Assembly (NCBI GenBank): GCA_009733575.1
Contig: ML769595.1
Location: 56,597-120,596 of the forward strand
Source: Gymnopus androsaceus JB14
Lineage: Eukaryota > Basidiomycota > Agaricomycetes > Agaricales > Omphalotaceae
DNA length: 64,000 nt
Reading direction: 5' to 3'
The position numbers and the translations under genes were made by a program. Each line of letters opens with the position of its first letter. The first letter of the stretch is position 1. This document shows positions 1 to 64,000 of this stretch, in pieces. Below the pieces are notes generated by a model. The model did not search any database. It was not told the origin of the DNA and saw only the letters and a program-made list of their open reading frames with translations.

Positions 1-2866
1 CCAAAGCCTAGCCTGTAATGCTAATTTTGAGCCCATCTTCGAAAATTCCTATAGGAAGTTTATCTGAAGAGACAACACGGACCCGGAGTCACTTGTTCGA
101 AAAATTTCAGGCTACAAAAAGAAGTATGTGAAGCCAAAGGTGTGAGTTATACTCGCAGGCAGTTTGAAACTTGGTGAGATGCGAATAAGATATAGCTTGG
201 CTTTGGCTTCGAGCTGGCGTATTCGCAGCACGCGTTACTATAGTAGTACTTCTGCTGCAACTACTGCGAAGGCACAAATACTCGGAGCAATGAGGGGAGA
301 AGAAGTCAAGCCAGGCCGATCTCCGTATCTAGAGTTGAAGAAAAGCGAAGCATCCGTAACCCAAAGCTCTCGACATCGTTGCGTTGTTACGGTTGTAAGT
401 AAGATGGAAAACAAAGCACGTTCTGCGATAAATGCTGATAAATGCCGACTCTGCTTTGAGCGCTAAAATTACTCTCGCCTTTGGCCATGAACCAGATTCC
501 GATCCTAACAGCTTTCTTTGAATACTTCAAGTTCACGATAGGATCCTAAAAGCTTGGATGTGGTGAGCTGGGAGCTGGGAATAGAATTTTGGAACACACG
601 AACAAGGTATTTGCGACCTACTGTAGTTGTAATTTTCTGGTTCCAATGACGGTGACGTCTAGTCGCTAGCTCCCTTCTCCGGCATGGAGGGAACCATGGC
701 GCTCCAACTACAAGAAGCTCAGGGCTCAACACTTATTGTTCGACCAAAGCTAAAATGGTTGGCCTACAAAGATAAAGGTGTGTATATGACTCGGAGATAC
801 TCGTTCAATCATAATCATTAACCCGCCATTCTACCAGCTATCTCAATTTTTACCCAAGCTTTCAACATTACCTTCCACGCTGTAGGCATGGCGTTGCTTA
901 TATCAGTGGGACTGTCTCCTTGACTATTGTGTATATCTCCTCCTGGAGTCTATTACCTCCCTCGCCATCCTTCATCTGACCCTGCCCGACAGCCCAGTCG
1001 GTCTCCGTCTCCGTCCCTGCTGTCGCAGACGCTCCACCTCATTGTACATCGTCTCCTCGGTTACGAGCGGTACAAGCGCTGCATAACTTCCTTCTACCGG
1101 ATATTTATCTCTTTTGGAGAGACCAAGGAGTGGTTGCGCTGGGCTTTGCACCAGCTTTGGCTCCTGCTCCAGGGCATTTTCGGTTTTTTTTTCGGTGGAA
1201 GCACGTTCTCCGGAAGAGTACGTTTTCGCTGAAAATGACTCCAGGCCAAATTACGACGAATGTAGTAGAGGAAAGCGAGTATTATTGTCGAGCTTCTAGG
1301 TAAGCATTGCTTCAGACTTTTTTTTGTTCTCGTGCTGATGAATACTTGTTTCATTTAGATTATTAGCTCTATCATCGTGCGGCTTACACTCTCGACAAGA
1401 ACGTTCATCTACCTTTGTCACTACTTAAGGACTAGGGCGCAAAGTCAGTCTACTTGAATTGAGGGCGCTACCCCTCCCTCCAGCTCTTACGCCGCTGTAT
1501 CATATGCCACGAGCTTTGCATACGCCTTCACTACATTCTCATAAACCCGGTCATTAGGCTCCGTGTCGCTTCATTTGTTCTAAAGTTAGTTGGAATAGCT
1601 GCCTCCTCCTCTGATCCCTTCGCAACGTTCCGTGGTCTCTATCTCTGTGTCCACGTTGCCGAAACCTCCTTCGATGCACTGTGCACCGTTTTTGCCCCTA
1701 CGAACGGTGCAGGCGCTACATAATGTTTTGTTATCGGATACTTTAGACTTGGTCTCAGGAAGCGAGTTTGGGAGCAACCTCTGGCGCATATGATTATGGA
1801 GCGATGGTGCTAGCTGCGCAGATCGAAATACACCTTCAGGCTGCTGCTCCAGGAATATTGGGTGATTCTGTTTCAGTCCTTGGTTGAAGCTGTTCCTTGA
1901 GGATCCGCACGGGCCTTCGCTGAAAACGCCCCTACAATTTGTAATTGTGATGGATGTTGTGAAGGAAAAGCGAGTAGGATCATCCAGCTCCCAGGTAAGC
2001 ATTATTCTTCTTTTTTTTCTCTTCCTGATAATGTATGTTTTAGTTAGATCGGACTATCAGTTCTATCGTACTACGCATTGGACAGCTCACTGAATCATCC
2101 CGTCTCGCTCTTTACTCGTCGTAGCTGAGCGCTACTAGGCGACAAATTATTGCACTAATATCAGCTCTCAAATCCGCTCTTCCTGTAGGGTTCAATAGGC
2201 TTTAGCACTACCTCCTCCTAAACTATTCAAGAGGTGGCGTGTCCCTATCGCGCCAGTTATTGCTTTTCAGACGCTACACCTACACACCGCTATTGGATGC
2301 GTTATTTATCTAACCATGGTTTAATTCTTATGTTTTGGGCTCGGGAGTCGTTTTTGTGTTTGGGAAGCGCAACTGGCGTATTCTATGGTACGCCTCCGCT
2401 CCGCCTCTCGACAATCGAATCGGTCTTCAACTCCCCCAATGCATGACTCGGAACCCTCGCTCCGTATGCATTTTACGCTTAATTTCCGCCAAAACCATCG
2501 ATCTGCACCTTATCTCTCCCCAACTGTCGACCGAATGTGGATCATGTGTCTGGCAATGAACCACTACTACAGCCTGCGCGGAGGGTGCGAGTGCGCTTTT
2601 GGAAATTGATCCAACTTGCGACGGTGCTGGTGGCAGTAGTGAGAAAGCGCTCCAGGTCCGATGTTAATGAATAGCAATAGCATTCGGTTTACCAGACAAC
2701 TTGAACATCGTCTACTCAAGCCTGGTGTCCGCTGGTATGCCACCAAGCACATCCAGAACCTCAACGATGAGAGCGTCCCCCTCGAACGCTCATGCCATTG
2801 TAACTTGTGTATTTCGTCGCCAATGCAGCGGATCAGGAAATAGTTACTGTATATATATTTTGCCAG
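1..2866. repeat. Large low-copy repeat, segment R (copy 1, left end cut by window)
   Basis: This stretch is nearly identical, base for base with a few indels, to 17400-20297, so it is one copy of a dispersed or segmentally duplicated unit. It contains three related blocks, each with an intron-like GTAAGC...TTTAG tract after a purine-rich sequence (about 1297-1360 and 1993-2046, with a third near 20390-20417 in the other copy), which suggests an old, internally repeated gene. No ORF here is long or recognisable in either strand, and stops break all frames, so I assign no function. In the other copy it lies directly 5' (on the minus strand) of the mannanase remnant. Confidence 0.8.
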
Positions 2867-3540
2867 GGCGGGGATCGGTGTACGGGATACACACTGTAAA
2901 GCCATTGTATCCTATGATAGAAATGTCCGTTGTAAATCATTAACTCGACAGCTTGCCTATACCCGCCGTGTTGCCCGAATTCGGCAACTGTCGTTTGAGC
3001 GTCAGAATAGGCTGATATCAAGAACAGCAGCCCGGGTAACGTTTATGGGTACAAGGAAGGAGTGAGGGTAGCAGAAGTTGATGACTTTGGCTTTAAAATA
3101 TGAATAGAGGAACAAGTATCCTGGTGAGACGGCTCTGCTAGCGGCCTGCGAGTCTTATCCGACCAAGTGGTCCACGATGCGTAGCGAAAGGGCTGAGATA
3201 ATGAATTTTCAACTACGTGTGCGAGGCACTAATGAGCAAAAAAGAAGAATGAGTAGATGGTTTCATGATAGATGCGACTTTTGGACGAAATTAACCCCTG
3301 CGGTAATATTCTTCAAAAGATGGATTAGCCATGGGCTCTGAGATCTCGAGCTTGCTGGAATCAGCAATGACCCTTGGTTCCAGATGCTCATCCAACAGTA
3401 GAGAAATCGGATTAGTTTTTAAGGAATAATCGAATGGGACTCTTAAACTGGACCATCTTTGACACCTACCATTATCGCATCCATTTATCAATAGCTCCCA
3501 GAACTACAGGTCCTTTGAGATCGCTGCCAGGTAGATGGTA
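2867..3540. repeat. Partial copy of the mannanase-flank repeat
   Basis: It matches 16731-17400. The junction with the preceding segment R copy near 2866-2875 is abrupt: the left copy jumps to mannanase flank where the right copy continues. It keeps the signal-peptide and half-CBM1 part of the dead mannanase on the minus strand (about 2880-3045) and then non-coding upstream sequence. With the neighbouring blocks it makes the order R, partial P, Q, partial R, P, as expected from a tandem duplication that later lost pieces. Confidence 0.7.
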
Positions 3541-3929
3541 TGCCCAAAGCTAGTCCTGATATGCTAATTTTGAGCCCATCTTCGAAATTTCTATAGGATT
3601 ATCTGAAGAGACAACACGGACCCGGAGTCACTTGTTCGAAAAATTTCAGGCTACAAAAAAGTATGTGAAGCCAAAGGTGTGAGTTATACTCGCAGGCAGT
3701 TTGAAACTTGGTGAGATGCGAATAAGATATAGCTTGGCTTTGGCTTCGAGCTGGCGTATTCGCAGCACGCGTTACTATAGTAGTAATCTGCTGCAACTAC
3801 TGCGAAGGCACAAATACTCGGGCAATGAGGGGAGAAGAAGTCAAGCCAGGCCGATCTCCGTATCTAGAGTTGAAGAAAAGCGAAGCATCCGTAACCCAAA
3901 GCTCTCGACATCGTTGCGTTGTTACGGTT
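3541..3929. repeat. Third, truncated copy of the start of segment R
   Basis: It matches 1-390 and 17400-17790 with small deletions, then stops at about 3929, where sequence matching 15950 onward begins. It has no coding potential that I can defend. Confidence 0.7.
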
Positions 3930-4990
3930 TAATGTATTTCTAATTTCTGCTTTTATCAACTATTCATTCATTTTCCATCTTTTGAAATACAGTATGAAAC
4001 AGATGAAATGAGAATACAGGTGCTGAAATGAAACAAGCATGTTCTAAAAAAAAATGAAAGCAGAAAAACAAACAGAACCACCAGGTTAGGATAATGATAC
4101 AAGAACACAGAAGACAGTCTTAGAGCATTAAACTTGGCAGGCATGACATCATCATCTATGGAAAAAAAATCTGCCAGTGGTTATGAAAGCAATGTTAAAA
4201 ACTGCAATACATACCAAAGTTTTGCAGCCCGTGCTGTGCAAAATTGACAGTGGACACCGGTCCATCCCAGCTCTGATAATATGCCACGCCATCAGGGACA
4301 GTAACTACATTGAATCCCCACAACGAGAGTCAGAGATTGTAAGCTTATCCAAAATTTTCTTGCTTGCATTTTTTCTGACCACCGTTGCGCCTGTGGCTAC
4401 AGTGCCAGTGAGATCATAGTTCATGAGACCAACCAAATATGCATTATATTGCTATATTAATCATATCATGAGGATTGCGGTAACAATGCACAATATAGAT
4501 GATCTTACACAACCACCGTGAATGATTCGTCGCTCAAAGTAAAGAAGTCTTGACAAAGCCAGAGGATGTAGCTGTCGGAGAACTTGATACTGTTGCCAAT
4601 GCCGCAGTCATGGTATAGTAGTTGCTGATGAAGTACTGCCAGGAGGACATTGCAAGAAGTAGGCATTGAGGACCTCGCATGAGTATGGGGCTGCACACAC
4701 TGTCAAGCCTATGATAGAAAATGCTCATTGTAAATCATTTAATGTCGGAAACAGCTTGCCTATACCGCATTGCCCGAATTTGGCAACTTTTGTTTGAGCG
4801 GAATGGCTGATATCAAGACGAGCAGCCAAGGTGAATGTTTCATGGGGAACAAGGAAGGAGTGAGGGTAGCAGAACTTGACGACTTTGGCTTTAAAAATAC
4901 GAATGGAGGAACAAGTATCCTAGTTTGCTAGCGTTCAGCAAGTCTTATCTGACCAAGTGGTCCACAATGCATGGGGAAAGGGCTGAGATA
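3930..4990. repeat. Copy of mannanase-containing segment P
   Basis: It aligns with 15950-17050 over its whole length with several short indels. The match ends at about 4990, where the reverse-transcriptase fragment of an unrelated retroelement begins. This end is therefore a truncation or recombination breakpoint. Confidence 0.7.
4150..4843 (-). pseudogene. GH5 endo-beta-1,4-mannanase 5' fragment with CBM1 (copy 2, decayed)
   Basis: Reading the minus strand from the ATG at 4843 gives a hydrophobic signal-peptide-like start, a CBM1-like piece, a Thr/Ser-rich linker, then the start of the GH5 mannanase catalytic domain (SGFVKTS, and further on VAYYQSWDGP and LQNFG). The pieces fall in different frames with stops between them, so it cannot make protein. 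It parallels 16130-16903 but is more degraded: the CBM1 is frame-broken and several codons of the linker region are missing. The family is a secreted fungal enzyme cutting mannan in plant cell walls. Only the N-terminal third of a normal gene is present. Confidence 0.7.
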
Positions 4991-5626
4991 TTGACTTTGA
5001 AGAAAACAAGTCCAGCAAAATTCATCCAAATTCTCAGCAATCTGCACTTACCAAATGTGGCGCACCAATCGACATTCCTCTTGATGATTACCACCATCTT
5101 CCCACTTTCCAGTTCACCTTTTGTAGGCAGATTCAACATTGCCACCTGCTTTACCTGCCACAGAGGGTGTAGCGGCATTAACCTGTATGCCTCTGAAACA
5201 TCTGACTTAAACATTACTAACTTCTTTTGCAGGTTTCTTCTCTTGTACTCTAGTAGCGCCATCAGCAACTCTTTAATGGTATCCATTCTCGTGCCTTTCG
5301 TCACAACCTGGTTGACCATCAAGTTCTGGCAGAAATTTCCAGCGCTTTGGTTCACCATGAGATGCAGTTTTTCCATATGAGGTCTTGGAACTGCAATTTT
5401 GGGTGTAGAGTACATCCCTGGAAGGAGATCTGGGCCAAACGTGCACAAGAATCTCCCTTTCTTCACTTTGTCATTGCACTGATTGTTGATGAAATCTTGT
5501 TCTCTTTCAGTTGGTGGCAGTGCCCAAGAATTATCCCAACTTTCCAGATATCCATCCACATGCTTTGTGTCCACAAAAGGCTAGAAACCATATCTCAACC
5601 CTTTGACTACTGAATGCACAAGTGGC
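4991..5626 (-). pseudogene. DIRS/Ngaro-like retroelement, reverse transcriptase N-terminal part
   Basis: The minus-strand frame reads NQPLVHSVVKGLRYGFWPFVD at the Copia junction and continues to MFKSDVSEAYRLMPLHPLW, a pattern typical of a large family of basidiomycete RT proteins. The FKSDV..AYR stretch corresponds to RT motif A. It then reaches VDWCATFG and is cut off at about 4990 by repeat P, so the catalytic YxDD box, RNase H and recombinase are absent. It continues the frame of 11409-11791 once the Copia element and one copy of its TSD are removed. Assignment to DIRS/Ngaro rests on resemblance recalled for the gag-like and RT parts, so the order is inferred. Confidence 0.6.
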
Positions 5627-5631
5627 TGGTT

Positions 5632-5999
5632 TATTAGAGTTACGTTCCTAAATAGGAAGTAGCAGCAGTAAGTCCACACAGGACTTAGTGGTAACGATCA
5701 CACAGATCGATGGGGGACAACAACGGTGGTTTTACAGGGTATGCTACCTAGGCTTATATACAGTCCTATGTACAAACAATATATCGGGCAAGTGGCTACT
5801 GCGTGAATATGTGTGGCTACTATGCATACGGTAAAGTGGGTACTGCGAGAGAGCAAGTGGATACGGCGAGAGACTGAGTGGAGTCTGCGAGACGATAACA
5901 GTGGAGTGCATGGGATGGTGATACAAACAAGTGGAGACTACGAGAAAGCGTTCCATGTATAGTTCGATAGAATATATCTTTACCTTTGATATTCCAACA
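5632..5999 (-). repeat. Copia 3' LTR (368 bp)
   Basis: It lies next to the polypurine tract, so it is the 3' LTR of the minus-strand element. It aligns end to end with 10988-11408 except for a roughly 53-bp segment that is missing here. Confidence 0.9.
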
Positions 6000-6008
6000 C
6001 TCCCCTTC
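6000..6008 (-). promoter_or_regulatory. Copia polypurine tract
   Basis: On the minus strand the purine run GAAGGGGAG ends exactly where the 3' LTR begins with TGTTGG. This is the expected place for plus-strand priming. Confidence 0.8.
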
Positions 6009-7533
6009 AAACCTTTGCTAATCCCATGGATGCTGCGAAGTGTTTGGCTTTCATCGAAGGTAAGGCTTTAGTGAAGATGTCTGCCATCATGTTTTCGGTA
6101 GGGCAGTATGTAAGACGAATTTTACCTTCCTCGATGACGTAGCGGATGAAGTGGTATCGGATATCGATGTGTTTGGTCCTAGCGTGAAAACAATCATCCT
6201 TCGCCAATGCAATGGCGGACTGATTGTCTGACATGATGGGGATCGCATGAGTAATTGGACCAAAGATTTCCGATAAAAGATTCCTAAGCCAGATCGCTTC
6301 CTTTGCCGCATGGGTCAAAGCGATATACTCGGCTTCCGTGGTGGATAAAGAAATGGTATCCTGTCGTTTCGACGACCAAGATACTGCTCCACCATTCAAC
6401 ATAAAAACGTACCCGGAAATAGCATGTCGATCCTCTTGGGACATACCATCCGCATCCGTATAGCCTTGGACTGTCTCCTGGTTGCTCGTACTGAGCCAAA
6501 AGTCTCGGGTGTATTTGAGATAGGCGTAGACACGGTGTACACCATTCCAATGAGTGATGCCGGGGTTTTGTGAAAAGCGAGCAAGGATGGAGACTGCATA
6601 TGTGATGTCAGGTCTCAGAGCGACGGATAAGTACTGGAGGGCGCCAAGGGCCTCTCTGTAGGGTTTGTCGCGCATAAAAGCGATATCCTCGACCGTTTTG
6701 GGTGACTGGTCTTTGGTGAGGTGAATGTGGGGATCGAAGGGAATAGAGAGTGGTTTTATATCCGAGAATCCATAGCGAGAAAGTATGGCGTCAATGTATG
6801 ACCGCTGGGATAGGTGAATCGTCCTATTATGAAGAGATCTTCGGATCTCAATTCCAAGTAGCCAATGGATTTCTCCGGAATCAACAACTTCGATTATAGC
6901 CCCAATATCTTTCTTTAGTTTCTCCATGATGGCCAGGGTTTCGGTAACCAATGTCATGTCGTCAACATGTATGAAAATGATGGTGAAGGGATTAGTGCGA
7001 TAGAAAACAGCGTGATCAAAATCAGACCGTTTAAATCCAAGTTGGGTCATGATTTCCCTGAATCGCATGTACCATCGTCGACCGGCTTGTTTAAGTCCGT
7101 AAAGTGCGAGTTTAAGCCGTAAGGTTTGACCTGGTTTTACCCCTATATCAATGCCTGGAGGTGCCTTCATAAAAATGCGCTCGTTGTTGTCCAATTTCCC
7201 GTAAAGGTAAGCTGATTTCACGTCCATTTGGTGAATAATCATGCTCTTTTCAGCTCCAATGCTGAGTATAGCACGGGCTGATGCAAGTTTCGCAACAGAT
7301 GCAAAAGTTTCGTCTGGGAAGTAGTCAACATCTGGGATCTGATTAAATCCACGTACAACAAGACGAGCTCGGTGTCCTGTAATGTGACCTCGTTCATCCT
7401 TCTTGGTCCAATAGACCCATTTGGATGTGAGAATATTGGCATCTGGAGGTGGAGTGACAATTGTATAGGTTCCACGCTCCTGGAGTCTGGAGATTTCGTC
7501 CTTCATGGCATCATACCATTTGGAGCTGTCAGG
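6007..7533 (-). pseudogene. Copia reverse transcriptase and RNase H
   Basis: A single open frame of about 500 codons follows an in-frame TGA at 7534-7536. It starts in the linker (KWYDAMKDEI) and contains RVT_2 features: KWV..TKKDE, a DVKSAYL motif A, LKQAGRRWY, and the catalytic box as HVDDM (the usual form is YVDDM). The RNase H part follows, with GYTDADG, TEAEYIAL, DNQSAIAL and HIDIRYHFIR. It ends MGLAKV just before the polypurine tract. The domain is intact, but it lies downstream of a stop codon and cannot be translated as part of the polyprotein from this copy. Confidence 0.92.
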
Positions 7534-9382
7534 TCATCGCATAGCTTCTGCAACAGATAAAGGATCAGATTCGATTTCTGATGTTACCTGACCTAGAGAT
7601 GCGGTAAGATGTCGCAACTCATCACTTCCTTCTCCAAGTCCTTCAATGATGTCCCTGATCTTCTTGGTGGGTCGTCTGACTCGTTTCCCAGATACTTTGT
7701 CTGGTGCAATTGGTTCGGCAATCTCTTCTGGAACTGGTATGACAGGCTGTTCCGACTCGGTGACTGATGTTTCTAAATTTCCCAAATTTCCATCCTCCCC
7801 TTCAACGGGTTGGATCTGCCTGTCAGAGAAAATTACATTCCTCTCCATTGTGACAGTGTGACGTGTTGGCCAGTAGATGTAGTGACCGTTCGATTCGGGT
7901 TCGAGTCCTATCCAGCATCCTTCCTGAGCCTGTGGTTCCAATTTGCCGGGTTCCTTTTCTCGTTTAACGTAAACGATACTGCCAAAGATTCGAAGATTAG
8001 TAATGTCCGGTTTCATACCAAACCATTTCTCGTATGGAGTGGCCATTCCAATGGCTTTCTTCGGCGTCCTGTTCCAAACATATACCGCGTATTTCATCAT
8101 GAATCCCCAAAGCCATTTTGGGAGTCCTGATGAGATCAAAAGACTTCGAACTGCGTTCAGCAAAGTTCGATGTGCTCGTTCTGCTATACCATTGTGTTCC
8201 GGGGTGTCGTGTACCGTGAGACGTCGTCGTGTCCCAGATATGCCGTGAATTCGTTACTGAGAAATTCTCCCCCTCGATCAGAGTGGAGAACTTTAACAGT
8301 TGTGCCGTATTGAGTTTGGAGACCTGTTTGGAGAACCACGTACTGTGAAAATGACTCATCCTTCGACTTCATTTGGGGTTCCTCCAACCAGTCAGTTGCT
8401 TCGTCAACTAGGGTCAGCGTGTAAGTGCAGTGGTTTACCGTCCTGACTTGTGATGGTCCCCACACGTCCATGTGGAAGACTTCTCCAAAATTCTCCGCAC
8501 GTGGAGATGATTGCACCTGAGCGATAGGATACCTGGATGCTTTCCCAAGCATACAAGCGCGGCATTCTGGTTCGTCCATTTGCTTCGGATCCAATCTGAT
8601 TCCATGAACCTGATTGTCTTGGAACATATGCTTCACGTAAGCATAATTGAGATGACCTAAGATGCAGTGTGCCTCGTAAAGAGATACCAATCTGCCGATC
8701 TTAGTCGAATAAGCGTGTTCCCGTGATGGGATCTGGTATAGTCCGTTAGTCTTTGGGATAACTCCCACGAGATTTCCCTGGTGATCTCTGATCGTCATTT
8801 TACCATTTCCGGTATGGATGGCGTAACCATCATCATCGAGTTTTCCCAGTGATACAAGTGTGTTGGGAGTGTCTGGACATAGAAGGGTGTTAGGGAGCTT
8901 TAACATTCTTATTTCTTGTTCGAATGTTGGAAGTCCCAGATGGAGTGTGCCGGAGATGTTTGCTGTGAAGTTTCCGCGTTAGCGGCCTGAATGACTCGTG
9001 TTGGAATCTCCCGTTGATTCCTGAGTTCGTTGGTGAGTGGCGTCATGTGGGTAGAGCATCCGGAGTCAAAAAGAATTGCTCCGTAACTGTGGGCTGCAGC
9101 GTAAGCGTGATCACTTTTTCCAACTCCTTCTTCGGTGTCATATCCAAATTTGAAGGAAGGAAAGAGATTAACGTCGACGTATACTTCCTCCTCCTCTTCA
9201 TCGTTAAGAGTAAGAGGTGGCGGACTGTCGACTTTGATGTTTTGCACTATACAGTTTTGATCGCTCGGCAATGAAAGAGCTAATTCGAATTTATCAGCTA
9301 TTTCGGAAAAGTCGAAAACAAGATTCCCATGCTTAGCAGGGAATTTCGATTGCTGCCTATGATGACTCTGGTACTTCCTCAA
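7534..9382 (-). pseudogene. Copia protease and integrase, frameshifted
   Basis: The protease active site ILFDSGCSTHM lies near 9075. After a one-base shift at about 8970 the frame runs into the pre-integrase zinc finger (EAHCILGHLN ... CRACMLGK) and the integrase core (HMDVWGPS, then HSDRGGEF). A second one-base shift at about 8255 moves the frame before TPEHNGIAERAHRTLLN, which carries the last acidic residue. The frame then stays open until TGA at 7534-7536, where related proteins have a sense codon. The single-base nature of the breaks could reflect decay or sequencing error. Confidence 0.88.
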
Positions 9383-9542
9383 TCATAGATGAGGATGCCA
9401 CTTCGCTATTCTTCGGCCTATCTCTCCAGTTTCCATCTGACTTCTTCTTCTGCTTCTCTTTAGGAGCCTTTGTCTCCTTGGCCTCGTTGGCCTGACTGCG
9501 TTTCTCCGATGGACATTGATTTCCAAAGTGACCTTTACCTCC

Positions 9543-10929
9543 GCAGCTTGTAACAAACAGAGTCCTGACGACTCGTTGATCCTCCGCGGCCTCTGCCTCT
9601 GCCTCGGGAATTTCCCCTAAAGGAATTTCCACGACCTCGGAAACCTCCTCTTCCCCTATTTCCGGCATAGTTTGCCGATTCCTTCTTGTGATCATGTCGC
9701 ATTTGGTGTACCATTGATTCAGCACGAATGGTGGAAATAAGCTCGGCAGGACTGAGCTTTTTGTCTGCTTTCACGGAGAAAACAGCCAATGCGTTTATGG
9801 TGGCTTTGAAGGTGTCGGGGACAGAGGACATGATGGTGTTGACGAATATATTGTTGTTGATATCGATTCCCCTAGTAGTGAGGTCGTCGCGGATGCTGAT
9901 CATATCGTCCAAATGTTTATTGACCTTGGATGGGTCCGAGCATCGCATGGTGTGAAGTCGTCTTTGCAAAAATGATTCAGTAAGAGCGTTTTTAGAATCA
10001 TAATCAGCGAGTAAATTTTCCCACAACCGTTTCGTGTTGTCGTAGTTCCTATACCTTCGGAATATTCCATCCGATAACCTGCCAATGATAGCATTCAAAA
10101 GGTCGTTGTCCTTTTCTCTATCATTCTCCGTTGCGTCTGGATCCGTTATCAAATGTGGATTCCATTCGAAATAACGCTGGTAGCCGATAGATCTGGCTGC
10201 GAATTCTACTCGAGTTTTCCACGTATCCCAGTTTGATCCGTCCGACTTTAAGGTTGTAACCTTATCAAAGGCTTTTAGTGCTTTAGACATATTGTCGTCA
10301 TCGGAATCTGATTCAAATGCCCCTGATGATTCAGATCCTGAATCTGATGGAGATGAGGGTGGAGATCTTTGTGGAAGATTACTCGGTAAGGGCTGTGGAG
10401 TTTGCTGTGGAGATGGCTGTGGAGATGGATTCGGTGGAAGTGGAGGTGGTGTTTGCTGTGGCTCTTGTTTCGGTAACGAAACTGGAGCTGGTGAAGGAGT
10501 AGGTGCTGGAGTGGGATTAGATGAAGATGAGGCTGCGGCTTTCTGTTTGCCAGCTAGACGTTCGCTGCGTCTTTTCTCCTGTCTTTCGTTTTCTGCGATT
10601 TTGATAAATTGTTCCTGAACAATATCAGGTAGATCGGCGTAATCCGGTAATTCTGCAGTATATTTAGTATCCTTGTGAGGAGTATCGTACCGGTTTGGGC
10701 AAGGCTGTTTAGCACAAACAAACCACCTCTGGTCGCTTGGATTCCACCACCTGTCGCGGGTTTCGTCTTTGTCCGCTATATGAGATTTCGAAGCGCAAGG
10801 TGCCTTCTGATCGGTGGCTGGTAATGGTAATGGTAGAGGCGCTGGTTTACTGCTGGATGCTGCGGCGGCGGCGGCTTGTCCTGATGCTGTTCTGCGAGCT
10901 GCTGGTGCAGTAGGCCTAGGTTGTGACAT
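9543..10929 (-). pseudogene. Copia Gag (UBN2-type) with broken zinc knuckle
   Basis: From ATG at 10929 the frame runs about 460 codons: a proline/alanine-rich N-terminus, a Ser-rich linker, then the Copia Gag core (LKSDGSNWDTWKTRVEF) and an RG-rich tract. It ends inside the zinc knuckle: VCYK is followed by an extra base, and the rest, CGGKGHFGNQCP, lies in the next frame (around 9545). Upstream in-frame TTG codons exist, but ATG at 10929 is the first ATG. The knuckle would be CX2CX4HX4C. A further frame change near 9360-9380 precedes protease. Confidence 0.9.
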
Positions 10930-10969
10930 CAACAAGAGTTATGTCCACAAATAGATGCGTCAATGGTTA

Positions 10970-10987
10970 AGGCCGGGGCCCATAACC
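10970..10987 (-). promoter_or_regulatory. Candidate Copia primer-binding site
   Basis: Immediately inside the 5' LTR the minus strand reads GGTTATGGGCCCCGG. The position fits a tRNA primer-binding site. I cannot name the tRNA from the sequence alone. Confidence 0.45.
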
Positions 10988-11408
10988 TATTAGAGTTACA
11001 TTCCTAAATAGGAAGTAGCAGCAGTAAGTCCACACAGGACTTAGTGGTAACGATCACACAGATCGATGGGGGACAACAACGGTGGTTTTACAGGGTATGC
11101 TACCTAGGCTTATATACAGTCCTATGTACAAACAATATATCGGGCAAGTGGCTACTGCGTGAATATGTGTGGCTACTATGCATACGGTAAAGTGGGTACT
11201 GCAAGAGAGCAAGTGGATACGGCGAGAGACTGAGTGGAGTCTGCGAGACGATAACAGTGGAGTGCATGGGATGGTGATACAAACAAGTGGAGATAGAAAG
11301 TCATGTATAGTTCGATAGATTACTGATATCGATACAACAGTGGAGACTATGAGAAAGCATTCCATGTATAGTTCGATAGAATATATCTTTACCTTTGATA
11401 TTCCAACA
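10988..11408 (-). repeat. Copia 5' LTR (421 bp)
   Basis: It is the partner of 5632-5999. It is about 53 bp longer because a stretch ending in ATGTATAGTTCGATAGA (about 11290-11345) is present as a second, slightly different copy. Other differences are few single bases. Confidence 0.9.
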
Positions 11409-11791
11409 TGGTTTGGATGTGCTCTCAACATTTCTTTGAAATGGGGAATTTGGAACAAGTTGAGATTGTTGTGTATTGTCTTCAGAGCAGGTTTGTTTTC
11501 ATACTTGCTTGCAGGCAGTCTAGGAAGAAGTTCATCAACTAATGTATAGCCCACAGCTTGACTGCTACAAGTCACTCTGTCCTTCCAGCCAAATCCTCTC
11601 TTGTACCTCAGCAAAAAGCTCACATCTCCGGAATCCTTCACCTTCATCTTCTCTTCCACCTCATCCCCAACTTCTACTATGCCTTTTCCCCAAGCTACCC
11701 ATGCCAGATTGGAAATGAAAGACCCAGCCACTAGCTCAGGTTGATTGGCATTCCTTGCTGGGACACTTGGTGTCAACATGCTTGTTATCAC
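11409..11791 (-). pseudogene. DIRS/Ngaro-like retroelement, fragment upstream of RT
   Basis: The open minus frame reads TPSVPARNANQPELV..., then FGWKDRVTCSSQAVG and HFKEMLRAHPN, where the Copia LTR interrupts it. Across the insertion the frame continues into NQPLVHSVVKGLRYGFW. The HPNxPLVxSVxxGLRxGFWP pattern is characteristic of basidiomycete RT proteins of this kind. It is a partial gene with no start or end of its own. Confidence 0.6.
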
Positions 11792-12002
11792 AAATCCCTA
11801 ACTCATCTGCTATGGGTTTGTGGTTGGCAACAAAGATTGAAGCTGAGTGTGTAGAAAGAGAAGTGTTTGTATGAAGACAATGAAGATGTTATTGAGTCTG
11901 AGGTCTCTGAGCTCAGACTAGTCTACTTATATACAAAGGGCCTGGGACACCAGTCACTACTACACAGGACCTATGATACCTATCCATGTGGGTCTGAAAC
12001 AA

Positions 12003-12681
12003 CATCAGCAGAACCTACAGCACTTATAGGACCCATAGCAAGGTACCCCTCTGTACAGAACTGTGGGATGCTATGGGTTGCTGTGGATCGCTGTGGACTT
12101 CGCGGGAACGCCGCCATCAGGGTTCTATTCAATATCGATTCAATACCAAATATATTATTATTTTGAATTGATTCCCTGGCTTGCGAGAGCGAAATAGTAC
12201 TAGCGAAATATTTATAAAATCATTTTATTGGCAATTCCAAACTACTTATACTACAACATACATACTTGACTCATCCGCCAGGTCTACAAATGGTGTAAAA
12301 TTTCAACTGCAACCTCCTACCAGTCATCGAATCCTTCTTCAATGATGCTAAAAGATGTCATCAGATATACGATTAAAACCTCCGAGTCAAAAACTGCAGA
12401 GAGCAGAACTTACAGTCTGAGTTAAGTCAAGCTTAGTGGGGGAAGGAAAAGATGTCGAACTTGTCAAAACCGTTGATTAAATAGCATCCAAGGTCCCCGT
12501 TGCCGTATCCATCAGCTGGGAATGACAGGTGTCAGAATGCGTGAGCAACGGTGAACCTACAGCATCTTACAGGACCTCATAGGACCTCATAGCATTCCAC
12601 AGCACTGTACAGTGCTGTGGCTGCTATGGATTGCTATAAGCTGCTATAGGTGCTGTAGCGTTCACCCAGGTTCTGCTGATG
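12003..12681. mobile_element. MITE, CATCAGC family, copy A (679 bp)
   Basis: It has terminal inverted repeats CATCAGCAGAACC and GGTTCTGCTGATG, subterminal arrays of short CATAGCA / TGCTATG motifs, and an AT-rich interior (AATTGATTCCCT...GCGAGA). It is the same family as 14972-15843 and 32543-33241, sharing ends, subterminal motifs and interior. I cannot find a clean target duplication. It has no coding capacity, so it depends on an unknown transposase. It sits inside the DIRS-like remnant. Confidence 0.8.
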
Positions 12682-12699
12682 AAGGGGTACTGTCAAGTG

Positions 12700-12840
12700 C
12701 CACTTGTCAAGCCACTATCAGCTTTACCCTGCAAGGGTTGGGCTTGACAGGTGTTACTGTCAGTTAACCCTGCAAGGGTTGATCCTGCCAGGTGTCACTG
12801 TCAAGTGTCAGTGTCAAGAGTTACCAACCACTTGAACAGG
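12700..12840. repeat. Short GTCAAGTG / ACCCTGCAAGGGTTG repeats
   Basis: The 15-mer ACCCTGCAAGGGTTG (itself an inverted repeat) occurs twice, and TGTCAAGTG-like words occur several times. It lies in the retroelement remnant downstream of the gag-like part. I assign no function. Confidence 0.5.
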
Positions 12841-12898
12841 TCTACACTACTAGATAATGACATGTGTCAAGATAATAAAATGTGTCAAGATAAACATA

Positions 12899-14140
12899 TC
12901 ATAGATAATCATATGGCATAGATAAGATAACAATGGGGAAATCTGTGACACTTGTCTGATCTGCAGTTGATGCAGACATGCTTGTAGTGGCAGTCAGCTC
13001 TGGAGCAGTTGCCATTGTTCCAGTTCCTACAAGCATCAGACTTCCTTCCCTTGCTCCTTCCAACACTTTTTCCCTGAGTACTCGCAACAGCAATGCCTGC
13101 CAATTCAATGTGCACAGTTCAGAAGTGGGCAAATTTTTCGAACTCATAGAGAAGGCAGTCTCTTTGCTTTCCAATGTAGATTCATGCCGTTTTGTTGTAG
13201 TTAATGACACATTGGTGGAAGGCAGGGATGATGCATGCAAAGAGGTTGTTGATGTGCTCAAATTAGGCATCAAACTCAAATTCGCATCCACTGAATGCAA
13301 ATAGTGCCGCCTTTTGTAGACCATGAAAACATTGATCCATTGCCCATGGTTTGTAATCTTCATAGTCAGCTTGGATCTGGCAAGTTCGAGGGAATGGTTG
13401 CCCAAGTAAATAGTGGTTGTTCCATCAGCCTCAACTGCAAAGGAACCACTGGCAATCTCATCAAGGTCGACATATCTGTCAAGACATATGTGCTTCCAAA
13501 GGGTGTCTGGGAGAGGCAGTTCTCCAAGGGCACAGTCAAGATCTTTGAGTGTTTCTTTGATAAACTCATTGTAGACTTGTACTTGGTCTCAAAGTTTCTG
13601 GTGTACCGGGGAGAGGACAGCTGCATGGAGAATGTTCAAGTTGTTCCAGACAAACTCCCTCTTGCGTCTCTTGAGGGTTTGTTCCTCTTCCTCAACATCG
13701 ATGTCTTCTTCTCCATCATCCCTCAGTTTCTCCTTCCGCTTGCATTCACTTGTCCAACATTTGTTTATTCCCCTTCATCATCATTCCCATCACAATCTTG
13801 TCCCCCGCTTCCAGTTCCATTGAGGTTCTCATTTTCTCCCCCATTCGAGTTGTTGCCGGTTCTGTGACATTCACTGACTTGCTTGCCGTTACTGTTCTCC
13901 TGTCTGCCTCTTGCAGCAGCGGAATTCTTCTCCCACTCAGCAGCATCAAGTTGTTTGACATAGGGTGGATGAGATTAGGAGTGAATTCGATTTCACGCTT
14001 GATACAGATGGTGTTAATCTTGACAGTAAGTCTTGAGAATGCCTCGGACTTTGTGATGGTCCTGTTGTTGATGAGTTGGACAATCTCTTGGAGAGACTCA
14101 ATCTCTTCAAGCAAGATCTGCTGTTCAGGTCAAGCTCCAT
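12899..14140 (-). pseudogene. DIRS/Ngaro-like retroelement, gag-like protein remnant
   Basis: The minus strand shows, in broken frames, a start region (ILLEEIESLQEIVQLIN), an acidic/Asn-rich linker, WKHICLDRYVDLDEIASGSF, and near the end a CCCH-type finger with a knuckle-like tail (CRNWNNGNCSRADCHYKHVC..C). This order matches the gag-like protein that precedes the RT in many basidiomycete DIRS-like elements. Several frame changes (for example near 13890, 13620 and 13330) rule out a working protein. It belongs with 11409-11791 and 4991-5626. Confidence 0.6.
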
Positions 14141-14164
14141 TGATCATCACATCTGAGATTTAGA

Positions 14165-14971
14165 TGGGTATAATATGTCATACTAGTAGTAGCGCAATCC
14201 ATAAATCAAACTAGTGAAACAGAGAGGACAATGAGTAACAAAAAATAAGTAAAATATTGCACATACCTGGTGAGACAGAGAGGACTATAGGGCCTCCATC
14301 TCACCAGTGCCGAGTATATATAAGCACTCCTGTAGACAGTGTTAGCATGCCACATGGCTCAGCACTCTGAGACTCACCTGTTTGCAACAGAACCACTTTC
14401 GACCTCGCTAGGTGGGTCCCGTACAGGTACCTTTGCATTGCATTGATTTTCCTTTATTGATTAGACTTCTGGAATTTATCTTCCCTTTTTTGTGTTTCTC
14501 TTCATGTGCATATCATGAATCAAGATCATTGCAGTGACAGCAACTCAAACAAGCTACATGTTCAGCTTATACTGCAATTACTGATCTACCAAGTCTAGAC
14601 TACATCCCATCCTTCAAGAGGACAATATTTTGTTCACCAATAGCTCTCTGATAAGACCCAACTGACTCCTTTGCAGGTCCTCACTTGGACCGTTCGACCT
14701 TTCTTTGATGTACAGTATGTATTATATTGAAGTAGGCACCTTACACTCCCAAGTCCTGATTAACAATTTTTGCATCTAATTTTCCTTCAGGCAATTACTA
14801 GAACTTGGGCTGTAGAAAAATTAGACATGAAATTACTGCCAGAAATGTGATGGTGGCGACACAGCTATAAATACTGATGGATGGATCTACTCTGAGTCAA
14901 TGTAAGATGGAACAGAAGATAAGCATTCCTATGTTCTGTAAAATGATCAAAATGCTTGGCCCATATCCTAG
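14165..14971. other. No gene seen
   Basis: This is AT-rich sequence between the gag-like remnant and the next MITE. It has a TATATATAAG-like box near 14318, which could belong to a terminal repeat or promoter of the old retroelement. I see no ORF, RNA or bounded repeat that I can defend. Confidence 0.4.
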
Positions 14972-15843
14972 CATCAGCAAAACCTGGGTGAGCTGTCAAG
15001 GACTTGAGAGTTCTCTATAGCACTCATAGCACTCATAGCACTCATAGGGCCCATAGCAAGGTCCTCCTCTGTCAAGAGCTCTGGGTTGCTATAGATCTCA
15101 TGGGAAATCATCTGTCAGGGCAGGATCCAATCCAAAAACTAAATGTATTACTGCGTGAATTGTTTCCTTCTCTTGCAAGACTGAAAGAATCATAGTAAAA
15201 TCATATCATATTGTTACATTCAAGATAGTACTACTATTAAGTACATGTTAGGACAATAGTGTAATGAAACTAGCTACTTAGTATGTAATGTAGATATTTA
15301 ATAGTTAATGGTGACCTTTGCTGTGCTGACAATGCTTAATTCAATGCATTGGGCAAAGTTAAAGGTTTGAATGAGACTTACCAAGAATGTCTGATCCACA
15401 CTAAAGTGATCCTGGAATTGACTTGGAAAAATGGAACTTGTAGAGTGGGTACATTTGGGGAGGTTTCAACAATGCATCAATTCTTATATAGTGCTGGTGG
15501 GAGAGAATGAAAGTTGGCTCGAGCACTCAGTATTCTCACAGGAGCTCATAAGAGCTTATAGGAGCCCATAGCACTTCATAATGTTGTGATAAACGGTGCG
15601 GCATCACTCAAGGAGAAGAACAACAACAAGTAAATTCCTGCTAGGTGGCGGTAAGCAAGGAGAATCGGATGCAGATGCATCCATTAACTACAGCTTATAT
15701 ACAGGGATATAGGGGTAGATAACGGAACAACAAGCTTCCGAGCTCAACAACCAAATATGAAATCCAACACATAATACTATGGCTGCTATGAGTTGCTATG
15801 AGTTGCTGTACTTTCTATAACCATTGCCCAGGTTTTGCTGATG
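14972..15843. mobile_element. MITE, CATCAGC family, copy B, split by a solo LTR
   Basis: The ends are CATCAGCAAAACCTGGG and CCCAGGTTTTGCTGATG, followed inward by CATAGCACT / TGCTATGAG repeats as in the other copies. The total is 872 bp. Subtracting the inner solo LTR (188 bp) and one 5-bp target duplication leaves 679 bp, exactly the length of copy A. Confidence 0.85.
15582..15769. mobile_element. Solo LTR, 188 bp, family S
   Basis: It starts TGTTGTGATAA and ends AAATCCAACA, flanked by a perfect 5-bp duplication CATAA (15577-15581 and 15770-15774). It holds a TATATA box. Its first 40 bases resemble the solo LTR at 23988-24173. No internal retroelement sequence is present, so it is an LTR-LTR recombination product. 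Confidence 0.85.
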
Positions 15844-15944
15844 TACTCATTTGATTCAATTTTCTTCATTTGAATGTCTGTGCTTCTTGCTGCAAAGTAA
15901 GTAAGTCACTCAAACTTTTTTTGAGTTTAGTTTCAAAATTCAAA

Positions 15945-17399
15945 ATTACTAACATTTCTAATCTCTGCTTCTATCAATCATTCATTCATTCTCCATCTTT
16001 CGAAATACAGTGTGTAACAGGTGAAATACACTAGAATACAGGCGCCAAAATAAAATAGCCATGCTCCAAAAAATTCCATGGAGGAAGAAAAAAAAACAGA
16101 ACCACCAGGTTAGGATAAGGACACAAGAACACAGAAGACAATCTTAGACCATTAACCTTGGCAGCTGCGATGACATTATCTATGGTAAAAAAAAAATCTG
16201 GGTATGAAAGCAATGTTAAAAACTGTACAATACACACCAAAGTTTTGCAGCCCGCTCTGTCCAAGATTAACAGTAGACACCGGTCCATCCCAACTCTGAA
16301 ATATGCCACGCCATCGGGAACAGTAACTAGATTGAATCCCTACAACGAAGTCAGAGATCGTAAGCTTATCCAAAAATTCCTTGCTTGCATTTGTTCTGAC
16401 CACTGTTGCGCCTGTGGCTGCAATGTCGGCGAAGGCATTATTCATGTCAACAAGATCATAGTTCACGAGACCAGCTAAATACGCATTATATGCACTATAT
16501 TAATCATACCGTGAGGATTGCGGTAATAATGCACGAGATAGATGATCTTAACCAACCACCATGAACGGTTCGTCGCTCAAAGTAAAGTGTATTCCGGAAG
16601 TCTTGACAAAGCCAGAGGAGGTAGTTATCGGAGAACTTGATACTGTTGTCGATGCCGTTGTCACGGTAGTAGTTGCTGATGAAGTACTGGCAGGTAGACA
16701 TTGCGAGAAGTAGGCATTGAGAACCTCGCAGGTGTACGGGGATACACACTGTCAAGCCATTGTATCCTATGATAGAAATGTTCGTTGTAAGTCATTTAAC
16801 GTCGACAGCTTGCCTATACCGCCGTGTTGCCCGAATTCGGCAACTGTCGTTTGAGCGTCAGAATGGCTGATATCAAGACCAGCAGCCCGGGTAACCGTTT
16901 CATGGGGTACAAGGAAGGAGTGAGGGTAGCAGAACTTGATGACTTTGGCTTTAAAATATGAATAGAGGAACAAGTATCCTGGTGAGATGGCTTGCTAGCG
17001 GCCTGCGAGTCTTATCCGACCAAGTGGTCCACGATGCGTAGCGAAAGGGCTGAGATAATGAATTTTCAACTACGTGTGCGAGGCACTAATGAGCAAAAAA
17101 GAAGAATAGTAGATGGTTTCATGATAGATGCGACTTTTGGACGAAATAACCCCTGCGGTAATATTCTTCAAAAGATGGATTAGCCATGGGCTCTGAGATC
17201 TCGAGCTTTCTGGCAATCAGCAATGACCCTTGGTTCCAGATGCTGCAGCCAACAGTAGAGAAATCGGATTAGTTTTTAGAGGAATAATCGAATGGGACTC
17301 TTAAACTGGACCATCTTTGACACCTACCATTATCGCATCCATTTATCAATAGCTCCCAGAACTACAGGTCCTTTGAGATCGCTGCCAGGTAATGGTAGC
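15945..17399. repeat. Segments P and Q of the large repeat (copy 1, fullest)
   Basis: It matches 3930-4990 (P) and 3190-3540 (Q). It contains the best-preserved mannanase remnant, plus about 490 bp upstream of its start. Together with 17400-20297 it is the most complete copy of the unit in the window. Confidence 0.75.
16130..16903 (-). pseudogene. GH5_7 endo-beta-1,4-mannanase, 5' fragment with N-terminal CBM1
   Basis: From ATG 16903 the minus strand gives a signal peptide (MKRLPGLLVLISAILTL), then, one frame away, VAEFGQHGGIG, the start of a fungal cellulose-binding module with one Cys replaced by His. A likely intron follows, then CVSPYTCEVLNAYFSQCLP (the rest of CBM1), a Ser/Thr linker, GFVKTSGIHFTLSDEPFMVVG, MNNAFADIAATGATVVRT, a VGIQSS..SWDGPVSTVNLGQ stretch, LQNFG and DNVIAAAKVNGLR, each as expected for fungal GH5_7 mannanases. 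Frames change between pieces and the catalytic glutamates are never reached. The protein would have been secreted and would cut mannan. It is now a dead fragment carried by a repeat. Confidence 0.82.
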
Positions 17400-20297
17400 C
17401 CAAAGCCTAGCCTGCAATGCTAATTTTGAGCCCATCTTCGAAAATTCCTATAGGAAGTTTGTCTGAAGAGACAACACGGACCCGGAGTCACTCGTTCGAA
17501 AAATTGCAGGCTACAAAAAGAAGTATGTGAAGCCATAGGTGTGAGTTATACTCGCAGGCAGTTTGAAACTCGGTGAGATGCGAATAAGATATAGCTTGGT
17601 TTTGGCTTCGAGCTGGCGTATTCGCAGCACGCGTTACTATAGTAGTACTTCTGCTGCAACTACTGCGAAGGCACAAATACTCGGAGCAATGAGGGGAGAA
17701 GAAGTCAAGCCAGGCCGATCTCCGTATCTAGAGTTGAAAAAAAGCGAAGCATCCGTAACCCAAAGCTCTCGACATCGTTGCGTTGTTACGGTTGTAAGTA
17801 AGATGGAAAACAAAGCACGTTCTGCGATAAATGCTGATAAATGCCGACTCTGCTTTGAGCGCTAAAATTACTCTCGCCTTTGGCCATGAACCAGATTCCG
17901 ATCATAACAGCTTTCTTTGAATACTTCAAGTTCACGATAGGATCCTAAAAGCTTGGATGTGGTGAGCTGGGAGCTAGGAATAGAATTTTGGAACACACGA
18001 ACAAGGTATTTGCCACCTACTGTAGTTGTAATTTTCTGGTTCCAATGACGGTGACATCTAGTCGCTAGCTCCCTTCTCCGGCATGGAGGGAACCATGGCG
18101 CTCCAACTACAAGAAGCTCAGGGCTCAACACTTATTGTTCGACCAAAGCTAAAATGGTTAGCCTACAAAGATAAAGGTGTGTATATGACTCGGAGATACT
18201 CGTTCAATCATAATCATTAACCCGCCATTCTACCAGCTATCTCAATTTTTACCCAAGCTTTCAACATTACCTTCCATGCTGTAGGCATGGCGTTGCTTAT
18301 ATCAGTCGGACTGTCTCCTTGAGTCTTGACTAGGGTGTATATCTCCTCCTGGAGTCTATTACCTCCCTCGCCATCCTTCATCTGACCCTGCCCGACAGCC
18401 CAGTCGGTCTCCGTCTCCGTCCCTGCTGTCGCAGACGCCCTCCTCATTGTACATCGTCTCCTCGGCTACGAGCGGTACAAGCGCTGCATAACTTCCTTCT
18501 ACCGGATATTTATCTCTCCGTCTCGGGAACGGTTTTGGAGAGACCAAGGAGTGGTTGCGCTGGGCTTCGCACCAGCTTGGCTCCTGCTCCAGGGCATTTT
18601 CGGTTTTTTTTCGGTGGAAGCACGTTCTCCGGAAGAGTACGTTTTCGCTGAAAATGACTCCAGGCCAAATTACGACGAATGTAGTAGAGGAAAGCGAGTA
18701 GTATTGTCGAGCTTCTAGGTAAGCATTGATTCAGACTTTTTTTTGTTCTCGTGCTGATGAATACTTGTTTCATTTAGATTATTAGCTCTATCATCGTGCG
18801 GCTTACACTCTCGACAAGAACGTTCATCTACCTTTGTCACTACTTAAGGACTAGGGCGCAAAGTCAGTCTACTTGAATTGAGGGCGCTACCCCTCCCTCC
18901 AGCTCTTACGCCACTGTATCACATGCCACGAGCTTTGCATGCGCCTTCACTACATTCTCATAAACCTGGTCATTAGGCTCCGCGTCGCTTCATTTGTTCT
19001 AAAGTTAGTTGGAATAGCTGCCTCCTCCCCTGATCCCTTCGCAACGTTCCGCGGTCTCTATCTCTGTGTCCACGTTGCCGAAACCTCCTTCGATGCTCTG
19101 TGCACCGTTTTTTAGGGCAAAAACGGTGCAGGCGCTACATAATGTTTTGTTATCGGATACTTTAGACTTGGTCTCAGGAAGCGGATTTGGGAGCAACCTC
19201 TGGTGCAAATGATTAGGGAGCGATGGTGCTAGCTGCGCAAATCGAAATACACCTTCAGGCTGCTGCTCCAGGAATATTGGGTGATTCTGTTTCAGTCCTT
19301 GGTCGAAGCTGTTCCTTAAGGATCCGCACGGGCCTTCGCTGAAAACACCCCTACAATTTGTAATTGTGATGGATGTTGTGAAGGAAAAGCGAGTAGGATC
19401 ATTCAGCTCCCAGGTAAGCACTATTCTTCTTTTTTTTCTCTTACTGATAATGTATTGTTTTAGTTAGATCGGACTATCAGTTCCATCGTACTACACATTG
19501 GACAGCTCACTGAATCATCCCATCTCGCTCTTTACTCGTCGCTAGCTGAGCGCTACTAGGCGACAAATTATTGCACTAATATCAGCTCTCAAATCCGCTC
19601 TTCCTGTAGGGTTCAATAGGCTTTAGCACTACCTCCTCCTAAACTATTCAAGAGGTGGCGTGTCCCTATCGCGCCAGTTATTGCTTTTCAGACGCTACAC
19701 CTACACACCGCTATTGGATGCGTTATTTATCTAACCATGGTTTAATTCTTATGTTTTGGGGCTCGGGAGTCGTTTTTGTGTTTGGGAAGCGCAACTGGCG
19801 TATTCTATGGTACGCCTCCGCTCCGCCTCTCGACAATCGAATCGGTCTTCAACTCCCCCAATGCATGACTCGGAACCCTCGCTCCGTATGCATTTTACGC
19901 TTAATTTCCGCCAAAACCATCGATCTGCACCTTATCTCTCCCCAACTGTCGACCGAATGTGGATCATGTGTCTGGCAATGAACCACTACTACAGCCTGCG
20001 CGGAGGGTGCGAGTGCGCTTTTGGAAATTGATCCAACTTGCGACGGTGCTGGTGGCAGTGGTGAGAAAGCGCTCCAGGTCCGATGTTAATGGATAGCAAT
20101 AGCATTCGGTTTACCAGACAACTTGAACATCGTCTACTCAAGCCTGGTGTCCGCTGGTATGCCACCAAGCACATTCGAACCTCAACGATGAGAGCGTCCC
20201 CCTCGAACGCTCATGCCATTGTAACTTGTGTATTTCGTCGCCAATGCAGCGGATCAGGAAATAGTTACTGTATATATATTTTGCCAGGGCGGGGATC
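17400..20297. repeat. Large repeat, segment R (copy 2)
   Basis: It aligns with 1-2866 at what looks like well over 95 percent identity with small indels. It has the same three intron-like tracts (GTAAGC...TTTAG), the third lying just beyond the shared part at about 20390-20417. After 20297 the two copies diverge because the left copy is joined to mannanase flank. I recognise no protein in it. Confidence 0.8.
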
Positions 20298-21271
20298 ACT
20301 TCGTCGACGATATCCTCCCTCCAGGATGCGAAAACGAAGGTGGCAGCCTATCAGCTTCTATGTAGGCGTATGGTTTTACTTTGATATTCTTTTTTGTTCT
20401 CATAATTTGCATGTTTAGATTACTGGCTTCGTCATGCTCAAGCTCATCGCACAGCCCAGTCCAGCATTTAACCCTTCGACGATGGGTGTGTCGCCAGGCG
20501 CTGCGTAATATATGATATATGAGACCATTCAATGTGGTCCATCTGCATGCATCTTCACAACACTAGGCAAATTCATGATTTATGCTTGCAGTTTCTAAGC
20601 CTTGTGCTCCTCCATGACGGCCGTGGACGCTCTAAACGGGGTCTATCTGTCGAATAGTGGACTCATCCATTGGGTTGTACCAGGAGCCTTGGATACGCTT
20701 CGGTCAACTTCGTATTCCTTCGAGGCCTCTTGAATCCGTGGAATGGCGGCTCCACTGACCTAGAGTTGACGTAGCGTTACTCTCCAATCTACCCTTACGC
20801 ACCGTTCTCCTTCTCCGTAGTAGCTGCCTAACACCCTGGCATCTCTCCCCGAAACCTCCTATTCCCAGCGCCCTGTACTTCAACTCCGAGTTGGTTCGAC
20901 TGCTGTAGAAACTATATATTTTCGCTATCACCGCTTTATTTATCCTTTTGCTAGCCTTTTTCTCTTCTGCAAGAAGTTTTGTTGGTGTTTCATCTTGCAA
21001 GACACGTCCACAAAAGCAAAAAATACTAGCAAGTGCCTTTTGAATTCGGCTCCTTTGACACAACGCGACGTGACATGTGTTACAGCTAGACATCACCACA
21101 AGACACGGTCTACTAAAAGCAAAAGGTACATCATTGAAGACGTCAATCCTATCTCCCTATTTTTTCGGAACCGAGTTAATAGTTCAGCGGTTTCTTATAC
21201 ATAAAACAGAACTACTACAACGATTCCCAGTCTTCAATCCAGCACCCTATCACCGTCGCCTTGCACCTACC
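20298..21271. other. Continuation of repeat R and promoter of the secreted-protein gene; no gene seen
   Basis: This stretch continues the third block of segment R (intron-like TTTTGTTCTCAT...TTTAG) and then merges into unremarkable sequence upstream of the gene at 21272. ORFs here are short and unsupported. Confidence 0.4.
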
Positions 21272-21843
21272 ATGTTCGCCTTCTTTTCATTCAACCTATC
21301 TATCCTTCTAGTCCTGGAATGTGCAACTCTTGCTCTTGCGGCTCCTCAGAATATCCCAGCTCCTACCCCTACTCTCGCTCCGAGTCCTTCTTCTCCTCCT
21401 TCCGTTCCAACACCCATCGCAACACTTAGCGTCAACCTCGGTCCCAATATCACCAACTGCCTCGACCCCATCCTCGATATTTCTGATGATGGAGTCGCAA
21501 TCGGTGGAATAGGGTGCCATGAGATCCTTAGTTTCATTTCGGAACATGGGAACGGGGTGCTTACTGTCGGTTCGGATGAAGTGGATGTTGTGTTGACGCA
21601 GACTTTTGACATTTTTGTGAGTGAGATCTCCTTCGAACTCTGGATTTTGTCACAGTAGATGTCGAGTATTTTGGGGAGTCGACGGTCATATTTCAGAGTC
21701 CAGATTATTTTTATCATTCCATCTCCACTATAACTGATCCTATTTATTGATGTGCTTAGGGCGCAGTGGTCTCGTACGGTCTAGCTATCGTTCTCCCTCT
21801 CCAAACTGCTTCCGACTCTGCTCCGACGCCAACTCCTACTTAA
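21272..21843 (+). CDS. Small secreted proline-rich protein (142 aa, two exons)
   Basis: The start at 21272 is chosen because it begins a clear signal peptide (MFAFFSFNLSILLVLECATLALA, cut after ALA). Exon 1 runs to 21616, intron GTGAGT...TTAG is 21617-21759, and exon 2 is 21760-21843. The splice keeps phase 0 and gives a 142-aa protein. After the signal comes a Pro/Ser/Thr tract, then a hydrophobic, Gly/Val-rich body (residues about 50-130), and it ends with the short proline repeat PTPTPT. It has only two cysteines. I know no family for it. Small secreted proteins of this size are common in fungi and are often lineage-specific. Without splicing, the frame would read through the intron to a stop at 21658, giving a 129-aa product from the same start. 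Confidence 0.65.
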
Positions 21844-22254
21844 ACTTCCGAGTCATTTTGACGAAACATTCTCATCTTTCTCAGGCTGGGATGTTTAGGT
21901 GTGGGCGGGAGGAGATCGTTGAAATAAGGAAGCCACGGACTTGGTCTTGCACTGCATACTACCGAGCCATATCTAGCCTCTAAATTAATGTCATTAATTG
22001 CGATCTTCTCATTTCCCCCCGGCGTGTCATGTTGTTGTAAATGATACCGTGTCAAACCAACTCCTATTAGGAATCCCTGGCTCCTTTCCCTTTGATCCTC
22101 AACCCGGTTTCTAACATGAATACTAACAATGCTGAATGAAAGCCCCGTACAATATTTACATTCTCGTAAGTCTTGTAACAAGTGCACAACTCAACTACAG
22201 ATTAGGATATGGTGGTAATGCGTGCACCACCGACACTATGCACCTAGGACAGGG

Positions 22255-23530
22255 TTAAGGCAACTCGTAGTCCGGGTAAAAATAACTAATGACTTGGTGA
22301 ACAAGTTATTTATGTACGGGTTACAGATAGGTCACTGTGAATGTAGGATAGGTTGATTGACAACCTAATGTAGAGTGAAAATCAGCGGTGTCCTAGTTTA
22401 GGTTGGTAGAGATTTTTCGGAAGAACCTAAAGTAAGTGTGTGAAAGATATATACGATTTTCAATTATTGATAGGTTGCTCTTAGGTTGTTTTCCCGTTCC
22501 ACAACAACCTAAGTAAATGTTTTTTGAGCTTCAAGGATGTGCGGCCCGTAATCACGTCTATTGCCACGTTAACGTTTTCAACTTCAACCACGTCAACGTC
22601 GACGTTGAGCTCAAGCCTCCTTACGTCAAGCCATCGACATCCTCACTCAGGCTGTAACTCAAGGCTCCTCAAATTTACTGAAGCGGCTATTGCTGCCTCA
22701 AGCTGATCTCAAGCTAATGCCTCAACAACTCTTCAACGCTCAAAATGCAAGAACCGTGACATAGTACGCAAGAGCAAAAATGCTATACTTGTTGGCTTGG
22801 GAAGACGTTGGTTCTACCGTAATCAAGCCGTTTTCCATACTGGAGCAATTGGGAGATTGGGAACGAGGGAGATTGGGAACGACGTAACAGTGGTGGACAT
22901 TCGACAATTGGTGAGTCACTGTAATTCCGATACCGCTCGATACTGAAAATTACTGTTTTTTTTTCACGCAGCGTTGGCAGCTCACCATCTTTCCCTCAAG
23001 CTCTTGGGCCCTTCCGCGTTCATATCCAAGTTGTTGATTGATTAACGACGGTTATTGTCCCCGCTTCGCGTTCTATTTCCTGTACTTTGTAAATTATGAT
23101 AATATAATAATTTATTCACTCTCTTATGTCAATGCTCTGAATTTGAGCCCTGAAATGCATATGGTATCAGTATTCTATGGGTGTAAATGTACGCTCCAAA
23201 AGCAACCTAATTCCACAAGAAACAACCTAAATGCAGGTGCTATTTAATAAATTCTCGAAAGAGATTCTTAGGGTGAAACTGTCCGATTTAGGACCCTGTT
23301 CAACCTAACATTTTTGGCAGGTACTATCAACCTATGTAGGTTGATAACTACCATTTGATAGGTTGAAGATCACCATCACCTAGGTTGAATATTTCAACCT
23401 AACTGGACATCACAGAGGGTTTAAAGATTTCAATAAAACCATCGACTTGTAGGACGGGTTACCTTTTCTTTCAACCCTTCTACCAACTTAAAAATATAAA
23501 CCTACTATTCACCTGGTACATAATACGCTG
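22255..23530. repeat. AGGTTG / CAACCT-rich non-coding element
   Basis: The hexamer AGGTTG and its complement occur many times, clustered near both ends (about 22350-22510 and 23200-23480), with a less repetitive middle. This is the usual look of a DNA transposon with subterminal repeats. Possible ends are GGTGAAC near 22294 and ATTCACC near 23515, but I find no clear target duplication. No transposase frame is visible. Confidence 0.45.
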
Positions 23531-23987
23531 TCTGTAAAGTACCTGTGCGCTTGCCAGCCACATCATTGTTTCTACGAGTATTATATTCCTAGCAGTCAAT
23601 GCGCGAGAGTGCGGAGCCCATCATTATAATCAAACATCTTACACGGCCAGTACCTTGATAGATATTCCAGTTCTGTAGAAGAATGTGAATCAACTCGTGA
23701 AATATATATGTATGACTTTACATTCCTCACTCTTTGATAGTTGTTTCCTCAATAGTATGCTCTCAGATCTTCCTCCGCTCGAAGTTCCTTTGAAGCTACG
23801 TGTATCGAGTATGTATCCGTGCTTCCCAACACTCCATACACCTGGGTTTTTCGCAGTAATCAACATGGCACAAAGCATGTACACTCCGGATTCAGAGTAT
23901 GACAAGCTCCATGGATAAAACAAGATGGTAATCAGCTTGATGATATATGGGGTATGCCACACTCCATTGCTTCAAGGAGGTATGAAC

Positions 23988-24173
23988 TGTTGGATAACAC
24001 GGTGTGTCGTCACTCCAGGGAAGGCAGAGTCAAACAGTATATTCCGTTTGAGCCTCGTAGTGGGAGTCGGGAGGCAATCTACATGCTACAGGGGAATAAT
24101 ATATATAGTAAATATTATTTCCAATCAGGAGACTGTGGCGAACAACGGCACTCGGCAAAAATCAAATCCAACA
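23988..24173. mobile_element. Solo LTR, 186 bp, family S
   Basis: It starts TGTTGGATAACACGGTG and ends AAATCCAACA. The flanks TGAAC and CGAAC are a 5-bp duplication with one change. It has a TATATATAG box near 24103. Length, both ends and the first 40 bases agree with the solo LTR at 15582-15769, so this is a family of short-LTR elements known here only as solo LTRs. Confidence 0.75.
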
Positions 24174-25087
24174 CGAACAATACCTGCAACTAAATTATTA
24201 GTATCATCACAATGGTAAGGGTAAAGTAATATACCTTGTGGAAGAGGAGTCCATCCTAAGAAGGAATGGAAGGGTAGCTAGTCGGGTCAAGCCAGGTGTT
24301 CACCTGTAAAGTAAATAACTGTTGAGTCCACAGAGGTTGATGGTTACCGGTAGTGTAGAAGTTGTGAAGAAAGTAATAGAAGACACACCTCAATATGCAA
24401 TAAAACTAACCGCAACCTTATCTTGGTACGATCGCAATGAAATATACGAGAAAGGTCGTGTTCGTTGCATCCGACAATGAGTGGCAAATGTTATCGATGG
24501 AGAGAACCAAAGGTTCTTTCAGTATACAAAGGTATACAATCTCTTCAAGCACAATCACAATTGTCGAAGGTACAAGAAATGACTGCTACACTGTAGACAG
24601 TCAACAATAAAGTCATTCTGGTGAACTACCGTTCACGCAGATGATGGAGGTAAGAAGTCAAGAGAGAAACTTGTATTAGCGCCCGAGTGTGGGGTACAAG
24701 ATGTGGGGGAAATCGTTAAGTAAAAGACCGTGGCGAAAGCTTATTCGTCCGGATATCCAATTCGGTTCCAGGTCCAGTGACGTCGGGGTACCTCTTGACG
24801 CAATCCTGTACGTCGATAAGAAGTGGACGAGGCTTCTCGCAGTTGGCCAAGCTCTGGCAATGTACTGAAGGCCCAGATGCAACCTTCACCTTCCCCTCCT
24901 CTTCAACATATAGTAGAAGGGAAAATGTAGTGTAACGTGGAAACGGATCGAAAGGGATCTATTGATGAGTGAGGCGTACAACTCTACAACAACCTGGAGC
25001 TGCGTTGATGATTGGAATTGAAATACGCGCTGCGAGCTCCTACAAACAAAGTCTGTTGGTTCGAGTGCGATTTCTCGCCGTGGATTC
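24174..25087. other. No gene seen
   Basis: I see only short ORFs with no recognisable pattern. The part next to 25087 may hold decayed 3' exons of the adjacent SDR pseudogene, but I cannot place them. Confidence 0.3.
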
Positions 25088-25782
25088 TTACCTGTAAGAC
25101 AATGTCAAGATACAAAGGAAGTTGGGCTCAAAATTCAAGGAAGAAGGACTCGGTTTCTTGAATCCCAAATCATTCCAATCAATGTATTCTCCTTTGCCTG
25201 GAGCACCGACCACATAAATCTTGGCATCTTCACCATTTTTCCTAGCACTTTTTAGCGCAGGAATCAAGTCTATAATGAATTTGAACCTCCCATAATAAGC
25301 CAAGACGGGTTTCGAATCCATTCCTCTCCGTCTCCTCCTTCGAAATGGTCCGTACGTCCATGGTGGATAACACTAGAAAGTTGACCTAGACAACCGAGAA
25401 AGAATGTCTTTCGTCGTTTGTCCGATATTCCTCATCAACATTGCGGCGTCGCATCGAATGAATTCGTGTTTGGCACCAGAAACAGTGGGTCTTGGGAACT
25501 TAGAAATTATAGCTTTCCCGGAAGCTTTGTTTCGTCCAATGAGAATGATGTGACAGTTTCCGTTCGTTTGAAGAGCCAGTGCATCTGCCATTCCTTGGCC
25601 GATTCCTGCGGTTCTACCTACGAATATCGCAACTGGAACATAGGAAGAGGAAGATCACAATGTCGCGCTGTGGGCTGAGCCTCTGCAAGCTTGACTTTAT
25701 TCGAATCAAGAATTCGAAAGAAAGCAGCAACACCGGCTGCTACGAGGGCCAAGCTAATTGGAAGGGGTTTCAAGAGGTCCAT
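25088..25782 (-). pseudogene. Short-chain dehydrogenase/reductase (SDR), frameshifted
   Basis: From ATG 25782 the minus strand encodes a hydrophobic N-terminal anchor (MDLLKPLPISLALVAAG). After a one-base shift near 25650 comes the Rossmann nucleotide-binding turn GRTAGIGQGMADALA, then HIILIGRN and FIRCDAAMLMRN. A second shift near 25390 leads to VNFLVLST, and a third near 25320 to LAYYGRFKFIIDLIPAL and DAKIYVVGAPGKG. This is the order of an NAD(P)-dependent SDR common in mushrooms, membrane-anchored by its N-terminus. The Tyr/Lys of the active site falls in the YYGRFKF region. Three single-base shifts and a missing C-terminus make it a pseudogene unless the sequence has errors. Confidence 0.7.
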
Positions 25783-26427
25783 CGTTAGAAATTGGCAAAA
25801 GTGACCGTTTATAAATATGGTGGGAGGAGGAGTGCGCGTTGTCTCGGCTTCAACTAAGTTGCTTGCTGTTGCTCGTCAAGATTCGTTACTGTAATTGCTC
25901 ATTTTCCATAAGTAGTAATTTGTCCGACAAATGCTCCGTTGGAAACTCGTGCATAAGCGCCTAAGGGCCGCTTGTCACTTCCACAGACGGATTTAGCCTA
26001 GCTTGCTGCTTTCCCGCATTCAAACTCGAATGGACCCTCAAAGGATGGTAAAAGACACCATTCAGACAATCCATTGTCCATATGGATTTTCAGAAACGTT
26101 TCCTGGATTTTCGAAACGCACCCTTTGATTGTACCGTGTCTCAAGCAGTCCCTGGTCTTTGGCCATTTCATCGTTTCTTGGATGTAAAGACCTCCTCAAA
26201 CAATGCTGGAATACATTTGATAACGCGAACAAAACATCATACTGCTTAGATCTAAGGTACTACTTTGGATGCTCACTCTGCCTTCGATGCCACACCCTTC
26301 AAGCGAGACTCATGGATCGGCTTAGCATTTTTTTACCCCATATACCAGTACTAGTGTCTATGTACATGTTGGCCCTGCAAAAGTTTTTTATGTGGATCTT
26401 GTTCTCTTTCGCATTTGGCAATTATAT

Positions 26428-26576
26428 CACGGGAAACAAGTTACCGTAAGTTCGCCGGGCTTACCGTGAACTTACTATAAACTAACGCCGGCCGCAACGT
26501 AATTTCACCATCTTAGCGCTTGTTTATCGTAATTTCACTGTAAATGCGGCGGGCTTACGGTAGCTTGCTTCCTGTG
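26428..26576. mobile_element. CACTA-type MITE, 149 bp
   Basis: The termini are imperfect inverted repeats: CACGGGAAACAAGTTACCG at the left, and CACAGGAAGCAAGCTACCG when the right end is reverse-complemented. The ends CAC...GTG and the 3-bp flanking duplication TAT (26425-26427 and 26577-26579) fit the EnSpm/CACTA superfamily. The interior has further CTTACCGT / GTAATTTCAC words. Confidence 0.7.
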
Positions 26577-26663
26577 TATTACCCAAGGCTATATCTCATT
26601 CTATTTCCACAACCTCTCCCGCATTAATCACCGCTACAGTCAAGCCCTGCTTGCGTAGGATTT

Positions 26664-28087
26664 TCAATGAGCCGAGTTTCTTGGATCTACTTTTGTTCCA
26701 AAAACTCTACCTTGAAATATCTCGTGCCCTACATGGACTTCCACCCTCCGTAAACACACCACCCCCGCATCCAATTTTGTATGCGGCATTGAATCAGGAC
26801 TGATCCATCGCGAAGTAACCATCTCCACGAAGGTGTGCTCCTCGAAATTCATACGGGAACGGAGAGAGAGACGCCTGAGATTTGGTAAAAAAGACGTCAG
26901 TGGGCGGCGATAGGTATGATCTTCCCAAAATGCATGAAGTCGGGAGATGAATGTGGGTGTTACAGGAAATGCGGAAGCATTTGGTTCGATATAATCATGG
27001 AAAGAGTGATCACAGACAGTGAGGCCCTCGACAGAAGGTGTATTATGAAGAAATGAAATTAGCTCGACGTTGGAGATGTAGACATCAATGAAGGAGAGGA
27101 CTGTGAGATCGATTTTGCAACAAGACTTTTCCAGCAAATCGAACATGGGTACAGCAGGCCATCGGGTGGGTGGATAGTCGGAGTTGGCTTCTATGTGAAG
27201 AGAGTTAAGACCAGGAAGACTGAGAGGATTTATATCTCTCTCGAACGCTTCCAGCCAAGCTGCTTCATCCGAGTCTTCTAATCCCTCCAACAACAGTTTT
27301 AAAGTATGGATTCCATTGTGTACCACTGGCGTGGATGTGCCGGTGTGCCCTGCGTCCAGATCGAGATTAATTTCCAAAATGCGCAAATTTGTACAAAGCT
27401 TTACATAGCGCGGAATGAAGTTAGAATTATCCAAGACCAATCTTTCGAGTTGGAACCAAGGAAGCACATGAGGTGGAGATTCTGATACCGCGGCGAGGCA
27501 GAAGCCAGTCATAGTTAATGAACGAAGCTGTGGCATAACCAATGAAGCAAAGGTATGAGACGTAGATTGGTGTAAACTGTTACTGCAGAGCTTGAGGGAT
27601 TTTAGAGCCGCATAAGATTCGGAGGCATCCTGAAGGTATACCCAGCCTAGTTCGCCTTTAATTAGAATGTCCCCCATCTATGGGAGTGCTTTAATAAAGC
27701 TTGAAACCCTGGATGATTTCTGTTCTGTGCTATATTCGATGGTGATATTTTCCAACCGGTGACAAGAACGAGGTCCAGGAACGCTATCTTTGAGCGCTCT
27801 AGATGTAGTTCGACATAATTGCGAGCTGCTATGGATTCATGGAGAAAGGAGAAGTTTATTGTCGCCCAAAGTGAAGGTGTAGAGAGGATGATCAATCGCC
27901 AGTGAGAGCACACAGCGCTCAATCGCAAAGGAGGACTTTGCGGAAACCCATCCTCCAAGTCAAGGAAAGTGCAGTCGTTGTTTCTGCAGAGATGTCTGAA
28001 GACAAGACCCAAGATGTCATCGGGGACCCTTCGAACCGGAGCGATGAGGGATCTACAGCTGTCCAATTGATCCCTCAAATGTGCCAT
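26664..28087 (-). CDS. F-box protein with leucine-rich C-terminal region, one-base frame break
   Basis: From ATG 28087 the frame gives a short coiled start then SLIAPVRRVPDDILGLVFRHLC, the usual mushroom F-box, followed by LSAVCSHWRLIILSTPSLW. After 141 codons the frame breaks in a run of five G at about 27674 and continues, one base off, for 337 codons with leucine-rich segments to a stop at 26664. Adding one G would join both parts into about 478 aa, the usual size for this family, so either a homopolymer error or a recent mutation is likely. F-box proteins link substrates to SCF ubiquitin ligases through SKP1. Mushrooms have hundreds, with variable C-termini. An additional exon may lie upstream, since the frame is open to about 28150. 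Confidence 0.75.
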
Positions 28088-28149
28088 TTTCTTCTCAATA
28101 GCCCAAGGGGTGCAAACTTTTGAAAAGATGACCGCGGCCTTTTGGTCGG

Positions 28150-28752
28150 ACTAACTAACTACGTAAGCATTCCCACGGTATATATGTATATATGGTATAT
28201 CACTGCATGCAGGAACCCATAAGTTTGTGTGACAAATCGAAAACTTATGGAAAACAGCCGAAATATGCCAAAAACAGAAGTTTCCGGACTTAAGGAAATC
28301 TTATCAATAAACTTATCAATTCCAAACTATAGATATGGTTTGCCAAAGTTGCCGATCTTATGTGACAACTTATGGAAATCAAACATGACAAAAAGTCACA
28401 TTAAGATTTCTATAAGTTCATTGAACATATGAAAAATAAATTTAATACAATCTTAGAAAATAGGTAAAACTTATGAAAATAAATAATTCATAAGAATAAA
28501 GTAAGATATCAGTAAGTACAGAAAGTTATAGAAATATTTTTTTAGATTTATATTAAACTTATGGAAAGGTAATAAAAAAGATGGAAAAAACTTGTGGAAA
28601 TTTCGGTATGATAAGATTACATTAAGTCTCCAAGCAGAGGGAAAACTTATCAAAATTGGTAGGAAATACTTATGGAAAACTTATGGAAATCCAAAAATAA
28701 TGAGATTACAATAAGATAACCAATACAGACAGAACTTATGGAAATTCAATGC
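28150..28752. repeat. AT-rich tract with repeated ACTTATGGAAA words
   Basis: About eight copies of ACTTATGGAA(A/T) and related words (CTTATCAAT, CTTATGAAA) are spread over 600 bp of AT-rich sequence with no ORF. It resembles the interior or subterminal region of a non-autonomous element that abuts the tandem array. I cannot define its ends. Confidence 0.5.
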
Positions 28753-31437
28753 TGTGACAACATCATAATAAAGTAGCAAGTATATAGATAACATGAAAAA
28801 CATAAGAAAATATAAAGGGAGGATTTTGTCACAACTGAGCCCAATGAATCTGAGAGCAGTTCATCACTGGCATGGACATTGTCATTATGTGTGATAATTC
28901 GTCAATGGGAATGCAGTCACAGTGACAATCTTGTTGCACAGAGTATAATTTGCCACAGGTAGAGGTATTTTGTCACTGCTGATGACACCACAACCAATTA
29001 ATCAACCATGGGATCTATTGTCATTGAAAGAACACTTTGTCATAAATTGAGTGTATTTAGTCTCTGTTGATGACACTGTGACTAATTCATGAATTGCAGT
29101 ACCTATTGTCACTCAGAGCAAACTTTGTCACCACTGATGGGAATGCAACTAATTTATCAATCACAGTACCTATTGCCACCCAGAGTAAACTTTGTCATAG
29201 ATAGGGCATATTTTGTCACTGCTGACAACACTGTGACTAATTCATTAATTGCAGTACTTTATTGTCATACAGAGTACAGTTTGTCATAAATAGAGTGTAC
29301 TTTGTCACTGTGGATGATACTATGATCAAATTGTTAATTGCAGTGTTTATTATTACTCAAAATATACTTTGTCACAAATGGAGGTTGTTTAGTCACCACT
29401 GAAGGGAGTGTGACTCATTTATCAATCATAGTACCCATTGTCACCCAGAGTAAACTTTGTCATAAATGGAGTGTACTTTGTCACTGCTGATAACAATGTA
29501 ACTAATTCATTAATTGCAGTACCTATTGTCACTTAGAGTACACTATGTCATAAATAGAGTGTACTTTGTCACCACTGATGGGAATGCGACTAGTTTATCA
29601 ATCACAGTACCTATTGCCACCCAGAGTAAACTTTGTCATAGATAGGGCATATTTTGTCACTGCTCGACAACACTGTGACTAATTCATCAATTGCAGTGCC
29701 TATTATCACTCAGAGTACAGTCTGTCATAAATAGAGTGTATTTTGTCACCACTGATGGGACTGGAACTAATTTATCAATCACAGTACCTGTTGCCACCCA
29801 GAGTAAACTTTGTCATAGATAGGCCATATTTTGTCACTGCTGATACACTTCAACTAATTCATCAATTGCAGTACCTATTGTCACCCAGATTACAGTTTGT
29901 CATAATTGGAGTATATTTTGCCAACACTGATGGGAGTGCATCTAATTTATCAATTATAGTACCCATTGTCACCCAGAGTAAACTTTGTCATGGATGAAGT
30001 GTATTTTGTCGCTGCTGATGACACTGCAACTAATTCATCAGTTGCAGTACCTATTGTCACCCAGCCGACAGTTTGTCATATTTAGAGTGTGCTTTGTCAC
30101 TGCAGATGACACTGCAACTAATTCATCAACTGCAGTCTCTGTTTTCACTCAGAGTATGCCTTTTCATAAATAGAGCACATTTTGTCACTGCTGATGACAC
30201 TGCAACTAATTCATTGATTGCGGAACCTATTGTCACTCAGAGTACACTTGGTCATAAATGGAGTGTATTTGGTCACCGCTGATGGTGCTGTGACTAATTT
30301 CTCAATTACATTCCCTATTGTCACTCAGAGTACACTTTGTGATAAATAGAGTGCACTTTGTCTCTGCAGATTATACTGTGAGCAATTTGTCAATCACAGT
30401 CCTTATTGTCACTCAGAGTATACTTTGTCAAAAATGGAGTGTATTTCATCATCAGCAATGGCACTGGCACTAATTCATCAATTGCAGTCCTTATTGTTGC
30501 TTAGAGTATACTTTGTCATGGACAGAGTGTATTTGTCACCACCAATGGGACTGTGACTAATTCATCAATCACAGTACCTATTGCCACTCAGAGTAAACTT
30601 TGTCATAGATAGAGCACATTTGTCACTGCTGATGACACTGCAACTAATTCCTATTTTCATTCAGGGTACACTTTATTGTAAATAGAGTATATTTTGTAAC
30701 TGCTGAGAACACTGTAACCAATTATCAATTGCATGACCTGCTGTCACTCAGAGTACTCTTTGTCATAAATAGAGTGTACTTTGTCACTGTGGATGATACT
30801 ATGACCAAATTGTTAATTGCAGTGCTTATTATTACTCAAAATATACTTTGTCACAAACGGAGGTTATTTAGTCACCACTGAAGGGAGTGCAACTCATTTA
30901 TCAATCATAGTATCCATTGTCACCCAGAGTAAACTTTGTCATAAATGGAGTGTACTTTGTCACTGCTGATAACACTGTAACTAATTCTCTAATTGCAGTA
31001 CCTATTGTCACTCAGAGTACACTTGGTCATAAATGGAGTGTATTTGGTCACCACTGATGGTGCTGTTGATAATTTCTAATTACATTCCCTATTGTCACTC
31101 AGAGTACACTTTGTCATAAATAGAGTGCACTTTGTCTCTGCAGATGATACTGTGACCAATTTTTCAATCACAGTCCTTATTTTCACTCAGAGTATGATTT
31201 GTCAAAAATGGAGTGTATTGTGTCCCCAGTGATGGCACTGCAGCCAATTCACTAATTTTTGTCCTTATTGTCACTTGGAGTATACTTTGTCATGGATGGA
31301 GTGCATTTTGTCACCACTGATGGGACTGCAACTAATTTATCAATTACAGTACCTATTGCCAGCCAAAGTAAACTATGGGCATATTTTGTCACTGCTGACA
31401 ACACTGTGACTAATTCATCAATTGCAGTACCTATTGA
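28753..31437. repeat. Tandem array, about 88-bp units, forward orientation
   Basis: It has about 30 diverged units of the form TTTGTCAC(T/C)(A/G)CTGATG...GTGACTAATTCATCAATTGCAGTACCTATTGTCACTCAGAGTA..., with spacing near 88 bp between landmark words such as CAGAGTA. A unique leader (28753-28930) precedes the first unit and recurs at 34295. It is non-coding, and the small ORFs in it are products of the repeat. Confidence 0.88.
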
Positions 31438-31735
31438 CAAAATGTGCTCTGTTTGTGACAAAGTGTCCTCTGAGTGACAATAAGCACTGTGATTGATAGA
31501 TTAGTTGCAGTGTTATCAACAGTGACAAAATCACTCAATCTATGACAAAGTTTCAAAATGTGCTCTGTTTATGCCAAAGTGTCCTCTGAGTGACAATAGG
31601 TAATGTGATTGATGAATTAGTTGCAGTGTTATCAACAATGACAAAATCACCTCAATCTATGACAAAGTTTACTCTGGATGACAATGGCTACCATAATTAA
31701 TAAATGAGTTGCAGTCCCATCAGTGGTGTCAAAAT

Positions 31736-32369
31736 TAGGGATCCCCACCGTAACCGTATAGTACGGTTTTACGGGTACGGGTATACGGGTAGCCGTAACC
31801 GTCCCGTATAGGGATCTCGAAAATAATTTACGGTTACGGGTATGGCTCTGCAGTATACCGTATACTTACCGTATAAATACGGCCGTATACGGGTACCATA
31901 CGGCCCGTAAAAATAATTGAATTTTCTCGCAAAATATGCTATATTTTTGCTACGTTTACACTAGATGCAAACATTGGGCAAACATTCTATGTATACATAG
32001 TATAAAAGGCAGCTTCTTTCATAAGAAAACAGTCATTACCGAGATTTTCTCAACATTCCAAACTGATGATATTAATAAATGAAGTCATTTTTGCTATATA
32101 TCTGGTGAATACACTGAACAACTAAAGTGACTATCTTTTTGTTATCATGCCTTGTGATTTTAAGCACTGAAATACTATAATTTTTTTGAAAAATGAATAG
32201 GTAATAGGATATACCCGTAAATACGGCCGTAAACCCGTAAAAATACCGTAACCGTACCGTACGAGGTCATGAAATATTCTTTACGGTTACGGCTACGGTC
32301 CGGGAGGTACCCGTACAGTACCGTAAATTATACGGCCGTAACCGTATACGGTTACGGTGGGGATCCCTA
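31736..32369. mobile_element. hAT-like MITE, 634 bp
   Basis: The termini TAGGGATCCCCACCGTAACC and their reverse complement at the right end are perfect over at least 20 bases. The 8-bp flanks are GTCAAAAT (31728-31735) and GACAAAAT (32370-32377), one mismatch. The repeat unit in which it sits normally reads GGTGACAAAATACACTCC, so GACAAAAT is the target. The interior is AT-rich between subterminal ACGGTTACGG / CCGTAAATACGG words. Eight-base duplications and a TAGGG end are typical of hAT. Confidence 0.85.
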
Positions 32370-32542
32370 GACAAAATACACTCCATTATGACAAAGTATC
32401 CTCTGAGTGAGAATAGTAACTACAATTGATGTATTAATTGCAGTGTCATCAGCAGTGACAAAATATGCTAAAGTTTACTCTGGGTGGCAACAGGTACTGT
32501 GATTGATAAATTAGATGCAGTCCCATTGGTGGTGACAAAACT

Positions 32543-33241
32543 CATCAGCAAAACCTGGGTGTGCTGGACAGAGCTGGACAGCTCTGTCCAGCACTCATAG
32601 CACCCATAGCACCCATAGCAAGGTCCCCATCTGTCCAGAGCTATGGACTGCTATGGATTGCTATAAGTTGCTATGGATTTCGGGTGAATGTCGTCTGTCA
32701 GGACAGGGATTCAATTCAAAACTAAATATATGACCGCTTTCAGAATTGATTCCCTCAATTAGTTGCGAGACCGAAATAATTATAATAAAATCATGTAATA
32801 TTGTGGTAGTACTAAGTAGATGTCACGGTAGCGATTCGGAAAGTACAGTGTAAATAAAATTATAGTACTGTAAATACTAGATGGCGACACTACTGAAGCT
32901 TAATTAGATATATCAAACAAAGTTGAGGGGTGCAACTTACCGATGATGTCTAAACCAAAGCGACTCGGAGCTTTGACTTAGAAAAAAAAGTAAGCTGGGG
33001 AAGGAAGGAAGGAAGGGAAGGAAGTTACAACGTCGACGCATCGATGCTATATAGCATTAGCGGGAGCGACTGACAGCTGTCAAGATGTTGACAGCTAGGT
33101 CAAGCACTCGGTTATCTCCCAGGAGCTCATAGTAGCTCATAGCAAGCCATAGCATTTCATAGCAGCCATAGTGCTATGACCTGCTATGGCTTGCTATAGA
33201 TTGCTATGGCCTCTATGGCCATTGCCCAGGTTTTGCTGATG
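32543..33241. mobile_element. MITE, CATCAGC family, copy C (699 bp)
   Basis: The ends CATCAGCAAAACCTGGG and CCCAGGTTTTGCTGATG form perfect inverted repeats, with CATAGCACC / TGCTATGG subterminal words and the same interior (GAATTGATTCCCT...) as copies A and B. It is inserted in a reverse-orientation array unit whose normal sequence is rebuilt by removing it. Confidence 0.85.
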
Positions 33242-34282
33242 CTCACTCTATCTATGACAAAGTATACTCTAAGTGACAATAAGGACTGCAATTAATCAAA
33301 ATATACTCCATTTTTGACAAAATTGACAAACTGGTCAGAGTATCACCTACAGGAACAAAGTATACTGCATTTATGACAAGTGTACTCTGAATGATAGCAA
33401 GGACTGCAATTGATGAACCAGCACCAGTGCCATCACTGGTGACAAAATACACTCCATTTACAATAGAGTATACTCTGAGTGACAACAATGACTGTAGTTG
33501 ACACACTGGTCACAGTATCATCTGCAGAGACAAAGTCTACACTATTTATGACAAAGTGTACTCTGAGTGACAATAGGTACTGCAATTGATGAATTGGTCA
33601 CAGTGTTATCAGCATTTACAAAATATACTCTATTTATGACTAAGTGTACCCTGAATGAAAATAGGAACTGCAATTGATGCATTTGTTGTAGTGTCATCAG
33701 CAGTGGCAAAATATGCTCTATCTATGACAAAGTTTATTCTGGGTGACCATGGGTACTATAATTGATAAGTTAGTTGCAGTCTCATCAGTGGTGACAAAAC
33801 AACCTCCATTTATGACAAAGTATATTTTGAGTAATAATAAGCACTGCAATTAACAATTTGATCACACTATCATCTGCAGAGACAGAATACACTCCATTTA
33901 TGACCAACTGTACTCTGAATGACAATAGATACTGCAATTAATGAATTAGTCACAGTGTTGTCAGCAGTGACAAAATATGCCCATAGTTTACTTTGGCTGG
34001 CAATAGGTACTGTAATTGATAAATTAGTTGCAGTCCCATCAGTGGTGACAAAATGCACTCCATCCATGACAAAGTATACTCCAAGTGACAATAAGGACAA
34101 AAATTAGTGAATTGGCTGCAGTGCCATCACTGGGGACACAATACACTCCATTTTTGACAAATCATACTCTGAGTGAAAATAAGGACTGTAATTGAAAAAT
34201 TGGTCACAGTATCATCTGCAGAGACAAAGTGCACTCTATTTATGACAAAGTGTACTCTGAGTGACAATAGGGAATGTAATTA

Positions 34283-35137
34283 AAGAGAGAGATTGCCTGT
34301 GACAAATCATAATAAGTAGCAAGTATATAGATAACATGAAAACATAAGAAATATATAAAGGGAGGATTTTGTCACAACTGAGCCCAAGAATCTGAGAGCA
34401 GTTCATCACTGGCATGGACATTGTCATTATGTGTGATAATTCGTCAATGGGAATGCAGTCACAGTGACAATCTTGTTGCACAGAGTATAATTTGCCACAG
34501 GTAGAGGTATTTTGTCACTGCTGATGACACACAACCAATTAATCAACCATGGACTATTGTCATTGAAAGAACACTTTGTCATAAATTGAGTGTATTTAGT
34601 CTCTGTTGATGACACTGTGACTAATTCATGAATTGCAGTACCTATTGTCACTCAGAGTAAACTTTGTCACCACTGATGGGAATGCAACTAATTTATCAAT
34701 CACAGTACCTATTGCCACCCAGAGTAAACTTTGTCATAGATAGGGCATATTTTGTCACTGCTGACAACACTGTGACTAATTCATTAATTGCAGTATTTAT
34801 TGTCATACAGAGTACAGTTTGTCATAAATAGAGTGTACTTTGTCACTGTGGATGATACTATGACCAGAATTGTTAATTGCAGTGTTTATTATTACTCAAA
34901 ATATACTTTGTCACAAATGGAGGTTGTTTAGTCACCACTGAAGGGAGTGCAACTCATTTATCAATCATAGTACCCATTGTCACCCAGAGTAAACTTTGTC
35001 ATAAATGGAGTGTACTTTTTCACTGCTGATAACAATGTAACTAATTCATTAATTGCAGTACCTATTGTCACTCAGAGTACACTTGGTCATAAATGGAGTG
35101 TATTTGGTCACCACTGATGGTGCTGTTGATAATTTCT
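34283..35137. repeat. Array leader and forward units, second copy
   Basis: 34295-35040 closely repeats the leader and first units at 28753-29530. The last part matches 31013-31077. It ends in AATTTCT directly at the assembly gap, the same word after which 31078 starts. Confidence 0.8.
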
Positions 35138-35162
35138 NNNNNNNNNNNNNNNNNNNNNNNNN
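35138..35162. other. Assembly gap (25 N)
   Basis: A run of N. The left side is tandem array and the right side is unrelated sequence, so the true distance and content are unknown. Confidence 0.99.
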
Positions 35163-36170
35163 CTTTTTATTTTTCCTTCTGGGGTCCTCGTTACACTGGT
35201 CAAACCGTGGGATCTTAATTGTTTACAGACTTTACAGCTTTCGCGTATCTACCAGCTATGATCTATCAAAAACCAACGTCGTACCCAAAGCAGGTAAATC
35301 GATAGTGGCTGCAAGTGTTGTAGTGTGACATGAACTGAGCTCTCATCTCTCATCTCTCATCTCATTGTCTTCAAGTTTTGCTCGCTCATCAATCAAGCAT
35401 TCTGTTTTCTAGTTTAACTAACGATAGCCGGTGAGAGTCTTTCTGTATATACCTTCTAAGGCTGATTACAATAAACTCTCACCCATAGGTCTACCTATCT
35501 AAATTTGTTGAAGGTTTTGGGCTTCAGCTCCCGACTTGATCTCGATTTCAAGCTCGCAAACGGTACTACGTCGTTGCGGTTGACCATAAATATTGGCGGT
35601 AGCTGCCAGCGATGGCCTGTTAAATTAAACCTTCCAACGATAACGTCGACTATGTCGCGATAATGCGGCCACTAATCTCGACATCCTGTCATATGAAGCG
35701 ACGAGCGGCTCCGAAATTTTTGCAGGTCTCCAACCTCATATCAATGTACTATCTTCTCTTTCTTTAGGGCGCAATTTTGGCAATTTCCCTTAACATCTTA
35801 GTTCCCTGTCCACGATAGCGTACTTTGAAGCTGACGCGCCGAACCGAAAATTTGAGGTTGGCGAACCTCGAGAAGGAATCTAGTTTGAAGACCCAACGAA
35901 GACGTACAATGTGCAATTTTTCTGACCTGAAGTAGCGTCCAGAAATTTTTTTGGAAATTCTTTTTGCGAATTTGCGAGGTCCTATTGGGTCCCCGCAACG
36001 TAACTTGATGAACATGCCGCAATTCTGTAATTCCGGCATGTTCCATTTCAACCGCTCGTTATAACCAGAGAGCAGCAAAAACATCGACATCATGCCTGGA
36101 AGCAAAGAAGGAGAAAGTTTATTACACGACATGGTCCAAGATATAATACTTTTTAGTAAATTTTAATGAT
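35163..36170. other. No gene recognised; short TCTCA microsatellite
   Basis: A CATCTCT repeat lies at about 35339-35366. A minus-strand ORF of 122 codons (35764-36132) has no recognisable motif and unusual composition, so I do not call it a gene. Confidence 0.4.
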
Positions 36171-36174
36171 CTTC

Positions 36175-36400
36175 AATCATCCGGAACTTCAGTTCCAGTG
36201 ATGAGAGCGTCTGCGTTGGAACTGCTGGAACCTTCGCCACGAACATCGGCCGTCGTCGTAGTATGTCCCTGTGCTTGTATGACGCTGTTTGGTCTGCTCA
36301 GTGCCAGCTCTACCGGAACGGAAGGCTTCGGGATCACTGCAATTCGACTGAGTCCAGTACTAATAGCGACGACCCGGTGTGGACCTCATCGGCAGCGTAA
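36175..36400 (-). CDS. Possible last exon of an unrecognised protein
   Basis: The minus frame ending at a stop near 36175 reads ...RIAVIPKPSVPVELALSRP, a Thr run, then GEGSSSSNADALITGTEVPDD. The Ser/Thr-rich acidic tail looks like the C-terminus of a real protein, and an AG acceptor precedes it. Upstream exons up to about 36780 are possible but I cannot chain them. I do not know the function. Confidence 0.3.
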
Positions 36401-36419
36401 GCACCGCTCGTGGTGATAC

Positions 36420-37425
36420 AACAACAACCGTCCATCCACATGGTGTAGTAAGTAGTAGCAGCGGGTCCTGGCCAAGGTTCGGCATGATTTGACTGACCTG
36501 TTGGTGCTGCCGCCCCCACTGCTGCTGCTTGCGACTTCCCCTCGAAGATTACCAGTTTACTAAGATTGCTGAATTCACTGGCGATGTATGCTGAAAGGAG
36601 TGGGTTGGGAATGCGGGTGTCTATTCGGCGTATGATTTGTAATGAGATTAGATTGAATTTGGCGAGGCAGGTAAAGTACAAAGTACGATTGTCGACATAC
36701 GTTATGCACAAAGCTTCGTTTTTCCATAGACACAGATGGGAGGACTTGTTTTGTTCTACTCGACTTGACGAACCTATTCAAGAAGTTAGTACCACAGCGT
36801 AGACGCCAAAATCAACCCGAGACACTCACTTAACCAGCGTGTCCTAAATGATTTACAAGCATCAAAAACTTTGCATTCACTCCCCAAACGCCGCAACCTC
36901 ATCACTGTATGTCACCGCCGACAAGGCATCACACGGGAAAGGGAAAAAATTAACCTCTACCGAATTTACCTACGAAAGTAGACAGTTCCTGGCAACTGAT
37001 ATTATTTACGAATTACATACCGATTTCTGATGTTTGCGAAGCCCCAATTAGCAGACAGAAATTTTCAAAATCAAACGAAAACTTAAGTGAACAGAATTCG
37101 CTCCAGATTGTGCTCATATATGAGGATGCGAAAGCTAACAAGATTTATAAAATTTCATGGGTAAGCATTATGTCCACGCAAGATATAAATTATGATTACT
37201 AATCTATACATCTGAATGATAAGAAATCTGAGCTACAGAATGTGAACTCAATATGAGATAATTGTTTGCAAAAATCAGCGCGCATGGTAAGGCAACTCAA
37301 AGGTTATAAATCAAGGAAAGTGGTTAGTCGTCGCTGCGTCAGGGCCAAGACGCAGAAGTGTGATGCTGAAGACGCAGACACATGATATGTCAGATGGAAT
37401 AGTGCAGGATAAGAGGGCTGTTGTC
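36420..37425. other. No gene recognised
   Basis: I see only short unsupported ORFs. The part at 36420-36790 may hold upstream exons of the preceding entry. Confidence 0.3.
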
Positions 37426-39897
37426 TCAAGTTTCTGCCTCCGAATCAGAGTTTGCTTGCTCTGCTAAAGCCCAGTTCTCGAAATCAGGTAAGTGAGGGAG
37501 ACACTTGTCATTGATCTCTAGCCTCTCGACACTGGCAGGGGACAAACATGCAAGGAATCGATGATGGTAAAGAGATCGAGGAAGACGAATGATAGCCTTG
37601 GGTTGAGTCTTCTGCCCTGTTCAGCGACGGATCTGTGTAGGATGAGCAAGGTGTTTCTTCCCATGCTGTGCCGCAATCTTTGACTGGAGTTCATTGATGT
37701 TGTCGTCGAGGTCTGCGAGAATGCGAGAAAGGAAGCGCCGACGACCATAGGGCTCCGTGGTGACAAGAGCACTCCCCTCAACCTCAACATCAGTGTCATC
37801 CGAAGACTGTCCATGTTCACCTAAGTCACCCAAAACAGCCTCAACCCTCCTCCATCTCTTTTGGTCTTCGGGCCTAGAAAAATGCAAGATGAGTTTCTTG
37901 ACACCATGCTCTCTCTTGTCTAATTTCTGCTTGGAAAATATTAGATAGACAAAGCATGCAAAGAGCAACACTGACCGTGCGCTTACGATTAGCCTTACGA
38001 ACACTCTTGTACCTCTTGACCTGATCAATCTGAGCTTGCATTGCGGCCTCCGCCACTGTCTCAAACCTGTCCCTTTCTTCTTCATGCACACAAGGTTTCT
38101 GTTTCGACCAAGAATCTCTGGCTTGCGAGATATAGCCCCAAATGATGGCGTGGATGCCTTCTGTGGACAAGGATCCCTCGAAACGCTGATTTTCTCTATT
38201 CGCCAACACAATTGAGGTCATATTTTTTACAACGCCGAGATTCCATTGAGAGCCACGCCAGCCGTCACCAAAATATAATTGGAATTGGTTGGCACCCTGT
38301 GGACCAGGTCCGGTCTCCGAATCATACTGTTTCACGATCTCGGTAGTGACTGGATTGTATTTTTCGAAGTGGGACACATGGGTTTGTCCAGTTAACTTGA
38401 GGAAGGATTGACACAGAAAACTCTACGAAGTACAGTGAGTTGAATAGAAAGAAAGCGCCAATTGGACGCGTGACACACTTTCCATCCTGCTTTATCTTCT
38501 GGCTTTAGCGTCGCAAGTTCGCTTTGCTTTAGTTCACGATTGGTCTTGACACTGCCAACATTCGGATGGGGATTTTGAGCCTTTCTACGCTTGGGTGTTG
38601 AAGACGCAGGGGAGGCATGCAGCAAAGGGTTAGCAGCCATGAATTGCGCAAGCATGTCGGTTATAAGATCACGGATGGAAATGATTGTCGGATGGAATGG
38701 AAGTGCTCAATGAGGAAGCACCAGGTGTAGGCAGGGCTCTCGTCATCGGCATCATGATCATTGTTAACAGTAGGTCGGCTCTTATACTTGCCTTTCTTGA
38801 TCTGATTTCTCAGAGAGGCTATCTCTGTTTCGTGCTCAGTCTGCAACCAGCAGTGAGTAGATAATTACACACAATAGGGAGCAACACTCACAAGAGCCGC
38901 TTCCTTGGCTTGCATATCTGTAGCCACACTTCTTGCCTAAAGAAGTAATCAATATATAAATAAGAATTGCATACTGAGCACATACCTCCTGGGTGATCGT
39001 TTCAGCATGCTTGCGTGACACGTCTCTCTCTCTCTGAGCCATCTCTAGTAGGGTTTGCTGACACAGATGTTGTTAGAAAAAGAAGAAAAAAGAAAAAGAA
39101 AAAGAAAAAGAAAAAAAGGAGGTAATAATTGTTTAACTTACCAAGTGAGATACGTTGGCGGTCAATCTATCAACCTTGTCAGACTGTAGCTCCATGTCGA
39201 CTGTATTAGCTTGATCAGTTTCCTCGATTGTCTCTTGCTGGGATAAGTAAATCAGCTGAAATGCAGTCAACATTAGTCACCGAGACTCACCAAGTCCAAC
39301 ATTTCAATATCTCGTTGTTCGACGGTGTACTCAAGCTTCTCAGCCAATTGTTCCTAGTTGCATCTGTGAGCATATAGACCAATGCCATATGAATTTCCTA
39401 CCAGTTTCTCTTTCTCTTTGAGGAGAGTCGCGTACTCGTTTGCACGCAATTCAGCCAGGCGTTCCTGAGTGAAGTTCAGTGAAATTAGGTGAAGAGACAA
39501 GCAACCTTACCCAGTCGGACTTCTCCTTAATGAGATCATTTTTTTCCTTCCAATATTGCTCATTGAGACGCTGGGTCTTATCGAATTCATTTTGCAGCTG
39601 GAGGTAGCAGTGTTCAAGATGATCGGCATTGCCCACAAGATCTTCCTTTTGCATCTGAAGCTATAAAATTTGTAGTCAGCCAAACATTAAACAAAAAGAG
39701 CAACAAAACCGTACTTTATCGAACGCCTCTCGGGCAGGTCCAGCTACAGCGTGCCGTTTCGGATGAGACTCCTGAGCCTCAGTCGCATCGCGGTCCAGGC
39801 GATGTTTCGTAAGGCAGAATGGGGTGGAAGTGAGGACGACATTATTAGCAGGTTCGGAGTAACTTGGGACAACAACATTGAACTGGTGCTGGCTCAT
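37426..39897 (-). CDS. Coiled-coil protein of unknown function, many small exons, one in-frame stop
   Basis: The start is taken at ATG 39897 (MSQHQFNVVVPSYSEPANN). Short exons separated by introns of about 50 nt follow: DKTQRLNEQYWKEKNDLIKE, ERLAELRANEYATLLKEKEKL, EQLAEKLEYTVEQRDIEML, ANTVDMELQSDKVDRLT, ARKHAE-type and TEHETEIASLRNQIKKG. These give a long Glu/Lys/Leu-rich coiled coil. Later exons are a Pro/Lys-rich linker (PKRRKAQNPHPN), then a folded-looking part (YFGDGWRGSQWNLGVVKNMTS, GIHAIIWGYISQARDSW, HFSRPEDQKRWRRVEAVL). The frame meets TGA at 37623-37621 and then stays open for 65 more codons (TGQKTQPKAIIRLPRSLYHHRF ... SDSEAET) to 37426, so a CGA-to-TGA change is plausible. I do not recognise the family. 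Confidence 0.6.
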
Positions 39898-40428
39898 ATT
39901 TAGACCTAGTTTGTCCACGTTGCAATAGGGCAGTGTAAAGTGGGGTGTTGGATTATTGGATTGTAATAAGATGCGGATGAAAGGAATGTGGTTTGTATGG
40001 GTGCCAGGCCGGAGAGGGGTACTTGAGCGTATAACGGTAGAGAATGTTAGTTTTTATGCAAATATATCAAACAATATAGAATACCTGAATGATGACTCCA
40101 TCAAGGCCAAAAGACAATTGAAACAATAAGAAGTTGGAAGGACCATGAGTGGATCTCGTAGTTTATGGTCTTTTCGGACCCTGCTTCGGTCATTGAACAA
40201 AGAACAATTATCACAACTCCTGCCGCGGACACGCAATTAATTTTAGAAAACAGTAATAATTATTGATTGTAAGATATCGTATATCAGGCGGTATGTGCAT
40301 GAGAACATAAGGATTCATTTAGGCGTAAGTACAGTTGGCATACAGTAGAGCCTACAACACTCGTGCCTAGAGATCTAAAGCTGAATCAATGACTTCACAC
40401 GTCGCCCCGGGCGATCTTGAAAACGAGA

Positions 40429-41609
40429 TACATCTGGAAAACTACCTAAAGCCCAGGCAAGTCCAGGTGTGCCTGGTCACTCTTAGGGATGCCCAGGCAT
40501 TTGGCCAATTCCTAGGCAACACTAGGCAACCCAAGCACCCCAGGTAGCCCAGGATTTTGGCCAAATTCTAGGGATCCTTGAGTATCTCTGAAGTTAATCA
40601 GGAATTAGCCTCAAGCAAGCCCAAAGACCTTCAGGATTTGGCTAAAATTCTAGGCTGCCCAGGTTGCTTGGGCTGCCTGGGAAATGGGCAAATTCCTGGG
40701 GATCCTGGGAAGCTCTGGGAAGCCCTGGGACACCCTGGGAGAGCGGTCATGTGCTCGTGCTTACGAGCACGTGATTTAAGCGCCCATCTGACATTTTGGC
40801 TACATACTTTATGTTTTAATTAAAAGCTACAATGTATTATATCCACAACAAAATTAAATTAACCAAAAGAGAAAAATTTGAGTCTAGTTTTCGCATTTCA
40901 AGCCCTTTTCACCTAAGAATAATTACTGGTAACAGTGTAGATAGTCTTGGTACACTATGGTGAGAAAATGGGCTCATGTGCACTTATGACCAAGTGCTCA
41001 CCAATTTTCTTATAGGTGATGCTGACCCCACTAGTTAGTGTATATAGTGCATAAAGTTTCTTGCATACCTTACATCAAGATAGTTCAGTGGTTTTGAGCT
41101 CTCGCGCTATTGCTTATATAATACAGTTGACTGCGAGGCTGAGAGTTCAAACCTGTGAGGTGTCAATCTTTAAGTTTATTATGAGTCATTTGAATTTAAG
41201 CACTGAAACACCAAATGAATAAGACAATAGTAAGCAGTGAGCAGAAAGCGCAACAACCATCTATAATAAGTGTATTAAGTACTGAGACTTGGATAATGAA
41301 TAATGAATAAGTAAACAAAGAAGGGAAATATGAGCATAAGAGGCTAAGAGGGTAAAAAATATATATAATTTTAAATATTTTCTCTATGGATTCCCAGGGC
41401 ACCCCAGGGCACCCCAGGGATATTTAGGGACACCCCAGGAATATTCAGGGACACCCCAGAGATACTTTTCTATCCTCAGGATGCACAGGATTTGGGGGGT
41501 TTCTTTGGGGTGCCTGGGGTGCCTAGACATCCTGGGTGTCCTAGTCACCCTGTGGGTACCTCAGTGCAATCTATATGTTCCTGGGCACTAGGGAATTTTC
41601 CCAGATGTA
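40429..41609. mobile_element. MITE-like element with CCCAGG / CCTGGG subterminal repeats
   Basis: The outer inverted repeats are TACATCTGGAAAACTACCT (left) and TACATCTGGGAAAATTCCC (right, complemented), both followed by GCCCAGG. Dense CCCAGG and CCTGGG words fill about 40450-40745 and 41395-41590. The middle is AT-rich and contains a tRNA-like sequence at about 41071. The target duplication is not clear (AGAT is possible). There is no transposase. Confidence 0.6.
41071..41166 (+). other. tRNA-like sequence with A and B boxes (tRNA pseudogene or SINE head)
   Basis: TAGTTCAGTGG fits an RNA polymerase III A box and GTTCAAACC a B box. A D-arm (GTTC/GAGC) and an anticodon-type stem (TCGCG/TGCGA) can pair around an intron-like loop. 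A matching acceptor stem is missing, so it is not a good tRNA gene. Confidence 0.35.
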
Positions 41610-41668
41610 GATAGGGAGCAAATCTACCCAACACTGATTAGTGAAGGCCCAAGGAAAGGATCACCGAC

Positions 41669-42005
41669 TTACCGTCTTGCAATCCTTTCCGCCCGTTTCT
41701 TGTCTCCTGGATGCGGGTTCACAATGTTCTGTACATTTTTTTTACCGACTCGCATAACCACAAGATCGCCGTGGACTTTGAGTACAGGATTCCAAGGGAG
41801 ATACTGGTGCCTCTGAAAGAAGACCCGGAATCGGTCTACACCAAGCATGATATTGCAGTCGTGCACATAAGGCTGGAGAGTAGGCCAGCCTACAAAACTT
41901 GATTCGACAAGCGGGAGACGTGGAACATCATGTTTTGTCAGTGCATGGGTAGATTCTGTCGCAATCTTTGGGGATGTATAAACATTGGAAGTAGAGATCC
42001 TGAAT
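41669..42005 (-). CDS. Partial unknown protein, last exon
   Basis: The minus frame reads RISTSNVYTSPKIATEST, LPLVESSFVGWPTL, VDRFRVFFQRHQYLP, then VLKVHGDLVVMRVGKKNVQ and ends DKKRAERIARR. The composition and the conserved-looking HGDLVVMR core suggest a real exon of an agaricomycete-specific protein. Upstream exons would lie at 42010-42230 but I cannot join them with confidence. I do not know the function. Confidence 0.45.
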
Positions 42006-42391
42006 GCCTTTATTGTAAAGGTGCAGCATGTCTATCAATTTATTAGAAATCTTATAGCAGGAATGAAAAGTTTCACATACTTTAGGTATGGTGCAGCGGG
42101 TTCGTGGCATTGTCTGTGTGATATTGAGTGTGGGTGGGATTGTAAAGAGCATGTGGGGGTCGCAGCCAGCTGCTGGTTGAGAAGATTCAGTTCAACTTTG
42201 GCTCGTCACATTTTATCTGAAATTTGACAATAAGCATTTGGATTAACCTAAACGCAGTGGATGTACCACTTCCCTTTTCATCAAGCTTCTCAATTCAAAT
42301 TGTACCATCAGATTCAAAAATGCTCCCCAGGAAGTAACAATAACACCACGAGATAAACGAGATAAGTAAATATCAAGTAAGATTGTTATTG

Positions 42392-43368
42392 TTACTTTGC
42401 TCCTTTCTTCCTAGAATACTCTCCTTGCTTCTCAGACCCCGCTTCCCGTTTGTCCGCTTTTGTTAGAGTATCTTTCTTGTTTTTGAGCTGTTCTCGCAAC
42501 AGTACATCTGCACCCCAATGTTGTTGATGATTTCTGAGAACGGGTAATTCGTTTTCAATCTGAAGGGCATAGGGTTTTGTCAAAGAGTGCTGCATGTTGG
42601 GAGTTTGAAAAACCTACGTGTGTATGAGCTTTCTCCAAATCATCGGCATTTTGTTGTGCGAAGTTACACTGAACATCCAGATACAAGTCAACAGCCTCGC
42701 GGGCAGTTTTCTAGTCGTGCAGAACATCTTTTAGCGGATAGGGAGATACAATAATAACACGGACAGCTTACACGATAAGAACCCTTCAAAGCATCTGACC
42801 AGCCCACCGAGTTCACGGTAAGCTTACCTTTCGGTGGGGGTGTAGGGATTATACGAGCTCCAGGTAACAAGCTGATGGAGTCATCTAGTTCACTCAACGG
42901 AGAACCTGGAGGAATTGCCCCCTGGGAAGGTGATGCGATACCGATACCGATTTCAATAGGTGGTCGATCTGATCTACGAGAATAGGGATGAAAGATGGGT
43001 TTGATGTGAAGGGTCTGGTGAATGGATAGTGGACGCTTCAAGCGTAGAGGGATAGATGTAGCATAGACCGGAATTATCCGGGGTCGGGGTGCTATACGAG
43101 GAGAAAATGTTTCGATTGTTGGAGGTGAGAATATCTGAGTTGTAAGTTAGAAAGATGATGCTGAAGACATTGTGAAAGTACGCCGGTGCAAGGATTGAGA
43201 AAGAAAGAGTAGTTGGTCAAGCGAATCCATCTGTCTCCGGTTTTGACACTGGAGCATGCGCACATGATCAAGGGAGGCGAACGAGAAGTTGGAAAAAGAA
43301 CAAAAGGTATTGATCATTTCGTCAATCCATTTGTTGTTGTCTTTCGCTTTTGTCCTTTTCGTGAGCAT
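42392..43368 (-). CDS. Unknown protein, multi-exon
   Basis: A start at ATG 43368 (MLTKRTKAKDNNKWIDEMI) is 60 bp from the divergent WD40 gene. Later exons read FSPRIAPRPRIIP, RPLSIHQTLHIKPIFHPYSR, the Pro-rich GSPLSELDDSISLLPGARII, GWSDALKGSY, then TAREAVDLYLDVQCNFAQQN and LRNHQQHWGADVLLREQL, ending in a Lys-rich tail (EKQGEYSRKKGAK). Introns are 45-60 nt. The splice between the first and second exons is not settled. I recognise no domain. The size and style resemble the neighbouring coiled-coil gene. Confidence 0.5.
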
Positions 43369-43513
43369 AAAGCTCTTCAGTCTTGCGTTTCTAGAGGTCC
43401 AACTAAGGATTTGTCACGAGCCCTCAAGATGAAGCTAACACAGAAAAGAAATGCCGACAGACTGACAAGTGATCGCAGCAAGTATGCGCTGCGTAGTGTT
43501 CTCAAAGGACAAC

Positions 43514-44630
43514 TGTGAGACCCGGTGCACGAAACGGATCTCGAACCAACGTATCCCGAATGTCTCGCACCTAGATGTAGGTGGAGACCAAATGCGACCA
43601 CCCGGGGTAACCGTGCCGTAAGGTGGGTCTGGACAGTAGTATGAGTGTTGTACGGAACAGTACAAGCCTCAGAGGTGCAAGGAACAGTGTACGGGCCACC
43701 CGCTGACGTAATCAGGAGGAAGCGGGTGGTATTGTGGTCCGACGACCAGAAATGAGTGGGAGTGGATGGAATATGGGTGAAGGGGTGGTCCAAAAAGGTG
43801 TAATAAGTCCAAATATGGATAATGCGGATGGAATACAGCAAATGCGGATGGGAATAGCGTGAGAGCGGGTGGAATAGGGTGAAAGCGGGCGGAAATAGCG
43901 TGGGAGCGGACGGAATAGTGCAAAAGCGGACGGAAATAGCGTGGGAGTGGATGGAACAGGGTGAAAGCGGATGGGAATAGTGTGAGAGCGGATGGATTAG
44001 CGTGAGAGCGGGTGGAAATAGCGTGGGAGCGGGCGGAATTGAGTGAAAGCGGACGGTCCCAGAGGTTCTAGAGGTAGCAAAACCCAAATAGGAAGCTCCC
44101 GGGGAGCTTTGGTTGTAAAGTTGTAAACAGAGATAGAAGACAGTGAGCTCTGGACGTAGATTTGGTATCTATGGACAGAGCCTCGCAGTTAATGCAGATG
44201 ACAGTGGGCCTTCGAACGGAGCTCGGAAGGCACAGCTGGTTAGAACAGATAGAAATAGAGAGACAGAGACAGAGACAGAGCAAAACAGGATTGATTCGGT
44301 AACAATGGTAATAACAGACTAGGGTGCATGGACTCGGGGTGTCTACTTATATACTGTAGGGTGGCTGTGTAAGTTGTCGGGAGGGCCTGATGGATGGTTA
44401 TCAAGTGCGGGAGGCACCCGGGAGGCAGGATAAGTGGTAATCACATGTAGAAAGTGCCCGGCAGGCAGGATAAATGGTAAATAAGCATGGAAAGCGCCCG
44501 CAATGTAGGTAATGAGTGCAGGAAGTATCTGCGGATGGTCAGGAAGCGTGGGAAGTATCCGCGGACGGCCAGGAAGCGTGGGAAACATCAGCGGGTGGAT
44601 AGCGGATGAGAAATGAGCCAAGGCCTGACA
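43514..44630 (-). repeat. 3' LTR (1117 bp)
   Basis: It is the partner of 52988-54104. It has a TATATAAG box on the minus strand (about 44350) and many GGGTGGAATAG / GCGGATGGA short repeats at about 43840-44060, which create overlapping long ORFs that are not genes. Confidence 0.92.
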
Positions 44631-44645
44631 TTATCCCCCCTTTAA
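44631..44645 (-). promoter_or_regulatory. Polypurine tract of the LTR element
   Basis: On the minus strand TTTAAAGGGGGGATAA directly precedes the 3' LTR start TGTCAGG. This fixes the orientation of the element. Confidence 0.8.
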
Positions 44646-45096
44646 AACCAGTGCCCCAAAGATATGTGACAACTGTAAGTGAACAAAAGATGAAAAACAC
44701 GCAAAGTCTCCAGCATGAAAGGTAAAGTATACTTCGTAAATTTGAAATAGTAAAAGTAAAAGGATTGGGAGGGTGCAAGGGAGCATTGAAACAAAAGAAA
44801 ACAGAGAAATGTATGTTGCTCACAAGGATATCCCTTCCCAGTTGAACCATTTCGGAGTTTGGAGTCATCATCCTCCAACTCGTCACCCAGTGGTTCCTCA
44901 TCGGACTTCATCAACATACCGCTTCCGAGCTTTGAAGCTCATCACCCAACGGTTTCTCATCAATACGCCACTTCGAACCTTAAACCACCATCCGTTTGAA
45001 GGTTGTCAACCCGTGGCCTCTTCACTGAAGATTTTGCTGAGACCTCTAACCCCACTACACCATCTGCCACACCTTTCCATTCAACTCCTCATAGTA

Positions 45097-45763
45097 CTAA
45101 CCACTCGTAATATCATCTTCTTCATCTTCATCTTCCCCACCCTCATCATCTTCTACTTCCTCCTCATATTCACCATCATCAAAATCCTTCTCCAACTCCC
45201 AATCATCCGCTAAGAACTGATCTCCCTCTGGTACATCTTCATCTCCGAGATCACTTGGGGGGCCTTCTGACCCAAAGTCAAAAACTGCGTGATGAATGGC
45301 AGGTGACTTGGGAGGCAGCAGAGGCCATTCGTTGTTGTCCAGATCACTGGGTGGATCCTGCGAGCCAAATTCAAAAACCGCATGATGAATTTCAGGAGAT
45401 TCAGGTGGAGGGGTAGGTGCTCGGGAAGACTGTGGTGGTTCATCATCATTGTCATAGTCATATTGTCGTCCTGTAGTGGTCCGCAAGGATGACTCATGAA
45501 AAGCGGACGGAAAAGCGGATGGGAAAGCGGGTGGGAAAGCGGATGGAAAAGCAGACGGAAAAGCAGATGCGGAAGCAGACAGAGATTTCAGTTGAAAAGA
45601 TGACACTGAAGAAATAGCCCGCTGAATTTTTTCCTCCTCCCAAACTGCCTCCGTCAGCTGGTAAACATACGCTATGCCATTCCAGGTCAGAGACCACATC
45701 CGCAGGGGTGCTGCAGGTTCCTGAAAATTTCCCAAAAGGCACTGTACAAGCCAAAGAAAGTTG
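45097..45763 (-). CDS. LTR-element ORF, C-terminal part
   Basis: It is the downstream half of the ORF that starts at 52902. From the insertion point it reads NFLWLVQCLLGNFQEPAAPL, LTWNGIAYVYQLTEAVWEEE, then a repetitive SAFPSAFP stretch, two copies of HHAVF(E/D)FGS..PPSDL, and a very acidic tail (DDGEYEEEVEDDEGGED). Its frame is continuous with the N-terminal half when 45764-52378 is removed. Gag-like function is only inferred from position as the sole ORF of an LTR element. I see no zinc knuckle. Confidence 0.7.
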
Positions 45764-46202
45764 GCGTAGACTTAGGTTCGGATCAAGCCCCGATCACTCC
45801 GCATCCCTTTTGGGATCTTGTTTGGTGAACAAAAAAAGCTTCGTAGAAGGGGCTTTTATCAAACTCCGGAAATTGGGGGGGTGGTTTTTGGCCTCGTCGA
45901 GCTCGCTCTTTTCCGTTTCTCAATATTTATTGGTGAGCAAGCTATTATCTTGATACAAGATAGATGATTGACCTACCAAATTTTTCAATAGGTTATCTCA
46001 ATATTAAGATATCGCGTCATCTTTCTGCGCCTCAAAACCGTGAACTCGCGCTTTTGAAGCATCATAATTTCAACGACACTGCTATGTGAGTCTCTGAGCT
46101 TCTTGGATATGGACAATAGGATGCTAATGAACACTCTTAGCACATTTTGACACTCTTTATCACGTCCACTCTAGCTCGAGAACGTTGTCACTGCGCCAGA
46201 AT

Positions 46203-48804
46203 ATGGCCACTCCTTGTACTCCTCCCAGACCAACTCTCCCTCTTGGAAACAATAACAATCGTTCTCCAGGGACCCCTAGACGTCGAAAATCTCCGAAAAA
46301 GCGTACATGGACCCAACCACAGCTGCTGTCAGTCCCCGAACTCAAGAAAACGTTGAAGGCAAAACTCGCGTTGAAATTCATGCCCGAGGATTGGCAGGCC
46401 CATCTCATCAGCTGTGTTTTTGGTGGATACGATGCGATATTCTGCGCTGGCACTGGCTATGGTAAGAGCCTTATCTTTGAGGGTCTGGCTGCGTTGGGCG
46501 GAAAGAATAAGCTGGTGATGGTGATTTGCCCTCTGAAGTCATTAGAGCTGGACCAAGTATGTTCTATTGCTTCTCACTATACTTATTGATGTTCTAACTG
46601 TCAAACCCTATCCTATAGGCAAAGTCTGCATCGGCGAAAGGTCTCGAGGCTATCGCAATCAACAAAGATACAATGAGAACTGCTGGCCTTTGGGCGCGTG
46701 CTCAAAATTCCGCTCAGCTGGTGTATCTCTCACCCGAGATGGTACTATCTGATAGCTTTTCAAAGCTGTGGAAGGACACAAAATTTCGGAGGCGTCTCAC
46801 TGCTGTTGTCATTGATGAGGCCCACTGTGTCGATGAATGGGGCGGTGATGACTTTCGTCCCAAATATCAGAAGTTGGATTGGCTCCATGCATTCACAGGG
46901 AAGGAGATTCCTTTTGTCGCGTGTACTGCGACGTGCCAGACCCGGACATTCAATACAATCTGGGATACATTGGGGTATGGTGCTCGGCCATTCTGGGGGG
47001 TTGATGTTGGTGTCAACCGTCCGAATCTCCTCTTCCTTGTTCGTGCTATTCAAAACTCAAAAAACCCTGTGATCGATATCTTAAACATTCTTCCTGACAA
47101 ACTCGACTCATCTACGCAACTCGAGGATCTCGATAACTCGATACTATACTTCGACTCAAAAACCGCATGTCATAAAGCGGTGGATACTCTTCGAAAGTGT
47201 TTACCATCTCATCTGCAGTCCGCGGTCTATGCGTTTTCAGCAAATCTTTCCCCTAGTGCGAAGGAAAGATGCTGGAATCGCTTTGCAGAGGGTACATATC
47301 GTATCCTCTGTGCAACCGATGCCGCAGGTATGGGTTGTGATGTCCCAGATGTGAAGAACATCATCTCTTTTGGGTGTCCGAATGCATTTGCCTCAGTTAT
47401 TCAACGCTGGGGCCATGCTGGTCGCGATCGGACAACTCAAGGTACCTGTCTTCTGCTGGTGCCGCCATGGGCATTTCGACCTGAAGTACCGCTGAACCCG
47501 GTCTTACAACGTGTACAAGGGAAGTCAGCAGGTGCAGAGAGCAAGGCTGACACAGTCAAGCGCTCGAACATGGACAAGAAGTTGGAGGAGTTTGTCAACC
47601 TTACGCATGTATCGAAAGATCGTAAGTCCATGCGCTATGACAAACTGATATTTATTCTGATATTTCTTGCCCAGCGTGTTTGCATCGATATGTTCGCGAG
47701 TCATTCCGACCAGATACTAAACTCACAGTGCAGTCTGGCTTCGACAATGACACAGTTGTTAAATCGGGCCCGCGTTCGACTGGCTCACCGTTTGATCTTT
47801 CTTGGACAGTGGTTGACCTACCAAACAGGACTGCACTGACGACCCAATGCTGCCAGCATTGTAACCAGGAATTGGGTGCTACTTGTCTTCCTCCTGTTGA
47901 TGCTGCTGATCCTCACTTGTCCGCATTTGCAAGTGACTTTTTATTTCCACTCGTAACTGCTCCAACACCACCATCGCGACCTGCCTCTGTAGCTTCTTTC
48001 ACCTCAGATGCTAGTGTGGCGACTGCGAATACCTTTATTCCCATCAGCAAAGGCTTCAAACTTCCAAAGGAACATCGAGAGCATCTTAGAAGCTTGCTTA
48101 TGATGTGGAGAGAAAAGCGCTGGGAAGAGAAGGGTGCTCCAAGCCTTATGTTGCCGGCGTTTATCCTTCCTCCAGCTCAACTCGACACTCTTGCTAAATC
48201 CTGTGAGCGCTTTCTCACTCAGGGTACTGTGACCGCAAACCTCATTCGACGCGTTGTCAAGTGGGATATGGCATTGGTAGAGGACCTTGCTCAAGTCAGT
48301 GACCTCATCACCACTTGGAGAGAAGGTATTAGCGTATCGCGAACACCAAAGTCTGTTCGACATACTGATAAACAATGGAAAATGGGGTCTCTTGTGGTGA
48401 ATCCAATTCCTCAGCCGGTCTTCTTGCCTATGACTATGTCTGTTCCATCTTCGAATGGTGCAATTGACGTTTTTGGTACACCTACCCCTACCCCTACTAG
48501 AAGCCAAAGCCCTGCATCACCTTCCTCACATTATCGCTACCAGGTACATGAACAATCGCCATCCAGGCATCATGTAGCTGCACAATCTCCACACCATCCT
48601 CATCCTCTGCCTTCTTCAAGTCATTACCAACCTCAGGCCCGTTATGACCAACCAACTATTCGGCAACCTGATTTCCGCGCTGTCACCCAGCCCCAGGACC
48701 TTGTCTCGCATCCTTCACCACTGCGACCAAGCTCAACCTTTCATCGCTCAGTCCCAGCCAACTACACTCCGGTGCAAACTGGGTCGCGTACACACATGAA
48801 TTGA
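46203..48804 (+). CDS. RecQ-like superfamily 2 DNA helicase (828 aa, three exons)
   Basis: The first ATG is 46203. Exons are 46203-46556, 46619-47621 and 47675-48804, with GTATGT..TATAG and GTAAGT..CCCAG introns in consistent phase. After a basic Pro-rich N-terminus come helicase motifs: I GTGYGKS (residues about 85-91), II VIDEAHCVDEWG, III ACTATC, IV ILYFDSKTAC, V ILCATDAAGMGCDVP and VI QRWGHAGRDR. These are diagnostic of RecQ helicases, which unwind DNA 3' to 5' using ATP. A CCQHCNQ pair of cysteines follows, but no full RQC zinc module, and the C-terminal 300 residues are Pro/Ser/His-rich. The gene is intact and lies inside the transposon, convergent with the DUF6589 gene, so it probably acts in transposition. 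Confidence 0.9.
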
Positions 48805-49039
48805 GGTTATACACCGCAAATGCAGTACATATATCCATCCCAATACCCTCCACAATCTTCTTCCTACATACCCTACACACCCTCGCAGGCCAATCATTCC
48901 AACTTCACAAACGAAACTCCGAATACCATGTCTTCCTACACACCCTATACACCCTTGTACTCACAAGCCAATGATTCCAGTTTCATAAACAAAACTCCGA
49001 ATACCATGTATAATCGTTTCAATAATACTTAATATATAA

Positions 49040-51917
49040 TCAAAGTTCTACTTCATCTCCTGTATGGAACTCGCCTCCTCCTCCTAAGCCTCCTCCTTCC
49101 TCGCCATCGCCATGAATATCATGAAAGCCATCCGTCAACAATGGATTCACATGCAAAGTGTCGAATATTGTGCCATTGTCTAACTGTGTGTCCCGTTCAC
49201 TTCTCTCTCCAATAGGGTATCTCACAGCTGGATCGTAAGTTGTCGATTGAATGAAGTCATTGAAGCTGCTACCCCACATCGACATTCCATTGTCAAAGGT
49301 ATCAAAGATAGCAGAGTTATCGCCTGAGGCTACTTGCGTCTTCTTTTTCTTCTTTGCCACCTGTATTGGTTCAATGATGCGCTCTCGGAGTTCCTTGTGC
49401 AACCAAACTGCGGGACTCTCCATGCCTTCAATCAAGACCCTCATGTCCTCGGCAAAGGCTACCTCTTTGGAATGTCAACTACGGTCTGGGTTGCCGAAAA
49501 AGTTTGCAACTAGGTGAGAAACATCTCGAAACAACTCTATGCATGCTGATCCTTTGGCAATGATATACTCTACAGTGACACCATTACCAGATGCGATGTA
49601 TACTTGCTACGCAAGTACATTTGGATCAGTCTTACACTGACATCCCAAGTTGCAACTTACCTTTACCCAGAAATTAAGCTGCTCAAGATAGAGATCGTAG
49701 GCTATGAAGCGACCCGGTAGCCCCCACCGATTGAAAAACCAACAACGTTCCAATACTGCGCGCTGAGCATCAGTGGTCTCATACTTCCATTTGACCAAAA
49801 TCTCGGCACATTCACGCGCATAGTTGTGTTGGCCAACACCACGGAAAGAATGGCACCAGTACTTCAGTACGCGAATGATACGACCTGCATCTGCGTATGC
49901 TACTCCATCTTCAAAGGCTAGGAAGACCAACGCGTCTCGAATGAAATAGATGTCATGTGCTGCATAATCATCTTTAGCATCCTTGGCTTTTCGCGCTGCC
50001 GTTGCTGTTGCATAAGACTTCCGAATTTCTTTGGCCAAACGGAGAACTTCTTCGAGGGACTTGGGTGTCCATGATTGTAATTGTGAGTATTTCGTGAACT
50101 TGTTCTTGACCCTATATTCATTATTAATACATTTCCAAATAGACAGACAAAATTACTTACATGACAATGTGCAGTAAACGTGCAATCAGTGAATGCCGAA
50201 TCAATGACTTTGCAGCTGCATATTTTGGTTTCTCCACATCCCATTTACGGCCAAGAAGACCTTTGTGAGCTGCAAGACTAGTGGGATCGGACACAGCATG
50301 ACCGTAATGTGCACGCATATTCATGTGAGTGGCTTGCAATGCAAAGTGAAAGAGTTGGCTGAGTTCATCAGCATAGTCGATCCGTTCCATGCTGTTGATA
50401 TCATCTGCTCGATCGCGACGAGAACCCCGTAGATTGTTCGAGGTCAACCAGTCACCAAGAATGGCACGAACTTTGGCCGAGAACTCTTCCTCCGATAAGG
50501 TTGAACGTTCTCTGATTGCTTCCAACACCTCAACAATGCCTACTTTAGACCCCTCATTAACATCAAAGACACCGAAAGGACGTGCGTCCGACTTTTTGGG
50601 AGGAAGGGGTCGATCTCGAGGCATGAGTTCCGTTATTTTCTTGAGCATTTCTTTACGCTGTTTCCAGGACCTGCTTCCGGGAGCATAAGAAACAATGATC
50701 TCTGCTATAAGATGGTCAAAAATGCGTTCCATATGTTCGTTATCTTCAGGGGTGGGTAGGATATCGTCAAAGGTAGCGGTGTGGCGTCCTCCTCGTTTGT
50801 CCAGCTTGGCTTGTAGGTCAAGCGCCGCATCTACGTCAATGCCCTTGGTGTCAACTCCGACAATAGCCACATTGGTTGCATGGATCATGGAATTATGGTT
50901 CGTAACACGTTGACTATGTTTCCGGAGGAATATATTGATATTGTCGAAGATGATTGCCCAAATCCCAGTAGCGAGCATGAGCGTAATTGCGAGTTCAATG
51001 GCGTCATCTGAGATTCGCTTCTTTAGCCGTTCAATTGTCATGGCCGAGACTGACAGTCCAATGTTGCTAAGAACCGAAAGCACTCGTGAGCTTGCACCAT
51101 TGGTTTTGAAGAACAGGCCTAGGACAAGTTGCAATGCATTGCTCGCCCGATTGTTCACAAATACAAGTATGCTGATTGCAACCATTACTGCCTATGCAGC
51201 AAGGTGAGTATTCAAAGTTGAAGTTTGGCTGATATTACATACAATCATAGGATCCCTTGCAAAGCCTTCTGGAATAAAAGACCCTTGTGAGCGACCACTA
51301 TCATCGAGAACATTGGGATCATCATCCCAGTCCGAACTGGAATCTTCTTTAGTAGATGGTTGATTTGATTTGGCCTTCTTTCGCTCCAGTTTTGTACGGT
51401 GCTGATTGGGATTGAGTGTAAATTCCGTGAGTATGTTCCACATGAATGGTGCAAGCTCCTTATACATGCTGATGATTTTCGAAGGGTGGAGAATGTCCCG
51501 AATACCTGCAATTGTCAAACTATGAAGCTTTATCTTCAAACTTGCTTCCTCTGTTAATTTGCGGCACTCCTTCCTGGCTTGTCGGCAAGCAACTCCCTCT
51601 ATCATCTTTTCAACTCCCGAATCCTGTGATTTAGGAAATCGTTTGGGATCTGACCAGATATTGAAGATTTGAGCAGGGAAAAACTGGTTCTGGAAGGTGA
51701 GTCCTGAAGGCCTGTAAGTCATGTAGACATTGACCCTATCTTGAACCGGCTGTATATTGCTCGAGAAGATGAAGAATAGGAATTTGCTCAGACTGAGCTG
51801 CAAGAAAATGATGAGGGAAAAGACAAGGTGAAACTTTTGCTTTAGATTGAGTTTATGCATCTCTGAGGGCAATGTCTGTTGCCAGAAAGTATTGTTGTAG
51901 GCAAGCGTTGAATCCAT
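49040..51917 (-). pseudogene. DUF6589 protein (putative transposase), one premature stop
   Basis: Exons are 51917-51243, 51191-50161, 50111-49661 and 49606-49040, all with GT-AG borders in phase. The N-terminal part has TIAGIRDILHPSKIISMYKE and a charged linker. The core reads AISILVFVNNRASNALQLVLG, IWAIIFDNINIFLRKHSQRV, LFHFALQATHMNMRAHYGHA, YADAGRIIRVLKYWCHSFRG, NYARECAEILV and LPGRFIAYDLYLEQLNFWVK, the pattern of Pfam DUF6589. TGA at 49477-49475 interrupts DRS-HSKEVAFAEDM, after which the frame stays open to 49040 with an acidic, Gly-rich tail. The size without the stop is 907 residues. DUF6589 has no proven activity; a transposase role is inferred from its place in the element. The true start may differ, because an insertion lies 28 bp upstream. 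Confidence 0.85.
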
Positions 51918-51944
51918 AGGCCCCTATTCGTATCAGCGCGCCTC

Positions 51945-52317
51945 TTGTAACATCTGTGACTTTTCATGACATTTGCATCCTCCTTCATCGAAATTTCATT
52001 GCAAGCTGTTCTGCCTTCTCCGGCACTTTAAAAACTTGTGCCCCATTTCAATCTACCCTTCCTTCATGTCTATGCCCACTGCCATAATTAAAAAATAAAA
52101 ATATTTATAAAATCAAGCTCAATTTTGTTTTGCGCTGTGATGCAACTCGCTCGATGCATAGTAAGGGAAGAAATTGAGATATTAAGATTCTAAGTAGCTG
52201 AGGGCCTTCAGATGCATCTCAGGTAGATACTTACTCTATACAAGTCAAGGGAATACAAAGTATATAACGGGTTATTGAGGGTTGATTCACCCCCTCTTAT
52301 TTCGGAGTTTGTTACAA
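51945..52317. mobile_element. 373-bp insertion inside the transposon (MITE or solo LTR)
   Basis: The ends TTGTAACA and TGTTACAA are inverted repeats, and GCCTC (51940-51944 and 52318-52322) is duplicated at both sides. The exact duplication could be 5 to 7 bases because GCCTCTT occurs on both sides. The interior has a TATATA box, so a solo LTR is also possible. It separates the DUF6589 start from the end of the host transposon, so it may affect its promoter. Confidence 0.7.
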
Positions 52318-52378
52318 GCCTCTTCTGACGAAGGATCACCCGTTACCGGGCCGGAGCGAAGGGCTTGCTCCGAACCTA

Positions 52379-52902
52379 GCGTAGACTGTAGGTGATGAAA
52401 GTCTTGCCCGCAATTCCTGACTTGCAGATCTCCAACGAGTTTTCCCCAGTACCCGTAGGATGTGCACATAATACCCAGGCTGCTCCTCCAGTGTAACCGC
52501 CACACCCAACTGTCCCAGGCATTCCCAAGCTGCTGCACCTGCTGACTGCCAAGTCGGTTGGTAGTACCTAACCATATGCCAATACGCAATGGCAGCTGGT
52601 CCCATTGGGTGGGGAGTGAGAGGGGAGAGTGGGTCCACATCACCTAAAAGATGAGTGGAACGCCACTCGTGAAGGTCAGGCACCCAATTGTGAGTTGCCC
52701 GCAGTACTTGACGGTTCCCAGAAATGGGTCGTACAGTGTGACCACCAGTGTGATTGAGGTCATGTGAAGGGGACGGATGGTAGGCAGGATGACCTGGATG
52801 CAATTGTGGCCGTGTAGACCATGGGATAGGAGGAGGCGGACGACCCTTAGCATTTGACAGTCGTACTTGGCCAGGAAGTGGGGCGGAAGAGTGGAAATTC
52901 AT
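52379..52902 (-). CDS. LTR-element ORF, N-terminal part
   Basis: From ATG 52902 (MNFHSSAPLPGQVRLSN) the frame is Pro/His-rich, then reads WVPDLHEWRSTHLLGDVDP, AIAYWHMVRYYQPTWQSAG and ECLGQLGVAVTLEEQPGYY, up to SSPTVYA where the DNA transposon starts. Beyond this point the visible ORF tail is transposon sequence. The joined ORF has 396 residues. I recognise no domain. The position and lack of other ORFs suggest a structural (Gag-like) protein. Confidence 0.7.
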
Positions 52903-52987
52903 AACAAAGACAAAACACACCAATTACTAAACCACAACTCGAATCACAACACTTGAAAACTGTCCGCGACCAATGAGTCTGTTATTT

Positions 52988-54104
52988 TGTGAGACCCGGT
53001 GCACGAAACGGATCTCGAACCAACGTATCCCGAATGTCTCGCACCTAGATGTAGGTGGAGACCAAATGCGACCACCCGGGGTAACCGTGCCGTAAGGTGG
53101 GTCTGGACAGTAGTATGAGTGTTGTACGGAACAGTACAAGCCTCAGAGGTGCAAGGAACAGTGTACGGGCCACCCGCTGACATAATCAGGAGGAAGCGGG
53201 TGGTATTGTGGTCCGACGACCAGAAATGAGTGGGAGTGGATGGAATATGGGTGAAGGGGTGGTCCAAAAAGGTGTAATAAGTCCAAATATGGATAATGCG
53301 GATGGAATACAGCAAATGCGGATGGGAATAGCGTGAGAGCGGGTGGAATAGGGTGAAAGCGGGCGGAAATAGCGTGGGAGCGGACGGAATAGTGCAAAAG
53401 CGGACGGAAATAGCGTGGGAGTGGATGGAACAGGGTGAAAGCGGATGGGAATAGTGTGAGAGCGGATGGATTAGCGTGAGAGCGGGTGGAAATAGCGTGG
53501 GAGCGGGCGGAATTGAGTGAAAGCGGACGGTCCCAGAGGTTCTAGAGGTAGCAAAACCCAAATAGGAAGCTCCCGGGGAGCTTTGGTTGTAAAGTTGTAA
53601 ACAGAGATAGAAGACAGTGAGCTCTGGACGTAGATTTGGTATCTATGGACAGAGCCTCGCAGTTAATGCAGATGACAGTGGGCCTTCGAACGGAGCTCGG
53701 AAGGCACAGCTGGTTAGAACAGATAGAAATAGAGAGACAGAGACAGAGACAGAGCAAAACAGGATTGATTCGGTAACAATGGTAATAACAGACTAGGGTG
53801 CATGGACTCGGGGTGTCTACTTATATACTGTAGGGTGGCTGTGTAAGTTGTCGGGAGGGCCTGATGGATGGTTATCAAGTGCGGGAGGCACCCGGGAGGC
53901 AGGATAAGTGGTAATCACATGTAGAAAGTGCCCGGCAGGCAGGATAAATGGTAAATAAGCATGGAAAGCGCCCGCAATGTAGGTAATGAGTGCAGGAAGT
54001 ATCTGCGGATGGTCAGGAAGCGTGGGAAGTATCCGCGGACGGCCAGGAAGCGTGGGAAACATCAGCGGGTGGATAGCGGATGAGAAATGAGCCAAGGCCT
54101 GACA
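52988..54104 (-). repeat. 5' LTR (1117 bp)
   Basis: It is the same length as 43514-44630 and appears almost identical. It carries the promoter of the minus-strand element. The adjacent internal sequence (52987 downward) starts AAATAACAGACTCATTGG; I cannot assign a primer tRNA to it. Confidence 0.92.
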
Positions 54105-55322
54105 ACAACTGGGACCAGTGATGTCCATTGCAGTTCATCCGTTAGGATCTTATGTCGCTTCTGGGGGTGAGTGCTTTATTTTGAAAAGCTAGCGAGTTCT
54201 AACGTCATTTCAAGGCGAAGAGGGCACCAAAATCTGGTACTTATCTAGTGGAAAGCTTTTAGAAACACCCACAGGAGCCTCCGATCGAGGCTATACCACG
54301 GCAATAGTGTGGATCACAAAACCTGATGATGCAGAAGAAGGGATTGCGTTTGGCACCGAGGATGGATATTTGTGCATCAGGAAAAGGAATGGAGTCAATG
54401 TTAGTCCTCAATGATGCTTCTGGATCAATATTGCTGACATATCGATTAGTTTACTGAGGTTTTCAGCAAACGTCTGACTGGAGGCGCAGAAGGCCAAGAG
54501 ATATCCTCGATGGCGTACGATCCGAGCTCAGGACACCTTGGAGTTGTACATCGCTCTGAAGCTGTACATCAGTTCATTATCAATGGAGCAATGTGGCTGA
54601 TACTGGTGAAATCGGTGGCAATTCCAAAGCACTGGCCGCAAGCAGTCGGCTTTGGACAATCTGGCGTACGCGGGCCAGAGCTTTGGAGTTTCGGAAGGGA
54701 GGATGGAGTCATGTAAGTTTTTGTTAATATTCTACAAACTGTAAACACTACTTACAGTATATGGTAGCCACATCTTGAACGATAACGGGCAGGTCCTAAA
54801 GTCCAAAGATACTGGTACTGTCATGTAAGTTGACTCAGTCATTACTGCATGAGTCTGCTAATGATGACAGAGGCCATGCCGCTATCAACATGAAGGAGGA
54901 TGTGGTCATCCTAGACGACGTATCTCAAGGCATAGCGCTCTACAAGCTTTCGGGCACAGAGAGGCTCAAGACCTTCAGCGTACCTCACAGCGAGCGCAGG
55001 TCTCGAAATGTGGCCTTCCACGATGGTGCCAGTACGGTGATCTGTGGAAGCGACCATGGAAAAGTCTACTTTTTTGACCGTCGCACTGGAAAGATCAACA
55101 ACACAATTCACGTTGGCATCAAGGAATGGGTTCAGTCAATTGCGGTAAGCAATGTTATTGACAGAGATGAGTGGGTTTCTGATTCTGCAGCAGAGCATCG
55201 AAGTGGCGGGAATTCCGCTGATTCTGGTAGGACAATCTGGCAAAAACATAGGTCAAACCGAGATTCAGGTGTGGGAGAAACTTTCGATTACTATCGTTAA
55301 GAACGATAAGAAGAGGGGGTAA

Positions 55323-55777
55323 CCCATGATGGACCTTGGCTGCTCCTAGTGGTCCTGTCAACACTTTTTGTTCTCAAGAATATCTTGGTGCGTACGATTC
55401 ATTGTTGTAGAATGGCACAACAACTCAAGTTGCCCAGCATATTCCTATCATAGCTACTTGTAGTCAGTTTATTGCTAAAGCCTTGAAGAATGAACTTGCC
55501 TAGTATGACACCCATGTCCGTAGCAAGTACTACTGTTGTTGTTCATGCATGTAATGTAATCTATTGGAAAGGGTTATCAGTAAGTAGGCACAAAAAATTA
55601 ATCGGTTTTGAACGCACTCGCAATCGGTAGCCCTCCTTGTTGCCATTCAGTGCCACAGGGTGCTCGACTGCACCATATTCGGAATTCTTAAGGTTCATAC
55701 ACAATGAATAATTTAATCGGCGTCAAAGAGCCAGTAGTCATTGTTGTGGCCAATGCCCAGACACTTCTGCAGCACTT
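55323..55777. other. No gene seen
   Basis: This is sequence 3' of the WD40 gene with no ORF or repeat that I can support. Confidence 0.4.
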
Positions 55778-55805
55778 GGTGGTGGTACAGATGCAAGTGC
55801 TGCAA

Positions 55806-55956
55806 AAGTTGCTTACATGATGTGTGCGTTTACTTATAGTTGCCGTTGGCCAAATTCCACAACCAAAAAGGAAGTGGGCGCTTGACACTTCCTTTTTGGT
55901 TGTGGAATTTGGCCAATGGCAACTATAAGTAAACGCACACATCATGTAAGCAACTT
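55806..55956. repeat. Long hairpin, 71-bp arms and 9-base loop
   Basis: 55806-55876 and 55886-55956 are reverse complements with one mismatch that I could find, separated by GGCGCTTGA. Weaker pairing extends outward to GGTGGTGGT (55778) and ACCACCACC (55984). It could be transcribed into a dsRNA-like hairpin, or be a short foldback transposon. The ORF reading through it on the minus strand is a by-product. Confidence 0.9.
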
Positions 55957-56113
55957 CTGCTTCGCTTGTTTTAGGACCACCACCGGTAGGGCATAACTCT
56001 TCCTCAACGACCTTTACAGTGAGTAAAAATCTTTTGCGTACAGACAAATTTTTATTCGATAGTCTACTCTGACGATTGTCTGGCTACGGGTATCAAAACT
56101 TTGGAAACAACAA

Positions 56114-56566
56114 ATGGGCCAGCGAAAGAACAAAAGGCAGACACCCAGACGCAAAAAACATGTAGGTTGGACTGGGGGTGAGCGACTCTGGGCAGTCGGT
56201 AAGACCCTCAGCAATGGGAAATTTGCATGCTAATGTAATTGTAGAAAAACTTGTTGACCATCGTGAAGTTTCTGGTGGACAGACAGTAAGTTACGCTCTT
56301 CAACCATTGTGAATCACTGAATTGGGCATGGGAGTATCTAGTGAAAGTAAGTAATATTACCATCGAGTAATATACGGTAGATTAATGGTTTCACAATCCA
56401 GTGGGTTGGGTGGCCTCATTACGAGAACACGTTGATAATGCCTCAAATCATGCATATTTATTTGTCTCATAACATTGTAAATCGTAGATGGGAGCCGGAG
56501 AAAAACCTCAAGGATCTGGATGTTTGGGCAGAGTATCAAATTCGCCATCCCGAATTGTCTTGGTGA
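56114..56566 (+). CDS. Small chromodomain protein (81 aa, five exons)
   Basis: The exons are 56114-56198, 56245-56285, 56335-56346 (only 12 nt), 56402-56430 and 56488-56566. All introns are GT...AG and the phase is kept throughout. The N-terminus is very basic (MGQRKNKRQTPRRKKH). Residues about 27-67 form a chromodomain: WAVEKLVDHREVSGGQTYLV, KWVGWPHYENT, WEPEKNLKD. Chromodomains bind methylated histone tails. In fungi they also sit at the C-terminus of Gypsy integrases, so this could be a domesticated or remnant retroelement piece, though the introns argue for a host gene. It ends RHPELSW. Its first intron is also the least certain. Confidence 0.75.
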
Positions 56567-56889
56567 GTGTTTTGCGCAAATTTTTTCTCAATCACTCACA
56601 AAATTTGACCAGACGCAATCAACCATGTTTGACAATAATAATCCCTTCGCCAACTTCCAGTCGACGCGTTGTGCAGTGAGGTTTACACCCAAAATTGTAA
56701 GTCTTCGTTCAATCTTTTTGCTTATGCTATCTATTGACGCACCCTTGTTACATTGCAGGTCCTTTGAGATCGCAACCCTGTAATCCTTGCAATCAGACAT
56801 TGAATAATGTAAATGTATTTTTTGGAATATGCAGTCATACGGCTTGCAGTGTAGCCACTACGTTATCCCTCCCTGCAATACAATATCTC

Positions 56890-58008
56890 GGGTATATACT
56901 TAACTGGACACCTTCACATTTGTTCCTGGTGCTCACACTCACCCGCCAGCTCATGCTCACATTCAGTCGGCTCACACTCACGGCCCGCGGCTCATGCGCA
57001 CATTCCGAGCCATACAGTCACTCTCATTGTTAAACGCGATTGTTTGTTCAGTTTATGCACAAATAATACAAACCTTTCACTATTACTACCATGGTCTGCT
57101 GCCCAAAATGACTGACCAAACACAGAGGACCTTGTCACGCTCATCAACTGATTTCCCAGTAACATTCTGAATGCATTTCGGGATTAGGTACATAAATACT
57201 CTATATCAGAATTGGCTCATTGCCGTTGACTTCAACAGAAAGTTGCCGAATCCAAGCCACCAAAGACCTTCAGGACAAACTCAAAGCTGCATCTGGCTCG
57301 AAGGCACGAGGACAATGTTCTGTGGCATGTCAAGTTTGTCTGGTCAAGTTCCCGCAATACGACCATTGAAGGCTCATGTTGTAGCTGATCCTTATCCCAT
57401 CAACAGTGAGTATTCACATTGAATTTTATTGTATCTGAATATGACACTGTACAGTGAATCCTCCTTCAGCTCCTACAAGTCATCGTCACTTCAGTCATCA
57501 TTTCCGAGTCTTTTGGTACAATCAATTCATTCATTCATTTGTCCCAGATCAACCTGCATTGTTGGATGCGGTTCCTAGTTCCGGGCTAGCTTTTATGACT
57601 TCAGTGTTGTAAACTTTGATTGGGTTCGACTTGAACGTGTTTGCCACCTTTGGTGCAAATATGGACTTTGGTAATGATGTGGGTATGAACTTTGTGGGTA
57701 CTAATGGTATGAACTTTGGCGCGAGTTATAATTTCTCGAACTTGAATGTAGACTTTACTATAATTTATGAATACTATATAATATTTGAACGAATGTACTT
57801 CAACCAAGTTTAATTATAACTACTTAATCTATAGGTGGTAATAGGTATGTGACTTCGAGGTTGGTGGACATGGGTGTGAGCCAGCTATCAGTGAGAGTGA
57901 ACCTTGCAAACGTGAGTGTGGGCCATCTGAATGTGAGTGTGAGCTGGCGGAATGTGAGTGTGAGCACCAGGAACGAATGTGAAGTTGTCCGGTTGTGTGG
58001 TCACCCCC
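56890..58008. repeat. Inverted-repeat element with TGTGAG / CTCACA arms
   Basis: 56890-57005 and 57880-58008 are imperfect reverse complements; both contain TTCACATT(T/C)GTTCCTGGTG-type sequence followed by repeated CTCACACTCA words. The 870 bp between them have Asn/Gly- and Cys-rich short frames (for example near 57290-57360) but no recognisable gene. It looks like a non-autonomous DNA element; ends and target duplication are unresolved. Confidence 0.5.
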
Positions 58009-58206
58009 TCAATACACAACCTTTCTTGACCATCCAAGCCAGCAAATTAGTGCAACCTCATCGCAAAGGATGGTGGGCCCCAAACGCTCCATCAGCATGT
58101 GCAGTGTAAGGACCGCGCAATTTCCAATCATTTACAGCCATATCCCAGCTCTTTTGCAAAAAAAAAACCGGTAAAAACCGGCAAAAGTTCTATCGATTTT
58201 CTGAAC

Positions 58207-58292
58207 GGCGCTGGCGAGATTTGAACTCACAGCTAGGCATCGCAGTGCTTGTAAGAATTTACTCTGAAGCCTAACTGTTACCCCACAGCGCC
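58207..58292 (-). tRNA. tRNA-like gene, possible intron, identity unclear
   Basis: On the minus strand GGCGCTG and CAGCGCC form a perfect 7-bp acceptor stem, GTGAG-TTCAAAT-CTCGC a T arm, and TAGGC/GCCTA a stem around an intron-like loop beginning TTCAGA (anticodon CAG if that stem is right). The D arm is poor or truncated, and the long variable arm expected for leucine tRNA is absent. It is either a divergent tRNA or a tRNA pseudogene. Confidence 0.45.
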
Positions 58293-58789
58293 ATGTCTAC
58301 TGGAGCATTATCTACGGTAATGTTCCCTACAGTATAATAAATATTTGTAAGGTTTCGAATTTCAATTGACTATTATATACCGGTCAAGAAATACACACAT
58401 ACAGCCGAAGATTTTCGTATTTTCGTTGAACCATCGGCATCTTAGTTTTTCGTTGAACCATCAAGTCTGGTCTTCTATTCGTATACAAGCGTATACAAGC
58501 AACATGCTACAACATGTAGATATACAAAGTGTTTCAATAAATTGTTTCAATAAATTAAAGGTCCTGACGCAAAGAAGGTATCGAAAAACCCGATGTCCTT
58601 CGACAAACCCGACATTATTACAATAATACAACAAGATGATGGACCGATCTAATTTTTAAATAAATTGCAGGCAAAGGTATGAAGTATCGAAAAACTGAAC
58701 GCAATCGACGTCCTTTCGGACGTCCTTCGACTACTCAAATGTTCCTGAACATACTTCTACCATTGGCCAGAAGAATACCTGGAAATGCT
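58293..58789. other. No gene seen
   Basis: AT-rich intergenic sequence with a few short direct repeats (for example TTTTCGTTGAACCATC twice near 58423-58463, and GTTTCAATAAATT twice near 58530). Nothing coding is supported. Confidence 0.4.
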
Positions 58790-61016
58790 TCAGTTCAGCA
58801 TTTCTGGCGCCGTTTGGACAGGTGTCGCTGAGGCCAATCGCGTCGCAGGCGTTCCGTGAGTGAAGGACGTCCACTTCTTGAAACGGTGCTGCTGAGACCA
58901 ATCGCGTCGCCCGCCTTTCGAATCGGTGCTGCCGAGACCAATCGCGTTGCGGGCCTTCCGTGAGTGAAGGACGCCCGCCTTTTCAACCGGTACTGCTGAT
59001 ACCAATCGCGTCGGGGGCCATCCGTGAGCCCGCCGTTTGGATAACTGCAGATACCTATCTCGGGAGCGTTTCGTGAGTGAAGGACGCCCGCCGTTTGGTC
59101 CGGTGCTGCCGCTGGGACCAATTGCGTCGGGGCGATCCATGAGTGAAGGACGCTTGCTAGGAGTCCAACTGCGTAATTTCGCAGCAAAGATTTCGAAGGC
59201 TAGGTAGGAGGGACGGTAATTCTCCTGATATTGTCCTTGTTCCAAAAATTGCTTCATACAGACGCCACATGAATACCGATCTGCAAGGAAGGGCCAGTAT
59301 TGGTCACCTTCCTGAACTTCAGGAGCCATGTAGCCCTTGGTCCCACGTACACCTGTGATCATGCGATTCACATCCACAACAGAGAGATTAAAGTCGATGA
59401 TTTTGAGCGTGTACTGTGGCCTGGCCAAGACCAAGTTGTCGGGTTTGATATCCATATGGGCTACCTTGAGTTGGGAATGGAGGAAGTCAATACCCTCCGA
59501 GAGCTGAGCACAAAGCAATAAAGCATGGCTTTCCAAGTAGCTCCCTCCCTTCCTCATTTCTTCACTGAGTGGAATGTGATAAGGAAGTTCGAGATACTGT
59601 CCTTCTGACCACTGGCCAGTTGACCACTCCGGGATGAAGTGCTCAACGCCTGGGTGCTGAGGGTCATGCGTATACTTACAATACTCTTGAAGACGCTCAT
59701 AGACCGCAAGTTCCTGCCTCCCCAACCTACCACCAATCAGTTTTCGAACACAGCGGAACCCTGACTTGAGATTGATAAAATAGACGCCAGGCTGCACACC
59801 AACTCAAAATCAATTCAAGATATAGATGACATTTAAACAAATTCATACAGGACCCGTTTCCTCGACACTCATGTCCGCGTTCAACATCGGGGACACGAAG
59901 CTTGACACCGATTCCTCAACACTGGGGAAGTACATACGGGTCATGCTCATGCCCGCCTGTGGAACCACGCTGTCATTTGTCCTTTGCCTCTTAGATGGAG
60001 GGAGGCCAGCTTCACTCTCTGCTACCCATTTTCCGACATTGTTTTCCTTGAAAACAATTGAAGTGTCATTGAGCTTTTTCCAGACATTGCTGAGGACTTC
60101 TTGTTGGATAGGACTGATTTGACGGGCACGTGAATCACCGGCATTGAGAAGTCTGAGATGAAAATGCGCTCGGGCATGGGCTTCTAACAAAGGATATTCT
60201 TTTTGAGTGCATTGCGGTCCTGAGTATTGCAAGGAATGATAGAGGATCTAACAATAAGTCAGTCTCTTGATTGAGTGCGAAAGAAAACAATGCATACCTT
60301 GTTGTCCTTCTCATACACCAAATAACACTCCCCTCGATACTCCTTGCTGATCCAGAAGATAGGCAAACAGCAGGTGTGGGTCTTCAAAGTACGGTTTATG
60401 AAACGAACATAAAATGCCGCTTGTACCAACATTCGCCGCCAATCGTTCCTGAAGCTGTGGGAATCCACTTCAATGAGTAGACCAAGTTCGAAACGGCAGG
60501 CCAGCATCCCGTCCGATTTGGGATGAATCAGATGAAGCCTTGTGTCCTCCAAGCAGCTATCAACGTTCCGCAGAGTTAACACACCCATGTGACGTGGCCA
60601 ATGATGGCTGGGACTACAAATCTAGCGTCAGTTTGTTCGGGACATGTTGTCAACGCGGAAACTTACGTGGGCCAGGATGCGCTCGCTTGTGGACTGTACG
60701 CCTTCAGTGCACATGTAGATGCATCGACAAGGATGTTTGTTGTTATGTCGAGCTCCAGCTTCATTTCTGGCTGTTTCAAGGTTTGTAGGTGGTGACCGAG
60801 AAAACGTAATTCGGCAGCACAGACATTTGGGTCCAAGGGGGCGGAATAGTCATAGACAGGAAGAGCAGGGGTGGCAGGTGTTGAAGCACCTCGTGTAGAC
60901 GTATTTGAGTGCTGAATGGGAGGTGATACGATGCAGAATTCAGTGGGGTCCAACCCTGTGGTAAAGGAAACCTCTGTAGTCAGCTTGAGGAGGCTCATCT
61001 CAGGACTCTGCAGCAT
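58790..61016 (-). CDS. Protein kinase-like protein with minisatellite C-terminus
   Basis: The exons that I can chain are 61016-60667, 60613-60298, 60247-59849 and 59791-58790 (688 codons), all with GT-AG borders in phase. A further exon upstream (about 61240-61074, SDPSYIDVIFKMG ... KRDCTHWPQG) splices in frame, so the true start is higher, possibly near 61480. The kinase core is in the last exon: VRKLIGG, AHMDIKPDNLVL (catalytic HxD loop as HMD), IIDFNLSV (DFN in place of DFG), GTKGYMAPEV and ADRYSCGV. Replacement of the DFG glycine may weaken catalysis. The type is common in mushrooms, with an upstream ligand-like region of unknown role. The final 110 residues are coded by a tandem repeat and are probably not conserved. 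Confidence 0.75.
58800..59160. repeat. Minisatellite, about 60-bp units
   Basis: Diverged copies of a unit with GAGACCAATCGCGTCG and GTGAGTGAAGGACGCCCGCC recur about six times. It overlaps the 3' end of the kinase gene, where it encodes repeated RPSLT / HSRKA / IGL-type residues with frame changes between units. Confidence 0.75.
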
Positions 61017-61486
61017 AATTCAGAAATCAGTATTCTGCAAATTGACCAGGGCTTAGTTACATACCCCTTGAGGCCAGTGCGTACAATCCCTCTTACTCTC
61101 CATTTGCTCTTTCTTGGCCCGAACAAACAGGGGCAAATAATCGTCTATGTTCTCACAGATACCAGCGGTGACAAGCAAATACTCCGAAAAACTGGAAGCA
61201 TTGCCCATTTTGAAAATGACGTCGATATAAGATGGGTCAGAGCTGATTGTCTTTCAAGTAGCGACAAAGGAAATCGTCCACAATATCGGATTCAAGGTCC
61301 TGACGGGCTTGATGGGATTGATAAGACTCGCGATACACTTCCTGTATCTCGAAGCCCGGTTCTCTAGAACAGGGCCGAGGTCGCTGAGGGAGGTTTTGAG
61401 AGCCTTTTCCGACACTAGAATGTCTTCTCTGGGAATGGTTCCTGAGATGGACATCGGAAAGTGTCTACATATCGGCTCCACTGACT

Positions 61487-63695
61487 GACGATCTAACCTT
61501 TGCTCCTCGCCAATGGGTGCAAGTCAAACAGGGGACTTTATAAAGGAGACATCGGTCTTATTCGTGATGTCTACCACGGTGCAGGCTCCTCCCGAGGAGT
61601 AAAGGTATGGGTCATCCCTCGACTTGGTCTTACAGATGAGGACCCGCCTTCTTCTTCCCCTACAAAGCGTAAACGTCGCAATCATCGTCCTCCGTTGAAG
61701 CTGTTCGATCGCGAATCATGCACTCACGCTCAATGGTTTGTCAGAGGACGGGAAATACCAGTATTCGTACAAATACGTGGACCTTCGAATTCGGACTTCA
61801 GTTGAAAGTCTTCAATCCTTCCTCTGTCTCTCCAGGCTCGAGAGATGTCCACCGACGTTTTTGCTCTTTTCATGGAGGCGCAGAGGCTGGCTGGTGAACG
61901 CTTTCTTTTTGAAGAAGCGACTATGCCTTTACCCTCGTGTTGGCGCTTTGAGTTGGGAGAACCCGTCATCATTTATGATAAAGACGGCAACGCACGCGAA
62001 GGAACGGTATGCGCGGCACCTGAAGGAAATCAATGTGAGGTCGATGTCTTGGGCAAGGGTGTTCAAGTTGTGCGAGTCCGGAATTTAGTGAAATCCATCA
62101 TCCTGGGTGAATACATCGAAGTTCTAGCAGGGGTCCATGTTGGCAAAGTGGGATTTGTGGTCGCTCAGAGTGAAGCTCATCTAGGAGTTTGTGTGGGTGC
62201 ACATACGAACGGAGTGGTAAGTTCAATTCTACCCTACTGTTTCTATGCTAAGTGCTTTTACAGGATTTTCTTGTTCATGCGAATTCGGTCAAACTTTCAA
62301 CACCGGAATTCACGTCCACCGTAATGCCCTGGATCAATGTCGAGGTGACATTACTTTGTCAAGCATTCAATGGTCGGTCAGGACTCGTGAAGAATGTCAG
62401 GGTGAATACCCAAAGATCCCTCCGTCTCCTTGTCCAGCTTCCGGACGGACAGACCATCGATGTGGGCTACAATGATGTGCGGGAGCGTTGGTAATTATAC
62501 GAAGCCCCGCTTTTGATCTTTGCTAACTCTGAACTCTGCTCTCAGGTCAGGAAAAGTTCTAGCAAGCTACCAGCCGCTTCAACCCCACCAACAGCAATAC
62601 AGTGTTGAGGCTCCCTGGAAAGACGTGCTTGTTCGCGTCATATCAGGTTATTATCGCGATCGCCAGGGACTCATCAAGAATGTCCGCCGCGATTTCTTGG
62701 GCTCACTTCGGCTTTCATTGTATCTCATCGCGAAACGTTGTTCGATCGAAATTGACTATCTAGATGTTGTTGAACTGCAGTATGTTGTACACCTTACTCA
62801 ACTCATGTTAACTAACGCATCATTCTCCAGGAGCAACCGGCCATTGATGGAGTATTGCCCACTTGGCAATGACCAGTTGCAGGAATTCGGTGTAAATCCC
62901 TCAATACAAGCAATGCATACAGGGCCTGTACCATGGGTTGGTCTTATGGTCGACTTTGTGATAGGAAGCTATAAATCCGAACATGGGGTAGTACAAGGCG
63001 TGGATTGGTACAGCACAACTACGGACAGCGAAAGTGGGCTCACCTTGACAGTTGAACGATACACATTTACTGCCCTAGGCTCCAACCGACTGGTTAAGGT
63101 GGATTACAACCATGTTAGATATCACAAGTAAGTGTATTCGACGACGTTGGTATGCTAGCTCAAGTTTTCTTCCAGCACCAAGCTCTATTTATCCGATGTT
63201 CACGAACCCACAGCAAGACAATCATTTTATTTACCCAATGTTGTTGCCCAAGACCAGGACCAGCAAACATCATCTGCTCCTGAAGTGTTATCATTACCGA
63301 CTCCAATGGTGTTCACTCCGATGCCAACCGAGTTGGAAAAATGGACAATTTTCACAGGTCCCTGGTCGGCAAGTTATGATTATTTGCCTCAATCACCAAT
63401 ACCTTCATCACTATCCTCCATCACCACCATCGACATCGACTTTCTACCTCCAAACAAGAATGATCCTCAGAATATATTTGGAGAGGCATGGATTCTACAT
63501 CCATGTCTCTTTGGTATTGAAATGCAAATGGATATAAAAGGTGGATCTTTCGAACACATCCAAAAAGAAAGGCGGGGTTTTTGTCAAATGTATGCGAATC
63601 GGACGGGGACTGTTCAGGTCGTATCTTCCGAACGTTCTGTTCAGATAATACAGTGCCATACCAGTCGGATCGTCTCCTATTCACGAATCGCCTGA
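61487..63695 (+). CDS. KOW-motif (SPT5-like) protein, 5'-truncated, frame-broken
   Basis: At 61490 the plus frame reads DLTFAPRQWVQVKQGT, then one extra T (near 61543) shifts it before YKGDIGLIRDVYHGAG, a KOW motif. Another disturbed stretch or intron lies at about 61790-61845. Then come EPVIIYDKDGNAREG, SIILGEYIEVLAGVHVGKVGFVV, WINVEVTLLCQAFNGRSGLVKNVR and WKDVLVRVISGYYRDRQGLIKNVR, each a KOW-type repeat, with introns 62217-62263, about 62492-62546 and about 62780-62830. It ends with a Pro/Ser-rich part and a last conserved-looking KGGSFEHIQKERRGFCQMY ... IVSYSRIA. SPT5-like KOW proteins bind RNA polymerase and RNA. The expected N-terminal NGN region is missing, because the gene begins directly at the kinase gene's 5' side, so it is likely a pseudogene. 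Confidence 0.6.
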
Positions 63696-64000
63696 AGCCG
63701 CTACGGAGAACAAGACTCATGGTTGTGGCTTGAAATTCGCGTCACATCGGGGAATATGTCTGTCGGATCCATCATTTCTATCAGAAAGAGCGGACTGAGG
63801 AAGAACCGACTTCTGCTTGTAGACGACGCGTAGATCGCTGGGGCTGCACATGAAGAAATACGGTGACGAACGCTTTGGAATTCCATCCCAATAACCTCGA
63901 GTTCGTGAAAGAGAAACCAGAGGAATGGAGATTCTCCAAAACACTCTTGAAGGATCTTAGGGCGGAATTTTCGGGTAATCCTGTAGAAACTCGACCTGGT
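63696..64000. other. No gene seen at right edge
   Basis: Short ORFs on both strands without recognisable motifs. A gene could begin beyond the window. Confidence 0.3.

Follow-up and report, generated by a model that had tools for sequence, protein, structure and literature searches.

The window analysed here, a 64,000-nucleotide stretch of the Gymnopus androsaceus JB14 genome, contains a recently moved DNA transposon, which very probably belongs to the AcademH type. The element occupies 45773..52378 (6,606 bp) and carries two genes, one for a RecQ-family helicase and one of the Pfam family DUF6589 (PF20231), whose product is predicted to be a DDE transposase. Its status as a transposon is demonstrated by bounded ends, a 9-bp target duplication, an empty site, a repeated family and short derivatives with the same ends.

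A bounded element within a young retroelement

The element is delimited by 18-bp terminal inverted repeats, identified by matching to the end pattern, at 45773..45790 (+ strand, T variant) and 52361..52378 (− strand, G variant), and 17 of the 18 positions are identical between left and right. With up to three mismatches allowed, the pattern matched just these two sites in the window. Shuffled windows gave a mean of 0.13 matches, and two matches were reached in 3 of 100 shuffles; taken alone, the ends are thus weak evidence. The 9-bp target duplication, GCGTAGACT, is exact on both flanks, with the left copy at 45764..45772 and the right copy at 52379..52387. An earlier, sequence-only reading had called this interval a DNA transposon with 18-bp inverted repeats and a perfect 9-bp duplication; its boundaries agree exactly with ours, and all three points are borne out. 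An Rfam search across the window matched nothing.

The transposon lies inside a young LTR retroelement (43514..54104, assigned to the − strand from its long frame) with LTRs of 1,117 bp each at 43514–44630 and 52988–54104 (− strand) and its own 5-bp target duplication, ACAAC, at 43509–43513 and 54105–54109. Removal of the transposon and one copy of the 9-mer joins the flanks in a single frame, 396 codons long when counted from the first ATG and 403 when measured from stop to stop. An empty site was found on contig C152, where 262 of 262 bases aligned at 98% identity with a single exact copy of the 9-mer. C635 has a second, poorer empty site (88%) in which the 9-mer carries one mismatch, and another C635 stretch matches the rejoined flanks at 72% over 176 bases. 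The search for uninterrupted sites, which the sequence-only reading had proposed as a check, was therefore successful, the C152 and C635 sites being paralogous rather than allelic. Because the two LTRs of the interrupted retroelement differ at one base in 1,117 bp, the insertion would be recent, unless gene conversion has evened out the LTRs. Elsewhere in the window, 55778–55984 contains a hairpin-like inverted repeat of ∼184 bp with 89% identity.

A family of elements with common ends

Across the 83-Mb genome, the end pattern gave 90 matches with up to two mismatches, against 7 for a reversed control pattern. Adjacent + and − ends up to 30 kb apart were paired by script, producing 24 pairs (48 of the 90 matches); the remaining 42 ends, among them the left boundary of the C4 element described below, were unpaired. 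The flanking 9-mers were identical for 18 pairs, had one mismatch for three and had six or seven differences for three. In a mispaired control, none of 552 comparisons was exact or within one mismatch. An A or T occupies position 5 in 17 of the 18 exact duplications, and the duplication of the C67 pair is 8 bp when judged by eye. Shared ends with 9-bp duplications, for which testing had been suggested, thus recur.

Ten of the pairs span 1,018–1,032 bp and seven span 118–133 bp; one of 89 bp has no duplication, and the others are 1,172, 1,481, 4,508, 6,606, 13,658 and 26,523 bp long. The 1-kb copy on C14 has its ends in common with the window element over 277 bp (90%) and 169 bp (86%), and it is 97% identical to the C10 copy. 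On C638, there is a 2,194-bp stretch at 96.9%.

Both genes are also present in an element on C4 (497318–504236, 6,919 bp) with the exact duplication GTTCCTCTC, which was missed by the pairing script because its right end has three mismatches. This full element apparently lies within a segment of C4 (∼497–523 kb) that is repeated ∼18.1 kb further on, as judged from a common right flank and genes at an almost constant offset. The 4,508-bp element on C199 has fragments of both genes, and the 13,658-bp element on C336 has a helicase stretch alone among the matches listed. In the 26,523-bp element at C119:8283-34805 (L114, L115), which has an exact 9-bp duplication, both genes are present and widely separated. 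When eight ORFs in its extra 20 kb were scanned, we obtained one weak match to a 2OG-Fe(II) oxygenase (E 4e-4, under the Pfam cut-off), and one ORF that we take to be KDZ-like had no Pfam match. The extra 20 kb is probably made up of nested insertions rather than cargo.

The helicase and DUF6589 genes

The two genes are convergent and spliced, as the sequence-only reading had them, with five GT-AG introns of 49–62 bp in our models. The helicase gene (46203..48804, + strand; exons 46203–46556, 46619–47621 and 47675–48804) encodes 828 residues to the first stop, an in-frame TGA at 48802–48804 that is followed by 75 codons without a stop, to 49029. Its assignment to RecQ, made earlier from motifs, is supported by Pfam matches to DEAD and Helicase_C, by the nearest solved structures (RecQ, BLM, RECQ1, WRN and RECQ5) and by the presence of motifs I–VI, including motif I (Walker A) at 46449..46469 and motif II (DEAH) at 46811..46840, both on the + strand. 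No match to the RecQ zinc-binding or RQC families was found among three relatives scanned. Following the helicase core, a C, H, C, C, C series is kept in 30–35 of the 34–37 rows aligned there (46 rows in total).

The DUF6589 gene (49475..51917, − strand; exons 51917–51243, 51191–50161, 50111–49661 and 49606–49475) has a Pfam match spanning two exons, and its model runs to 762 residues at the first stop. This is an in-frame TGA (49475–49477), after which 144 further codons are open; relatives extend ∼140 amino acids past this position, and the TGA lies downstream of the proposed catalytic glutamate. From the predicted fold and conserved D, D and E residues, we infer that DUF6589 is a DDE (RNase H-fold) transposase, in agreement with the role guessed for it in the sequence-only reading. 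The proposed catalytic codons on the − strand, placed by conservation and predicted structure, are 50943..50945 (first D, motif DN, counted in 11 of 11), 50451..50453 (second D, motif GD) and 49682..49684 (E). E649 of protein P0003 was considered as the catalytic E and dropped, as distant lineages conserve E692 instead. Foldseek by itself returned no significant match for the DUF6589 fold.

A third protein search, made with a diverse DUF6589 alignment and aimed at animals, returned 49 hits; those with a named organism were all from mushrooms of the Agaricomycetes. The Ganoderma boninense DUF6589 protein P0037 carries the UniRef name 'Sensor protein zRas' and is probably a misannotated transposase.

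Association of the helicase with DUF6589

The genome contains at least 115 DUF6589 stretches in at least 59 places and at least 70 helicase stretches in at least 58 places. A helicase lies within 10 kb of 28 of the 59 DUF6589 places, where even scatter would give 0.8; 24 of these pairings are convergent, four divergent and none tandem, and two DUF6589 places on C24 have one helicase in common. The remaining 31 places have no helicase stretch that close, some being contig-end fragments or other lineages. In other species, 11 of the best 46 helicase hits (of 97 found) were on contigs matched by size to that of a close DUF6589 among the best 120 of 179 DUF6589 hits (contig size available for 119 of the 120). 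These 11 pairings joined the same species every time, five with consecutive locus numbers.

The 31 solitary places would be expected if the helicase were a passenger, dispensable for transposition. Against this, the pairing recurs and is never tandem, and the two proteins covary in their identity to the window copies (Spearman 0.81 for 18 hand-picked pairs, two of which are copies of one duplication) and across species (Mantel 0.40 for 11 pairs, p 0.013), although both values can partly reflect shared ancestry. We consider a passenger helicase unlikely, if by no means far-fetched.

The DUF6589 places L111, L112 and L113 (on C462, C136 and C67) form a distinct lineage whose second D motif is of the GDG type, and have no helicase stretch within 10 kb. 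A boundary scan of 11 merged stretches from other DUF6589 lineages found no bounded element. A laxer scan recovered the C4 element and a weak 8-bp candidate on C189 that excludes the helicase, and C601, with ∼4.3 kb per side, yielded a single weak candidate of 7 bp whose start falls within the helicase. With up to four mismatches, at least one end-like match was present in 10 of 24 merged stretches, a count that has no chance control. The suggestion that RecQ-like and DUF6589 genes of mushrooms are parts of such elements stands for the recurring pair with shared ends and 9-bp duplications; for the other lineages, the stretches scanned gave no firm boundaries.

Classification

AcademH is a lineage of Academ, reportedly described by Kojima (2020, Mob DNA 11:15). 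AcademH elements encode a helicase and produce 9–10 bp duplications, with 3–4 bp for AcademX (PMC10045372), and are hosted by Basidiomycota, Ascomycota and Mucoromycota (PMC10799480); putative non-autonomous Academ insertions are widespread in the mushroom Marasmius oreades (PMC8290104). The window element resembles AcademH, by description rather than by sequence, in its helicase (DEAD and Helicase_C matches, RecQ-family nearest structures), its exact 9-bp duplication, its basidiomycete host and its predicted DDE transposase. On the strength of the helicase, the duplication, the host range and the M. oreades insertions, we file it as a probable AcademH element, one of the two options that the sequence-only reading had offered.

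The other option was a new superfamily. Among 69 DUF6589 proteins, five scattered cysteines are conserved and none is clustered, whereas Academ may have a cysteine-rich zinc finger; this would suit a DDE superfamily in its own right with a superficial resemblance to AcademH. A helicase with 9-bp duplications in a basidiomycete is, however, the published AcademH combination, and we regard a separate superfamily as improbable. We are similarly doubtful that DUF6589 is the hallmark transposase of a superfamily distinct from Academ, one whose RecQ-type helicase is conserved and needed, with many mushroom 'hypothetical' DUF6589 and RecQ-like genes as its parts.

Kolobok elements duplicate TTAA and hAT elements 8 bp, whereas 18 of the 24 pairs of the window family are flanked by exact 9-bp duplications that vary in sequence. 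Membership of KolobokH is on this ground very improbable, although KolobokH likewise combines a DDE transposase with a RecQ helicase and has been reported from fungi alone (PMC9587614). Other DDE transposons of mushrooms, the KDZ group (Kyakuja, Dileera and Zisupton) and Plavaka, differ in their duplications, which measure 8 bp for Zisupton and for a Dileera family, 7 bp for Kyakuja (which lacks inverted ends), 2 bp for PlavakaA and 2–5 bp across the wider CMCT clade (PMC12730594). The predicted structure is like those of hAT (Hermes), the P element, ISCth4 and Transib/RAG1 in having an RNase H-fold core with a helical insertion; identities in the structural alignments are 7–13%, and we do not claim membership. 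Two host genes between chance inverted repeats, for which the 3 shuffles in 100 with two end matches might speak, can be dismissed given the empty site, the repeated family and the duplications.

Proposed mechanism and implications

For the probable AcademH element, we assume cut-and-paste movement rather than copying. The DUF6589 protein would bind the inverted ends, excise the element and join it to a target whose strands are cut at points separated by 9 bp, and repair of the staggered cuts would produce the 9-bp duplication. More tentatively, the RecQ-like helicase might open or remodel the DNA of the ends or of the strand-transfer product, travelling with the transposase rather than being a stray host gene. 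The ∼120-bp and ∼1-kb derivatives would have been moved in trans.

Our literature search for DUF6589/PF20231 found no relevant report. Within the literature searched, the link between PF20231 and a transposase with named catalytic residues may therefore be new; the description of AcademH may already cover the same protein under a different name. A Pfam family of unknown function thus acquires a predicted role and predicted catalytic residues, and with that role many mushroom genes annotated as 'hypothetical protein' or DNA helicase can be re-read as likely parts of transposons. With young copies and short derivatives to hand, the reason for a DDE transposon to retain a helicase becomes testable.
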